From Verrucomicrobiota bacterium (GTDB taxonomy: Bacteria; Verrucomicrobiota; Verrucomicrobiia; Chthoniobacterales; UBA10450): a stretch of DNA of 64,000 bases. The stretch is from contig QHNH01000010.1 of the NCBI GenBank assembly GCA_003218375.1, positions 125,887-189,886 on the forward strand. Direction: 5' to 3'. The notes beneath the pieces were generated by a model. The model did no database searches. It saw only the letters and a program-made list of their open reading frames with translations, and was not told where the DNA came from. Position numbers and translations under genes: made by a program. Of the stretch, positions 1-64,000 are shown in pieces; the first letter of the stretch is position 1; the number at the start of each line of letters is the position of its first letter.

Positions 1-1364
1 GACGGCGATCGAGGCTGGGAAATCACTGCCGTCGGCGCGAATAAAGGCGTTTCGGTAGGAATTGGCGTGGGCGCCACCGGTGACGGCGCTACAACAGCCG
101 GCTGTTTTTCGATGATCTCCTTGGCCGCGCTGGCCCCATTTTTCTTTATCGGCCTTTTTCCGTTTCCGTGGCGCGGGCGAGCGCTTGGAGGCAATGGCCC
201 CTTCGCCAGCGTCTCGCTTACCAGCGTAACGAGCGCGTCCGACATGAACGGCTTGGCAATCGTGGCGACGATGTTCGGATACTTCCGCGCCGCGGCGGTC
301 ATTTCGGAAACGTGACCCGACATCATCACGATCGGGATCCGCGCCGTCGTTTCGTTTTGCAACAGCCGCTCGCAGACCTGATCGCCGCGCAGATCGGGCA
401 GGCTGTAATCGAGCAGCACGAGATCGGGAATCATTACCTCGGCGCGCCGGACGCCTTCGCTTCCGGTAAACGCCGTGACGATCTGAAGGTTTGGATCGGC
501 CGTGGCCAACGCGTCCTCTACGAAGATCAACAGCATCTCGGTATCGTCGATGATGACGATTTTCTTGCCGCTCTTGACGTTCTTTTTCGGCGGCGGCTCG
601 GGGAGAGCCGGTGAAACCAATGGCGCTGGCGTCACCTCCGCGATCGAGGCCGTCTTGCGCAACGCCTCCAGAAAAATTTGCGACCACGGTCCGTGGATCG
701 TGCGAGGCGCGTCGATCACTCGCTCCCTTTCCCGGGCCCGCGGATTTTTCCAACGCATCATCTGGTGCAAGGCGCCCGGGCCGGTGAAATTTCCCGCGGC
801 GGCATGAGTAATCTGGCCCTCCAGGAAATGGATTTCGCCGCCCCGCTCATCCGGCGAGCGGAGGTGCAGGACCGCCGTCGCCAGGTTCAGGCACTCCAAG
901 GGAACGAGATCGCGCACATTGAGATCGCGCAGCGTTCCGCGGGAGTCACCCGAAACGGCGTTCGTCCACGGCCCGAGCAGGGCCTGGACTGCGGCCCCGA
1001 ATTCCGCCAGCTCGAAAGGTTTCTCGATGAATTGAATCGCGTTCGGCCCGTAGCGTTCGGAATGAAGTTCGGATGGAACGCCGGACGCAATCGCGAGAAA
1101 ACGCGCATTCGGATTAGCCACGGCGATCCGTTCGAGAAATTCGATCGCATTGGGCCGGGGCGGATCGAAATCGACGATCAGAAGTTGGGGGCTTATTTCG
1201 GCGATGCTCGCCTCTGCCTCCGCCAGGGACTCGACGGCGCGAACCCGATGGCGGGGCGCGAATTTTTTCAGCGCCGAAGTGATGGCGGCCGCGAGCGCAT
1301 CGTATTCTTCGACGAGAAGAACGCTAGGCGCTGTCCCGGCATGAGATTCTTGGGAAGCAGGCAC
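1..1364 (-). CDS. Two-receiver response regulator (N-terminal and C-terminal REC-like domains with a DUF4388/PATAN-like segment between), partial; stop lies outside the window
   Basis: Reverse-strand reading gives PSVLLVEEYDALAAAITSALKKF...LLIVDFDPP..., GTLRDLNVRDLVPLECLNLATAVLHL...GGEIHFLEGQITHA, then KKIVIIDDTEMLLIFVEDAL...PDLVLLDYSLPDLRGDQV...IPIVMMSGH...ATIAKPF. Not in the ORF track because it is open at the left edge; GTG start at 1364 is tentative. Confidence 0.75.
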   Translation of the reverse strand, partial: MPASQESHAGTAPSVLLVEEYDALAAAITSALKKFAPRHRVRAVESLAEAEASIAEISPQLLIVDFDPPRPNAIEFLERIAVANPNARFLAIASGVPSELHSERYGPNAIQFIEKPFELAEFGAAVQALLGPWTNAVSGDSRGTLRDLNVRDLVPLECLNLATAVLHLRSPDERGGEIHFLEGQITHAAAGNFTGPGALHQMMRWKNPRARERERVIDAPRTIHGPWSQIFLEALRKTASIAEVTPAPLVSPALPEPPPKKNVKSGKKIVIIDDTEMLLIFVEDALATADPNLQIVTAFTGSEGVRRAEVMIPDLVLLDYSLPDLRGDQVCERLLQNETTARIPIVMMSGHVSEMTAAARKYPNIVATIAKPFMSDALVTLVSETLAKGPLPPSARPRHGNGKRPIKKNGASAAKEIIEKQPAVVAPSPVAPTPIPTETPLFAPTAVISQPRSP

Positions 1365-1469
1365 GGCGGTAGCGAGCGAAAAGGCCGAGGATAGAAGGAG
1401 CGCTGGGCATGTCAAAGCAAAGCAAGCGCAAGTTGCGTACCCCTGCGCCCGACTCGCCTGGTCCTGCTG

Positions 1470-2705
1470 CTACTCGAAACGCAGCGCTTCGATCGGGTCG
1501 AGCGCGGCGGCGCGGTAGGCAGGATAGAAACCGAAGCCGATACCGATCGCCGAACAAACCACCAGACCGGCGATGGCCCAGCCAAACGGGAAGATCAGAT
1601 CGGCCTGGAGCCACATCGCGAGGAGATCGCCTCCAATCACACCCAGGATGATTCCCAGGATTCCCCCGGCTTCCGAAATGAAAACTGCCTCGGTCAGGAA
1701 TTGCCGCAAAATATCGCGGCTGCGCGCTCCGATCGATTTGCGAATGCCGATCTCTTTCGTCCGTTCGGTCACGCTCACCAGCATAATGTTCATGATCCCG
1801 ATGCCGGCCGCGATGAGCGCGATCAGGCTAATGACGAACGCGCCGATCCGGACAATGTCAGCGATGGAAGTGAAGGCGCTTTTGAGGGAGTCGTTCGAGT
1901 AAATTTCAAAGTCGTCCGGCTGGTTCGGCTTCAGGCCCCGGGCCAGGCGCATCGCGCCAATACCTTTGTCGAGCGTGCGATTATAGCTTTCGGTCGAGAA
2001 GGATTGGGTGGCGATGTTTACCGTTCGCTTGGCGGATCCAAAATTCTCGAAGAAGCGGGTGATGGGTATGACGCAAATATCGTCCTGGCTTTGGCCGAAG
2101 GCCGAACCCTTTTCCGCCAAAACGCCAATAACCGACATGGGATGACCATTAATCTTGATCACTTTCCCGATGGGCGATTCGTGGGGAAAAAGATTCTTCT
2201 CGATGGTCTTCCCGATCATGATCACGTTGCGCGCCAGGTCCACGTCTTCGTCGGTAAGATTGCGGCCGTAGGCGAGGGAGTAGGAGTTCGCCGCCAGGAA
2301 ACTTTTGTTCGATCCCGCGACGGTCAACGCCGGCGGCGTTTTCAACCCGTTGTAGGTACACTGGCCTTTAAAATCGAAGCACTTGAGGCAAACGTCTCGC
2401 GCGATCCCTTCCATCAACTGCTGATACCGGATTGCCTGGGCAAACGTGATGTTCCGGCGGTTCTCGTACTTCTGCGCGTTGCGCCCGCCCTGGCCGCCGC
2501 TGACGGGGTACTTGGCAAATTGGAAAATGTTCGAGCCGAGAAAACTAATGCCGCTCTCGATCGAGGATTGGAGCGCGCCGATCGCCGTCATCACCGAGAT
2601 GACCGAAAACACCCCGATTGTAATCCCGACCATCGTCAGCCCCGAGCGCAACTTGTTTGCGCCTAACGACTGCATGGCCATGGAGATTATTTCGCGGAAC
2701 TGCAT
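1470..2705 (-). CDS. MacB/FtsX-type ABC transporter permease
   Basis: ALGANKLRSGLTMVGITIGVFSVISVMTAIG N-terminus, periplasmic domain and C-terminal MLVSVTERTKEIGIRKSIGARSRDIL...LDPIEALRFE typical of MacB_PCD/FtsX permeases. Confidence 0.9.
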   Translation of the reverse strand: MQFREIISMAMQSLGANKLRSGLTMVGITIGVFSVISVMTAIGALQSSIESGISFLGSNIFQFAKYPVSGGQGGRNAQKYENRRNITFAQAIRYQQLMEGIARDVCLKCFDFKGQCTYNGLKTPPALTVAGSNKSFLAANSYSLAYGRNLTDEDVDLARNVIMIGKTIEKNLFPHESPIGKVIKINGHPMSVIGVLAEKGSAFGQSQDDICVIPITRFFENFGSAKRTVNIATQSFSTESYNRTLDKGIGAMRLARGLKPNQPDDFEIYSNDSLKSAFTSIADIVRIGAFVISLIALIAAGIGIMNIMLVSVTERTKEIGIRKSIGARSRDILRQFLTEAVFISEAGGILGIILGVIGGDLLAMWLQADLIFPFGWAIAGLVVCSAIGIGFGFYPAYRAAALDPIEALRFE

Positions 2706-2732
2706 AGGTCCTATGTGTCCTATAGGTCGTAT

Positions 2733-3983
2733 CTACTCATATCGAAGCGCCGTCACCGGATCCAAGCGCGAAGCCGACCACGCCGGAGCGAAACCGGAAA
2801 TCAACCCGGTAAAGATGGAAACAAACATGCCGATGAGCACGAGGCCGAAAGAAAACTGGACAGGGAACGATGGGAACGCAGTCGCGATCCCAAAACACAG
2901 CGCATAGGCGAAGGTCAAACCGATCAGTCCGCCGAGAACGCAGAGTGAGGTCGATTCGATCAGGAACTGGAGCAGGATCGTCCGGCGCCGCGCGCCCAGG
3001 GCTTTGCGCGTCCCGATTTCCTTGGTGCGCTCTTTCACGCTCACGAACGTGATGTTCATGATTCCGATCGCGCCGACGAAAAGAGAAAGGCCCGTGATGA
3101 ACAGACCAGCCAGCGCGATCGAATTTTTCACCGGATCGAGGGTGCTCTTGAACGCCTGCTGCTCGTTGATGTTGAAATCGTCCTTCTTCTCCGGCGGCAG
3201 GGCGCGGACCCGCCGCATCAGGCCGGTCAATTCATCCTTTGCGTCCGCCAGCTTCAGCTTGTCGCGCACCTTCACGCGCACATCCGATTCACTCTTGGCG
3301 CTGAAGAATTTTTTAAACGTCGGCAGCGGGACGATCACGATCGAGTCCAGGCTGAAGAGACCGAGGAACGAGCCCTGGCGCGCGCCGACGCCGAGGACTC
3401 GAAATTGTTGCCCGCTGATCAGCACTTCTTTTCCCACGGGACTTTCCGAGGGAAAAAGGGAATCCGCTACATCGTAACCGAGAAGACAGACATTGGCCGC
3501 GGTCCTGTTTTCCAGCTCGTTGAAAAACCGACCCTCGTTGAAATCGACCACCGAGATGAGCGGATAATCAGCCGTCGTTCCCTGAACAAAAATGCCGGTC
3601 ACTTGGTTATCTCCGCGTTTGACGCTGCGCAGAACGTTGGAAGTCGGCACTGCGAGCACGAGGTTGGAGTTCGGCGTCGCCGCGATCATCCGGTTCAAGG
3701 GCTCGGCATATTCTGTCTTGATCTCGCGCCGATCTCGATAATCCCACCAATTGCTCACCCGCGCCCATGGGTGCTGGCTGACGTAGAGGACGTCATCTCC
3801 GAGGATGGACATGCTTTTGTCGAAACCTGTCTGGATGCCGGTGATGGCGGTGCCCATCAACGTTACCGCCACGATGCCAATGATCACGCCGAGCGCGGTC
3901 AACATCGAGCGCGTCTTGTTGGAATGCATCTGGGCGAACGCGATCTTCCAGCTTTCGCTCAGCTCGTAGACAAAGCGTTTCAT
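2733..3983 (-). CDS. MacB/FtsX-type ABC transporter permease (second copy)
   Basis: MKRFVYELSESWKIAFAQMHSNKTRSMLTALGVIIGIVAV...VKERTKEIGTRKALGARRRTIL...LDPVTALRYE. Start placed at ATG 3983 because the longer ORF overlaps the ATPase gene. Confidence 0.9.
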   Translation of the reverse strand: MKRFVYELSESWKIAFAQMHSNKTRSMLTALGVIIGIVAVTLMGTAITGIQTGFDKSMSILGDDVLYVSQHPWARVSNWWDYRDRREIKTEYAEPLNRMIAATPNSNLVLAVPTSNVLRSVKRGDNQVTGIFVQGTTADYPLISVVDFNEGRFFNELENRTAANVCLLGYDVADSLFPSESPVGKEVLISGQQFRVLGVGARQGSFLGLFSLDSIVIVPLPTFKKFFSAKSESDVRVKVRDKLKLADAKDELTGLMRRVRALPPEKKDDFNINEQQAFKSTLDPVKNSIALAGLFITGLSLFVGAIGIMNITFVSVKERTKEIGTRKALGARRRTILLQFLIESTSLCVLGGLIGLTFAYALCFGIATAFPSFPVQFSFGLVLIGMFVSIFTGLISGFAPAWSASRLDPVTALRYE

Positions 3984-3987
3984 ACCG

Positions 3988-4734
<747 letters not shown>

Positions 4735-4768
4735 AATCCAAGGTCCGCGGCGCTACTCGTGCCGGCGC

Positions 4769-6127
4769 CTATTTCGTCGTGGTCGTTTCCTTTTCGATGA
4801 CGACCTTCGCTCCGTCTTTTAGTTTGCGGCTGATCGCGCTGTAGCTGCCGGAGATCACGTCGTCGCCCGGCTGGACGCCGCTCTTTATTTCCATGTAGGT
4901 GTCGTCCGCGATTCCGGTCGTGACCTTGATCCAGTGCGCTTTTCCATCCTTGCCCATCGTGAAAACGCCCTTGCTGATTTTCTCGCGTTCTTCCTTCTCG
5001 GTTTTCTTCTCGAGTTTCTGATTTTTGAATTCGGCGGCGTTGTCTCCCTTGTCGCTCGCCTCCTTTTTTTGTTTGCGCTTTTCGATCTCCTCCGGGCTCA
5101 GGTTGCTGTCGCCAGTTCGGATCGTGACGCTTTGCATCGGGACAGCGACGACATCCTTGACCATATTGGTTTGAATTTCGGCGGTGCAGCTCAGGCCGGG
5201 ACGTAATCGGACGTCGTTATCCTCGATGTGCGTTTTCACTTCGAAGTTGGTCACTTCCTCCTGCGTGCCGGTTCCAGTGGTTTTGCCGGTGTTCGCGATT
5301 TGCACCACGGTGCCGTGAAACTTGCGCTCGCCGTAAGCGTCAATCGTGACCAAGGCCTTATCGCCGATCTTGACGTTGACGACATCGTTCTCGTTCACGT
5401 CCACCCGCGCTTCCATGCTGCTGAGATCGGCCACCCGCATGACCTCCGTCCCGGCGAATTGGTTCGTCGCCACGACGCGCTCGCCGAGCTTGCTGTTCAA
5501 GATAGTCACCGTCCCATCGATCGGCGAATAGATCGTCGTTTTCGAAAGTTGATCGCGCGCCTGGCTGGAGCCCGCTTCCGCCCGCTCGATCTCATGCACG
5601 GTGCTTTCGTAAGTCGAACTCGCCACATCGCGCGCGGCCTGGGCGGCGTTATATTCCGATTCCGAAATCATTTTCTTGGTGAAGAGATCCTGGGACCGTT
5701 TCAAATCCTGTTCCGTTTTGGCCAGGGTCGCTTTCGCCTGAAGATTCATGGCCTTCGCGGCGCTGATCGCAGCCTGCTGTTGTTCGACGAGCGCCTTATA
5801 GGAGTCCGGCTTGATCTTCAACAGGAGATCGCCCTTCTTCACCACTTTGCCATCCTCCACGGGCAATTCCGTAATCTCGCCCGCCACTTCAGGTGAAATT
5901 TTCACTTCGGTCTCCGGCTGGATTTTTCCCGTGGCCGAGACCGTCTGCACGATGGTCTTACGAATCGCTTTCTCGGTCGTCACCGGGATCGGCTTCTCGC
6001 GCTTGCCCATGATCGAAGCCACCACGATCCACAGCACCAGGAGACCGATCGAACCGAAAATGATGTAACGCCTCCGACGGGAACGGCGTTTGCGAGGCGA
6101 AGCGGTGGGGGTGGCGACTTGGTGCAT
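4769..6127 (-). CDS. MacA/HlyD-family periplasmic adaptor (membrane fusion) protein
   Basis: N-terminal TM, GKIQPETEVKISPEVAGEITELPVEDGKVVKKGDLL biotinyl-lipoyl-like fold, coiled coil, C-terminal beta-barrel; adjacent to MacB-like genes. Start set at MHQVATPT (6127). Confidence 0.88.
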   Translation of the reverse strand: MHQVATPTASPRKRRSRRRRYIIFGSIGLLVLWIVVASIMGKREKPIPVTTEKAIRKTIVQTVSATGKIQPETEVKISPEVAGEITELPVEDGKVVKKGDLLLKIKPDSYKALVEQQQAAISAAKAMNLQAKATLAKTEQDLKRSQDLFTKKMISESEYNAAQAARDVASSTYESTVHEIERAEAGSSQARDQLSKTTIYSPIDGTVTILNSKLGERVVATNQFAGTEVMRVADLSSMEARVDVNENDVVNVKIGDKALVTIDAYGERKFHGTVVQIANTGKTTGTGTQEEVTNFEVKTHIEDNDVRLRPGLSCTAEIQTNMVKDVVAVPMQSVTIRTGDSNLSPEEIEKRKQKKEASDKGDNAAEFKNQKLEKKTEKEEREKISKGVFTMGKDGKAHWIKVTTGIADDTYMEIKSGVQPGDDVISGSYSAISRKLKDGAKVVIEKETTTTK

Positions 6128-6311
6128 GTCAGTTGTTGGGGGGCTGGTTGGGCCGATCGGAATCGGACTCTTTAGAGCTCTAGATAGCAAATTTCGTTCA
6201 CTCCTAAAATCACAATTTCCATCAAAACCGCATTTCGGCCGATATTGACGCTCATCTCTAAATAGATGCAACTACGAGATCGCTTGGATTCAAGCCTTTC
6301 CTAGGCTGGGG

Positions 6312-7355
6312 TCAAGTCGGGCTCGCGGGAGTAATCCGGCCGCGGATCTGGTGGATCGCCCAGGTCGCGTGCTCGGCGATGAGCGGCTCGGGGTCGAGAG
6401 CCGCTCGTTCCAGCGCGGATAAGTCGGTCTCATCGCCGACGTTCCCGAGCGCTACACAAACGTTGCGCAAAAACCCGCGGCGTTTGATTCGCTTGATGGG
6501 CGAACGGCGAAAAAGATCGCGGAAATCGGCATCGTCCAGTGCCAGATAATCGCGTAACCGCATACCCACTGCCGGACCCGCGGCGAAGGCCGCTTCGCGG
6601 GAAACCGCCGCGAAACGATTCCAGGGGCACGCTTCGAGGCAATCGTCGCAGCCATAAATCCGATCGCCGATGAGCGGACGCAATTCGAGCGGGATCGAAC
6701 CCTTCAGCTCGATTGTCAGGTAGGAAATGCAGCGCCGCGCGTCGAGCCGATGGGGCTCGGTGATCGCGCCGGTCGGGCATGCGGTGATGCAGCGCTGGCA
6801 ACTTCCGCAGCGCGGCGGCTGTGGATGGTCAGGCGGCAGGTCGAGCGTTGTCAGAATTTCGCCGAGGAAAAACCAGGTGCCGAGCTTCGGGTCGATCAGC
6901 ATCGTGCTCTTGCCGTGCCAGCCGATGCCGGCCTCGGCCGCGTGATCGCGCTCGAGGATCGGGCCGGTATCAACATAACATTTTTGGGTTCCGCCGAGCT
7001 CGCTAAGAAACGCGCCCAGCTCCTCGAGTCTGTTCAGCATCACGTCATGGTAATCGTCGCCCCAGGCGTATCGCGCGATTCGGCCCGGCGTTCGTGACGA
7101 TGCTTCCGGCCCTTGCCAGTAATTGAGCGCCACGATGATGATCGAGCGCGCCCCAGGCAAAACCTGTTGCGGATCGCAGCGCTTCTCCCGCCCGCGATCC
7201 ATCCATTGCATTTCACCGGCTCCGCCATCGCGCAACCAGGAACGAAATTCTTCCGCATGCGCAGGTGCGGATGCGTTCGCGACCCTGCACGAATCGAAGC
7301 CGAGCGCTTCCGCGCGAGCGATTATCTCATCCTTGATTGAGGCGATCGCGATCAT
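6312..7355 (-). CDS. queG: Epoxyqueuosine reductase
   Basis: Two 4Fe-4S motifs CGSCQRCITACPTGAI and CDDCLEACPWNRF, RRCISYLTIELKGSIP, C-terminal HEAT-like segment. Confidence 0.93.
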   Translation of the reverse strand: MIAIASIKDEIIARAEALGFDSCRVANASAPAHAEEFRSWLRDGGAGEMQWMDRGREKRCDPQQVLPGARSIIIVALNYWQGPEASSRTPGRIARYAWGDDYHDVMLNRLEELGAFLSELGGTQKCYVDTGPILERDHAAEAGIGWHGKSTMLIDPKLGTWFFLGEILTTLDLPPDHPQPPRCGSCQRCITACPTGAITEPHRLDARRCISYLTIELKGSIPLELRPLIGDRIYGCDDCLEACPWNRFAAVSREAAFAAGPAVGMRLRDYLALDDADFRDLFRRSPIKRIKRRGFLRNVCVALGNVGDETDLSALERAALDPEPLIAEHATWAIHQIRGRITPASPT

Positions 7356-7873
7356 CGGTTCTCGATCTGGTTCAAGATTTTCTTCGCCACGGCATCATGA
7401 GTGAGGAGTGTAGTGTCCACCTGGATGTCCGCCGCCGCCTGGTAAAGCGGCAGGCGCACCCGTAATAATTCCTTCAGGGTCGCCCGCGGGTTTTCCGTGC
7501 GCAAGAGCGGCCGGGTCGTCCGCCGTGAAATGCGCCGGAAAAGGATTTCTTCGCCGGCCTCGAGGTGAACCACCGTCCCGAGCTGGCGCACCAGATCGGC
7601 ATTCTCCGGCCGCAGCAGGATCCCGCCGCCTGTCGTAATGATGGCCCCACGTTTGCCGGATAACTCCCGAAGCCCATCGGTTTCCGCGTCGCGAAATGCT
7701 TCCTCGCCATGAGTCTCGAAGATTTCAGAAACTGTGAGGCCGAAGCGCGCTGCGACCATCTCGTCCGTATCGAAACGCGGGAGGCCGGTCATTCGCGCCA
7801 GGGTCCGGCCGACGGAAGATTTTCCAGCTCCCATAAACCCGATCAGCACAATGGCGTCGCCGCGTTCCTGCAT
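7352..7873 (-). CDS. aroK: Shikimate kinase
   Basis: IVLIGFMGAGKSSVGRTLA P-loop, FDTDEMV, GEEAFRDAE, ITTGGGI. Confidence 0.93.
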   Translation of the reverse strand: MQERGDAIVLIGFMGAGKSSVGRTLARMTGLPRFDTDEMVAARFGLTVSEIFETHGEEAFRDAETDGLRELSGKRGAIITTGGGILLRPENADLVRQLGTVVHLEAGEEILFRRISRRTTRPLLRTENPRATLKELLRVRLPLYQAAADIQVDTTLLTHDAVAKKILNQIENR

Positions 7874-7927
7874 TCGAAAAAGCTCTTTGCAAGCAGAGCA
7901 GTTCTAGGGAAGTGATGAAATCCTAAT

Positions 7928-8431
7928 ATGCCAACCCAAAAATCTTCCGCCGCCCTGGTCGCGGTTATCATGGGAAGCGCTTCCGATTGGGAAACGATGC
8001 GCCGCTCCGTCGAGCTGCTCGATGAGCTGGGCGTGCCGAATGAGTCGCACGTTCTTTCCGCGCATCGGACGCCGGACGCGACGGCTGATTTTGCCCGCAA
8101 AGCGGCGGATCGCGGTCTGCGCGTCATCATCGCGGGCGCGGGTGCCGCCGCGCATCTGGCGGGCGTGATCGCCGGCTACACGTGGTTGCCGGTTCTTGGC
8201 GTCCCGATTCCGTCGTCACAGTTGCAAGGACTCGATTCGCTTCTTTCCACCGCCCAAATGCCGAGCGGTGTGCCAGTCGGTACCCTCGCGATCGGTGCGG
8301 CAGGGGCGAAGAACGCAGCGCTTCTTGCAGCCGGCATCATCGCACTTTCCGACAATAGCATTCGAAAGGCCCTCGAGTCGTTTCGGAAAAAACAAACTGA
8401 ATCGGTGCTCGCCGCGCGGGTCCCGAAGTGA
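7928..8431 (+). CDS. purE: 5-(carboxyamino)imidazole ribonucleotide mutase
   Basis: VIMGSASDWETM, SAHRTPD, GAGAAAHLAGVIA, GLDSLLSTAQMPSGVPVGTLAIG. Confidence 0.95.
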   Translation: MPTQKSSAALVAVIMGSASDWETMRRSVELLDELGVPNESHVLSAHRTPDATADFARKAADRGLRVIIAGAGAAAHLAGVIAGYTWLPVLGVPIPSSQLQGLDSLLSTAQMPSGVPVGTLAIGAAGAKNAALLAAGIIALSDNSIRKALESFRKKQTESVLAARVPK

Positions 8432-9396
8432 AGACCGAGATCATCCCGTCGTCAGATTACGGGAAAGCGGTCACGCTTTTGCGCAACGGCGACATCGTCG
8501 CGCTGCCGACCGAAACCGTTTACGGACTCGCGGCCGACGCATTGCGTGAAGAGGCGGTTCTGAAAATCTTCGCGGCAAAGGCACGGCCGCGTTTTGATCC
8601 GCTGATTGTTCATCTGCCCGATCGCGCCTGGCTGGAAAAAATTGTCGATCTTAACCGCCAGGATCGGCAATTGATTGAGAAGCTCGCGGACGCTTTTTGG
8701 CCGGGACCACTGACGATTGTTCTGCCGAAACGCGAAATCGTTCCGGACATTGTGGCCGCCGGTCTGGTTACCGTTGCCGTTCGGATCAGCGCGCACCCGA
8801 TCTTCGCCGAAATCATTCGCGCGTTTGGCACACCGCTCGCCGCGCCGAGCGCAAATCGTTTCGGCCGGATCAGTCCGACTAACGCCGAACACGTCCGCGA
8901 AGAACTTGGTGGTCTGATTCCGCTTATCGTCGATGCCGGGCCAACCACGCATGGGCTAGAATCGACGATCGTCGCCCCGCGGCATGAGCGGATCGAGATA
9001 TTGCGACGCGGACCGGTGACGGAAGAGCAACTCGCAGAATTCGGCGAAGTCGTTGGCATCGGTCCGACATTGCATCCCGAAGCTCCCGGTCAGCTCCCGA
9101 CGCACTACGCTCCGAGGACGTCGCTGATTCTGGTCGACGACGCGGCGGCATTTGTGGTGCCGGCCGGAAAACGCTCCGGATTACTCAGTTGGAAAACCGA
9201 TGCGCTCGATCGGTTTGCGGCAGTGAAGCGTTTGAGTGAAAGGCAAAACGTTACCGAAGCGGCCAAAAACCTGTTCCGGTGCCTCCGCGAATTGGACGGC
9301 GAAGGACTCGACCTGATCGTCGCCGAAAAATTACCGGACGAAGGTCTTGGCGCCGCGATCAACGATCGGCTTCAGCGAGCCGCGACGCGCAACTGA
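8428..9396 (+). CDS. L-threonylcarbamoyladenylate synthase (Sua5/YciO/YrdC family with Sua5 C-terminal domain)
   Basis: GDIVALPTETVYGLAADAL, KARPRFDPLIVHL, FWPGPLTIVLPK, APSANRFGRISPT, PTHYAPRTSLILV. Confidence 0.93.
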   Translation: MKTEIIPSSDYGKAVTLLRNGDIVALPTETVYGLAADALREEAVLKIFAAKARPRFDPLIVHLPDRAWLEKIVDLNRQDRQLIEKLADAFWPGPLTIVLPKREIVPDIVAAGLVTVAVRISAHPIFAEIIRAFGTPLAAPSANRFGRISPTNAEHVREELGGLIPLIVDAGPTTHGLESTIVAPRHERIEILRRGPVTEEQLAEFGEVVGIGPTLHPEAPGQLPTHYAPRTSLILVDDAAAFVVPAGKRSGLLSWKTDALDRFAAVKRLSERQNVTEAAKNLFRCLRELDGEGLDLIVAEKLPDEGLGAAINDRLQRAATRN

Positions 9397-9422
9397 ACCA
9401 CAGGCGAGCCGCAGACGCAGTT

Positions 9423-9550
9423 CCTTCTCCCTGAGGGAGAAGGTTAGGATGAGGGTGCCTTTGCTACGCGGCATAGCCCAAAGTCTGTGATGACTTTCAC
9501 GTCCGATACCATTGACCCTCACCTCAGTCCTCTCCCTCAGGGAGAGGAAG
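9423..9550. repeat. Intergenic compound inverted-repeat element, family E (CCTTCTCCCTGAGGGAGAAGG...CCTCTCCCTCAGGGAGAGG)
   Basis: Each end is a perfect or near-perfect hairpin; the flanks GGATGAGGGTG / ACCCTCACCTC mirror each other, between sua5-like and pyrG 3' ends. Confidence 0.8.
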
Positions 9551-9601
9551 CCGGATGCAATGCGACGCATTTGTTCGCGCGCGACAAGCGTGGGCAGCGG
9601 T

Positions 9602-11982
<2,381 letters not shown>

Positions 11983-12050
11983 TAGGTCATGTGGAGATTT
12001 CTTCGGAGTTGTTTATATGAGCAGATAGGAGACTCAACTGCGCCAATCTC

Positions 12051-13679
12051 CTAGTGCTCGATCCGCAGGATGGCAAAATGGCCGCTAGAAAAGACAAGCG
12101 TGACAAAAGGCGCCGATAAGCACCGGTCGGCATATGGCGGCACGGCGTCGGTGAGCAACACATAGGAAACCCCGTGCTTTGCGGCCATCTGAATGAAATC
12201 GTCGCGTCGATGATCTGCCAGAGTGCGGGACATGTAGTCGGTGACGGCGATGCGTGGTTCATAGGCCACATAAGGATTCGAGAAAACCTGGTCGAGCGCC
12301 ACGGTTTTCCGCCCCGCCGCTCCGAGGATGATGAGGGCGTCATGGGGAGGTGCGAGAACGACTGTGTCGGGAGGCGTCTGACGGTGCAACCAGACAATCG
12401 TGTCGCCGAATCCGGCCAACGAAGTGTATTCCAAGGACATCCTTCGAGCCCGTTCGAAGTCGAAGCGATGAAGAAATGGCCCAAGTTGAAAAGGCAAAAG
12501 AATGCCGAGAGTAAGCAAAAGCATGATGGGAACGGGGAGTCTGCGCCACCGGGCGAGTAGCGTAGTGATCGCATCCGCGACGCAGTACAATCCGTAACCG
12601 AGGAGAAGCGTCCCAGCGAGTCGCAGATGAAATAACCAATGGAAAGGAGGTACCAGACCCGGAAGGTGGGCATTGGGCCAGGCCTGTCGCGCGTAGCCGT
12701 AGAGGAACATGACCGAGCATACGCCTAATGACGTTATCAAAGTGAGGCGAGTGGCACGGTTGATTCGACCGCGGAAAAGCATGACAAATCCGCCTAAGGC
12801 AATCGCATTCCGCAGGTTCAAGGCCCCCCAGAACAACTCGGATATGCGGTGCAGATCGGTTTCTTCCCAAATGAAATCCTGCGGGGCGGTATTCTTGACC
12901 TGGAGACCATAGTGCCAAAGAATCGTCCCCAGGAGCGGCGCGCTCACCACGAATGCTGGAACTAAGACCAAGCCCCAGCGAATTGCGACCGCGCGAACCC
13001 TTGCCCGCTCGCATGCCAATACGAGCGCCACCGATCCGGCCACGACCGCCGTCGCGGTGTGCGTGAGGAATGTCACTCCCAGCAACAGACCACAGGCCGC
13101 CCAGAGTCGATACCGGCCAATGTCGCGAGCGCGAAGTGCCACGATCACAGTTAAGGCGAATGGCACGAGCGACAGCAGGTTCGTAAACAACCACGGCGAA
13201 TACGACGGCGCAGCCCAAGGCGGAATCTCGTTGGGCCTCAGAAACAGAAATGCAAACAAGGCTGCCAATGCCGTCCATCGCCCGAACAGGCCAACGGCGA
13301 GTCCGAAAAGCGCGAGCGGCACCGCCAACCCAATAATCGCGCCGTAGTGTGCGTAGGCTTCGACCGGCTCAAGGGCAAAAACGCGAGCGATGCCTCCGAC
13401 CACGGCGGGCCCCAGGGGATTGTACCAGTTCTGTTCGCCAGCGTAGTAGGCGTCTGCCGGAAAATCGCCACGGATGATTGTCTGGGCAAGAGCAGCATCG
13501 CGAAAAAGATCGTCGTCGTAAGGCCACGCGAGATCGTAAGTCGCTAACCACGCCGGCCGGAATGCAATCCCCAACAGAAAGAGAAGTGCGCAAAAGCAGC
13601 CGAGCGCGGGAACGAAACGAGTCGGCGGAAACGGGGGCTGCATTTTGCTCGGCGAGCTCTGCGGCATGATCTCAGTCAA
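12051..13679 (-). CDS. Polytopic membrane protein, possibly a glycosyltransferase-like (GT-C/PMT-style) protein
   Basis: 542 aa with about 10 or more hydrophobic segments, located between LPS sugar genes; specific family not recognised. Confidence 0.6.
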   Translation of the reverse strand: MTEIMPQSSPSKMQPPFPPTRFVPALGCFCALLFLLGIAFRPAWLATYDLAWPYDDDLFRDAALAQTIIRGDFPADAYYAGEQNWYNPLGPAVVGGIARVFALEPVEAYAHYGAIIGLAVPLALFGLAVGLFGRWTALAALFAFLFLRPNEIPPWAAPSYSPWLFTNLLSLVPFALTVIVALRARDIGRYRLWAACGLLLGVTFLTHTATAVVAGSVALVLACERARVRAVAIRWGLVLVPAFVVSAPLLGTILWHYGLQVKNTAPQDFIWEETDLHRISELFWGALNLRNAIALGGFVMLFRGRINRATRLTLITSLGVCSVMFLYGYARQAWPNAHLPGLVPPFHWLFHLRLAGTLLLGYGLYCVADAITTLLARWRRLPVPIMLLLTLGILLPFQLGPFLHRFDFERARRMSLEYTSLAGFGDTIVWLHRQTPPDTVVLAPPHDALIILGAAGRKTVALDQVFSNPYVAYEPRIAVTDYMSRTLADHRRDDFIQMAAKHGVSYVLLTDAVPPYADRCLSAPFVTLVFSSGHFAILRIEH

Positions 13680-14260
13680 GAGCGGTTTCGTCGGTTTGCC
13701 GTGCGCGCCTCTCGCTCATCGTTGGCTGCCAGAATAATGTCGGCAGCGTGGCCGATGTCGCGGGCGACCCAATCAGCTCCGGCGTCCGATTGGCTCATGC
13801 CGTAACCTGTTTGCACAAGAATCGTTCGCACGCTGGCGTTGCGTCCACACGCGATATCGCTGGCTTTGTCGCCGATTAAAAAAGAGCGGCGTAGATCGAG
13901 GCGATGATCGCGTTGCGCTTCGAAGATCATGCCGGGGCCGGGCTTGCGGCGAATCGAACCGCTCGTGGGCAGATCGGGACAATGATAACTCGCATCGATC
14001 AAGCCATCGCCGAGCTGTCGCAGAAACTCGGCTTCCACGGCTCGATACTCGGTCTCACTGAAATAGCCGCGCCCGATCCCGCTCTGGTTCGTGATGATGA
14101 CCAGCTTGTAACCGTTTTGTTTCAGCCGAGCCAACGCTTCGCGCCCCTGCGGGAACACCTCCACCTCCCGAGGGTCGCCGCAGTAATCGACATCGCGCAT
14201 GAGCGTGCCGTCGCGGTCAAGAAAAACGGCGGGCCAGCTCTCGTTAGACGAGCCGGTCAT
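13676..14260 (-). CDS. gmhB: D-glycero-manno-heptose-1,7-bisphosphate 7-phosphatase (HAD family)
   Basis: AVFLDRDGTLMRDVDYCGDPREVEVFPQG...VIITNQSGIGRGYFSE...RKPGPGMI...FLIGDKASDI. Confidence 0.9.
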   Translation of the reverse strand: MTGSSNESWPAVFLDRDGTLMRDVDYCGDPREVEVFPQGREALARLKQNGYKLVIITNQSGIGRGYFSETEYRAVEAEFLRQLGDGLIDASYHCPDLPTSGSIRRKPGPGMIFEAQRDHRLDLRRSFLIGDKASDIACGRNASVRTILVQTGYGMSQSDAGADWVARDIGHAADIILAANDEREARTANRRNRS

Positions 14261-15254
14261 TTTGAAAGCTCGCCGTTAACTCTTCCGGCGTTACGGTGGC
14301 GGTGCCCACTTTCCCGACTACGACCGCGCTGGCGTGGTTCGCGATCTCGGCTGCTTCCACTGGCGTCGCGTCGCAGCAGAGGGCCAACGTGAAGAGAGCG
14401 ATAGCGGTATCGCCAGCCCCGGAGACGTCGAAAACCTCTCTTGCTTTTGTCGGGATGTAATGTGGTTTCTCCCCTCGCTCGAACCGCATCATACCGTGCT
14501 CTCCAAGAGTGATAAGAAGCAGTTTCGTCTGCCATTTCCCGAGGAGGATTTTTCCAGCTTTCAAAAGGAGTTTGTCTTTCGTCGGCGGTTCGACTGGGTC
14601 ACTCGCCGGTATGCCGGCCGCGAGAAACGCTTCGTTTCGGTTTGGCTTAACTGCCGTCACCCACCTCCATTTGACCGGATGATCCGGGTTCGGATCCGCC
14701 GTCACGATCTTGCCGGCACGGCGCGCTTGATCGCAGATTCTTCGCACTAGTTCCGGACTCAAAAAGCCCTTCCCGTAATCCTCGAAGATTATCGCGTCGG
14801 TTTTGGCGAGGCGGCGCCGAACACTCGCAACGATACGTGATACCTGGGCGGGGGAAGGGGACCGCGCTTCTTCCCGATCCACACGTACGATCTGCTGATT
14901 TCGCGCGATGATGCGCGTCTTCACGGTCGTACGACAATGCTCATCTTCAATGGCCGCAGCAGTGCCGATTTTCTGCTCGGCCAAGAGATCACAAAGATGC
15001 CGTCCCCAACGATCGATGCCGAACATGCCGACGACGGCAACATTGCTTATGAATTCGCGTAGATTCCGCGCGACGTTCGCAGCACCCCCCGGATAGAAGA
15101 TCTCGCGTGTGACCTCGACCACCGGGACGGGCGCTTCCGGCGAAATCCGGCCAACTTTGCCCAAAACGAACTCGTCCAGCATCAGGTCGCCGATGACGAG
15201 GACCCGCTTTGTTTTGGCCCGGCCCAGAATCGCTTTCAACCGCTGCGTGTTCAT
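14244..15254 (-). CDS. Bifunctional heptokinase-type PfkB sugar kinase (HldE N-terminal / RfaE1 domain only)
   Basis: VLVIGDLMLDEFVLGKVGRISPEAPVPVVEV, YPGGAANVARNL, FDVSGAGDTAIALFTLAL; no nucleotidyltransferase domain. Confidence 0.9.
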   Translation of the reverse strand: MNTQRLKAILGRAKTKRVLVIGDLMLDEFVLGKVGRISPEAPVPVVEVTREIFYPGGAANVARNLREFISNVAVVGMFGIDRWGRHLCDLLAEQKIGTAAAIEDEHCRTTVKTRIIARNQQIVRVDREEARSPSPAQVSRIVASVRRRLAKTDAIIFEDYGKGFLSPELVRRICDQARRAGKIVTADPNPDHPVKWRWVTAVKPNRNEAFLAAGIPASDPVEPPTKDKLLLKAGKILLGKWQTKLLLITLGEHGMMRFERGEKPHYIPTKAREVFDVSGAGDTAIALFTLALCCDATPVEAAEIANHASAVVVGKVGTATVTPEELTASFQNDRLV

Positions 15255-15424
15255 GTGGCGAAGTTTCTAGAAGCGAAAATCTCGGGCGAATGCCGCCAGC
15301 GGGCAGCGTTGTTGCGATTCAGAGTCAAGATCTTAAACGGGTAAATTTGTGCGGCAGAGACTTCTGTTTACTGTTAGGCCATTAATCCTGAATACGAAGG
15401 CGAAATCAACAGTCGAAGAGCCCG

Positions 15425-16234
15425 ATGATACCATTCGCTAGAATTTCTAAACTCACACTCACAGGCGCCGTCCTCGCGGCCATTTCCCTTTCGGCCCCGG
15501 CTGCCGAGACCCCGAAACGCGTGGACGTGAAACAGCTTTCCAAAAAAGTCGAGGACGTGGTGGTGCCGCTGCCTAATGAGGTTTTCGGCGCGCTCAATAA
15601 ACTCGGCGGCGTGAACTGGCGCGAGTACGTCCGAAACGACAAAGGGGCCAATTTCACGGAGCGCCCGCGGATCGCGCTCCTCCTCGGCGCGGTAATTGCC
15701 GACGGCTTTATCGCGGTGCAGGCGGAAGACGCACCAACGGTGAAGGAAATCGGCCAGCGCGTGCTGACGTTGTCGAAGGCGATCGGCGTGAGCAGCTCCA
15801 TCACGGCCCATGCGAAAGCGATCACAGACGCGGCGGACAAACGGAATTGGGCCAGCGTGCGCCAGGAACTCGATCGCACCCAGAACAGCGTCCAACAGGC
15901 GATGAACGAAGTGCACGACGAGAAATTGTCGCAGCTTGTCAGCCTCGGAGGCTGGCTCCGCGGGACGGAAGTCCTGACGGCGGTCGTGACGAAACGGTAT
16001 TCCGAGGAAGGCTCGGAGCTTCTCCATCAACCGGACCTGCTGAATTATTTTGAAACGCGACTCCAGGCGATGCCGGAGTTCAATCTGAAATTGCTCCAGG
16101 ATATTCATGCCGCCCTGATCGAAGTGCGGCCGCTGATCGATGTCGGTGATGGGAAAATTCCGGCAGCCTCGGTGAAAAAGATCAACGACATCACGACGCG
16201 GCTCGGCGATGCCATCACCAAGAAAACCCCCTGA
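15425..16234 (+). CDS. Secreted hypothetical protein
   Basis: Signal peptide-like N-terminus (ISKLTLTGAVLAAISLSAPAAE), conserved-looking ORF with no recognised domain. Confidence 0.7.
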   Translation: MIPFARISKLTLTGAVLAAISLSAPAAETPKRVDVKQLSKKVEDVVVPLPNEVFGALNKLGGVNWREYVRNDKGANFTERPRIALLLGAVIADGFIAVQAEDAPTVKEIGQRVLTLSKAIGVSSSITAHAKAITDAADKRNWASVRQELDRTQNSVQQAMNEVHDEKLSQLVSLGGWLRGTEVLTAVVTKRYSEEGSELLHQPDLLNYFETRLQAMPEFNLKLLQDIHAALIEVRPLIDVGDGKIPAASVKKINDITTRLGDAITKKTP

Positions 16235-16241
16235 ACTTTTC

Positions 16242-16691
16242 ATGACTGCTTTCCTCAAAACGACGTGGCGCGTGAGCCTTCTGGCGGCGCTGGCGTTTGT
16301 CGCGGTGCCGGCGGGACGTGGCTCGGTCGACGACGCCCAATCGTTCGCGCTCCAGGCCGCCGAGCCGTACGTCAAAGAGGGATTCCAGGTCCGGGAAGAT
16401 TACTGGGGCGGCGACTTGGGCGCGGGCGAGAAAAAAGCGGTGCGCCAGCAGTTGTTTAAGGGAAACGAATATTGGTTCTGGCTCGGCACGGAAGTGGAAG
16501 CGGCGAAAGTCTCCGTCCACATCTACGATTCGGAAGGGAAACTGGCCGAGATGCCGGATAGTTGGCAAAAGGGGCACTTCGCCGCCGCCCACATCACGCC
16601 GAAAAACACCGGGAGCTATTTCATCATCGTCGAGATCGAGCAGTCGCCGGAAGAACGGACTCACTGGGCGCTTGTTTACGGATTCCGCTAA
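16242..16691 (+). CDS. Secreted hypothetical protein
   Basis: Signal peptide-like MTAFLKTTWRVSLLAALAFVAVPAGRG; compact beta-rich-looking sequence. Confidence 0.65.
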   Translation: MTAFLKTTWRVSLLAALAFVAVPAGRGSVDDAQSFALQAAEPYVKEGFQVREDYWGGDLGAGEKKAVRQQLFKGNEYWFWLGTEVEAAKVSVHIYDSEGKLAEMPDSWQKGHFAAAHITPKNTGSYFIIVEIEQSPEERTHWALVYGFR

Positions 16692-16692
16692 A

Positions 16693-16772
16693 CGAGATGC
16701 GTGATACGCGATCCGAGATGCGCGATGATCCATAATCTCGTATCCTGTATCTCGCATCTCGCATCTCGGTAC
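16693..16772. repeat. Short-period 'GAGATGCG/CGCATCTCG' intergenic repeat with inverted symmetry
   Basis: cgagatgcgtgatacgcgatccgagatgcgcgatgatccataatctcgtatcctgtatctcgcatctcgcatctcg between the stop at 16691 and ATG 16774. Confidence 0.75.
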
Positions 16773-16773
16773 T

Positions 16774-17757
16774 ATGACAGAAACGCGCACGCTGCAGTTC
16801 GATAGCGCCCGTTCGGTGCAATCGCTCTACGCGAATGATCTCAAGCTCTTGAAGACGCTCGAAGATTCGCTCGGAGTGAAAGTGACGACGCGCGAAGGCT
16901 GGGTGAAACTGGAAGGCGAACCGCAGAAGGTCGATCAAGCCCAACGCGTCTTCGAGCAATTGGAACAGGCCCGGCAAAAGGGCGTCGACATCCACAAGCA
17001 TGAATTCAGCTACGCTCTTAACTCCGTGACCGAAGCGCGCCCGGACAATCTCAGCGACGTAGTCGACGTGAAGATCGTCACGTCGGCCCGCAAGGCGCCA
17101 ATCGTCGCGCGGACGCTCGGCCAGCGGAATTACGTCGAGGCGATCCAGAAGAACGACATCGTCTTTGGCGTGGGTCCGGCCGGGACGGGGAAGACTTATC
17201 TCGCCGTGGCCATGGCGGTGGCAGCGCTGAAGAAGGAGCAGGTCAATCGCATTATCCTGACGCGTCCCGCCGTGGAAGCCGGCGAAGCGCTGGGATTTCT
17301 CCCGGGCGATTTGCAGGAAAAGATCACGCCCTACCTGCGGCCACTTTATGATGCGCTGCGCGACATGCTCGACGCGGAAGAGATCGAACGTTCGGTCGCA
17401 CGGCAGACAATCGAGGTGGCGCCGCTGGCTTACATGCGCGGCCGGACCCTCAGCAACGCTTTTATTATTCTGGATGAAGCGCAGAACACGACGACCGAGC
17501 AAATGTTCATGCTCCTGACGCGGATGGGGCCGAACTCGAAATGCGTGGTGACGGGCGACGTGACCCAGATCGATTTGCCGGCGAACAAGCGCTCGGGATT
17601 AGTCGAGGCGCTCCAGGCCTTGAAGAATGTGCCGGGGATTTCGTTCGTTTATTTCAACGAGCGCGATGTCGTCCGGCATGAACTCGTCCGCGCGGTCATT
17701 GGCGCGTATCAACAGCATCGCTCACCCGCGAACCTCGCGCCCGGTTCCCGCAAGTAA
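16774..17757 (+). CDS. phoH: PhoH family ATPase
   Basis: FGVGPAGTGKTYLAVAMAV, LTRPAVEAGEALGFLPGDLQEKI, GRTLSNAFIILDEAQNTT, VTGDVTQIDLP. Confidence 0.95.
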   Translation: MTETRTLQFDSARSVQSLYANDLKLLKTLEDSLGVKVTTREGWVKLEGEPQKVDQAQRVFEQLEQARQKGVDIHKHEFSYALNSVTEARPDNLSDVVDVKIVTSARKAPIVARTLGQRNYVEAIQKNDIVFGVGPAGTGKTYLAVAMAVAALKKEQVNRIILTRPAVEAGEALGFLPGDLQEKITPYLRPLYDALRDMLDAEEIERSVARQTIEVAPLAYMRGRTLSNAFIILDEAQNTTTEQMFMLLTRMGPNSKCVVTGDVTQIDLPANKRSGLVEALQALKNVPGISFVYFNERDVVRHELVRAVIGAYQQHRSPANLAPGSRK

Positions 17758-17761
17758 CGCC

Positions 17762-19293
17762 ATGTTCGATTTCCTTAAACGCAGCCAGCTCATCAAACGC
17801 GGTCTCGCTTCCCGCAAGACCCGTCGCCGCCGAACCACGAACGAGCTGTTCCACAGTCTTGAGTACGCCCGGGGGATGAAGTTCGTCATCTTCGCCGCGT
17901 TCGTGGCCGGGCTCGCCGCCTTGATCTTCAGCGGTCAACAACCGGAGCCGACGAAGAATTTTGTGATCGCGCTGCTCTTCTTCGCCACGGCGCTGACCCA
18001 GCTCTGGATCAACCAGCCAACGACCTTCCTTCGCAGCTCGCGCTTGCTGCTCGTGTTCGGCGTGATTTTCGTCCAGCTCGCCGCGACGAAGTTTCTCCTC
18101 GTCCTTTGCAACAGCGGCTCCTTCGCGTTCCTGCGACCGGAAACCGTGGGATTGATCGCGCCCTACGCTTTTGCGCCGCTTTTGCTCAGCGTGCTGCTCG
18201 GACGGAACCACGGCCTCTATGCTTCGGTTTTCGTCAGCCTCTGGAGCAGCATTCTGTTCGGAAAAGTCGATGCGCCCTTGCTTGTCTGCGGATTGATTAG
18301 CGGATTCACCGCCGTTTACCTCACCCTCCAAGTGCGAAAACGGAGCCGCCTGATCCGCGCCGGTTTCGGCGTGGGGATCGCGACCTGGGTGTTGTCGATG
18401 ACGTTCGGCATCATCGGGCCGATCGATTTCCTTTCGCCGAACACGATCGATTGGAAAATGCTCGGCATCCAAAGCGCGCTCGCCATCGGCAACGGGATCG
18501 TGACGGCGACGATCGTGGGCGGCGTCCTGCCGATGTTCGAGCATCTCTTCCAGGTCACAACCGATATTTCCTGGCTGGAAGCGTCCGATCTCAATCACCC
18601 GTTGCTGCTTGCTCGTACTTCCACGATGTCGGCAAGCTGGTTAAGCCGGAATATTTCACCGAGAACATGAACTTCGAGCGCAACCCGCACGACGATCTCG
18701 CGCCGACCATGAGCGCGCTCATCATCATCGCGCACGTGAAAGAGGGCGTCGATCTCGCGCTCAAGCACCGGTTGAACCGCCAGATCATCGACATCATCCA
18801 GGAGCACCACGGCACTTCGCTCGTATATTATTTCTACAAGCGCGCCCTCCAGCAACAGGAAGACGCACGCACCGGCGGCAAGATCATGAACCTGCGTGAA
18901 GAAGATGTGCCCGAGGTAAGCGAGGAAACGTTCCGCTACAGCGGCCCGAAACCGCAGACGAAAGAAAGCGCCATCATCAGTCTCGCGGACATGATCGAAA
19001 GCGCGTCGCGCAGTTTGGAAAAACCGACGCCCGCGAAGATCGAACAGCTCGTGACCGATTTGATCAGCCAGCGGATCGCGGACGGGCAGCTCGTCGAGTG
19101 CGATCTGACTCTTTCCGATTTGAACCTCATCGCGGAACGTTTTCGTTTCACTTTGATGACGATGCTCCACACCCGCATCGCGTATCCGAAGCAGGACGCC
19201 AAGATCACGCCGATCCGCGATGAGAGCATGCGGCCGGACGTGATGGCCGGCACGCGGAAACCAGAGTCGGCCCCTCCGATCTCAGCGGCCTGA
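17762..19293 (+). pseudogene. PgpH-like 7TM-HD membrane phosphohydrolase, interrupted by an internal loss plus frameshift near 18602-18612
   Basis: Frame of 17762..18670 reads MFDFLKRSQLIKRG...TM segments...DISWLEASDLNHPLL, then loses the family; frame of 18451..19293 resumes at SYFHDVGKLVKPEYFTENMNFERNPHDDLAPTMSALIIIAHVKEGV. The expected linking segment containing the GTYHHS-type motif is absent. Confidence 0.8.
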
Positions 19294-19296
19294 CCC

Positions 19297-20064
19297 GTGA
19301 GCGACCCGGCGCTTGATCGACTGCGGAACTGGAACGCGGATGTCGGTATCGTCCTCGGCTCGGGGCTGAACGTTCTGGTCTCTGCGGCCGATTCCGCGAA
19401 CAGCGTTGGGTATTCGGAGTTTCCCGAGTTGCCCAAACCCTCGGTACCCGGGCACACGGGCCGGTTCGTTTTGGGAAATATCGGCAGCACCCGCGTGCTC
19501 TTCGCGCAGGGTCGTGTTCATCTTTATGAAGGACACACGGCGCGACAAGTGACCGGCGGGATCCGAATCCTGGCCGCGGCCGGAATCAAACGCCTCATCC
19601 TCACGAACGCCGCCGGTGTGGCGAACCAGAATTTTTCACCAGGCTCCTGGATGATGATCAGCGACCATCTCAATCTGACTGGCACCACGCCGTTGCTCGG
19701 CAGCGCTCAGTTCCTGGATCTGACGGAAACGTATTCCAAGAAATGGCGCGCGGAATTCAGTCGCGCAGCGAAAGCGGAGAACATCACACTCTACGAAGGC
19801 GTTTATGCCGGTCTGCTCGGGCCGCAATACGAAACGCCCGCGGAAGTACGGATGTTGCGCTCGTTAGGCGCGGATGCCATCGGCATGTCCACCGTGCTCG
19901 AAGCGATCCAGGCGCGCGCCCTCGGTCTGGAAGTTGCCGGTTTCTCCTGCCTGACGAATTGGGCCGCGGGAATCGGTTCAGAAAATCTCAGTCACGAAGA
20001 AGTGCTCGAAACCGGCAAAGCAGCCGCGAAGACTTTTTCACATTTGCTTGATGCTTCGCTGTAG
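19297..20064 (+). CDS. Purine-nucleoside phosphorylase
   Basis: VGIVLGSGLN, GHTGRFVLGN, QGRVHLYEGH, LILTNAAGVAN, YEGVYAGLLGPQYETPAEVRML, DAIGMSTVLEAI. Confidence 0.95.
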   Translation: MSDPALDRLRNWNADVGIVLGSGLNVLVSAADSANSVGYSEFPELPKPSVPGHTGRFVLGNIGSTRVLFAQGRVHLYEGHTARQVTGGIRILAAAGIKRLILTNAAGVANQNFSPGSWMMISDHLNLTGTTPLLGSAQFLDLTETYSKKWRAEFSRAAKAENITLYEGVYAGLLGPQYETPAEVRMLRSLGADAIGMSTVLEAIQARALGLEVAGFSCLTNWAAGIGSENLSHEEVLETGKAAAKTFSHLLDASL

Positions 20065-20181
20065 CTACGCCCCCGGTGGGACATTCCGACAGCCAACAGG
20101 GCCGTGGCTACAACGTACGTAACGAGAATAGGATCAGCTACTCTGAGTGCACTCGGGTTAGCTGCATTGCATCGTCAGGCC

Positions 20182-20712
20182 TCATGATCGGATTTTAAGA
20201 TAGACGCGATATGCGTGTAAGCGGTCAATGCACTCAAAATTGCGGGTCGAAATATATATGGCTTCGGTGTCGCTGATTTGGCGCCAACGGTAGCCGTAAA
20301 CGTAGCGCTCAGAATCGAGGTCAAAAGTGTTTTGGAGTCGTCCGATCTTGGCCCCGTCTTCATCTGTCCAAGGATTTTCAAAGCAGTTATCGTCATACAC
20401 GATAAAAATGTCGATGTTGGTTCGACGAAAGGAATGGTTTCTCTGAAGAGCCGCAAGGACGTCAGAGGAGCCGAACACGAGAAAATCCCAATCCCCAGGG
20501 GGATCGGAACTTGGGTTGGCGCGACTACCAAAGAGCCAAATCGAATCGATTGCCGGGAAAGCGAGGGTCAGATCATCCAAGTAGCCCTTAATGTCGTCGG
20601 GAATCCGCGGTAATTCTACGGTTGGTCTGGTCGCATGAATCTTGCCGAGGCTCATCAAAAAATCTGCGATAATTGCTTCAACTGGCGGGAACATGCTCCC
20701 GCAAATGGACAA
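20182..20712 (-). CDS. Nucleotidyltransferase-fold protein
   Basis: IDSIWLFGSRANPSSDPPGDWDFLVFGSSD resembles the GSRA...D.D motif of minimal nucleotidyltransferases. Confidence 0.6.
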   Translation of the reverse strand: MSICGSMFPPVEAIIADFLMSLGKIHATRPTVELPRIPDDIKGYLDDLTLAFPAIDSIWLFGSRANPSSDPPGDWDFLVFGSSDVLAALQRNHSFRRTNIDIFIVYDDNCFENPWTDEDGAKIGRLQNTFDLDSERYVYGYRWRQISDTEAIYISTRNFECIDRLHAYRVYLKIRS

Positions 20713-20774
20713 GTGTTAATGAATTCAAACTGGTCACCGTCCCGATAAGCGGTTAGCCGGTACGGATGGTAGGC

Positions 20775-21125
20775 TTATGACAGTTTTGTGAGGGTTTCAT
20801 TCATGGCCTTCTTTAAATGCTCAAGTCTCGTATCTTGAGCTTCACTTAATTCATTCAAGAGAAGTTGGAGCACTGGGATGGAAGCAAACGCATATTGCTT
20901 ATAGCGTTGAAGCTGGTAAATCGCAGCCACTTGCTGAGCCATTTTAATAGTTCTTCCAGATTCATCTGTACCCGAGGCGAGACAAACCATTTTATGAAAT
21001 GACTGATATTGTTTTTCCTCCTGGTCTCTGTTTCTCTGATCGATCCACTTAACGAGGCCAATCACAAAGGAAAAAGCAGCACCGCTCAGCGCGATTTGCG
21101 AAAGATATTTCAAAACCTCTTCCAT
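20775..21125 (-). CDS. Small hypothetical membrane protein
   Basis: 116 aa with one N-terminal hydrophobic segment (LSQIALSGAAFSFVIGLVKWI); no family recognised. Confidence 0.5.
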   Translation of the reverse strand: MEEVLKYLSQIALSGAAFSFVIGLVKWIDQRNRDQEEKQYQSFHKMVCLASGTDESGRTIKMAQQVAAIYQLQRYKQYAFASIPVLQLLLNELSEAQDTRLEHLKKAMNETLTKLS

Positions 21126-21196
21126 ATAGAATGCATTGACATATTGACCACTACTTGGCGCGGGCCAGCGGCCTTTTGCGGCTTGGATATTCGCGC

Positions 21197-21472
21197 CTAC
21201 GACGCGAGGAGACTGCGAATCGAGATGTCTTCATCGACATCGTCCCAGTGAATTCCTACACCGCGTCCAATGAGCCGCCATTTTGTGCGTTGCGCGGGGG
21301 TGGCGCGGAGCAGACGCGGGAACCACGCTAACGGCGCAGACACCCGCCGGCCATCGGCGAGCGTGACCACCAATTCGTCGGCCGTGCAAGCGACATCCAC
21401 CGCATCTGCAATGGGCTTATTGGCTAAAGTGCTCATCCCAAGCGACGATAAACTCGTCGCAATGTTCCGCAA
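21197..21472 (-). CDS. DUF2442-domain protein
   Basis: IADAVDVACTADELVVTLADGRRVSAPLAWFPRLLRATPAQR...GVGIHWDDVDEDISIRSLL is the DUF2442 pattern. Confidence 0.8.
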   Translation of the reverse strand: MRNIATSLSSLGMSTLANKPIADAVDVACTADELVVTLADGRRVSAPLAWFPRLLRATPAQRTKWRLIGRGVGIHWDDVDEDISIRSLLAS

Positions 21473-21653
21473 TGAGAGAGTGCAACTCGCTCAGCTCCGC
21501 GCTTCGAAAGCCGCGCGACTCGACCAGCTCAATCGGCTCCAACCAGAACTTGGCGTAGCGTTCCGCCTGTTCCACATGAACATGCCGCGGCTCCTGACCT
21601 TCGCGACTGAAGAAGAAAAACCGAAAGCCGCGAATCCGCAAAATCTCCGGCAT
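21417..21653 (-). CDS. DUF4160-domain protein
   Basis: MPEILRIRGFRFFFFSREGQEPRHVHVEQAERYAKFWLEPIELVES is the DUF4160 pattern; overlaps the DUF2442 gene as commonly seen. Confidence 0.8.
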   Translation of the reverse strand: MPEILRIRGFRFFFFSREGQEPRHVHVEQAERYAKFWLEPIELVESRGFRSAELSELHSLIAEHCDEFIVAWDEHFSQ

Positions 21654-21719
21654 GCGGACGAACGATAACAGCGCTACTTCCCATCGCAACAGATCAAGCG
21701 GCCTAACGAGAGATAATCT

Positions 21720-22241
21720 TCACGGACGAATCTCGATCGGAGTTCCATCGGGGACGGCGCGGAAGATTTCTTCGATCTCGAAGTCGGTGACGGCCACGCA
21801 GCCCACGGTCCAATCCTCCCGATGATGGAATCGTCCGATCCAGCCGCGGCCGTTCGGCAAACCGTGAATCATGATGTCGCTGCCGGCTGAAAGACCCTGA
21901 GCGGCAGCCCGGTCGATGTCGCGCTGCTCCGGATAAGAAACGTGCAACGCCAGATGGTAATCGCTGTCCGGTTTGTGGAAATCGATCGAGTAAACACCTT
22001 CCGGGGTGCGCTGATCGCCTTCGTACTCCTTCGCTCCAACCGGCGCCCTGCCCAGAGCGACCCGATACGTTTTGAGCGTGCTGCCGTTCCGCAGAAGCGT
22101 CAGCCGGCGCGCGGATTTTTCGACAAGAACGCGGTCCGCCACCGCCTCGCGGGGCAGGGGATCGATGTTCAATTGCGCCACGGCAGCCACGCCGATCGCT
22201 GCCAGGCAAAGCAACAGGAGAAAAAGCAAAAGCAGTTTCAA
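21720..22241 (-). CDS. L,D-transpeptidase (YkuD) family protein
   Basis: VEKSARRLTLLRNGSTLKTYRVALGRAPVGAKEYEGDQRTPEGVYSID...SDIMIHGLPNGRGWIGRFHHREDWTVGCVAVTDFEIEEI. Confidence 0.92.
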   Translation of the reverse strand: MKLLLLFLLLLCLAAIGVAAVAQLNIDPLPREAVADRVLVEKSARRLTLLRNGSTLKTYRVALGRAPVGAKEYEGDQRTPEGVYSIDFHKPDSDYHLALHVSYPEQRDIDRAAAQGLSAGSDIMIHGLPNGRGWIGRFHHREDWTVGCVAVTDFEIEEIFRAVPDGTPIEIRP

Positions 22242-22262
22242 CGACGATAGCTGACCAGCGCG

Positions 22263-22841
22263 TTATTGCTCGATCGGTCGGCGCGCGCGCGGCTCGCGAT
22301 CTTTCGTTGTCGCGCTGCTCGGCAGGGTAACGAAGGGGCCGCCTTCCAGCGGCGCGCTTTCCGAGAACGCAACGTCGGGCATGTTGCTCGGCAGTCCTTC
22401 AAGCGGAAATTCTTTCCGGAGGGGAAAATACGGATAACCGTCCCACATCAAAATCCGGCGCAAATCCGGATGGCCGGCAAACCGGATTCCCATCATGTCG
22501 TAGATCTCGCGCTCGTGCCAGTTGGCCGTGGGCCAAATGTCGGAAACCGTCGGCACCTCTCCTTCATCTTCGGAGATGCGCAGCTTCAAACGCAGATGAA
22601 CCGCGATTGTCATCGAATAAAGTTCATAAACAATTTCGAAGCGCGGCTCGTCGCCGAAATTATCCACGCTGGTGATATCGAGCAGGTAATCGAAGCCCAG
22701 GTCGTCCCGGCAGAACTTCGCCACCTCGCGCAGGTCGGCCGAGAGAATGACGAAGGTCGATTCGCCCCGGAATTCGATTTTCTCCTGCAGCTTCTCGCCC
22801 AGCATTTTGCTGAGCGATGCGAACAGTTCTGGGCCGGTCAT
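22263..22841 (-). CDS. nuoC: NADH-quinone oxidoreductase subunit C
   Basis: [18 protein letters not shown]..., [49 protein letters not shown]. Start trimmed to 22841 next to nuoB. Confidence 0.93.
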
Positions 22842-23374
22842 GCCGTTACCGTTTCGCGTTCGTCCATCAATCCGCGTTTCTGTTCGCGAAATGAGCTTTC
22901 GCCGGAAATCTTTTCCTGGAGCTTCATCAACCCCTCGAGGAGCGCTTCTGGACGCGGCGGGCATCCGGAAACGTAAACGTCGACCGGCAGCAGTTGATCG
23001 ATTCCCTGGAGCACGGCGTAAGACCGATACATCCCGCCCGTCGAAGCGCACGCGCCCATGGCGATGACCCATTTTGGCTCCGGCATCTGCTCGTAGATTC
23101 GTTTCACGGCGAGCGCCATCTTATAAGTCACGGTGCCGGCCACAATCATCACGTCGCACTGCCGCGGAGAGAAACGCATCACCTCGGCGCCGAACCGCGA
23201 GATATCGAAACGCGACGCTGCCGTCGCCATCAGCTCGATGGCGCAGCAGGCGAGACCCATCGGCATCGGCCAGAGCGAATTCTTCCGCATCCAATTCATG
23301 GCCGCGTCCACGCGGGTGAAAATGATGTTGCCTTCGATCTTCGAATCGTAAACCGCCGGACGCACCTCACGCAT
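22838..23374 (-). CDS. nuoB: NADH-quinone oxidoreductase subunit B
   Basis: [81 protein letters not shown]. Confidence 0.96.
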
Positions 23375-23431
23375 GGCGAAACACTAGAGTCGCGGCCTAA
23401 CGCCGCAAGGAGAATCAGAGAGGCAAGCGTG

Positions 23432-26400
23432 CTAGCCTGCGGCCTGCATCGGATAATCGGGCACGATGTTGACGTGGCTCGATTCGATGACTTCGTGAAC
23501 AATCTTCCCTAGCTCGGCCGCTTCGTACGGTTTCGCGATCACGCCGCGGAACCCGAAATCCTGGTAGCGGCTCATAGTCGCGTCCATCGCGTAACCGCTG
23601 GAGACGATCGCGTTCACGGTTGGATCGATCTCGATGAGTTTCTTGAGCGCTTCCTTGCCGCCCATGCCGCCGGGCAAAGTCAGGTCCAGGATAACAGCAT
23701 CGAAACGCTCGCCGGCCTCGAGTTTCTGCCGGTAAAGCTCGACTCCTTCGAGGGCGCTCTCCGCCTGGCTGACTTTGTATCCAAGACGCTCGAGCGTGAA
23801 TTCCACCAGGGCGCGGATCGCTTCTTCGTCGTCCACGATCAGGATGCGGCCCGTGCCGGAGATAACTTCGTTGAGCTGGCGTGGGGGTTCGACGGGCACC
23901 TGTTGATGCCGCAGCGCTGGGAGGTAAATCGTGAAGGTCGAGCCGAAGTGGACCTTGGAATCGACAGTGATGAGACCGTTGTGGTTCTTGACGATCGAAT
24001 AGGTGGTGGCCAGGCCGAGACCGTTGCCCTTCGGCTTCGTCGTGAAATACGGATCAAAAATCCGCTTCAGGCAATCTTCCGAAATGCCGGTGCCTTCGTC
24101 GCGAAGCGCGATGCGAATGTAATCGCCGGGGGCCAGATCCGCGATGGCGGGCGAGGTGTCGGAGTCGTAACTGAAATTGTCGCAGCTGGCGCGAAGGGTT
24201 CCGCCGTTGGGCATGGCCTGGTCGGCATTCACCACAAGGTTCGCGATGACCTGGCTGATCTGCCCCGGATCAATCTCGGCCGGCCAAAGGTCCGCACCGA
24301 AGAGAAACTCGCTGCGGCTGTGCGAACCGCGGAGCGAGAAACTCACGGTGTCCTGGATCAGTTTGCCGATCGACGCAGTTTTCTTAATGGGCGCGCCGCC
24401 CCGGGCAAAAGTGAGGAGTTGCTGGGCGAGATCGCGGGCGCGCATCGACGCGTTCTTGGCATCATTGAGCCGCGTTCCCATCTCGTCATTCGGCGGCAGA
24501 AGGAGAGAGGCGAGCGAAATATTTCCGATGATCGCCGTGAGGAGGTTGTTGAAATCGTGTGCAATTCCGCCGGCGAGCAAGCCGAGTTGTTCCAGGGTCT
24601 CGGCTTTGCGTCGCTCGGCTTCATTGCGCTGACGTTCGGTGATGTCGCGGAAAACAAGGACCACGCCGGCGACTTCGTTCTTGCTGTCGCGAATGGGGGA
24701 GGCGACCTGTTCGATGACGTGCTCGCGGCCCTGGCGCGAACGCAAGGTCGCGTTTTCCGGCATGCTGAGCAGGATCGATTGCGCTTCGTTGCGGGAACCA
24801 GTTTTCTGCGCGCGCGCCTGCGCCTGCAGATCGATCGCGATATTGTAAACGGATTTCAGGGAGCGGCCGATAGCTTCCTTCGAGGTCCAGCCGGTCAGGT
24901 TCTCCCCGGCGTTGTTGATCATGATGATCTTGCCCTGAACGTCGGTGGTGATGACGCCGTCCTCGATGGAACGCAGGGTAACGGCAAGGCTTTCCTTGTC
25001 CGCTGCGATCTCCTGCTCGAAACGTCTGCGCTCGGTCACGTCGCGCACCATGGCGACGAAGAGTTTCTGTTTGTCGACCACCATCTGGCTCAGGGAAATT
25101 TCGATTGGGAAGGTCGCGTGCCGCCGGGTGCGGCCCACGGCCATGGTGGTGCTCCCCGTTCGCTTCGCCAGGTCATCCCACGCGCAAACCACGGGCTCGG
25201 GCTCGTTGCCGTAGCTCTTCGGCACGAGTTTGGTGAACTTGTGGCCGACCATCTCGTTGTTAATGCAGCCGAACATTTTTTCCGCGGACGGATTCATCGA
25301 GCAGATGATGCCTTGCTCATCCACGGTGATCATCCCGTCGAGAATGTTTTCGATGATCGACCGGATGCGGGTCTCGATTCCTTCGAGCTTGGCTAACTGT
25401 CGGCGCACCAGGACAAAGCTGTAGCTGTTCGACACGATCAGCAGTCCGACCGCGAACACGCAGAGCAGCGCCAGTCCCGTTGTTTTCACGATCCGGTCCC
25501 GGCTCGCGACGCTCGAGCGCGATTCGTAGAGATTCACTTCGTCTGTCTGGAATTTCTTCAACATCTCCCGGATGTCGGTCATCAGACCTTCGCCGTTGTT
25601 TTTCGCGACCAGAGCCGCCACGTCTTTGCCCGTCCGCCTCGCTTCCATCTCTGGGATCGCCACAGCCTGGGTCCAGCGTTCCACTCCTTTTTTGATTTCA
25701 TTCAGCGCGTCCGATTGTTCCGGGACATTCGCGACGAGAATGGAGAGGTAACCGTGGTAAGTATAAAAATCGGCTGTCGCGCGCCGATAGGCGTCGGCGA
25801 AACCAGTGTCGCCGGTGAGGAGATAGCCGCGCTTTTCTTTCTGCATTTCGATCACGGAGCGTTCGAGCTTGGTGAGGAAGTCGAGGATCTGGGTGGATTG
25901 CGCGGCCCACTCCTGTTCGCGCATCCGCTGGTTCAAGACGATTTGCTCCTCATTCTGGAGCGATTGGAGAATATCCCGGGCTTGATTGAGCAGCCCGTTG
26001 CCGAGAGGGCCGTAGGATTCGCCCGCAGTTTCCGCCAAGTGGGCCGAACCTTTGGTTTGCCGCTCATTCATTTGAGGTAAGGCGACTTCATCCAACCATT
26101 TCTGGACGATCTCCTGTATTTTCATGACGCGCTTGCGCTGTTTCGGACTGTCCAGGATCAGCACCGTCAGCTCTTCCACGCGCTGTTTGATGAGTTCCCG
26201 CCGGCTCTGGAAAGGCTCGAGTTTGGAAGCGTTGCCGTCCAGCAAGTAACCGCGATGTCCAGTTTCCAGCGCGGCAATATCGTTTTCCAGCACGCTGCTA
26301 AGCCGCATGACTTCGAGGGTGTGGGCCCGTAGGGTTTCCTGGTGGTGATTCCGGAGGGTGACGAAGAGAAACAGCCCGGCTAGGAAAGTGATGACGACGA

Positions 26401-26536
26401 TTCCGACCGCTGTGCCGGAGAGCAGTTTAAAATGGAAATGCTTCGGGCTAAAAAGCCACGCGGCGCTCCGGCCAATGAGACCACGACGAACCATGGTTTT
26501 CGGGGGTACGTCGATCTGGGTCATTATAGATTCCAC
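23432..26536 (-). CDS. Hybrid sensor histidine kinase (two CHASE3-like sensor segments, two PAS domains, HisKA/HATPase, C-terminal receiver)
   Basis: GGIAHDFNNLLTAIIGNISL, GNGLGLATTYSIVKNHNG, RILIVDDEEAIRALVEFTLERLGYKV...VILDLTLPGGMGG; N-terminal TM and paired GHRGYLL / KRGYLL CHASE3 motifs. Confidence 0.92.
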   Translation of the reverse strand: MESIMTQIDVPPKTMVRRGLIGRSAAWLFSPKHFHFKLLSGTAVGIVVITFLAGLFLFVTLRNHHQETLRAHTLEVMRLSSVLENDIAALETGHRGYLLDGNASKLEPFQSRRELIKQRVEELTVLILDSPKQRKRVMKIQEIVQKWLDEVALPQMNERQTKGSAHLAETAGESYGPLGNGLLNQARDILQSLQNEEQIVLNQRMREQEWAAQSTQILDFLTKLERSVIEMQKEKRGYLLTGDTGFADAYRRATADFYTYHGYLSILVANVPEQSDALNEIKKGVERWTQAVAIPEMEARRTGKDVAALVAKNNGEGLMTDIREMLKKFQTDEVNLYESRSSVASRDRIVKTTGLALLCVFAVGLLIVSNSYSFVLVRRQLAKLEGIETRIRSIIENILDGMITVDEQGIICSMNPSAEKMFGCINNEMVGHKFTKLVPKSYGNEPEPVVCAWDDLAKRTGSTTMAVGRTRRHATFPIEISLSQMVVDKQKLFVAMVRDVTERRRFEQEIAADKESLAVTLRSIEDGVITTDVQGKIIMINNAGENLTGWTSKEAIGRSLKSVYNIAIDLQAQARAQKTGSRNEAQSILLSMPENATLRSRQGREHVIEQVASPIRDSKNEVAGVVLVFRDITERQRNEAERRKAETLEQLGLLAGGIAHDFNNLLTAIIGNISLASLLLPPNDEMGTRLNDAKNASMRARDLAQQLLTFARGGAPIKKTASIGKLIQDTVSFSLRGSHSRSEFLFGADLWPAEIDPGQISQVIANLVVNADQAMPNGGTLRASCDNFSYDSDTSPAIADLAPGDYIRIALRDEGTGISEDCLKRIFDPYFTTKPKGNGLGLATTYSIVKNHNGLITVDSKVHFGSTFTIYLPALRHQQVPVEPPRQLNEVISGTGRILIVDDEEAIRALVEFTLERLGYKVSQAESALEGVELYRQKLEAGERFDAVILDLTLPGGMGGKEALKKLIEIDPTVNAIVSSGYAMDATMSRYQDFGFRGVIAKPYEAAELGKIVHEVIESSHVNIVPDYPMQAAG

Positions 26537-26607
26537 AAAAGCAAGTAACCTGCCATGCCCTCTGGACCACCCTACGGAGGCCGCGGACTCCGAGGTGAAA
26601 AGCAGGC

Positions 26608-27249
26608 TTAGTACCGGACGCGAACAAGAAATAAACCGGCGGCCGGCGCGACGTGGCGCGCGTGGGAAAATCGCGGCCTCGGATGATGAAGCCGCGACTG
26701 AATTTCGTCCGCGGATGCTTTACCAAAACCGAGGTCAACGAGCGCACCGACCATCAGCCGCACCATCTTGTAAAGGAAAGAGGCGAAGTCGTGGCGTCCC
26801 GTGAACAAGGGCGCCGCGGCCGCCAGAGCAGCGCGCTCGAGCGGCTCGCGCACATGCCAGACCCGCCCGTTCTCCAAAGGTGGCAACACTTCACCGCTCC
26901 AGATCCGGTAACGATAGATTTTTCCTTTTGCCGAAAAACGGGCGTGAAACGATTCCGCAACGAACCGGCACTGCATGATTCGGATCGCGGGTGGGAGCAC
27001 GCCATTCAAGGCGGAGCGCCATCGCTCCGCGCCATAACGCTTCGCGGGAAGATCGACATGGGCGCACTGCGCGAGCGCATGCACGCCGGCGTCGGTGCGG
27101 CCAGCCCCGTGAACGCGGACGCGCTCGGAACAAATTTGTTGGATGGCGCTTTCGAGATGGTCCTGAATCCCATTGCCGTTCCTCTGGCTTTGCCAACCGG
27201 AAAACGACGCGCCGTCATAGGCGACGATCAACTTGAGCCGGGCCGGCAT
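26608..27249 (-). CDS. truA: tRNA pseudouridine synthase A, internally shortened
   Basis: RLKLIVAYDGASFSGWQSQ, VHGAGRTDAGVHALAQ, KGKIYRYRI; HDFASF is joined directly to LYKMVRLMVGAL (F158, about 26776-26778), lacking the roughly 35 residues normally between them. Confidence 0.85.
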   Translation of the reverse strand: MPARLKLIVAYDGASFSGWQSQRNGNGIQDHLESAIQQICSERVRVHGAGRTDAGVHALAQCAHVDLPAKRYGAERWRSALNGVLPPAIRIMQCRFVAESFHARFSAKGKIYRYRIWSGEVLPPLENGRVWHVREPLERAALAAAAPLFTGRHDFASFLYKMVRLMVGALVDLGFGKASADEIQSRLHHPRPRFSHARHVAPAAGLFLVRVRY

Positions 27250-27255
27250 CCAGGA

Positions 27256-27705
27256 TCACGAGCCGCCGGGAATTCCGGTCGCCGGCAAACTGTCGAGGTA
27301 ACTTTGCAGGATCATTTGGGCCGCGACCTGGTCGACGACGCCGCGGGAATCGCGCGTCTTTCGCCCGCTCTCGCGCAGGGCGCGGTTCGCCGCCGTCGTG
27401 GTGAGACGTTCGTCCCAGGTCAGGACTTCGCATGGCAGCAGCGCCTGCAACTTTTTCGCGAACGCCAGCGCCTCGGTCGCGCCGGTGCCGACGCTGCCGT
27501 TCATGTGGCGAGGTAACCCGACGATCACTCGCTCGGCGTCTTTCTCGCGCACAATCTCAGCGATCCGCCGCGCCGCATCCGCGGTCGCCGGAATCGTTTC
27601 CACCGGATGGGCCAGCATTCCCAGCTCGTCGGAAACGGCCACGCCGATGCGGGCCCGGCCGAGATCGATCCCGAGGATTCGCCGCCGCAATTGCAGATCG
27701 CTCAT
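27256..27705 (-). CDS. ruvX: Putative pre-16S rRNA nuclease / Holliday junction resolvase-like (YqgF)
   Basis: RILGIDLGRARIGVAVSDELGMLAHPVETI, VIVGLPRHMNGSVG, LTWDERLTTTAANRAL, GVVDQVAAQMILQSYLD. Confidence 0.93.
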   Translation of the reverse strand: MSDLQLRRRILGIDLGRARIGVAVSDELGMLAHPVETIPATADAARRIAEIVREKDAERVIVGLPRHMNGSVGTGATEALAFAKKLQALLPCEVLTWDERLTTTAANRALRESGRKTRDSRGVVDQVAAQMILQSYLDSLPATGIPGGS

Positions 27706-28775
27706 TGCAATTCGTCCGGCACCTGGCCCAGCAGGTTCTTGATCTTCTCCGCCTGGTGGCGGTGACAAATCAGGATCGCGTCCGGCGTTCGGACCACGAT
27801 CAGGTTGTGCACCCCGAGCAGTGCGATCCGCGCGCCGTCCGGATTGAACACGATGTTGTTCGACGACTCGAGTGCGGTGATCTCGCAATTGGCGGCGTTT
27901 CCTTCCGCGTCGTTTTTGAAATATTTCGAGACCGCCCGCCAACTGCCGACGTCATCCCAATCGAAGCCGGCTTCCACGACGAGAACGCGATCCGCTTTTT
28001 CCATGATCGCGTAATCAAACGAGATCCGCGGCAGATCACGGAAGCGGTCCGACAGCGTTTTTTTGAAATTATCGTGCGCACGCAACTGGGAAATGAAGCT
28101 GGCCAGTTCCGGCGTGTGACGGTTGAATTCGCTCAGGACGGACGGCACCGACCAGACAAACATCCCGGCGTTCCACCGGAAATTTCCTTTGCGGAGAAAC
28201 GATTCCGCCAGGTCCGTGTTCGGCTTCTCGCGAAAACGGATGACGCGATGAACCGAGGTTTCCGGGCTTACCGTGCGCAGCTTCACCGCTTCGCCTTGCT
28301 CGATGTAGCCGTAACCCGGGCACGCCCAGGTGGGCTTGATCCCAATTGTGACCAGCGCGCCGGTTTCCTCCGCTGCCGCCGCCGCCCCGGTTAGCGTTTT
28401 CTGGAATGCCGCGGTGTCGTTAATCACATGATCCGCGGGCAGCACGATCATTGTCGCCGAATGATCTCGCGCCGCGACCCAGCCCGCGCCGAGCGCGACC
28501 GCCGCCGCGGTATCCCGCTTCGCCGGCTCGGCCACGATGTTTTCCTTCGGCACCTTGGGCAGCAATTCTCGCACGGCCGCTTCCTGGTCGACGTTGGTCA
28601 GAATGAGGAGGCGTTCCGGCGCGATCAATCCCTCCAACCGCGCCACCGCTTGTTCGAGAAGCGTCTGCTTGGCGACGAGATGAAGGAGTTGCTTTGGCCG
28701 CGCTCGCCGGCTCAATGGCCAGAAGCGTTCGCCGCTGCCGCCGGCGAGGATGAGTGCGTAAAGCGAGTTGGGCAT
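27702..28775 (-). CDS. Mannose-1-phosphate guanylyltransferase
   Basis: LYALILAGGSGERFWPLSRRARPKQLLHL, MIVLPADHVI, FREKPNTDLAESFL, GNFRWNAGMFVW, FDWDDVGSW. Confidence 0.93.
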   Translation of the reverse strand: MPNSLYALILAGGSGERFWPLSRRARPKQLLHLVAKQTLLEQAVARLEGLIAPERLLILTNVDQEAAVRELLPKVPKENIVAEPAKRDTAAAVALGAGWVAARDHSATMIVLPADHVINDTAAFQKTLTGAAAAAEETGALVTIGIKPTWACPGYGYIEQGEAVKLRTVSPETSVHRVIRFREKPNTDLAESFLRKGNFRWNAGMFVWSVPSVLSEFNRHTPELASFISQLRAHDNFKKTLSDRFRDLPRISFDYAIMEKADRVLVVEAGFDWDDVGSWRAVSKYFKNDAEGNAANCEITALESSNNIVFNPDGARIALLGVHNLIVVRTPDAILICHRHQAEKIKNLLGQVPDELQ

Positions 28776-28871
28776 GATTCGTTAGGTGAAAAAAGGCAGC
28801 CGGCACGCGAGCGCGCGGGCAGCGAGATTTTCCCGTTTCCTTTTCGGAAACGAGACGTATAAGGGTATGCG

Positions 28872-29174
28872 ATGTCTCTTTCGATATCCATTCCAAAAAC
28901 CGCCGAGCAGGTGCCGCTCGATGGTTTGATGACGCTCGCGCGCACGGCGTTCGGGCTCGGGATTGGAATGCTGGTCGCCGATCGAATCCGTCACCCGTTT
29001 CGGCAAGCCACCGCGATCGCACTGGTTTCCGTCGGCGCGCTGGCGGCAGTGCCGTTGCTGGTGAAAGTCGCGATGGAAAGAATTAACCGGCCGGAATCCG
29101 AACGCGGCAGCCGAAACCGGCTGCGCTCGATCCGGGACGATTCCGGTTTTCGCTCCGACACCGACGCGCTTTAA
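28872..29174 (+). CDS. Hypothetical small membrane protein
   Basis: 100 aa, two hydrophobic segments (ARTAFGLGIGMLVADRI; ATAIALVSVGALAAVPLLVKV). Confidence 0.55.
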   Translation: MSLSISIPKTAEQVPLDGLMTLARTAFGLGIGMLVADRIRHPFRQATAIALVSVGALAAVPLLVKVAMERINRPESERGSRNRLRSIRDDSGFRSDTDAL

Positions 29175-29180
29175 GATTCT

Positions 29181-29270
29181 TCTGTAGCCGCTTCGCTGTG
29201 CGAAGCGCGGGAATGGATCTTCATAGTCCGATACCGCTCTCGCGCTGCCCACAGGGCAGCGGCTACAGAA
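29181..29270. repeat. Intergenic inverted-repeat element, family C (TGTAGCCGCTTCGCTGTGCGAAGCG ... GCTGCCCACAGGGCAGCGGCTACAG)
   Basis: TCTGTAGCCGC outer arm mirrored by GCGGCTACAGA; internal hairpins in each arm. Confidence 0.85.
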
Positions 29271-29318
29271 GGTGGCAGCTTGATTCCATTGACGGGCCAG
29301 CGTAAGCCTTTCGCGCCC

Positions 29319-30947
29319 ATGTCGTCTCGAACTCCTATTGCTCCCCCGCCGGAGGGCTTGCGCGAACGCTGCGCCGCGATCGCCCGCGAAGAAAGCACCC
29401 TGCGCGAAGGCGGCGGCAAGGCCGGCCAGGATCGTCAGCATAAAATGGGTCGCCTGCTCGCGCGCGAACGCATCGGCCAGTTGCTCGACAAGGGGTCGCC
29501 GTTTTTCGAAGTCGAACTTTGGGCCGCTTACAAAATGTATCAGCAATGGGGAAACATCCCCGCCGCGGGCGCGGTCGCCGGCATCGGGAACATCTCCGGC
29601 GTTCCCTGCATGATCATCGCCAACGACGCGACCGTGAAAGCCGGCGCGTTTTTTCCCGCCACCGCCAAGAAGTTGATCCGCGCCCAGCGGATCGCCTTCG
29701 AATGCGCGCTGCCTGTTATCTATCTCGTCGATTCCGCCGGCGTGTTTCTCCCGATGCAGGACGAGATTTTTCCCGACGAAGACGATTTCGGCCGGATCTT
29801 CCGGAACAACTCCGTGATCTCCGCCGCGGGCCTGCCGCAGTTCGCCGCCATCATGGGAAACTGCGTCGCGGGCGGCGCGTATCTGCCGGTGCTTTGCGAT
29901 AAAATCCTGATGACCGAAGGCAGCGGTCTTTATCTCGCCGGCCCTTCACTGGTTAAAGCGGCTATCGGGCAAATCGTCGAAGCGGAGGAATTGGGCGGCG
30001 CGAAGATGCACGCCGAAATCAGCGGCACGGTTGATTTCTACGAAAAGGACGACCCGTCGTGCTTGAAACGTTTGCGTTCCCTTATCGCACTTTTGCCGGA
30101 GGCGGCGAAGGACATTCCCAAAACAAAACCGACTGCGCCGGCGCAAAAGCCGCAGGCGGTTTACGACCTGATGAGTCTCGACGGCAACAAACCGTACGAC
30201 GCGCGCGATCTTCTCGCGTCCATCATCGATGCCGACTCGCTCGATGAATACAAGGCCGACTACGGCAAGACGCTTGTCACGACCTATGCGCGGATCGCCG
30301 GCCGCCCCGTGGGAATCGTCGCGAGCCAGCGCATTCAATCGCGCACGAAAGCGGAAGGCATCCAGATGGGAGGCGTTATCTACGCCGATAGCGCCGACAA
30401 AGCCGCGCGCTTCATCCTGGATTGCAACCAGACCGGTTTGCCGATCATCTTTTTCCAGGACGTCACCGGTTTCATGGTGGGTCGCGACGCCGAACAGAGC
30501 GGGATCATCCGCAGCGGCGCGAAGCTGGTGAATGCGGTCAGCAATTCCACCGTGCCGAAAATCACGGTGGTCGTCGGCGGCTCATTCGGCGCGGGCAACT
30601 ACGCGCTCTGCGGCAAGGCCTACGATCCTCGCTTCATCCTGGCGTGGCCGACCGCGCGCTACGCCGTCATGGGCGCGGCCCAGGCGTCCGATACCATCTT
30701 CAGCGTGCTCGCCCGTGCGAGCGAGCGCGGCGACAAGAAATCTTCGCCCGAAGAACTGGAAGAATTACGCGCGACCGTGAAAGCGAATTACGAAGAGCAG
30801 ACCGACATCCGCTACGGCGCGGCGCGCGGTTGGGTAGACGCGATCATCCAGCCGCACGAAACGCGCGAGGTCCTTTCGCTCCTCCTCCAGTACGTTTCGC
30901 GTCCCACGCCGAAAGCGCGATTTCATACCGGCGTAATTCAGACTTAG
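29319..30947 (+). CDS. Acyl-CoA (propionyl-/methylcrotonyl-type) carboxylase carboxyltransferase subunit
   Basis: HKMGRLLARERIGQLLDKGSPFFEVELWAA, YLVDSAGVFLPMQDEIFPD, VGRDAEQSGIIRSGAKLVNAVSNSTVPKITVVVGGSFGAGNYALCGKAYDPRF. Confidence 0.93.
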   Translation: MSSRTPIAPPPEGLRERCAAIAREESTLREGGGKAGQDRQHKMGRLLARERIGQLLDKGSPFFEVELWAAYKMYQQWGNIPAAGAVAGIGNISGVPCMIIANDATVKAGAFFPATAKKLIRAQRIAFECALPVIYLVDSAGVFLPMQDEIFPDEDDFGRIFRNNSVISAAGLPQFAAIMGNCVAGGAYLPVLCDKILMTEGSGLYLAGPSLVKAAIGQIVEAEELGGAKMHAEISGTVDFYEKDDPSCLKRLRSLIALLPEAAKDIPKTKPTAPAQKPQAVYDLMSLDGNKPYDARDLLASIIDADSLDEYKADYGKTLVTTYARIAGRPVGIVASQRIQSRTKAEGIQMGGVIYADSADKAARFILDCNQTGLPIIFFQDVTGFMVGRDAEQSGIIRSGAKLVNAVSNSTVPKITVVVGGSFGAGNYALCGKAYDPRFILAWPTARYAVMGAAQASDTIFSVLARASERGDKKSSPEELEELRATVKANYEEQTDIRYGAARGWVDAIIQPHETREVLSLLLQYVSRPTPKARFHTGVIQT

Positions 30948-31807
30948 CCGTTCGCGAATTCTTCGGCGATCGCGCCGTTCATTCGCAGGACGGATGCGAA
31001 TGAATTCTCGATCGGCAATGTGACGCCTCGCTGCTCCAGCGCCCGAACGACTTCTTCCGTCGGAATATTTCCAACCAGATTATCCTGCGCGAATGGACAT
31101 CCGCCCAGTCCGCCGATCGCGGAATCGAAACGCCGGCAACCGGCATCGAAGACGGCCAAAACTTTCGCGTCCGCTCCGGCACGCGTGCTGTGCATGTGAA
31201 CTCCCACCTCGCATTCGAAGCTCTCGCGTAGGACCGCAGCCGTTACCCGATGGACCAATTCCGGCTCGGCCGCGCCCACCGTGTCGGCTAACGAAATCGC
31301 GCCAACGCCGAGGCTCGCGATCTTCGCGGCTGCTTCGACGACTCTCTCTTCGTTCCAGGGATCGTGATAAGGATTCCCGAACGCCATCGAAACGTACGCG
31401 ACCATTCCCAGCCCAGCCTCGTCCGCTATCTCCTTGATTCGTTTCAGCAGCGCCTCGTTTTCTTCCCGCGATTGGTTCTGGTTCCGCCGCAGGAACGTTT
31501 CCGAAATCGAGCAGGGATAACCGAGCGTGTTTACTTTCCCGGTCGCGATCGCGCGCGCCGCGCCTTTCTCGTTAACGACGATTCCGATGATCTCCACGCC
31601 CTCGAGCGGACCGAGTTGGGCCAGCACGTCTTCGCTGTCCGCCATCTGCGGCACCGCTTTCGGCGAAACAAAGCTGACCGCGTCGATGTGCCGGAAGCCA
31701 GCGGCGACGAGGCCGCGCAAGTATTCCACTTTGCGCTCGGTCGGAATTTTCCCCGGCAAACCCTGCCAGGCGTCCCGCGGGCATTCGATGAGCTTGACGG
31801 ATTCCAT
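30944..31807 (-). CDS. Hydroxymethylglutaryl-CoA lyase
   Basis: VKLIECPRDAWQGLPGKIPTERKVEYLRGLVAAGFRHIDAVSFVSPKAVPQMAD, GVGAISLADTVG, VGVHMHSTR, GLGGCPFAQDNLVGNIPTE. Confidence 0.93.
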   Translation of the reverse strand: MESVKLIECPRDAWQGLPGKIPTERKVEYLRGLVAAGFRHIDAVSFVSPKAVPQMADSEDVLAQLGPLEGVEIIGIVVNEKGAARAIATGKVNTLGYPCSISETFLRRNQNQSREENEALLKRIKEIADEAGLGMVAYVSMAFGNPYHDPWNEERVVEAAAKIASLGVGAISLADTVGAAEPELVHRVTAAVLRESFECEVGVHMHSTRAGADAKVLAVFDAGCRRFDSAIGGLGGCPFAQDNLVGNIPTEEVVRALEQRGVTLPIENSFASVLRMNGAIAEEFANG

Positions 31808-31932
31808 CGTGACGGATGTTACTGACAGAATAACGCTTTAGCGCAATTCGTGAATCGAGAATCGTGAATCGATTTGCTTGAATTTCGATGTAACGATGTA
31901 ACGCCTCACAATTTAACGGAGCTTCCCATCCC

Positions 31933-32694
31933 ATGCCAGTCGTTCTCGTCGAAAAGCAAACGCCACAGATCACCGTTCTCACGCTCAACCGTCCCGAGCG
32001 TCGCAATGCGCTCACCATCGAATTGATGACCGAGCTGACGGCTGCGATCGAAAGCGCCGGCACCGACCCGAAGCAACGCATCCTGATTCTGCGCGGCGCC
32101 GGGAAAGCATTCTGCACCGGTTTGGATTTGGAGGAAGCCGTCAAAGTGGACCCTCAAATCACGGCGGAGAATGTTGCGCGGACCCTGCTCGCGCTCGCTG
32201 AAACGCGGCTGGTCACGATCGCCATGGTCCACGGCGCGGCGGTCGCCGGCGGCGCGGGACTCATGTCCGCCTGCGATTTCGCCATCGCCGCCGAGCGCAC
32301 GAGATTCGGTTACCCCGAAGTGAGGCGCGGCCTCGTCGCCAGTCTTGTGATGACGTTTCTGCGACGGCAACTACGCGAACGGGATTTGCGCGAACTGCTC
32401 CTGGCTTCCGAACTTATCAGCGCCGAGCGCGCCCGAGAGATTGGTCTCGTGAATCGCGTGATCCCGGCAGACGAACTCGAAAAGGAAGCGCAAAAAATCG
32501 CCGCTGCGGTTCTGCAAGGGGCTCCGGGCGCGATCTCGAATTCCAAACGCTTGATGGAGGAGCTTTGCTCAACCTCGGTTCGTGAAGACGTCGACCTCGC
32601 GCTTCGCCATCACCTGGAAGCGCGCGAATCCGCCGAAGCCAAAGAAGGCATCGCCGCCTTCAACGAAAAGCGCCCGCCAAACTGGCTTTCATAG
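31933..32694 (+). CDS. Enoyl-CoA hydratase/isomerase family protein
   Basis: ITVLTLNRPERRNALTIELM, AFCTGLDLEEA, VHGAAVAGGAGLMSACDFAIAAERTRFGYPEVRRGL. Confidence 0.92.
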   Translation: MPVVLVEKQTPQITVLTLNRPERRNALTIELMTELTAAIESAGTDPKQRILILRGAGKAFCTGLDLEEAVKVDPQITAENVARTLLALAETRLVTIAMVHGAAVAGGAGLMSACDFAIAAERTRFGYPEVRRGLVASLVMTFLRRQLRERDLRELLLASELISAERAREIGLVNRVIPADELEKEAQKIAAAVLQGAPGAISNSKRLMEELCSTSVREDVDLALRHHLEARESAEAKEGIAAFNEKRPPNWLS

Positions 32695-32696
32695 GT

Positions 32697-35081
32697 TCAA
32701 GGTGAACCTCGCGCACCTTCCTTGTCCTCGGCCCCGGGCAGAAAAAGGTCAAGAACCGCAAGCTGGTCCTCGTAAATATCCCGCGTGCTGGTTTCAGCGT
32801 GGCGCGGATCAAGCCGAAATGCCTCCTGGGTGAGTTCATTGTGCGCGGCGAGATTCTTGTCAGGATCGACGCCCATTCGATGCAGTGCGAGATGGTCGAG
32901 CGCCAATTGGTAGGTCACCCACGCCTGTTTTTGATCGGGGCCACTCATGTAAACGGTTCCTTTCTGCATGAACAGTTTCGCGACGTAGGTGCCTCCATTT
33001 TCCAAGATTGCTGCTCGCAGGGGATCCCGGAGTATTTGCTGCGCCTGTTCGTGATAGAAGACCGAAAGGATAGGCGCCGTGCATCGCGCAATTTCACCAA
33101 AGTCCGCTACGACGTTCAGCCGGTTAATATTCAGAAGACTGGCTCTCGAGCTTTGATCGGCGGCTTCCGCAATCAGCTTCGCCCGGTTCGCGGGATCCGA
33201 TTCCTTTACGGCGCGCATGTAGAGCGTGTAACCCAATCCGTGAAACCCCCTGTAGTCATATTCTTCCAGCAGGGCCAACTGCCGAAATAATCGCTCCATC
33301 TTTGCCAGGTCGGCGGCGTCGCGAACGGAATAATTAAACCAGCCGTACGCAAACAGAGCATCAATGTAGTCAGGCTTGCGTGAAATCGCGGCATCATAAT
33401 GCCGTTCCGCCTCCTCATATCTTCCCACCGAAGAATTCAGGTCAGCGAGATATTTTTCTACGATGTGTATCAGTTGCTCCCGCTCAGTCGCCCGCAACTT
33501 TTTCAGGTGGTTTTGAATGGAGATGCCAACGGCCGCATCCCATTCGGGAGCTTGCATCTCGAGAAATGAATCGGCTAGATATCGGCCGTTCAGCGCTCTG
33601 TAATCCGTGGTTTCCAAAGCGAGACTCCTCTCAAATTCCGATTTCGCCAGCTTGTACTGGCCTTGTTCCAAAAAACTGTAACCCACTGCGTTGTGAAAGG
33701 CCGTTTGCTCACGTTGACGCTTGATCTCCCGGTATTTATCCAGTGGCGTAACTTGAAACAGCGCCATGTAGAAAAGCGAAGCCAGGACTGACATTCCCAG
33801 TGTGATCAAGAACCAATAGTCTTTTATGGTTCTCGCGATTCGGGGCAACCACGCGCCTGTCGAAGGCAACTGCGTTTCATTTGACACCTGCTTCAACGTC
33901 GGAGTGGGACGTTCTCCTTGAGTTATCTGCGTGCCGCTGGGCGAAGGCGTTTGCGGCTCGGCCAACGGAGCAAAAAGAAAAACGGCACCAGCAAGGCATA
34001 GGAAGAGTAGCAGGGATAGCTGCGTCTCATCCTGCTCGGTGCTGGCGAAGCGGACGCCGAGGCCGATCAGGCGCACGGGCTTTCCAGTGCGGGCGAACGC
34101 TTCGTGGAGAAGGGAGCGAAATTGTTCGAGCGACGGCTGAAGGCCGGCGCGCTCGACGGTCGTGCGCGTAAAGTCGGCGAACTTTAGCTTCACGAAAATC
34201 TTGGTGATCGTCCGGGTCGATTCTTTCTGCGCGAGGTCGGCCATCAGTTCCTCGAACAACTCGGGCAGTTTCTCTTCGCATTCGGCCAGGGTCTCGAGGT
34301 CGGTGGAGAAAGTTTCTTCGTTGCTGAGTGACTTGCGTTCGCGGTCAGGTTCGACGGGACGGTCATCGATGCCGCGGCAAAGATCATAAAGCTCGATCCC
34401 GAATTTCCCGAAGTGTTCCTGGAGCGCGAAGCGCGACAGTCGCTGCATATCGCCGCAGGTGGCGATGCCCAGCTTGTCCAGCTTCTGCTCGGTCACTTCG
34501 CCAATCCCCCAGAGTTTTCGCACCGGCAACTCTTTCATGAACGCGGGCACCTTCTCCTGCTTCACTGCGACCTGGCCGTTCGGCTTTTTGAGGTCACTCG
34601 CGATTTTCGCGATCAATTTGTTAGGCCCGATGCCGGCGGACGCGGTCAGTTTCGTTTTGCGAAAGATCAGGCCGCGGATGACCTGCGCGAGCGGGGCGGG
34701 CGCGCCGGGATGATCGGTCACGTCGAGATAAGCTTCATCGAGGGAGAGTGGTTCGACGAGCGGGGTGAACCGGAACAGGATCTCGCGGATGACAGCAGCC
34801 TCTTTCCGGTAAACATCGAAGCGGGTCGGAAGAATGATGAGGTTCGGGCAGCGTTGGAGCGCCATGAAGGTCGGCATGGCCGAGCGGACGCCGAACTTGC
34901 GCGCTTCGTAATTGCAGGTCGTCAGGACCCCGCGCCGGTCTCGCGCGCCGCCCACGCCGACCGGCTTGCCTTTCAACGATGGCTGGTCGCGCACTTCGAT
35001 CGCCGCGTAAAAGCAATCCATGTCGAGATGGATGATGGAGCGCGCTCTGTTGCCGGATCCCACGAGAACAATTTGCTTCAA
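32697..35081 (-). CDS. dinB: DNA polymerase IV (DinB) continuous with a C-terminal two-TM plus TPR-repeat membrane protein
   Basis: N-terminal about 357 aa are DinB (HLDMDCFYAAIEVRDQPSLKGKPVGVGG, YEARKFGVRSAMPTFMAL, VEPLSLDEAYLDVTDH, ASAGIGPNKLIAKIASDLKKPNGQ, LWGIGEVTEQKL); without a stop the frame continues ETQLSLLLFLCLAGAVFLFAPLAEP...DYWFLITLGMSVLASLFYMALF...TPR-like repeats. Confidence 0.85.
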   Translation of the reverse strand: MKQIVLVGSGNRARSIIHLDMDCFYAAIEVRDQPSLKGKPVGVGGARDRRGVLTTCNYEARKFGVRSAMPTFMALQRCPNLIILPTRFDVYRKEAAVIREILFRFTPLVEPLSLDEAYLDVTDHPGAPAPLAQVIRGLIFRKTKLTASAGIGPNKLIAKIASDLKKPNGQVAVKQEKVPAFMKELPVRKLWGIGEVTEQKLDKLGIATCGDMQRLSRFALQEHFGKFGIELYDLCRGIDDRPVEPDRERKSLSNEETFSTDLETLAECEEKLPELFEELMADLAQKESTRTITKIFVKLKFADFTRTTVERAGLQPSLEQFRSLLHEAFARTGKPVRLIGLGVRFASTEQDETQLSLLLFLCLAGAVFLFAPLAEPQTPSPSGTQITQGERPTPTLKQVSNETQLPSTGAWLPRIARTIKDYWFLITLGMSVLASLFYMALFQVTPLDKYREIKRQREQTAFHNAVGYSFLEQGQYKLAKSEFERSLALETTDYRALNGRYLADSFLEMQAPEWDAAVGISIQNHLKKLRATEREQLIHIVEKYLADLNSSVGRYEEAERHYDAAISRKPDYIDALFAYGWFNYSVRDAADLAKMERLFRQLALLEEYDYRGFHGLGYTLYMRAVKESDPANRAKLIAEAADQSSRASLLNINRLNVVADFGEIARCTAPILSVFYHEQAQQILRDPLRAAILENGGTYVAKLFMQKGTVYMSGPDQKQAWVTYQLALDHLALHRMGVDPDKNLAAHNELTQEAFRLDPRHAETSTRDIYEDQLAVLDLFLPGAEDKEGARGSP

Positions 35082-35100
35082 GGAGCGGCGCTTTCCAAAC

Positions 35101-35193
35101 CAGGTAGGGACGCTTTTCCGAAGCGTCCGACTTATTCAGATTGCGGGCGTCTCACAGAATAGTCGGATGCCTCGGAAAGGCGTCCCTACCTGA
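35101..35193. repeat. Intergenic inverted-repeat element, family A (CAGGTAGGGACGC...GCGTCCCTACCTG)
   Basis: CAGGTAGGGACGCTTTTCCGAAGCGTCCGACTT...AGTCGGATGCCTCGGAAAGGCGTCCCTACCTG; same family and same 93 bp length as 56554-56646. Confidence 0.9.
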
Positions 35194-35240
35194 CGCGATC
35201 GATTCCTTGAAAAAATTCCCGCGTCGCCTGATGTATCGGG

Positions 35241-35921
35241 ATGAAATTCACTTACTACGGCCACGCCTGTTTCGCTGTCCAGGCTGGGGGCAAGAATCTT
35301 CTCTTCGATCCTTTCATCTCGCCGAATCCGCTCGCCCGTAAGATCGAGATCAAGAACGTCGCAGCCGATTTCATCCTGGTTTCGCATGGCCATGGCGATC
35401 ACATCGCAGACCTGGTGGACATCGCGAATCGGACCGGGGCGACGGTGATCGCCCCGTTCGAAGTGGGGAGCTGGTTCGAAGGAAAAGGCGTGAAGAACGT
35501 CCAGTCAATGAACCACGGTGGCGCCGCTAAAATGGATTTCGGCCGGGTGAAACTCACCAGCGCCATTCACAGCAGCTCGATGCCGGACGGTTCCTACGGC
35601 GGCAACCCATGCGGATTCGTGGTCGAAAGCGCTGATGGAAATTTCTACTATTCAGGCGACACGGCACTGACCTTCGACATGAAGCTCGTGGGCGAGGGAA
35701 CGAAGCTCCGCTTCGCGGTTTTCCCGATCGGCGATTTCTTCACGATGGGGATCGATGACGCCTTGCGCGCCGCCGAATTCGCCGCGGCGAACAAATTCGT
35801 CGGCGTCCACTACGACACCTTTCCGCCGATCAAGCTCGATCGCGCTGGGGCGATGAAAGCGGCCCGCGCGGCCGGCAAAGAATTGCTACTGCCGGCTATC
35901 GGCGAGACGCTCGATATCTGA
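35241..35921 (+). CDS. UPF0173-type metal-dependent hydrolase (beta-lactamase fold)
   Basis: MKFTYYGHACFAVQAGGKNLLFDPFISPNPLA, VSHGHGDHIADL, NPCGFVVES, YYSGDTALTFDMKLVGE, GVHYDTFPPIK. Confidence 0.93.
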   Translation: MKFTYYGHACFAVQAGGKNLLFDPFISPNPLARKIEIKNVAADFILVSHGHGDHIADLVDIANRTGATVIAPFEVGSWFEGKGVKNVQSMNHGGAAKMDFGRVKLTSAIHSSSMPDGSYGGNPCGFVVESADGNFYYSGDTALTFDMKLVGEGTKLRFAVFPIGDFFTMGIDDALRAAEFAAANKFVGVHYDTFPPIKLDRAGAMKAARAAGKELLLPAIGETLDI

Positions 35922-35939
35922 CGAGAACCGCTTCGCTCC

Positions 35940-35984
35940 GAAAAAAAAGAAGAAGCGGCGGCGACCTCATCGGCCACCGCCGCT
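35940..35984 (-). terminator. Probable intrinsic terminator for the minus-strand gene at 36008-36406
   Basis: On the minus strand: AGCGGCGGTGGCC...GGTCGCCGCCGCT stem followed by TCTTCTTTTTTTT. Confidence 0.6.
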
Positions 35985-36007
35985 CGTTCCGTCAACCCAA
36001 TTGTTAG

Positions 36008-36406
36008 TTATTGCTTCTTCATCGCGTCGCGCATTTCCTCGCGCGCTTTGCGCATGTCTTCGCGCGCTTTTTTCAGCGCGTCGAATTTCTGCTGCTGCGC
36101 TGGCGTCAGGATCGGTCGGATCTGCGTCATCGCGTTCTCGCGAATAGCCATGATCTTTTGTTTCGCTTCCTGGCGGGCCGCCATGACTTGTGGCTTCGCC
36201 TGGTCGAAGATCGGCTGGATCTTCGCCCGCTGCTCCGGAGTGAGGTCCAGCGCTTTGGTTAAATGTTCCATCGGGTTTCCCCGCTTGTGTTGCCAGCGGT
36301 TAGGCCGGTCATTGTTGTTCGCCGCGGGATCCTGCGCCTGGCCGATGGTTACGGTGGCGAACAAGGCAACGCACGCAGCGCTCAGTGTGATCAATCTTGA
36401 TTTCAT
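36008..36406 (-). CDS. Spy/CpxP-like LTXXQ-motif periplasmic protein
   Basis: Signal peptide MKSRLITLSAACVALFATVTIGQAQ; LTKALDLTPEQRAKIQPIFDQAKPQVMAARQEAKQKIMAIRENAMTQIRPILTPAQQQKFDAL. Confidence 0.8.
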   Translation of the reverse strand: MKSRLITLSAACVALFATVTIGQAQDPAANNNDRPNRWQHKRGNPMEHLTKALDLTPEQRAKIQPIFDQAKPQVMAARQEAKQKIMAIRENAMTQIRPILTPAQQQKFDALKKAREDMRKAREEMRDAMKKQ

Positions 36407-36521
36407 CTTTTTCTCTTTTCTTCTTTCATCAGGCGCCGCGTTCTTCACCAACGCCTTGTGGAAGTGCAAACCCGGCGACGCGGGGGAAGTTGCGGTTGGT
36501 TCGGAAAAAATTCTGAGGAAA

Positions 36522-37052
36522 CTATGACTTTGGCTTGGGCGGCGGCAGCTCGAGGCGTGCTTTGATCACTTGCGTTCCGTCGCTCAGCTCGATGTTTCCA
36601 TCGGAGATTTTCAATATGCGCAAAGAGACGGCAACGGAAGCCGTCGGCGTATGGATCGTGATCTCTTCGCCTTCGCCGAGGAGCCGGCCGTTGATGATCG
36701 CCAGCCGCGGATGGCCCAGGGAGATCGCGCTGACATGGATCAGGTCGGCGCTGATTTTGATGACGATCGGCTCGGGCGGAGAAATGCTGTGAGTCGACAC
36801 GGCCAGGAGATGGCGTTCCTCTTCCGCGTGCTGCAAGGCCGCTTGTCTCCGGACATAGAGGACGCTGATCGTGCAAAGCAGGACCGCACCCAGGATGATT
36901 CCAACAAAGATGGCGCGCCCATTGCCGGAAAAAAGCGAGACGCTTTTCAGCCGCGACCTCATGCTGACGCGTTCGGGCGGACGCACCCGCAGCTCGGGCA
37001 CGACTGTGCTGAGTAGCCGGGGTGCGGCCGTCTTCTGGGAGATCAAGCGCAT
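36522..37052 (-). CDS. Hypothetical single-pass membrane protein
   Basis: One TM (AIFVGIILGAVLLCTISVLYV) and a small soluble C-terminal domain. Confidence 0.6.
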   Translation of the reverse strand: MRLISQKTAAPRLLSTVVPELRVRPPERVSMRSRLKSVSLFSGNGRAIFVGIILGAVLLCTISVLYVRRQAALQHAEEERHLLAVSTHSISPPEPIVIKISADLIHVSAISLGHPRLAIINGRLLGEGEEITIHTPTASVAVSLRILKISDGNIELSDGTQVIKARLELPPPKPKS

Positions 37053-37223
37053 GGCTTTGCTAAAGCATCGGCTATTCCAAACTTAACGAATCGTAAGAGC
37101 GGCGCCCGTTTGTTAGGTCGGCCGGGGCGGGTTCGATCACGAGCGGGAGCACGAGGACGATTACGATGAGGCAGGCGGATAAAGGATTGACCGCGGGAGG
37201 GGAGCACAGGCAACACTCTGGGA

Positions 37224-39041
37224 ATGTTCAGACGCATATTGAAATGGACGCTGCGGATCCTGGCGCTCCTGGTGATCGCGCTCGCCATCTTCCTCATCAA
37301 TCTCATCTGGTTCCGGCCCTGGAGCCTGAATCTGTTTTATGAAAAGGTCTTCGCCCAGGTGCTCTTCGAAGAGCCGGAGCTTCTCTCGTCGCTCGGGCTG
37401 GTGGAACGATTCGGCATCACCGGCCACAACGGAAAATTGGGCGACGTGTCGCCGGCTCATCAGCAGCGCTACTTCGATCGGGCCAGGAAAAACCTGGAAG
37501 ACCTCCACGCCTATCCGCTCGAGAAACAGAACCCCTCCCAGCAGCTCTCCACTCACATCCTCGAGTGGTACATGAGCCGCGAGATCGAAGGAGAAAAATA
37601 TCAATTCCACAACTACCCGGTTAACCAGCTCTTCGGCGTGCAGAACGAGTTCCCGTCCTTCATGGCAAACACGCACCGGCTGCTCGCGCCGCGGGACTGC
37701 GAATATTACCAGCAGCGCCTGAACGCGGTCGGCACGAAGTTCGACCAACTGCTCGAGAGCCTGAAGCTTCGCGAGCAAAAAGGGATTCTGCCGCCGCGTT
37801 TCGTCGTGGAAAAAGTTCTCGTCGAGATGAACAACTTCGTCACGCAGCCGCCTCCGGAAAATATTCTGGCCACCTCCTTCAAAACGCGCACGGCGAAAAT
37901 CGACGGGATGCCGGACGAACAGCGGGCGACGTTCCAGAAAAAAATCGAGACCGCGATCACGGACCGCGTTTATCCCGCCTACCATAAGCTGATTGATTAC
38001 TTCACGGCTCTTCTCCCGAAGACCACAACGGAAGACGGCGCCTGGAAATTGCCGGACGGCGACGCGTTCTACGCCTACGCGTTGCGCAAGAGCACGACTA
38101 CGACCCTCAAGCCCGAGGAAGTCCACGATCTCGGCTTGCGCGAGGTCGCGCGGATCGAAGCGGAAATGCGGACATTGCTCGACACAAATGGTTACGCCGG
38201 CCGCCCGATCGGCGAAGCGATGGACGCGTTGCGGAAGGATCCGCGCTTCCTGTTTTCGAATGACGACAAAGGTCGCGCCGATGCGCTCGCGGAATACACG
38301 CGGTTGATCGATGACGCGATCGAACGCTGCCGGCTCCTGTTCGCGACGGTGCCGAAAGCGAAGATCGAAGTGCAACGCGTGCCGGTGTTCAAGGAAGCGA
38401 CGGCGCCGGGCGCTTACTATAATGGCGCGTCGATGGATCGGACGCGGCCGGGGACTTTCTACGCGAACCTGCGCGACATGAACGAACTTCCGAAGTGGGG
38501 AATGCGCACGCTGGCGTATCACGAAGGCGTGCCCGGCCATCACTGGCAGATCGCGACGGCGCAGGAATTGAAAGGGCTGCCGCAATTCCGGAAATTGATT
38601 CCGTTCACGGCTTACCAGGAAGGCTGGGCGCTCTACACGGAATGGCTGGCGAAAGAAGCTGGCTGGTATGACGGGGATCCGTTCGGCGATCTCGGCCGGT
38701 TGCAGGCGGAACTTTTCCGCGCGGTGCGGCTCGTGGTCGATACAGGCATTCACTCAAAACGCTGGCCGCGCGAACAAGCGATCACGTACATGCGCGAAAA
38801 AACGGGCATGGGCGAAAAGGAGGTCACGGCCGAGATCGAGCGTTACATCGTGAACCCAGGACAGGCATGCGCCTACAAAGTTGGGATGCTCAAGATCCAG
38901 GAACTGCGCAAGCGCGCCCAGGCGGAGCTGGGAACGAAGTTCGATCAGCGACAGTTTCATGACGTGGTCCTGAAAAACGGCGCCCTGCCGCTGGAGATTC
39001 TCGAGGAACAGGTCGTCGCTTACATTCAGAAAACCAAGTAG
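37224..39041 (+). CDS. DUF885-family protein (M32-like/zincin-type peptidase candidate)
   Basis: RTRPGTFYANLRDMNELPKWGMRTLAYHEGVPGHHWQIATAQEL...YQEGWALYTEWLAKE, hallmark HEGVPGHH of DUF885. Confidence 0.92.
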   Translation: MFRRILKWTLRILALLVIALAIFLINLIWFRPWSLNLFYEKVFAQVLFEEPELLSSLGLVERFGITGHNGKLGDVSPAHQQRYFDRARKNLEDLHAYPLEKQNPSQQLSTHILEWYMSREIEGEKYQFHNYPVNQLFGVQNEFPSFMANTHRLLAPRDCEYYQQRLNAVGTKFDQLLESLKLREQKGILPPRFVVEKVLVEMNNFVTQPPPENILATSFKTRTAKIDGMPDEQRATFQKKIETAITDRVYPAYHKLIDYFTALLPKTTTEDGAWKLPDGDAFYAYALRKSTTTTLKPEEVHDLGLREVARIEAEMRTLLDTNGYAGRPIGEAMDALRKDPRFLFSNDDKGRADALAEYTRLIDDAIERCRLLFATVPKAKIEVQRVPVFKEATAPGAYYNGASMDRTRPGTFYANLRDMNELPKWGMRTLAYHEGVPGHHWQIATAQELKGLPQFRKLIPFTAYQEGWALYTEWLAKEAGWYDGDPFGDLGRLQAELFRAVRLVVDTGIHSKRWPREQAITYMREKTGMGEKEVTAEIERYIVNPGQACAYKVGMLKIQELRKRAQAELGTKFDQRQFHDVVLKNGALPLEILEEQVVAYIQKTK

Positions 39042-39045
39042 TCGA

Positions 39046-39154
39046 CCGGAACATAGACATCCTGTCTGTGCGCCCAACGGGTTTGCAACCCGTTGACCGT
39101 CCGGCAGCGGGCAAAATGCCCGCGGGGCACACAGGCTAAAAGCCTATGTTCCGG
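39046..39154. repeat. Intergenic compound inverted-repeat element, family D (CCGGAACATAG...CTATGTTCCGG enclosing two further hairpins)
   Basis: Outer arms CCGGAACATAG/CTATGTTCCGG; internal hairpins CAACGGGTTTGCAACCCGTTG and GCGGGCAAAATGCCCGC. Confidence 0.88.
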
Positions 39155-42100
39155 CGGCCTGCCTGCCTCGCGCCGCCGTCGGGATCGCGAAACTTTCGAT
39201 TCGCTCCTTAATGTCGTGCACAAAGTTCGCGGCGCCGGCGCCGTTCACGACGCGATGATCGAACGTCAGTGAAAGCGTGATGACTTCCGCGAGCTGACTT
39301 TTCTTACCGTCGCCAATCGTTTCGTAATGCGCGGAGCCGACAAAGAGAGTCCCCACCGACGGCGGCACTACGATCGGCGCCGCGGCCCGAACACCGAATG
39401 CGCCCAGGCTGCTGATGACGAGCGGCGCATTCATCGCATCCACTCGGCCGGTGCGCGTTTCCGCGACGGTCTCGTTGTAGCGCTGAACGAAATCGGTCCA
39501 GTCGCGCGTGTTCGCATGAGTGACGACCGCCGTCGCGAGCCGATCGTCCTCGAGCGCGACGGCGATCCCGAGATCGAATTCGTCGTTCTCCACGATTTGG
39601 TCGTCGTCCAAAATGATCCGGCGAAATGGCGCGTGCTTTTCCATCGCCCGGACAACCGCCCACGCCACCATCACCGACGGCGACGCGGCATTCTTGCCCT
39701 CTTTCTTTTTCGCTTTCTCGCGCGCCGATCGAATCGCGTCCCAGCGCGCATCGATCTGAAGGTTTGCCGGAATGACGCGACCCAGCCTTCGCACGATCGT
39801 TGGCGAAAGCGCCGGCTCGATCGCTTTGCTTTTCTCTTTCTGTAGAGGCAGCCGCGCCGGCTGTTCGGCTATCGGTTCGGTATCACCATTTCTTTCGGCG
39901 GAAGCTTCGGATGACGATTGCAGCGCCCCGTCTTCGACTTGGATCGTCCCGAGTTCCTGCCCGATATCGACGGTCGCACCGACCTCGGTTTTCCATTCTC
40001 CCATCGTCCCGGCAATCGACGACTCGATCGGATAAACCGCCTTGTCGGTTTCCACTTCGCAAAGCGGATCGTCGAGCGCGATCTTGTCGCCTGGTTTCTT
40101 CAACAGCGTTACGATTTTCGCGTTGCGAATCCCTTCGCCCATGATCGGCACGATGATCTTTTGTTTGTTTGCCATGCGAGCGGGTTCTTTCTTTGGAGCC
40201 GGCCTGCCCTCAGGCCGGGGAGTTTCGATTCTGTCCGCAGGCGTAACGGCACGAGGGCGTGCCGTCTCCATGGCCATCGCGCGGCGCAGCGCGGCCACGA
40301 TGCGTTTCACATCCGGCAACGCCGCATACTCGTAGATCGGGTTGTACCCGATCATCACGTTCGCCTTGCTGACGAGAATCGGCGGCGCGTTCAGCTCGCT
40401 CCAAATCTCCGGCAAGCCCGCGAGATGCGCCACGATCATCTGGCCGACGCTGCAATTCTCGCTGTCCTCCTGGACGACAACGAGCCGTCCCGTCCGTGCG
40501 ACCGATTCCTCAATCGCCGCGCGATCCCACGGCACGATCGAGCGCAGATCGATCAGATCGACGCCGATCTCGCCGTCGATTTCCGCGAGCGCCTCGAGCG
40601 ATTTCTCGACGGTGTTGCCCCAGGCGACGAGCGTGACATCCGAGCCGGCATTGCGTTTTCGCGCCACTCCGAGCGGCGCCGCCTTCACCGGTTTCGTCGA
40701 TTCGTGCTCGGCCCAAAGCAAATGTTTCGGGACGAGCACGAACGTCGGATCTTCGCAGTGCATCGCCGTCCACAACAATCCGGCGGCGTCCTCCGGCGTG
40801 CTCGGGATGGCGACGTTGATCCCGGGATAATGGGCGAGTGCTGCCTCGTTCGCCTGGCTGTGCCACAAACTTCCCCCCGGAAGATACGCGCCGTACGGAG
40901 CGTAAATCACGACCGGGCAAGTCCAGGTGCCGAACGAGCGCCAGCGCAAGGTCGAGAGATTCGTCACGAGCTGGTTCCACGCGGGGCCGATGAAGTCGAT
41001 GAATTGCAGCTCGAACACCGGCCGCTTTCCGTACGAAGCGAGACCGCAGGCGACACCGAGGATCGTCGATTCAGCGAGCGGCGAGTTGTAGACCTGCTTC
41101 GGAAATTCGGTCGAAAGTTTTTGGGTCAGACGAAACACGCCGCCTTTCGGATCTTCAATGTCTTCGCCGAAGATGATGCGGCCGCTGTTCTCTTTCAGTC
41201 CAAGACGCAACGTCTGGTTGATCACGTCGCCGATGCGGTATTTACCCGGCGGCAGAACTTCATCGTCCAACTCTGGCAAATCGGCGGTGATCTGGATCTG
41301 CAACTCGTCCGCGGTGGGATCTTCCGCACGCTCGGCTTCCGCGAATTCATTGCGGATCCGCTCTTTGATTTCCTGGTCGAGCTTCGCGTATTCGTCGGCG
41401 GTTATGACGCCGTCGGCGATCAAGCGCTCGCTCCAGCGCTTTAACGGATCGCAGTTCTCGCACTCGGCCAATTCATCGGCAGTGCGGTAAAGTTTTTGGT
41501 CGTCGGAACTGGTGTGGCTCGAGAGCCGTTCCATGTTCACCCAGAAAAACGCGGGCCCGCCGCCGGCGCGCATCGACTCGAATGCTTTCGCACCCGCGTC
41601 GTAGATTTGCTGCACGTCGCTGCCATCAAGTTCCTGCCAGTCGTTAGGCTGAAGAACATCGAGCGCGCGCGGGTTAATTTTTCGCGTCGGACTGCTGATG
41701 CCGTATTTATTGTCCTCGACGACGAAGAGCACCGGCAGCTTTCGTTCTTTCGCAAAACAAACCGCTTCGAAAAAATCGCCCTGGCGCGTGGCGGCGTCGC
41801 CCACCGTGGTGACGACGACGTTCGGTTTGCTATCGAGTTGGATTCCCCACGCGATGCCGCACGCGGGGAGAAGCTGCGAGCCAGTCGGCGTGGGCACGCT
41901 CCAAATTCCTCGCGAGGCATAGCTATAATGCGACGGCATCTGGCGCCCGTGACTTTGGCCTTTGCGCTTCGCAAAATAATCGAGCGCCAATTCGCGCGAT
42001 GCCACACCGCGACCGAGGACGAGCGCACGGTCGCGGTAGTAGGGCACCACGTAATCGCCCTCGACCATGGCCACGCCGAGCGCCGCCAGCCCTTCGTGTC

Positions 42101-42227
42101 CCATGCCGGAAACATGGAAATGCCCTTTGCCCTGGCGATTCAAGTTTTGCTCGCGCAGGTCGCCGTGCCGGCTCTCGAGCAGGATCGTGAGCACGCGCAG
42201 TTTGTCTTCTTTATTAAGAGCGGGCAT
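39144..42227 (-). CDS. Single-polypeptide 2-oxoacid dehydrogenase: E1-alpha + E1-beta + E2 (lipoyl domain and acyltransferase)
   Basis: E1-alpha [33 protein letters not shown]1-beta [19 protein letters not shown]...[17 protein letters not shown]; after linker [20 protein letters not shown]: lipoyl [46 protein letters not shown]; acyltransferase [14 protein letters not shown]...[18 protein letters not shown]. Confidence 0.9.
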
Positions 42228-42297
42228 GGCGGAACCGGTGATGGTTGATCGGAACGGGCCAACACTCAACTGTCGATGCACCAGCATCAACCTCGTT

Positions 42298-42382
42298 TCG
42301 GAGGGACGTGCTTCCGCACGTCCGACTTGTTGTTTACGGCGGCGCGAAAGTTTTGGGACGTGCGGAAGCACTTCCCTCCGAG
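42298..42382. repeat. Intergenic inverted-repeat element, family A-prime (TCGGAGGGACGTGC...CCCTCCGA)
   Basis: TCGGAGGGACGTGCTTCCGCACGTCCGACTTG...GGGACGTGCGGAAGCACTTCCCTCCGA; same design as 55152-55237. Confidence 0.88.
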
Positions 42383-42396
42383 TAAGAGTTCGCTAC

Positions 42397-43506
42397 GTGA
42401 GCCAAACAAATGAAGTCACGGCTCCACTACGGGGCAGGGGAGTAATCGATCGCTATCGCGAATTCCTTCCGGTTTCGGATGCAACTCCCGTCGTGTCGTT
42501 AGGCGAAGGCGCAACGCCGTTGATTTTTTCTCCGCGCCTCAGCGCGATCGTCAGCCGCGGGTGTGAAGTTTATCTGAAGTACGAAGGATTGAATCCGACC
42601 TGTTCGTTCAAGGATCGCGGCATGACGGTAGCCGTTTCGAAAGCGCTGGAACGAGGAGCGGCCGCGGTCATCTGCGCGTCGACCGGCAACACCTCAGCGT
42701 CGGCCGCCGCGTATGCGGCCCGCGCCGGACTTCGATGTGCGGTTGTCTTGCCGGCAGGGAAAATCGCGAGCGGCAAATTGGTCCAGGCTTTCGCTTACGG
42801 CGCGAACGTCATCCCGATCGAAGGCAACTTCGACGATGCGCTCGTGATCGTGCGGAAGTTAGGCGAGCGCGCCGATTTCGCGATCGTCAACTCGATCAAT
42901 CCGGACCGGATCGCCGGCCAGATGACCGCCGCGTTTGAAATCGTGGACGATCTCGGGGATGCGCCCGCTCTCCATCTTCTGCCACTCGGCAACGCCGGAA
43001 ATCTCACCGCGTATTGGGCTGGCTACCGCGAATATCACGGCGCCGGAAAATCGCGAACAATTCCGGCGATGATCGGCTTTCAAGCAGCCGGCGCCGCACC
43101 TATCTTCCGTGGACGCGTCGTCGAAAATCCGGAAACGATCGCTTCCGCGATCCGGATCGGAAATCCCGCGAGCTGGAAAGCAGCGAGCCAGGCCGTCGCG
43201 AATTCCAAAGGCGCGGTCGATATCGTGACGGACGACGAGATCCTCGCCGCGCAGCATTGGCTCGCGAAGAACGAAGGAATTTTCGTCGAGCCCGCCAGCG
43301 CCGCTCCGATCGCCGGCCTGATGAAATGCTGCGACGACGCGCGCCGTCCCGCGTACTCGTTTGCGCAAATTCCGGAAGGTAGCCGAATCGTTTGTACCGT
43401 CACGGGTCACGGCTTGAAAGACCCCGATGTCATTGCCACCAGTTCCGCCGGTTTGAAAACAGTCGCGGCGAGCGAAGACGCTGTCCTGCGCGCCATTGAT
43501 TTTTAG
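42397..43506 (+). CDS. thrC: Threonine synthase
   Basis: [80 protein letters not shown] start at 42397, after the repeat. Confidence 0.93.
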
Positions 43507-43581
43507 CTGAGTTGACAGCCGCCCCGTATAAGCGAAACCATCCGCCGTGATTCTTCGCCTTCATTCCGTGCCGACTGCGCC

Positions 43582-44817
43582 ATGCGCCTGATCGTCCAGA
43601 AATACGGCGGCACCTCGGTCGGGTCGCCCGAGCGCATCCGGAATGTCGCGGGCAAAATTCTCGAGACCCAGCAGCAGGGTTGCCGGGTCGTGGCCGTGAT
43701 TTCCGCGATGGCGGGAGTGACTGATAACCTGATCAAACTCGCGCGCGAAACCGCGCCGCAACCGGAAGAGCGCGAACTGGACGTGTTGCTGGCGACCGGT
43801 GAGCAGGCTGCAATCGCGCTCATTGCGATGGCGATCAATGCGCTCGGGGGCCGGGCGATTTCGCTCACGGGCGCGGAAGCCGGCATCCTGACCGATCGCG
43901 CCCATACCCGCGCCAAGATCGCCAACATCACGCCGCGCCAAATCCACGCCTTGCTCGCAGAAGATTACGTCGTGGTCGTCGCCGGTTTCCAGGGACAAAA
44001 CGCCGATGGCGAAACCACGACCCTCGGTCGCGGCGGCTCCGATCTAACCGCGATCGCGCTCGCCGGCGCATTGAATGCCGATGCCTGCCAGATCTTCACC
44101 GACGTGGACGGCGTCTTCACGTGCGATCCGCGCGTCGTCTCGGATGCCCAGAAGATCGATGAAGTTTCCTACGACGAACTGCTCGAGATGGCCGGCGCCG
44201 GCTCGAAGGTGATGCAATCGCGCGCCGTCGAGTTCGCCAAGAAATTCGGCGTGGAATTCGAAGTGCGCTCCAGCCTCAAGGACGCGCCAGGAACGATCGC
44301 GAAAGAAGAGACCGCGAACATGGAAGACGTGGTCATCCGCGGGATCAGTCTGGAGCGCAATCAGGCGAAGGTCACAGTGGATGATGTCCGCGACGAGCCC
44401 GGCATCGCCGGTCAGATCTTTTCGACCATCGCCCGCAGCAACATCAGCGTGGACATGATTGTGCAGAGCGTCTCCGCGCACGGAACGACGGATGTTTCCT
44501 TCACGATGCATGAAAGCGATCTGCCCGCCGCGACCGAGCTGCTGACGCCGCTGGTCAAGGAAGTCCGGGCCGCCGGCCTGATCACCAAAGCGGGCGTGGC
44601 GAAGCTGAGCGTGGTCGGGATCGGCATGCGCTCCCATTCCGGCGTCGCCGCGCGGTTGTTCGATTGCCTCGGCAAAGGGGGCATCAACATCCAATTAATC
44701 TCGACCTCCGAAATCAAAATCGCCGTCGTCATCGACGGCCAGGACGCCGACCGCGCCGCCCAACTCACGCACGCCGAGTTCGGCCTCGCCAAGTTCGTCC
44801 CGCCGTCGCCGGAGTAG
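43582..44817 (+). CDS. lysC: Aspartate kinase
   Basis: MRLIVQKYGGTSVGSPERIRNVA, GFQGQNADGETTTLGRGGSDLTA, two ACT-type domains. Confidence 0.96.
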   Translation: MRLIVQKYGGTSVGSPERIRNVAGKILETQQQGCRVVAVISAMAGVTDNLIKLARETAPQPEERELDVLLATGEQAAIALIAMAINALGGRAISLTGAEAGILTDRAHTRAKIANITPRQIHALLAEDYVVVVAGFQGQNADGETTTLGRGGSDLTAIALAGALNADACQIFTDVDGVFTCDPRVVSDAQKIDEVSYDELLEMAGAGSKVMQSRAVEFAKKFGVEFEVRSSLKDAPGTIAKEETANMEDVVIRGISLERNQAKVTVDDVRDEPGIAGQIFSTIARSNISVDMIVQSVSAHGTTDVSFTMHESDLPAATELLTPLVKEVRAAGLITKAGVAKLSVVGIGMRSHSGVAARLFDCLGKGGINIQLISTSEIKIAVVIDGQDADRAAQLTHAEFGLAKFVPPSPE

Positions 44818-44945
44818 TCGGCGGCACGAACTGACCTCGCCCCGACCAAGGGGGATTTATTCAATACTCTAACCTTCTCCTCGCTCACCTTACAACATCA
44901 GACAATATATGTCATATGAAGTCACGTGGGGTTGCTGCTATATGG

Positions 44946-45423
44946 TTATGGTAATTGAAGACTCGGCACAGAACGCTTAACCGCCAAGATTGTAAGGACT
45001 GGGAGGTATTTCGTCAGAAAGTCGGGGCGACTGATATTGTCGGCGTCGTCACCGAAATTCTCTTTCACCCACAGCGGGTAAGACGATTTTCGCCTGACCG
45101 GGTCCTCCATAGCAAATCGCAGCTCAAAAAGCTCCATACGCGGCGTAAGGCTGGAAAAAACAAAGCGATAGCAGTCGGACGCAAAGCCGATTAGGGCCTC
45201 TGTTTCGTACAGTGAATGTTCAACCTCGGCATCTGGTTCGAACGCCCCGTGTTTAATAAAGTTTTGGAAATAGCTGAAACGGGCCGCATGTGCCGGACGT
45301 TGTTCAGACCGGATCGCCGCCTTGAAACCACAGCGTAATTGCCGTCTCCAATTGCCCCACAGCGGCCCTCTTTTTGTTGACGCGGATGGTCTTCTCGCCG
45401 GGCCTTACTAGAGGCTTTGCCCT
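44946..45423 (-). pseudogene. Disrupted hypothetical protein gene (two frames, internal loss near 45300-45310)
   Basis: One minus frame reads GEKTIRVNKKRAAVGQLETAITLWFQGGDPV then TGA (45304-45306); the overlapping frame continues RPAHAARFSYFQNFIKHGAFEPDAEVEHSLYETEALIGFASDCYRFVFSSLTPRMELFELRFAMEDP... to the stop at 44946. No good start in the second frame. Confidence 0.5.
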
Positions 45424-45672
45424 TTCGTGTCCTCTAGATTTGCGGCGACCCACGCATGGAATCGATCACATTATGCCCGCATCCGCGAACGCTCGATATG
45501 ACGGCGGATTACATGCGCCGGAAAGAGGATGCTGTCTTTGAACGTTTAACGGGCCTCCTGCTGCTGCTGCTGGGTGGAGTTATTTTACCGGTCACTCTGA
45601 GCTTTTGATCGCCACGCCCTCAAAGCGAGTGACGAACTCAGTCTCATAGCGTTCGAACATTACCGCGGCGTC

Positions 45673-46278
45673 TTATCGAGCCATCGGCAGCGGCTGAGGA
45701 AGTGCAACCGAATGGTCTTTAGCGAGCTGTTCGAGCTGGGTGTTAATCCGCAGATAATCTTCGCGGGAACGCATGTTAGCCCACGCTGCACGTAGTTCTT
45801 TCACCGTCTGATCGGGCACCGCTGGCGTAATTACATTTAGTCTTTGGTCAAAACTGGTGTTGAGCTGTAGGTCCAAAAGGATCCCGCCGGCTATAACCAT
45901 TGCGCCAAGGGTCAAGGCTGATCCCAACACGACGCCTCTGATCCGCCCGCGCAATGGGTGGGCTAACCTTTGCCGGCGTCGATTCTCCGCCCACCGCCGT
46001 GTCCATTCTTCGGGCAGCAGCCTTAAGCCTACCAAGCTCAACCCAAACGATGCACACACCATCATTAACCATAGTGCGAATAGTGCTGGCACCCAATCAC
46101 GCTTTCCAAGCGAAGCGTTGTAATATTGGCTGTCGATCAAGCCCGCCAACAACGCGCCGCCATATCGAAGGATCAATCCCCATGCGCTGCCAAGTAGAGG
46201 CTGAATTATCAGCAGAAGAAGCAGACCTGAAACGATACCGGCCCTAATATTCGCGCGAAACGCTCTGCTAATTGGCAT
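45673..46278 (-). CDS. Hypothetical membrane protein (about 4 TM)
   Basis: 201 aa with repeated hydrophobic segments; no family recognised. Confidence 0.5.
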   Translation of the reverse strand: MPISRAFRANIRAGIVSGLLLLLIIQPLLGSAWGLILRYGGALLAGLIDSQYYNASLGKRDWVPALFALWLMMVCASFGLSLVGLRLLPEEWTRRWAENRRRQRLAHPLRGRIRGVVLGSALTLGAMVIAGGILLDLQLNTSFDQRLNVITPAVPDQTVKELRAAWANMRSREDYLRINTQLEQLAKDHSVALPQPLPMAR

Positions 46279-46561
46279 TCGCGAAATCTATCACTTCACG
46301 CTTGCGCAGCCAAGCGCAAGCAGCTGTCGATTCGTCACGGCGCGTCAAGACGGCAAAAAATTGAACGGACCGAAAGCTCATTCGTTAGGCCGCCTTACGA
46401 GGAAAAACGTGAACTGTCTCTTCATATATGTCACATGAAGTAACGATTTGTTGCGACGTTTGCGGGTCGTCGACCGAAGATACGTACCGAGGAGGCCTCC
46501 CGGGAAATCGCGGGGCTTTCTGTGTTTTTCCCTGCCCGCGCCGCCAACCAGCGCGCTCTGG

Positions 46562-46924
46562 TTAGTCCGGCATGCGCGCGACGTTGCCGAAATTATCGAA
46601 GAGAGCCCATTTGCCGTTCGCTTCCTGGAAGAAGTTGGCGTCGAAGGCGAGTTTCCCGTCCGCGTTGAGGATCTGGACCGGGTAAACAGTCGTGCCTTCC
46701 GGGGCGGTGCCGCCTTTGGAGATTTGTTTTTCGCCGCGCTTGAACGTCTGGTCCGGCATCATCGCGGCCAGTTTGCGAATGATCTCTTCGGAAGGTCCCT
46801 CGCCCGACTTGGTATCTTCGGCGGCAAACAGAGCCGGCATTCGGTCCACTCCCAGAGCTGACTGCGATGAGCCAACGAGAGAGGACGCCATGCATAAAGC
46901 CACAAACGCATATTTCAATTTCAT
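46562..46924 (-). CDS. Secreted hypothetical protein
   Basis: MKLKYAFVALCMASSLVGSSQSALG signal peptide-like N-terminus. Confidence 0.6.
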   Translation of the reverse strand: MKLKYAFVALCMASSLVGSSQSALGVDRMPALFAAEDTKSGEGPSEEIIRKLAAMMPDQTFKRGEKQISKGGTAPEGTTVYPVQILNADGKLAFDANFFQEANGKWALFDNFGNVARMPD

Positions 46925-47100
46925 GATGCCGACATATCGCCGAAGAATTCTCGCGCTTCCATCTTTTTGGGCGCTCACTAGGTCAGCGAAGATAGGCGCG
47001 CAACGAAGACCAGATCGTGGGGTTTTTTACGTTTCCGGTATTCGAATGTTGACGAGCGGCCCTCGCTCGGGACATTGCCGGGCACTTCAAAAAGCACACC

Positions 47101-48303
47101 ATGACTAACACGACTTTTCTCCGTTCTCTGCTCGCCGCGGCTGCGCTGGCGGCATTGCCGTTTGGCGCGAAAACCTTGCGCGCGGCAACCGGCGACATCC
47201 TGGAAACAAATGAAGGAAACGTGATCCGGCTAAGGACGCTGGGCGGCACGCCAACCACGTTCGCGACCGGTTTGTCCAACCCGAAAGGCATTGTCTTTGA
47301 CGGCAATGGGCATGTTTATGTGGCCGATGCCGGCAAGAACGCGATCATCGTTTTCACTCTGCCTGATGGGACCGGATCAACTTTCGTTTCGGGGCTGAGC
47401 TCCCCCATCGGACTGGCTTTCGATATCGCCAGCAATCTGTATGAGGCCGACTCCGGCAGCGGCAATATTTTTAAGTTCGCTCCCGACGCGACGAAAACGA
47501 CTTTTGCCTCGAATGCAGGAGCACCCTCGGGTCTGGCGTTCGATAACAGCGGCAATCTTTTCGTAGCGGATTTCAGCGGCGGCAAGATTTACAAATACAC
47601 GCCGGCCGGGACCCAAAGCACTTTTGCGTCGGGCCTGGACCATCCGGCGGGGCTCGCGTTTGATAGCGCGGGAAATCTTTTTGAAGCGGATTCCGGCAGC
47701 GGCACCATTTTCAAATTCGCGCCTGATGGAACGAAGACGAGTTTTGCGACGGGATTGGGGCGGCCGTACGGCCTCGCGGTCGATGCGGGCGACAACCTGG
47801 TCGTGGCCGACAACGCAAACGGCGCGACGCTCCGTTACACACCGGCGGCGGTGAAGTCCACCGTCTTCCAGAGCAACTTCAACACGCCGCAGTTCCTCGC
47901 GATCGAGCCGGCGCAGCATCGATTGCTTAACATCAGCACCCGCGGTTTTATCCAGGGCGGCAACGACGTTTTGATCGCCGGTTTCGTCGTGGGCGGAACC
48001 GGGCCGGTCGGCACTTCGATTCTGGTGCGCGCTCTCGGGCCATCGCTCTCTGCTTTTGGGATCAGCAATCCGCTGCCCGACCCGGTGGTGGAATTGCGTG
48101 ACGCTTCCGGGACTTTGCTGGCTTCGAACAACGATTGGAGGGACACCCAGGAAACAGCGATCTCGGGAACTTCGCTCGCGCCAACGAACGATCGGGAATC
48201 CGCGATTCTGACCTCGCTCCACGGCGGCGCCTTCACGGCGATTGTCGGCAGCGCTACGGGTGCGCCCGGCACGGTGGTGGTGGAAGTTTATAACTTGCCG
48301 TAG
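47101..48303 (+). CDS. Secreted NHL/SMP-30-like beta-propeller with a C-terminal domain common in Verrucomicrobia-type secreted proteins
   Basis: Repeated units such as GLSNPKGIVFDGNGHVYVADAGKN / GAPSGLAFDNSGNLFVADFSGG / GLDHPAGLAFDSAGNLFEADSGSG; C-terminus LNISTRGFIQGGNDVLIAGFVVGGTGPVGTSILVRALGPSL. Confidence 0.85.
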   Translation: MTNTTFLRSLLAAAALAALPFGAKTLRAATGDILETNEGNVIRLRTLGGTPTTFATGLSNPKGIVFDGNGHVYVADAGKNAIIVFTLPDGTGSTFVSGLSSPIGLAFDIASNLYEADSGSGNIFKFAPDATKTTFASNAGAPSGLAFDNSGNLFVADFSGGKIYKYTPAGTQSTFASGLDHPAGLAFDSAGNLFEADSGSGTIFKFAPDGTKTSFATGLGRPYGLAVDAGDNLVVADNANGATLRYTPAAVKSTVFQSNFNTPQFLAIEPAQHRLLNISTRGFIQGGNDVLIAGFVVGGTGPVGTSILVRALGPSLSAFGISNPLPDPVVELRDASGTLLASNNDWRDTQETAISGTSLAPTNDRESAILTSLHGGAFTAIVGSATGAPGTVVVEVYNLP

Positions 48304-48352
48304 CCGGTTCGCGTCCGAGTCGTTAGGCCAATTGGGCCTGCGACCTCCGGTC

Positions 48353-48640
48353 TCACAATTTGATCAGCGCCATGATCAAAAGATCCATGGCCAGGATCCA
48401 GACGAGAATCACCTGCCAGAGCCGCAGGTTCCGCGCACCGTAATGGTCGCCCGCGACTTGCGGGTCACGCTCGAAAAGCCGCTTGCGGATCCGGAAGATG
48501 TGGAGCCCGCTGAAAAAAACGATCGCCAGGAGAACGCTGAAGACGATTCGAAGCGCGAGGACCGAGTCGCGGTGTTCATGGACAACGGCGAGGATGGCGC
48601 TGCTATCCATATATGATAGATCGCCGATGCGCTCCGGCAT
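48353..48640 (-). CDS. Small hypothetical membrane protein
   Basis: 95 aa with two hydrophobic segments. Confidence 0.55.
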   Translation of the reverse strand: MPERIGDLSYMDSSAILAVVHEHRDSVLALRIVFSVLLAIVFFSGLHIFRIRKRLFERDPQVAGDHYGARNLRLWQVILVWILAMDLLIMALIKL

Positions 48641-48667
48641 GGCCGGATGGAAGGCGCTAGCGTCGCG

Positions 48668-49534
48668 CTAGATATTGCTGCCGCTCCATTTCAGTTTCTG
48701 CCTAACCACGCCGAAGAACGAGACCCCTGGCAAGGATGCGAGCGGCAGGACGCGGCCTGATTTTTTAATTTCCACGCGCGTGGCGTTTTCGATCCGCAAC
48801 GGCTCGCGACCATCCACTGTCACAAAGACCGGATATTCGCGCTCGGTCACTTGGATTTCGATCACGGCATCTTCGTCCACGATGATCGAGCGATTCGTCA
48901 GGACGTGTGGGCAGATCGGCGTGATGACGAACGCGCCGGATTCCGGGGCCAGAATCGGCCCGCCCGCGGAAAGCGAGTAGGCCGTCGATCCAGTCGGCGT
49001 GGCGACAATCAGTCCGTCGGCGTTAAACTCCGTGAGCACTTCGCCATTCACGCTCGTTTTGAGGCGGATCAGGCGGGAAACTTCGCCGCGGCTGAAAACG
49101 ACGTCGTTCAATCCGGTCATGGTGGAACTTTCGCCGCCCGGAGTTTTCACCGCGACGTCGAGCAACGTTCGCTCGCTGAAAATCATTTTACCGGCTGCGA
49201 TGCATTCGACGGCTTCCACGTAGGCGCTGGAATTTGAGCAGGTCAGGAAACCAAGCGCGCCAATGTTAATCCCGAAGACGGGCTTGATGTTGTCGCCGAG
49301 CTGGCCCACCAAGTGAAGAATCGTACCGTCGCCGCCCAGGACAACGAGCAGGTCCGCTTCACGGCCCAGATCCGGAATCGCGCGGCCCCCCGGGAGCCCG
49401 GCCAAAGCGGCCGTGTTCTCCTCCAGCAATACCGTCAAGCCAGCCCGCTCCAGCTCCCTGACCAGCGTGCGCGTCAGCTCGGCGACCCCAGGTTTACCGG
49501 TGTGCGCGGTTAAACCGATTTTGTTCGGACGCAT
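48668..49534 (-). CDS. nadK: NAD kinase
   Basis: LLVVLGGDGTILHLVGQL, FGINIGALGFLT, FNADGLIVATPTGSTAYSLSAGGPIL. Confidence 0.95.
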   Translation of the reverse strand: MRPNKIGLTAHTGKPGVAELTRTLVRELERAGLTVLLEENTAALAGLPGGRAIPDLGREADLLVVLGGDGTILHLVGQLGDNIKPVFGINIGALGFLTCSNSSAYVEAVECIAAGKMIFSERTLLDVAVKTPGGESSTMTGLNDVVFSRGEVSRLIRLKTSVNGEVLTEFNADGLIVATPTGSTAYSLSAGGPILAPESGAFVITPICPHVLTNRSIIVDEDAVIEIQVTEREYPVFVTVDGREPLRIENATRVEIKKSGRVLPLASLPGVSFFGVVRQKLKWSGSNI

Positions 49535-50259
49535 ATGAAGAATTCCTGGTTTCCATCGGTGCCCGTAATGTCGGAAGGAGCGATGCCCATCACCTCATGG
49601 CCCGCCTCGAGCACGAAGTCGCGAATTTTCTCCTGCGCTTTCTCGTGCAAAGCCGGCTCGCGCACGATGCCGCCGCGGCCCACATCCGAAGCTTGGAGCT
49701 CAAACTGCGGTTTGATGAGCGCGAGGATCATTCCGTTGGGAGTTACCAACTCGAACGCGTTCGGCAAGACCAAAGTCAGGGAAATGAAGGAAACGTCGAT
49801 GACGCAAAGGTCGATTGGATCGGGGACATCAGCGCGGCTAAGAAAACGGGCGTTGAGTTTTTCGCGCACGATTACGCGTTGGTCGCTCCTGATTTTCCAG
49901 GCCAGTTGGCCATGCCCAACATCGATCGCATAGACTTTCGTTACGCCGCGTTGCAGCAAGCAATCGGTGAACCCACCGGTCGAGGCGCCGATATCCAGTG
50001 CCGTGAGTCCATTCACCGCGAGGCCGAAGTGCGTCAGGGCGCCTTCCAGTTTCACCCCGCCCCGGCCGACGTATGCCGATGGCGCCCGCACCGAAACCGC
50101 GGCATCGGACGGCACTTTCACGGAGGCTTTGTCGACCACGGCGTCCCCTACCCTGATTTCTCCGGCCATGATCGCGCGCTGGGCTTGTTCCCGGCTCGGG
50201 AAGAATCCGCGCTCAACCAAAAACGTATCCAGCCGGGTTCTTTTCGACGTCGCCGTCAT
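49510..50259 (-). CDS. tlyA: TlyA family rRNA methyltransferase/hemolysin-like protein (S4 domain)
   Basis: TRLDTFLVERGFFPSREQAQRAIMAGEIRV, YVGRGGVKLEGAL, ALDIGASTGGFTDCLLQRGVTKVYAIDVGHGQLAW. Confidence 0.95.
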   Translation of the reverse strand: MTATSKRTRLDTFLVERGFFPSREQAQRAIMAGEIRVGDAVVDKASVKVPSDAAVSVRAPSAYVGRGGVKLEGALTHFGLAVNGLTALDIGASTGGFTDCLLQRGVTKVYAIDVGHGQLAWKIRSDQRVIVREKLNARFLSRADVPDPIDLCVIDVSFISLTLVLPNAFELVTPNGMILALIKPQFELQASDVGRGGIVREPALHEKAQEKIRDFVLEAGHEVMGIAPSDITGTDGNQEFFICVRTKSV

Positions 50260-50376
50260 GCCGAGACCGAGTTTTGCGGTTGAAAATATTTATCGCTTAT
50301 TGACGTAATAGTATTTGAAACATGGCTGTTCACCAATGATTTACCTTTGGCACCAGACGACGTTACAGCGTTTCGA

Positions 50377-50637
50377 TTAGTCATGCGCGGCATACTCGCG
50401 CAGCAACTTCTCGATCGACTCAAGATCTTCGACTGCAGCCCGGCGGCGCTGGTATTTCCGAAAGACAACGTCCTTGAGCTGCAGCAGATCGTCGAGCAAC
50501 GGCCGATCGTAGTAAGTCCATTCCAGCTCGTCCGAGGATTTGGCCTGGAAACGCCAGACGCCGCCAAACTTCGTCACCCGCACTTCGCGCTTGCGGCCCT
50601 CGGCGTCTTTCTCGGTCCATATGTGTTGACTGCGCAT
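50377..50637 (-). CDS. Hypothetical protein
   Basis: 86 aa basic/acidic soluble ORF with plausible coding character; no family assigned. Confidence 0.55.
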   Translation of the reverse strand: MRSQHIWTEKDAEGRKREVRVTKFGGVWRFQAKSSDELEWTYYDRPLLDDLLQLKDVVFRKYQRRRAAVEDLESIEKLLREYAAHD

Positions 50638-50662
50638 CCAGCCCGAATCTTACATTAGCCGC

Positions 50663-51544
50663 TTGAAAGACACAGCCAGATTGCTCGCTTATTTCGCCGC
50701 CACGATTCTTTTCGGGGCGCTGGCCGCGCCTCTCCTGTTCTGGGCGGCGCAATGGCTGGCCGGACACGGAATTTTTCCCGGCCTGGCCGAATTCGAGTTC
50801 GAGTCGTTCTTCCACCGCGCCTTGATGCTGGGCGCAATCGTTTTTCTCTGGCCGTTCCTGCGCTCGCTTCGGGTCAAAAGTCCGCGCGCCCTGGGGCTGG
50901 AACGAAATCGGCGCTGGCTGCGCGACGTCCTGATCGGGTTCCTTCTCTCGAGCCTGCCCATTATCCTGTGCGAAATTTTCCTGGTTCAACGCGGCCTCTA
51001 TTCGATGCGGCCCGGGGTCTCCTGGGTCGCGATCCTGCCGCTCGTCGTCAGCGCGGTTATCGTTCCGCTGATCGAAGAGCCACTCTTCCGTGGCTTATTC
51101 CTGGGTGTGTTACTGCGGGGACTGCGACCGTGGCCGGCAAATCTTTTGAGCGCGGCGATTTTTTCCATCGTCCATTTCCTCAAGGCGCCGGACCAAACCG
51201 CCACGACGGTTCGCTGGTTTTCCGGCTTTGTTTCGTTGTCGCATTCGTTCGACCAATTCCGCGAGCCGATGTTGGTCCTCGGTGGCTTTACCACTTTGTT
51301 TGCGATCGGGATCGTCCTTGGGCACGCCCGGCTCGGCACGCGATCGCTTTGGTTGTCGATCGGTTTGCACACGGGCTGGATCCTGGCGAGCGAAGTGTTC
51401 GGAAAAATCGCGCGGCGGGAAATCGTCGCGTTGCCGTGGATCGGGAGGAATTTGCTGGTCGGGCTGGTGCCGTTGGCCGTGTGCCTTCTGACCTGGGTGC
51501 TGCTCAGGGCGTGGTTAAAATATGCCGGCACTCGCGATACCTAA
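50663..51544 (+). CDS. CPBP family intramembrane metalloprotease (CAAX protease-like)
   Basis: VPLIEEPLFRGLFLGVLLRGL (EExxxR motif), H-containing TM segments SIVHFLKAP and SIGLHTGWI. Confidence 0.88.
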   Translation: MKDTARLLAYFAATILFGALAAPLLFWAAQWLAGHGIFPGLAEFEFESFFHRALMLGAIVFLWPFLRSLRVKSPRALGLERNRRWLRDVLIGFLLSSLPIILCEIFLVQRGLYSMRPGVSWVAILPLVVSAVIVPLIEEPLFRGLFLGVLLRGLRPWPANLLSAAIFSIVHFLKAPDQTATTVRWFSGFVSLSHSFDQFREPMLVLGGFTTLFAIGIVLGHARLGTRSLWLSIGLHTGWILASEVFGKIARREIVALPWIGRNLLVGLVPLAVCLLTWVLLRAWLKYAGTRDT

Positions 51545-52250
51545 ACTTCTTCACGCTTTGACGTCGCTTTTCTATCCGGCGACATGTGTTGTTTGCGCGG
51601 CGAATGTCGAGCGCTCGGAATACCTCTGCGCGGATTGCCAGCGTCGCGCGCCGCGGATCGTAGCGCCGTTCTGCGCGAAATGCTCGGAACCCTTTCCAGG
51701 CGCGATCACCCAAAGCTTCCGTTGCGCGAATTGCGAACATCGCGTCCTGCATTTCGATTGTGCCGTCGCAGCCTACCGCAGCCGCGGGTTGGTTCGCAAA
51801 CTGGTGCACGAATTCAAATACGCAAAGCAACGTCACCTTCGCTATCCCGTGGCCGGATGGCTTCGCGAAACCCTGAGCGATCCGCGCCTCCGCGGCCGGG
51901 ACTTCGACGTCATCATTCCGGTTCCGCTTCACCCAGCCCGGGAACGCGAGCGCGGATTCAATCAGGCGACGCTCCTGGCTGAGCTGCTGGCTGCCTCCAC
52001 CACGGCGCCGCTGCGTGCGGTCTTGGAGCGCACCCGTTACACCACCACCCAGACCGCTTACGATCGCGCTGAGCGCATGGAAAATTTGCATGGCGCGTTC
52101 CGTTTACGAAAAAACCAGGACGTGCGAGACTTCCGGGTGCTTCTGATCGACGATGTATTAACTACCGGATCGACGCTGAGCGAATGCGCGCGCGTCCTGA
52201 GAGCCGCGGGCGCGGTTTCCGTTCACGCGGCAACGGCGGCCCGGGCCTAA
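51522..52250 (+). CDS. comF: ComF family phosphoribosyltransferase
   Basis: Zn-finger-like CVVCAANVERSEYLCADCQRR...CAKCSEPF...CANCEHR; PVPLHPARERERGFNQATLLAELL; VLLIDDVLTTGSTLSECARVL. Confidence 0.93.
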   Translation: MPALAIPKLLHALTSLFYPATCVVCAANVERSEYLCADCQRRAPRIVAPFCAKCSEPFPGAITQSFRCANCEHRVLHFDCAVAAYRSRGLVRKLVHEFKYAKQRHLRYPVAGWLRETLSDPRLRGRDFDVIIPVPLHPARERERGFNQATLLAELLAASTTAPLRAVLERTRYTTTQTAYDRAERMENLHGAFRLRKNQDVRDFRVLLIDDVLTTGSTLSECARVLRAAGAVSVHAATAARA

Positions 52251-52254
52251 CGAC

Positions 52255-53106
52255 ATGGCTATTTTCAAGAGACCTCCGATCGGCGGCGGCGGTGGAAGGA
52301 AACGCCGCGGCGATATTCCGCAGGGGCTTTTTCAAAAATGTCCGGGCTGCAAAGAGGTCGTGCATGAGATTGAGCTCGCGCAGAATCAGCGGGTCTGTCC
52401 GCGCTGCGAATATCATTTCTCCCAGTCCGCCAAGGAGCGCATCGAGAATCTGCTCGATGAAGGGACGTTCGTGGAACGCGACGGTGGACTGCGGTCGGTG
52501 GATACCCTCCAGTTCCAAGGCATGGCAAGTTACAAGGACCGCCTGAAAAAATACCAGGACGCGACCGGCCTGACGGACGCAGTCTTGAGCGGCTACGGAA
52601 TGATCGAAGGTTACAAGGTCGCGGTCGCCGTGATGGATTTCAGTTTCCTCGCGGCCACGATGGGCTCTGTGGTGGGCGAGCGCATCACCCGCACCATCGA
52701 ATTTGGAACGGAGAACCGTTGCGCGGTGATTATCGTTTCCGCGTCCGGCGGCGCCCGCATGTACGAAGGCATGCTCAGCCTGATGCAAATGGCCAAGACG
52801 AGCGGCGCCCTCGCCCGCCATGCCTGCGAGCGGCTGCCTTACATTTCGGTGCTGACCAATCCCACCACGGCCGGCGTGATGGCCAGCTTCGCCTCGTTAG
52901 GCGACGTCATCATTGCCGAACCGAAGAGCATGATCGGATTTGCCGGACCGCGCGTGATCAAGGAAACGACGCACCAGGATTTGCCGGAACGTTTCCAGAC
53001 CGCGGAGTTTCTCGAGGAACATGGCCTGATCGATTTGATCGTTCATCGCAAAAAGATGCGCGCCCAGATCGGCGAGTTTCTCAGCTTCTTTTCGAGTACG
53101 CAGTGA
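52255..53106 (+). CDS. accD: Acetyl-CoA carboxylase carboxyltransferase subunit beta
   Basis: C4 zinc finger KCPGCKEVVHEIELAQNQRVCPRCEYHF; VVGERITRTIEFGTENRCAVIIVSASGGARMYEGMLSLMQMAKTSGAL; GFAGPRVIKETTHQDLPERFQTAEFLEEHGLIDLIVHR. Confidence 0.96.
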   Translation: MAIFKRPPIGGGGGRKRRGDIPQGLFQKCPGCKEVVHEIELAQNQRVCPRCEYHFSQSAKERIENLLDEGTFVERDGGLRSVDTLQFQGMASYKDRLKKYQDATGLTDAVLSGYGMIEGYKVAVAVMDFSFLAATMGSVVGERITRTIEFGTENRCAVIIVSASGGARMYEGMLSLMQMAKTSGALARHACERLPYISVLTNPTTAGVMASFASLGDVIIAEPKSMIGFAGPRVIKETTHQDLPERFQTAEFLEEHGLIDLIVHRKKMRAQIGEFLSFFSSTQ

Positions 53107-54338
53107 ACTATGAACAGGCGCTCGCCTGGCTCTACGGAACCCAGCGTTTCGGGATCAAGCTCGGGCTCGAGAATATCCAGCGGTTGCTGTGCGAGCTGAA
53201 CGTTCCGGGAAAAGATCAGCGGATCGTCCACGTCGCCGGGACCAACGGCAAAGGCTCGGTCTGCGCGATGATCGATTCCATCTGCCGCGCCGCGTATCGC
53301 ACCGGTCTCTTCACCTCCCCTCACCTCGTCACCTACCGCGAACGCATCCGGGTCAACGGCGAAATGATCGCGCCCGATGAAGTCGCGCGCGGCTTGAGCG
53401 CTCTCCGCGAAACGATCCGGCATTGGGATCCGCATCCGACATTTTTTGAAATCACCACCGCGCTCGCGCTCGACCATTTCAAAAGGAAGGAATGCGAAGT
53501 GATCGCGCTTGAGACCGGTCTCGGCGGAAGACTCGATGCGACGAATGCGGTCACGCCGGTCGTATCCGTGATCACGCCCATTGGGTACGACCACGAGAAA
53601 TGGCTCGGCCACACGCTCGAAGCCATCGCCGGCGAAAAGGCCGGGATCATTAAGCCGCATCTTCCCGTTGTGTCCGCGAAACAGGAAGCCGCCGTCGAAA
53701 AAGTTATCCGCGCCCGCGCCTCAGAATGTGAAGCGCCGTTGGAATTTGTAACCCAGCCGCACGTGTCGAGTCCCGTCGGGCTCGCTGGGAAACACCAGCG
53801 AGATAACGCGGCCCTCGCCGTCGTCGGTTTGCGTTCCGGTAAGATCCTCGTCTCCGACGATGCGATTCAACGCGGTCTGGCGAAGATCGACTGGCCCGCG
53901 CGTTTCCAACTCTGGGATGCGCGCACCATCATCGATGGCGCGCATAATCCCGCCGCCGCGCAGGTCCTTGCCCAAACCTGGCGCGAACAATTTGGCGATG
54001 ACCGCGCAACGATCATTCTCGCGGTCCTCCGCGAGAAAGACGTCGCCGGTATTTGCCGCGCCCTCGCCCCCATTGCCGCGCGCTTCATTCTCCCGCCTAT
54101 TCGCTCCGAGCGCGCGCTCTCGCCTAACGAGTTAATTTCTCACCTCTCCCCCATTACTCCATCACTCCCAGCCGCCAGTCCGGCTCGGACCTCCATCACC
54201 TCCTCTCTCCTCGCCGCGCTCGAATCCGCTCGCGCCATCCCCGAGCGCATTCTCATCACCGGCTCACTCCATTTCGCCGGCGAAGCGCTCGCGACGTTGG
54301 ATGGAAACCCAGATGCGCTCGAAGATTGCGCGCAATAA
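53103..54338 (+). CDS. folC: Folylpolyglutamate/dihydrofolate synthase
   Basis: HVAGTNGKGSVCAMIDSICRAAYRTGLFTSPHLVTYRERIRVNGEMI, LETGLGGRLDATNAV, GEKAGIIKPHLPVV, IIDGAHNPAAA. GTG start at 53103 overlapping accD by 4 nt. Confidence 0.93.
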   Translation: MNYEQALAWLYGTQRFGIKLGLENIQRLLCELNVPGKDQRIVHVAGTNGKGSVCAMIDSICRAAYRTGLFTSPHLVTYRERIRVNGEMIAPDEVARGLSALRETIRHWDPHPTFFEITTALALDHFKRKECEVIALETGLGGRLDATNAVTPVVSVITPIGYDHEKWLGHTLEAIAGEKAGIIKPHLPVVSAKQEAAVEKVIRARASECEAPLEFVTQPHVSSPVGLAGKHQRDNAALAVVGLRSGKILVSDDAIQRGLAKIDWPARFQLWDARTIIDGAHNPAAAQVLAQTWREQFGDDRATIILAVLREKDVAGICRALAPIAARFILPPIRSERALSPNELISHLSPITPSLPAASPARTSITSSLLAALESARAIPERILITGSLHFAGEALATLDGNPDALEDCAQ

Positions 54339-54380
54339 ACTGAACCGAAATGTGGGAGGGGCCTTGGCGTCCCGACTACT

Positions 54381-55097
54381 TTAAATCGCCTGCCGCGCAA
54401 TCAGCGCCCGTCGCTTTCTCCCGTGCAACCAGCCATGGACCCACATGATGACAAAGAGCGAGAGATAAACGAAGCCGGCCAGGTCCACTTGATTCACGGT
54501 CAACGCCACCAGCACCGAGACCAAGCCGACGCTGGCCATGCAAAGCATTCCGTACAATTCCCAGCGGGTATCCAGCGTCTCGATTGCATTGAGCTCCAAT
54601 TCCCCACGCCGACGGTAGGCGTGCAGATAGAGCGCGGCCAGGACGAGATAAATGGCGGCGAAGCCCATTCCGTAAATCACAAACAAGGTCGAGCCTTGGG
54701 CGTGAGTGAGCTGACCTCTGGCGCCGCGCAGGATCATTCCGTTGATGAAGAGGTTGAAAAGAAACTTCAGCGGATAGACGTAAAGCAAAACAATGAAGAG
54801 CATGAAGCAGGTCAGGAACCGGACGAACCCATCCTCAAGGCCGTAGCGCCGGCTGTAGTGGTAATGATCGTTCCAGATCATGGCGAGGATCGTGAAACAG
54901 ATGCCGAAGGCGAGAAATCCGCGCATCGTTTCCATCAATTCGCCGAACCCTTTCGGGACCTCGAGCGAGACGACGAGCAACGTCACCGCAAACCCAAAGA
55001 CTGCGTCGCTGAATGATTCCAGCCGCGTAACCTCCCGCCCGCGAATCCGGAACCCATCCTTTTCAGTTTCGCGCTCGAGCCGCGCCTGTCGCAACAT
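54381..55097 (-). CDS. TMEM175/DUF1211-family integral membrane protein
   Basis: TRLESFSDAVFGFAVTLLVVSLEVP (FSD motif of TMEM175-like channels) and six TM segments. Confidence 0.85.
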   Translation of the reverse strand: MLRQARLERETEKDGFRIRGREVTRLESFSDAVFGFAVTLLVVSLEVPKGFGELMETMRGFLAFGICFTILAMIWNDHYHYSRRYGLEDGFVRFLTCFMLFIVLLYVYPLKFLFNLFINGMILRGARGQLTHAQGSTLFVIYGMGFAAIYLVLAALYLHAYRRRGELELNAIETLDTRWELYGMLCMASVGLVSVLVALTVNQVDLAGFVYLSLFVIMWVHGWLHGRKRRALIARQAI

Positions 55098-55151
55098 GAA
55101 TTCTTTCTAAGGGCAGTAGGAACCTCCGACAAGGCAAAGTCGCGCGCCAGT

Positions 55152-55237
55152 TCGGAGGGACGGGCTTCGGCACGTCCCATTCTCCATCGGAGCTGTGGCC
55201 CTGAGAAATTCGGACGTTCCGAAGCACATCCCTCCGA
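55152..55237. repeat. Intergenic inverted-repeat element, family A-prime
   Basis: TCGGAGGGACGGGCTTCGGCACGTCCC...CGGACGTTCCGAAGCACATCCCTCCGA, matching the design at 42298-42382. Confidence 0.85.
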
Positions 55238-55246
55238 GCCAGGCGT

Positions 55247-55630
55247 CTATGGTCCTTCCACGACAATCACCGCAATCGCGTGATGCTCGGTGTGGCTGAG
55301 CGAGATCGAAACCTTCGAGACGCTTCGTTCCTCCGCCAGCTTCTTCGCGCCGCCCTCCAGGACCAGAAATGGTTCGCCACTCGGTTTGCGGTGGATATCG
55401 ATGTCCTTCCAGCCCATCGCCTTTCCGATCCCGGTGCCAAACGCTTTCGAGACCGCTTCCTTCGCCGCGAACCGCGCCGCCAAATGGCGCGCCGGATATT
55501 TCATCGATTGCGAATACTCGATCTCGCCCGCCGTAAAAATGCGATGGAGAAACCGCTCGCCGAACCGCTCGAGCGAATGCTCGATCCGCGCGTTCTCCAC
55601 CAGATCCACGCCGATCCCAAGCACGCTCAC
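55247..55630 (-). CDS. acpS: Holo-[acyl-carrier-protein] synthase
   Basis: VLGIGVDLVENARIEHSLERFGERFLHRIFTAGEIEYS, AARFAAKEAVSKAFGTGIGKAMGWKDIDI, VSISLSHTEHHAIAVIVVE. Start trimmed to GTG 55630; the longer ORF start lies inside repeats. Confidence 0.93.
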   Translation of the reverse strand: MSVLGIGVDLVENARIEHSLERFGERFLHRIFTAGEIEYSQSMKYPARHLAARFAAKEAVSKAFGTGIGKAMGWKDIDIHRKPSGEPFLVLEGGAKKLAEERSVSKVSISLSHTEHHAIAVIVVEGP

Positions 55631-55755
55631 GAAGAAGCTCCAAATTCCAAGCTCCAAGCTCCAAAGAAGCTCCAAACACCAAGCTCCAAACTCGCACGTC
55701 GGCCTTGGCGCTTCGTCATTAATTCGTCATTCGTCATTCGGATTTCGTCATTCGA
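55628..55755. repeat. Low-complexity intergenic 'word' repeats (AAGCTCCAA tract followed by TCGTCATTC tract)
   Basis: gaagctccaaattccaagctccaagctccaaagaagctccaaacaccaagctccaaac ... cgtcattaattcgtcattcgtcattcggatttcgtcattcg. Confidence 0.8.
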
Positions 55756-55756
55756 A

Positions 55757-56509
55757 TCATCCTTTGTAATTCTCCATCAACGCCAGCATCTCACGCACAG
55801 CCGTTTCAAATCCCACAAACACCGAACGCGCCACGATCGAATGACCGATGTTCAGTTCCACCAGGTGCGGGATTTTGTGGATGAGCGCCATGTTCCGGTA
55901 GTTGATCCCGTGCCCGGCGTTCACCTGCATCTTCAGCTCCGCCGCGCCATGCGCCGCCGCGCGTAATCTCTCCAGCTCCTGTTGCGCGATCTTGTCGGTA
56001 AATGCATTCGCCAATTTACCGGTGTGCAGTTCCACGATATCGGCGCCGAGCTCGGCGGCAGTATCGATCTGCTCCAGAATCGGATCGATGAACATGCTCA
56101 CCCGCACCCCGGCGGCATGAAACCGTTTCACTGTCGTCACCAGCTCCTTCTTGTTCGCCACCAGATCGAGTCCGCCTTCGGTCGTCACTTCCTGGCGTTT
56201 TTCCGGAACCAGGCAAACTTCGTCGGGCACGATTCGCAGCGCGATATCCACGATCTCCGGCGTGTTTCCCAGCTCCAGGTTCAACTTCGTCATGATGCTC
56301 TCGCGCAACCGCTGGATGTCGCGGTCCTGGATGTGCCGCCGATCCGCGCGCAAATGCGCCGTGATCCCGTGCGCTCCCGCCCGTTCGCAAATCCCCGCGA
56401 TCGCGATCGGGTCCGGCTCCGCGTTCTTCGACTCCGGCATTGTCGCATACCGAGCCTGCCGCAGCGTGGCGACATGATCGATATTTACCCCGAGCCGAAG
56501 CTGATTCAC
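55757..56509 (-). CDS. pdxJ: Pyridoxine 5'-phosphate synthase
   Basis: LRLGVNIDHVATLRQARYA, ICERAGAHGITAHLRADRRHIQDRDI, LNLELG, VCLVPEKRQEVTTEGGLD, VSMFIDPILEQIDTAAELGADIVELHTG. Start trimmed to GTG 56509. Confidence 0.95.
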   Translation of the reverse strand: MNQLRLGVNIDHVATLRQARYATMPESKNAEPDPIAIAGICERAGAHGITAHLRADRRHIQDRDIQRLRESIMTKLNLELGNTPEIVDIALRIVPDEVCLVPEKRQEVTTEGGLDLVANKKELVTTVKRFHAAGVRVSMFIDPILEQIDTAAELGADIVELHTGKLANAFTDKIAQQELERLRAAAHGAAELKMQVNAGHGINYRNMALIHKIPHLVELNIGHSIVARSVFVGFETAVREMLALMENYKG

Positions 56510-56553
56510 GGAGGCAATAGGAAGCAGCCAATGAAACGGAGCAAGTTTTTCCA

Positions 56554-56646
56554 CAGGTAGGGACGCCTTTCCGAGGCGTCCGACTTCCTCGAGAATCGCT
56601 TCGCAGCAGAAATTTGTCGGACGCGTCGGAAACGCATCCCTACCTG
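56554..56646. repeat. Intergenic inverted-repeat element, family A
   Basis: CAGGTAGGGACGCCTTTCCGAGGCGTCCGACTT...GTCGGACGCGTCGGAAACGCATCCCTACCTG; 93 bp, same as 35101-35193. Confidence 0.9.
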
Positions 56647-56690
56647 TAAAAAGGCTTGTCGGTCCCCCTCGCCCTTTCGTATCCAGAGGC

Positions 56691-57377
56691 GTGTCCCGAC
56701 GCGCTGTTCTCATCTTCGCCGAGAAAGTGCATGTCGATCTGGCCCGACGCTCGTTTCCGAAAGCGGCGCGGCGGCTCTTGAATCTTCCCGCGTTCGCCTC
56801 GGAAATTTTGCCGGAGATCGAGGTCCATCTTTTCACGTCCGCCGGAAACGCGAGCGTCACCGGACCACGTATTCATCGCCAGTCCGGGCACGGTTTTGCC
56901 GAGCGATTTGAAAACGCGATCGAGACGATTGCCCAGCTCGGTTACGATGAAGTCGTCGCGGTGGGCCGCGATTGCCCGGGCCTGGGCGCGCTCGACATTG
57001 AGCGCGCGTTCGCTGAGCTAACGTCGAAGAAGCTGGTTCTCGGGCCGGATCATCGCGGCGGTTGTTATCTCATCGCGTTTCGCATCGCCGATCGCGAGCT
57101 GCTCCGCGACGTTCGCTGGAAACGAAACACGGATTGCGACCAACTGGTCCAGCGCGCCGGCGCCGGACATGTTTCCCTGCTGCCCGTTAAACACGATCTG
57201 GATTCCTGGACTGACCTGCGACTGTTTGCGCGCACGAATGAATCGCTCGCTCGCCTCGCCGCATTCGTCCTGAGCCTGGTCAGCCCGGCTCGAACGCGTC
57301 TCATTGAATTTGTAAGCATCGCGTCGCAGCGAATGCGGGTCCGCCAGCAAATGCCGCCGCCGGCATTTGCGGCCTAA
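56691..57377 (+). CDS. DUF2064-family transferase (TIGR04282-like, 'rSAM/selenodomain-associated transferase 1')
   Basis: RRAVLIFAEKVHVDLARRSFPKAARRLL..., GHGFAERFENAIETIAQLGYDEVVAVGRDCPGLGALDIERAFAEL...LVLGPDHRGGCYLIAFR; followed by arsenosugar-type genes. Confidence 0.78.
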   Translation: MSRRAVLIFAEKVHVDLARRSFPKAARRLLNLPAFASEILPEIEVHLFTSAGNASVTGPRIHRQSGHGFAERFENAIETIAQLGYDEVVAVGRDCPGLGALDIERAFAELTSKKLVLGPDHRGGCYLIAFRIADRELLRDVRWKRNTDCDQLVQRAGAGHVSLLPVKHDLDSWTDLRLFARTNESLARLAAFVLSLVSPARTRLIEFVSIASQRMRVRQQMPPPAFAA

Positions 57378-57397
57378 CGACCGCGCCTGAACGCGAT

Positions 57398-57422
57398 TGT
57401 AGCCGGGATCGGTGATCCCGGT
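57398..57422. repeat. Family B palindromic arm (TGTAGCCGGGATCGGTGATCCCGG)
   Basis: Same sequence as the left arm of the element at 62229-62302. Confidence 0.75.
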
Positions 57423-57480
57423 TTGCCCAAACCCTCAGCAGCAGACGTTCTAGAGAACGCCCTATCCCAACCCAATTTGC

Positions 57481-58950
57481 ATGTTACCAATTACTAGACC
57501 TAACAACCGCCGCATCGCTCTCCACTTTGCGGGTTACTTCTTTTGTTTCGTCATCCTGTCCTGCCATGTGGCGGCTGCCGAAACGAAATCCGATTCGGAA
57601 CGCCTCGAGAAACTCGAACGCGCCGTCGAGCTTCTCCAAAAGCGAAACACCGAGCTGGAAGCGGAAGTAAAGAGCCTCAAGCAACAGAAGTCCGCGCCGG
57701 CTGCACCGCTCAGCGCGGAGAAGCGCTCCCGATTCGTTCCCGATTCCAAATCGGCTATCGTCGAGAAAACCGAAACGAAGGCGGAGAAGAAGTCCGTCTA
57801 CGTCGTTCCAGGCGCCTCCGAGTTTAAGCTCACGCTCGGCGGCCTTCTCCAAACCCAGTACGAAGCGGGCGACGTTTTCGCGTTCGAAGGGCGCTTCGGC
57901 TCCGGCGCGATCAAGGACCGTTTCCGCCTCCGTCGCGCGCGGATCAATGTAGTGGGCGATTTCGCCGAGCAATTCGATTTCAAGCTCGAGGGCGAATTCG
58001 AACAAAGCGATGTCGGCCTCACGGTCCGCGACGCCACCGGCAAGACCCTCGCTTCCAATTCCACGCGGACAGCCTTTGGCGCCACTGACCTTTACATTAA
58101 CTGGCACCGTTACCCCGAATTTCAAATCAAGGTGGGACAATACAAGGCGCCATTTGGCCTCGAGCAGATAAGTCCTGATCCGAAGCTGTTCACGATCGAG
58201 CGCAGCCAGGTCACGAGCGCGCTCACGCCGGAGCGCCAGGTGGGCGTGGAGGTTTGGGGCAAACCATTCGCGAGCGTGTTCCCGGACCAGAAGGATTTGC
58301 TCGTTTACTACGCCGGGCTTTTCAACGGGAACGGGCGCAACATCTCGGTAAACGATAACAACGAATACATGTATGTCGGCCGGATCGAAGTGCAGGCCTT
58401 GAAGGCGAAAATCTTCAACGAAAACGCGACGGTGAAATTCGGCGCGAATGCGTTATCAAGCCGGGATGAAGCGGGCACGGTCCTTTCGCCTACTGGAACC
58501 CTGAGGGTAAACAGTGACGGCTCCCTCACTTCGTTCACCGCTCCTTCCGCCGCCGAAAGAGAAGGCTACGGCTTTGACGCCGCCTTCCATTACGGCCCCT
58601 TCGATCTGATCGCGGAGTATCTCAGCGAGAGTTATGAAGGTCGCACCGTCAACGGCGTGGCGCCGGCCTTCAAAGATTTCCGCGCGGACGGGTACTACCT
58701 CCAGGGCACCTACTTCATCGTTCCGGAAAAGCTCCAGCTCTTCGCCAAGTACGAAAGCTTCAACCCCGGCCAGGTCGCGAATGACGACATCCGGTCGATC
58801 ACCGGCGGCGTGAACTACTACATCCACGGCGATGACATCAAGATTCTCGCCCACTACATCCATACCTGGTCGGATTTCCGCCAAAACCATCCCGCCTTTG
58901 GTTCTGACGAGTTCGATGAAGTCATCCTCCGGCTTCAGGTCCTTTTCTAA
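57481..58950 (+). CDS. Phosphate-selective porin O/P-like outer-membrane porin
   Basis: Signal peptide, coiled coil (ERLEKLERAVELLQKRNTELEAEVKSLKQQ), then LGGLLQTQYEAGD...DRFRLRRARINVVGDFAEQFDFKLEGEFEQ...IKVGQYKAPFGLEQI...KILAHYIHTWSDF typical of OprO/OprP porins. Confidence 0.85.
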   Translation: MLPITRPNNRRIALHFAGYFFCFVILSCHVAAAETKSDSERLEKLERAVELLQKRNTELEAEVKSLKQQKSAPAAPLSAEKRSRFVPDSKSAIVEKTETKAEKKSVYVVPGASEFKLTLGGLLQTQYEAGDVFAFEGRFGSGAIKDRFRLRRARINVVGDFAEQFDFKLEGEFEQSDVGLTVRDATGKTLASNSTRTAFGATDLYINWHRYPEFQIKVGQYKAPFGLEQISPDPKLFTIERSQVTSALTPERQVGVEVWGKPFASVFPDQKDLLVYYAGLFNGNGRNISVNDNNEYMYVGRIEVQALKAKIFNENATVKFGANALSSRDEAGTVLSPTGTLRVNSDGSLTSFTAPSAAEREGYGFDAAFHYGPFDLIAEYLSESYEGRTVNGVAPAFKDFRADGYYLQGTYFIVPEKLQLFAKYESFNPGQVANDDIRSITGGVNYYIHGDDIKILAHYIHTWSDFRQNHPAFGSDEFDEVILRLQVLF

Positions 58951-58962
58951 CCCTCGAAAACT

Positions 58963-60117
58963 ATGAACACCATCAACGCTGAATCCGAAGTCCGAAAACG
59001 TTACGCCGCCGGCGCGCAGGCTACTGAAGCGAAACTTTGCTGCCCGGTCGATTACAACGCGGAATACCTCAAGGTCATTCCAAAGGAAGTCATCGAACGC
59101 GATTACGGTTGCGGCGATCCCAGTAAGTATCTCCGGGAAGGCGAAACGGTCCTCGACCTGGGAAGCGGCACCGGAAAGATTTGTTTCATCGCAGCCCAGG
59201 TGGTGGGACCGCAGGGAAAAGTCATCGGCGTCGACATGACCGACGAGATGCTCGAGGTCGCGCGCCGGAACGCGCCGATCGTGGCGGAGCGGGTCGGCTA
59301 TGCGAATGTCGAGTTTCGCAAAGGCCGGATCCAGGACCTTGCCCTCAGCATTGACGTGCTCGACGCGGAATTGAAACGGCGCCCGATCAATGATGCTTCG
59401 TCCTTCCTGGCCGCTGATGAGCTCGCCCAGGAACTGCGCGTGAAGCATCCCCTCATCGCGAACGACTCAGTCGACGTGGTTGTTTCCAACTGCGTCCTGA
59501 ATCTGGTCGAAGCGAACGCAAAGCGGCAGCTCTTCGACGAAATCTTTCGCGTGCTGAAGATCGGCGGTCGCGCAGTGATCTCGGACATCGTGAGCGATGA
59601 AGAAGTGCCCGAGCACCTCCAGAACGATCCGGAGCTTTGGAGCGGTTGCATCTCCGGTGCGTTGACGGAGGAAGGTTTCCTTGCCGCGTTCACCGCCGCC
59701 GGTTTCTACGGCGTCCAGATTCTCAAGCGGGACGAGCAACCGTGGCAGACGGTCGAAGGGATCGAGTTTCGTTCGGTAACGGTCGAGGCGCTCAAAGGAA
59801 AACAAGGACCGTGTGTCGAGCGAAACCAGGCCGTTATCTACAAAGGACCATTCAAGGAGGTGCTCGATGACGACAACCACCGGATGGAGCGCGGCCGGCG
59901 CTATGCGGTGTGCGATAAGACCTACAACATCTACCGCAAGGCCCCCTACTCCGCCTCCTTCGAGTTCATCGAACCATTGACCCCGATTCCGCTGCAAGAA
60001 GCAAAGCCCTTCGATTGCTCACGCACTTCCCTGCGTCACCCCAAGGAGACAAAGGGCCAGGACTACAACGTCACCACCGACGCCTCGCAGTGCTGCGATG
60101 GTGGCAGCTGCTGCTAG
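58963..60117 (+). CDS. arsM: ArsM-like arsenite methyltransferase with Cys-rich C-terminus
   Basis: SAM-binding [35 protein letters not shown]; conserved Cys contexts [45 protein letters not shown]-terminal tail [11 protein letters not shown]. Confidence 0.83.
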
Positions 60118-60132
60118 CGAGAATAGGATTCC

Positions 60133-61254
60133 ATGCTTCTCATCGCTCTCTTCCTCGCCACCTGTTTCCTCGCCTATTCCAACGGGGCGAACGATAATTT
60201 TAAAGGGGTAGCTTCACTTTACGGTTGTCGTGCGGCCAGCTACCGCACCGCGATTACCTGGGCGACAATCACCACCTTCGCCGGCTCGATTGCTTCGATC
60301 TTTCTCGCGCAAGCTTTGCTGAAGAAATTCTCCGGCAAAGGCCTGGTGCCGGACACACTGGTTGGTTCGGAGCAATTCCTTCTCGCGGTAGCTCTCGGTG
60401 TGGCTATTACGGTCATCCTGGCCACGCTCCTGGGATTTCCGATCTCAACCACCCACGGCATCACCGGCGCCATCGTGGGATGTGGACTCGTCGCGGTGGG
60501 AACGGGAGTGAATTTCGGCGCGCTCGGCAAGGGCTTTGTGCTTCCCCTCTTGCTTAGTCCAGTCCTGGCAATCGTGCTGGGCGGCCTGCTTTACTTTATC
60601 TTTCGAAGTTTGCGGCTCATCTGCGGGGTCCGAAAGGAATGGTGCATCTGTGTTGGCACCGAGGAACGAGTTGTCGCTCTTCCCCAACCAGGCTCCATTC
60701 TCTCCATGCGAAGCGCGCCTGCGCCGATCACACTTACTATCGACGAACAGGAGACTTGTCGCGAGCGCTATGCGGGTTCGATGTTCGGACTTAGCGCGCA
60801 GCAGGTGATGGACGCCGCACATTTCCTCAGCGCCGGCGCTGTCAGTTTCGCCCGCGGCTTGAACGATACTCCCAAAATCGTCGCGATGCTGCTCCTCCTG
60901 AAGTGGATGGACATCCGCTGGGGTTTCTTCGCCGTCGCTCTAACGATGGCGATTGGTGGATTGCTCAACGCCCGTAAAGTAGCGGAAACCATGAGTCACA
61001 AAATTACCGCAATGAACCATGGGCAGGGCTTCTCCGCCAACCTGACGACCGGCATTCTGGTTATCGTCGCCAGCTTCTTTGGCCTGCCGGTTTCGACCAC
61101 CCACGTTTCCGTCGGCGCGCTTTTTGGAATGAGTGTAACCACCGGACAGGCCAATCCGCGAGTTATGTTGAATATCGTCCTGTCGTGGCTCATCACTTTG
61201 CCGTGCGCGGCACTCATCGCCGGTGTCGCCTATGCGATTCTTCGCAACCTATGA
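60133..61254 (+). CDS. Inorganic phosphate transporter, Pit family
   Basis: ACFLAYSNGANDNFKGVASLYG, LGFPISTTHGITGAIVGCGLV, VSFARGLNDTPKIVA, FGLPVSTTHVSVGALFG. Confidence 0.94.
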   Translation: MLLIALFLATCFLAYSNGANDNFKGVASLYGCRAASYRTAITWATITTFAGSIASIFLAQALLKKFSGKGLVPDTLVGSEQFLLAVALGVAITVILATLLGFPISTTHGITGAIVGCGLVAVGTGVNFGALGKGFVLPLLLSPVLAIVLGGLLYFIFRSLRLICGVRKEWCICVGTEERVVALPQPGSILSMRSAPAPITLTIDEQETCRERYAGSMFGLSAQQVMDAAHFLSAGAVSFARGLNDTPKIVAMLLLLKWMDIRWGFFAVALTMAIGGLLNARKVAETMSHKITAMNHGQGFSANLTTGILVIVASFFGLPVSTTHVSVGALFGMSVTTGQANPRVMLNIVLSWLITLPCAALIAGVAYAILRNL

Positions 61255-62225
61255 ACCTAACGACGGACAATAGCTTCTCGCGTAAGCTGGCCGAGCACTC
61301 CCTGCCGCTTCGTCATACGAAGACCGAGGTGCTCCAGCTCAATGTCGGCAAACTCTGCAACCTCACCTGCATCCATTGCCATGTGAATGCCGGGCCGAAA
61401 CGTAAGGAGATCATGACCCGCGCCACGATCGACCAGCTCATTGACTGGCTGGCGAAGACGGATATCCCCACCGTCGATCTTACCGGCGGCGCGCCCGAGA
61501 TGATCCCGGATTTCAAGTATCTCATCGAACGGTTGAAAGCGCTCGCGCCGCCGCGCCATATCATCGATCGCTGTAACCTCACGATCCTGCTCGAACCGGG
61601 CTACGGAGATTACGCGCAGTTCCTGGCCAAGCACGAAATCGAGATCATTGCTTCGATGCCGTGCTATTCGCCAGCGAATGTGAATGCGCAGCGCGGCAAC
61701 GGCGTGTTCGACGGAAGCATCAAGGCGCTCCAGCTCTTGAACTCGTTAGGTTACGGCCGCGAACCGCAGCTTCCGCTTCATCTCGTCTACAATCCGAACG
61801 GCGCGTTCCTGCCCGGCCCGCAGGAGGAACTCGAAGCCGACTACAAGCGCGAGCTGAAGGAACATTTCGGGATCGTCTTTAACAAGCTTTACACGATCAC
61901 GAACCTGCCGATCGCCCGGTTCGCCTCCTACTTGAAGAACAACAACCTCCTGGGCGATTATATGGCGCTGCTCAACGACGCCTTCAACCCCGCGACGGTG
62001 AACGGGCTGATGTGCCGCAATACCATTAATGTTAGTTGGCAGGGCGAAGTGTTCGATTGCGACTTCAACCAAATGCTCAAGATGCAATGGCGTGAGGGCG
62101 AACACGGCTTGCATCTGTGGGACGTCGATCCCGCGCTGGTGGAAAACCGGGAGATCGCGACGGGCGACCATTGCTTCGGCTGCACCGCCGGCGCCGGCTC
62201 GAGCTGCGGCGGCGCGCTGCTCTAG
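61251..62225 (+). CDS. arsS: Arsenosugar biosynthesis-type radical SAM protein ArsS (TIGR04167-like)
   Basis: Radical SAM motif CNLTCIHCHVNAGPKRKE; VDLTGGAPEMIPDFKYLI; NGLMCRNTINVSWQGEVFDCDFNQML; C-terminus HCFGCTAGAGSSCGGALL. ATG overlaps the Pit stop. Confidence 0.88.
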   Translation: MNLTTDNSFSRKLAEHSLPLRHTKTEVLQLNVGKLCNLTCIHCHVNAGPKRKEIMTRATIDQLIDWLAKTDIPTVDLTGGAPEMIPDFKYLIERLKALAPPRHIIDRCNLTILLEPGYGDYAQFLAKHEIEIIASMPCYSPANVNAQRGNGVFDGSIKALQLLNSLGYGREPQLPLHLVYNPNGAFLPGPQEELEADYKRELKEHFGIVFNKLYTITNLPIARFASYLKNNNLLGDYMALLNDAFNPATVNGLMCRNTINVSWQGEVFDCDFNQMLKMQWREGEHGLHLWDVDPALVENREIATGDHCFGCTAGAGSSCGGALL

Positions 62226-62228
62226 CTG

Positions 62229-62302
62229 TTGTAGCCGGGATCGGTGATCCCGGTCGGGTCAGCGGAATTTTGCGCGGGCGGGATCAACGATCCGGCTACA
62301 AC
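62229..62302. repeat. Intergenic inverted-repeat element, family B (TTGTAGCCGGGATCGGTGATCCCGG...GGGATCAACGATCCGGCTACAA)
   Basis: Outer arms TTGTAGCCGG/CCGGCTACAA with internal hairpin in the left arm. Confidence 0.85.
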
Positions 62303-62619
62303 AAATCCTTTGGCGCTTTGTTCCGCCACGCGATTTCCATCGCCCGCTTCAACGTCGTCCTATCAACCGCTTCGAGGTGAACTGTCGTGCTCCCTCTCTT
62401 TCCCCACGCTCCTTTGGCCGGCGCGAAGACCTTCGGATAGCTCTGCCTGAAACGCGCTTGTTCCTCCGGGGGCAGAATGACCATGCCGTGGTCTTTGTCC
62501 GGATAACCGAGCGTAACGAAGATCTTTCCGCCCACCCGAAAATCGGGGTGGTTCATGTGCGCGCTTTCCTCGACCTCCGGCAGACTCAGCGCAATGGGGC
62601 GAAAGTCGGCGGCGATCAT
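62296..62619 (-). CDS. MmcQ/YjbR family protein
   Basis: LSLPEVEESAHMNHPDFRVGGKIFVTLGYPDKDHGMVILPPEEQARF...TVHLEAVDRTTLKRAMEIAWRNKAPK. Confidence 0.85.
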   Translation of the reverse strand: MIAADFRPIALSLPEVEESAHMNHPDFRVGGKIFVTLGYPDKDHGMVILPPEEQARFRQSYPKVFAPAKGAWGKRGSTTVHLEAVDRTTLKRAMEIAWRNKAPKDLL

Positions 62620-63092
62620 TGTCTTGATGGTGTGGGAGAGTAAGTCATGATGACAACGTTTTGTTCACGGTAGTTGGTGTGTTCGTCCAAAGCCCAGCCG
62701 AGCGCAGCATAAAATTTTTCACTGTGGACAGTGTACAAGTACAGGAGTGGTACCTCCAGTTTGCCGGCTTCGGCCATGATACGTTGGACCAGTTCAGCAC
62801 CGATTCCTTTCCGTCGATGTGGTTCGCCGACAAAGACGCCTGCCAGCCACGGCGTCAATTCCATCCGCGTCTCCATGTCATGAGCCACGAGACTCGCAGA
62901 GCCGAGGACCTCGCTGTCGTCAAGCGCAACAACGGTGAGCGGAATCCGATCGCGATTGGAAAAACCTTCGAGGCGGGCCCTTCGCTTTTCAACAGTGTCG
63001 CCCGGGCGGGTATGGCCCCACTCGCGGTGTTGCCATTCCGCGAGCGTGGAAAGCACGCTCGGATGGTCGGCGAGGTATTCGATCGTCATAGG
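62616..63092 (-). CDS. GNAT family N-acetyltransferase
   Basis: TLAEWQHREWG...LTPWLAGVFVGEPHRRKGIGAELVQRIMAEAGKLEVPLLYLYTVHSEKFYAALGWALDEHTNY. Confidence 0.88.
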   Translation of the reverse strand, partial: PMTIEYLADHPSVLSTLAEWQHREWGHTRPGDTVEKRRARLEGFSNRDRIPLTVVALDDSEVLGSASLVAHDMETRMELTPWLAGVFVGEPHRRKGIGAELVQRIMAEAGKLEVPLLYLYTVHSEKFYAALGWALDEHTNYREQNVVIMTYSPTPSRQ

Positions 63093-63155
63093 ATCTTCAT
63101 TCGAATCTAGCAACTGTCATTGACCCACGCTGTCATTTCTTTCACGCTCCCCGCC

Positions 63156-64000
63156 ATGAAATCTTTGGTCCTGGTTTTCCTGCTTGCTCTCTCGCTCCTG
63201 GCAGTGTTGCCCTCGGCGCTCGCCCAGGGCACACCCCCTTCCCCAACGGCCGCGCCCGCTCCATCCATCGCGCCCGGGACCGATCCCGCAACCGCCACCC
63301 GCGCCTGGCTCGACACCGTTCCGCCGGACAAAAAGGCCAGATCCGACGCTTACTTCGAAGGCGGCTACTGGCTGATCCTCTGGAATTTCCTGGTCGCGGC
63401 CGCGATTTCCATCTTTCTCCTGGCCTCACGCATTTCGGCGCGGATGCGCGATTTCGCCGAGCGAACAACGCGGTTCAAGGCGTTGCAAGTCATCATCTAC
63501 GGCATCCTCTTCCTCCTCGTTACCTACGTGCTCGGATTTCCGCTCAACGTTTACGAGCGCTTCATCCGGGAGCACGCCTACGGCATGGCGACGCAGAATT
63601 TTTCCCAGTGGTTTACCGAACAACTGATCATGGTCGCCGTGAATCTCGTCGTAACGAGCCTGCTTCTGGTCGGGCTTTACGCGGTGTTTCGCCGCGCGCC
63701 GCGGACCTGGTGGGTCTGGGGGACCATCGTCTCGATCGTCTTCACGGTGCTTGGCCTCATTCTCGCCCCGGTTTACATCGAGCCACTCTTCAACACCTAC
63801 AAGCCGCTCAACGATCCGGCCGTCAGCGAACCGATCCTTGCCATGGCCCGGGCCAATGAAATCCCGGTGACGCAGGTGTTCGAAGTGGACGCCTCGCGGC
63901 AAACGAAACGCGTCAGCGCGAATGTCGCCGGTTTCATGGGCACCACCCGGATCGCGCTCAACGATAATCTGCTGAAGCAATGCACCCTGCCGGAGATCCG
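63156..64000 (+). CDS. M48-family (Ste24/CAAX prenyl protease-like) membrane peptidase, partial at right edge
   Basis: Signal/TM N-terminus then GFPLNVYERFIREHAYGMATQNFSQWFTEQL...APVYIEPLFNTYKPLNDPAVSEPILAMARANEIPVTQVFEVDASRQTKRVSANVAGFMGTTRIALNDNLL, typical N-terminal region of M48A peptidases. Confidence 0.85.
   Translation, partial: MKSLVLVFLLALSLLAVLPSALAQGTPPSPTAAPAPSIAPGTDPATATRAWLDTVPPDKKARSDAYFEGGYWLILWNFLVAAAISIFLLASRISARMRDFAERTTRFKALQVIIYGILFLLVTYVLGFPLNVYERFIREHAYGMATQNFSQWFTEQLIMVAVNLVVTSLLLVGLYAVFRRAPRTWWVWGTIVSIVFTVLGLILAPVYIEPLFNTYKPLNDPAVSEPILAMARANEIPVTQVFEVDASRQTKRVSANVAGFMGTTRIALNDNLLKQCTLPEI

Follow-up and report, generated by a model that had tools for sequence, protein, structure and literature searches.

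Removal of the last five residues of E. coli DNA polymerase IV (Pol IV, DinB) abolishes its cleft binding to the clamp (PMC9522359), and because this end of Pol IV binds the clamp, a working C-terminal fusion was given a flexible linker of 20 residues (PMC5735139). A literature search for DinB-TPR fusions or membrane-tethered DinB fusions found none. Here, we describe a locus in a 64,000-nucleotide stretch of DNA (the window) from a Verrucomicrobiota MAG, an uncultured soil bacterium of the Chthoniobacterales/Spartobacteria group of MAGs, in which dinB reads through into a frame for a two-TM, TPR-like protein. The first half resembles Pol IV (NF002677/PRK02406) in its complete catalytic, thumb and little-finger domains, its invariant catalytic residues and its C-terminal clamp motif QLSLL, but carries 437 residues past this motif, whereas relatives end there or within 16 residues. 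The second half shares with TPR-repeat membrane proteins (Pfam TPR clan, PF07719) a region of helical repeats that follows a TM segment, but it has a single clear TPR unit and is fused to a polymerase, and no full-length homologue was found for it. Most likely, this fusion is real in the DNA, restricted to a single lineage and the result of an accident.

Results

The fused frame contains an intact DinB

A sequence-only reading of this DNA had proposed that DinB is complete and continues without a stop into a protein with two TM segments and a less GC-biased TPR half. The analysis confirmed the single open frame (Table 1) and bore out both TM segments as hydropathy peaks, and the third codon position GC (GC3) indeed falls from 0.78 in dinB to 0.59 in the second half. 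The proposed stretch of about 300 aa of TPR-like repeats held in part: the second half matches TPR_2 (PF07719; 30.1 bits versus 27, in two stretches), but the repeats are less evident than proposed, a single TPR unit (near aa 544-580) being clear.

Table 1 Features of the dinB-ech region in window coordinates.
Feature	Position	Strand	Details
ech, enoyl-CoA hydratase gene, convergent neighbour	31933..32694	+	tblastn synteny in congeners; named by reading the protein sequence
Fused dinB-TPR frame	32697-35081	-	794 codons/aa; start TTG; 0 internal stops
Second half, probably acquired	32697..34010	-	aa 358-794: TM1, linker, TM2, helical/TPR region
Predicted TM2	33750..33818	-	aa 422-444; Kyte-Doolittle peak 2.08
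Predicted TM1, DETQLSLLLFLCLAGAVFLFAPLAEP, across the fusion joint	33954..34031	-	about aa 351-377; Kyte-Doolittle peak 2.53 at aa 355-373
Fusion joint	34008..34026	-	CAG CTA TCC CTG CTA CTC; junction comparison of eight genomes
DinB / DNA polymerase IV half	34011..35081	-	aa 1-357; ends in clamp motif QLSLL
REP/BIME-like palindromic repeat, just upstream of dinB	35101..35197	.	~95 bp; ~30 copies in genome
Metallo-beta-lactamase-fold hydrolase gene, divergent dinB neighbour	35241..35921	+	tblastn synteny in congeners; named by reading the protein sequence

A Pfam search of the fused protein placed IMS, IMS_HHH and IMS_C over aa 19-357, with the IMS catalytic domain (PF00817) scoring 162 bits. 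The NCBIfam equivalog for DNA polymerase IV (NF002677/PRK02406) scored 456 bits, above its cut-off of 256. D20, D115 and E116, the catalytic residues, do not vary among 23 aligned sequences, and the dN/dS of dinB against the congeners is 0.046-0.060. An AlphaFold (AF2) model of the fusion is confident over the DinB half (pLDDT mostly 72-97) and of low confidence elsewhere. DinB is intact and, by the congener comparisons, under strong purifying selection. This record of selection may largely predate the fusion, and it is thus no proof that the fused form is selected. Where relatives usually have a free clamp-binding C-terminus, a feature outside the catalytic family definition of Pol IV, QLSLL runs into a predicted TM helix and the whole of the second half. 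The fused protein is a DinB with an altered C-terminus, and its catalytic family assignment stands. A further, weak match to the IMS domain lies in a short ~200-aa frame (locus L002, G000:C26:56822-57238), possibly a truncated Y-family polymerase relative; similar short, weak matches recur in many family genomes.

The second half is coding and compositionally distinct

The second half is truly coding and not a chance open frame, since its 437 open codons exceed the longest frame (296 codons) in 2000 first-order Markov sequences read in all six frames, and its frame ranks best of six under the codon usage of the neighbouring genes. Its codon-usage score per codon (0.049) is below that of dinB (0.375). 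Counted per 50 codons, GC3 is 0.74-0.82 up to codon 350 and 0.54-0.68 thereafter, and GC at the three codon positions is 0.61/0.40/0.59 in the second half against 0.63/0.41/0.78 in dinB. The fall of this step at the joint supports a separate, probably horizontal, origin of the second half.

A single-sequence AF2 model of the second half is all-helical, at low confidence (pLDDT 44). Searches for homologues found none in 58 relatives or in 83 family, 213 order, 384 class and 388 phylum genomes (overlapping sets), none in GTDB or viral contigs by peptide pattern search, and none in plasmids or phages by tblastn. Weak matches in family genomes were rejected as generic TPR proteins, and the PDB and PHROGs gave no meaningful match.

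The joint lies at the dinB stop codon

The window reads CAG CTA TCC CTG CTA CTC TTC CTA across the joint, where congeners have CAG CTG TCG CTG CTG TAA or similar. Similarity to the congeners reaches the last leucine codon of dinB; the stop is absent, and the frame is open across the joint. Predicted TM1 starts inside the clamp-binding motif. At the other end, the stop of the fused frame is two bases from that of ech. Neither direct repeats flanking the insert nor a transposon at its ends was found, and there are no Rfam matches at 32000-36000.

The palindromic element upstream of dinB also occurs at 56557-56643. It has 59 two-strand matches in the genome and many copies in two congeners (G005 and G002). 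The genome has 12 Y1_Tnp (RAYT-type) matches, which might move it.

Relatives have unfused dinB and a variable dinB-ech gap

The sequence-only reading had suggested looking among relatives for dinB ending at QLSL(F/L)-stop, for an independent TPR gene downstream and for orthologous fusions. The first was seen: dinB stops at QLxLL or a few residues later in all 28 relatives with a readable 3' end, and within 16 residues of QLxLL in 78 of 80 GTDB loci, the other two being cut by contig ends (the two sets overlap). The others were not. No relative has the window's TPR gene as a separate neighbour, and none of the 28 readable 3' ends or the 78 GTDB loci shows a fused dinB. An established DinB-TPR fusion family would have the architecture in more than one lineage; here, it is confined to one. 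This indicates that the fusion is most likely a one-off rearrangement accident, not an established new enzyme.

The order of dinB, its upstream neighbour, ech and the next gene is that of the congeners, all on one contig. In G005, the closest congener (dinB dN 0.041, dS 0.77), 80 bases separate the end of DinB from the coding end of ech, and in G007 only 25, with no TPR gene between; the gap in the window is ~1.3 kb. Since dinB almost abuts ech in both of these congeners, the ~1.3 kb was probably gained in the window's lineage. Four congeners carry unrelated inserts of 1.6-3.5 kb in this gap. In G002 and G003 (~1.65 kb), these encode, from reading the sequences, a small two-TM protein and a rhodanese/TrhO-like protein. 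In G004 and G006 (3.0-3.5 kb), they include a GT-C-like TPR protein beside ech, which resembles the window's second half in gap position, orientation and multi-TM plus TPR layout (by reading) but has no significant sequence similarity to it. The idea that the second half is a remnant of this GT-C/TPR gene was rejected, the best blastp E among gap frames being 1.3. In G001, dinB is followed by a chromate-transporter-like gene, and the 4 kb read there contains no ech. Because congeners carry different genes there, the gap is a variable site; across the seven congeners of this one genus (G001-G007, loci L046-L052), it looks like a small rearrangement hotspot.

Discussion

We favour the explanation, at a probability of roughly 55%, that an intact chromosomal dinB and an acquired orphan gene became one frame at a variable site, as a lineage-specific and probably near-neutral or mildly costly accident. 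An orphan gene for a two-TM, TPR-like protein would have landed in the rearrangement-prone dinB-ech gap of one lineage and then, judging from the relatives, been joined in frame at the dinB stop codon. A short stretch shared by the clamp-motif codons and a leucine-rich signal or TM segment of the incoming gene may have been the point of joining, which would account for the sequence at the joint. Of the two origins offered by the sequence-only reading, a real fusion or a small deletion, the in-frame fusion is the likelier, and the main event appears to be a gain of ~1.3 kb of foreign-looking coding DNA, possibly with a small deletion at the join.

With no stop left, any ribosome that finishes dinB would make a ~90 kDa polypeptide, presumably as a single product. 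DinB would be cytosolic, the chain would cross the membrane in a predicted hairpin of TM1 and TM2, and the TPR half would again be cytosolic, a topology that the positively charged KYREIKRQREQ directly after predicted TM2 (charge read from the sequence) fits. If both segments insert, the protein would be tethered to the membrane with its two soluble parts in the cytosol. The catalytic core would be left intact and access to the clamp lowered: as there is no linker and TM1 starts within QLSLL, we predict reduced clamp binding. Counting against this explanation are the single MAG, the lack of a donor or an unfused TPR gene in the collections searched, the large dS to the nearest congener, by which the fusion need not be recent, and the lack of visible decay in either half.

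It is unlikely, in our estimation, that the locus yields two products in practice, with the TPR half made also or mainly from an internal start, or freed by signal peptidase cleavage after TM1, so that the halves act separately. TM1 does resemble a signal peptide core, and in-frame TTG, GTG and ATG codons lie before and in TM2; however, the internal starts before TM2 have no well-spaced ribosome-binding site (the closest AGGAG lies 17 nt away from a TTG), and a search for a promoter-like site found none. Peptides across DETQLSLLLFLCLAGAVF would mark the fused product.

An assembly or binning artefact, in which a real dinB stop, spacer and start dropped out of the consensus or the TPR segment was placed there in error, is improbable. 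The assembly has 52 contigs and 1.45% contamination, and the composition of the insert is unlike that of its flanks. However, the flanking genes are syntenic and on one contig, which speaks against a simple chimera: a 1.3 kb segment would need to have been inserted internally and precisely at the dinB stop. Nor could an error in a single base account for the fusion, since the joint retains no stop like that of the relatives.

It is very doubtful that the protein is a natural translesion polymerase anchored to the membrane, as the sequence-only reading had implied. In such an enzyme, the TM hairpin would take the place of the free clamp-binding tail and hold Pol IV at the membrane, and the TPR scaffold would position it and bring in partners, so that mutagenesis is limited or repair is directed to DNA associated with the membrane. 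Both halves look coding and undecayed, DinB shows strong purifying selection and the topology predicted from hydropathy and charges puts both soluble parts in the cytosol, but TM1 starts in the motif whose counterpart E. coli Pol IV needs for cleft binding (PMC9522359), the flexible linker of the working fusion (PMC5735139) is absent, and the adaptive form gets no support from conservation in the relatives compared.

The fusion of an intact dinB to a probably acquired gene is more likely an accident than of adaptive value. For annotators, it is a caution that the dinB-TPR architecture rests on a single MAG. The fusion also shows how chimeric proteins can arise where a variable intergenic site borders a conserved gene. 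If expressed, it is an experiment of nature on whether Pol IV can function with its clamp-binding tail buried in a membrane helix.
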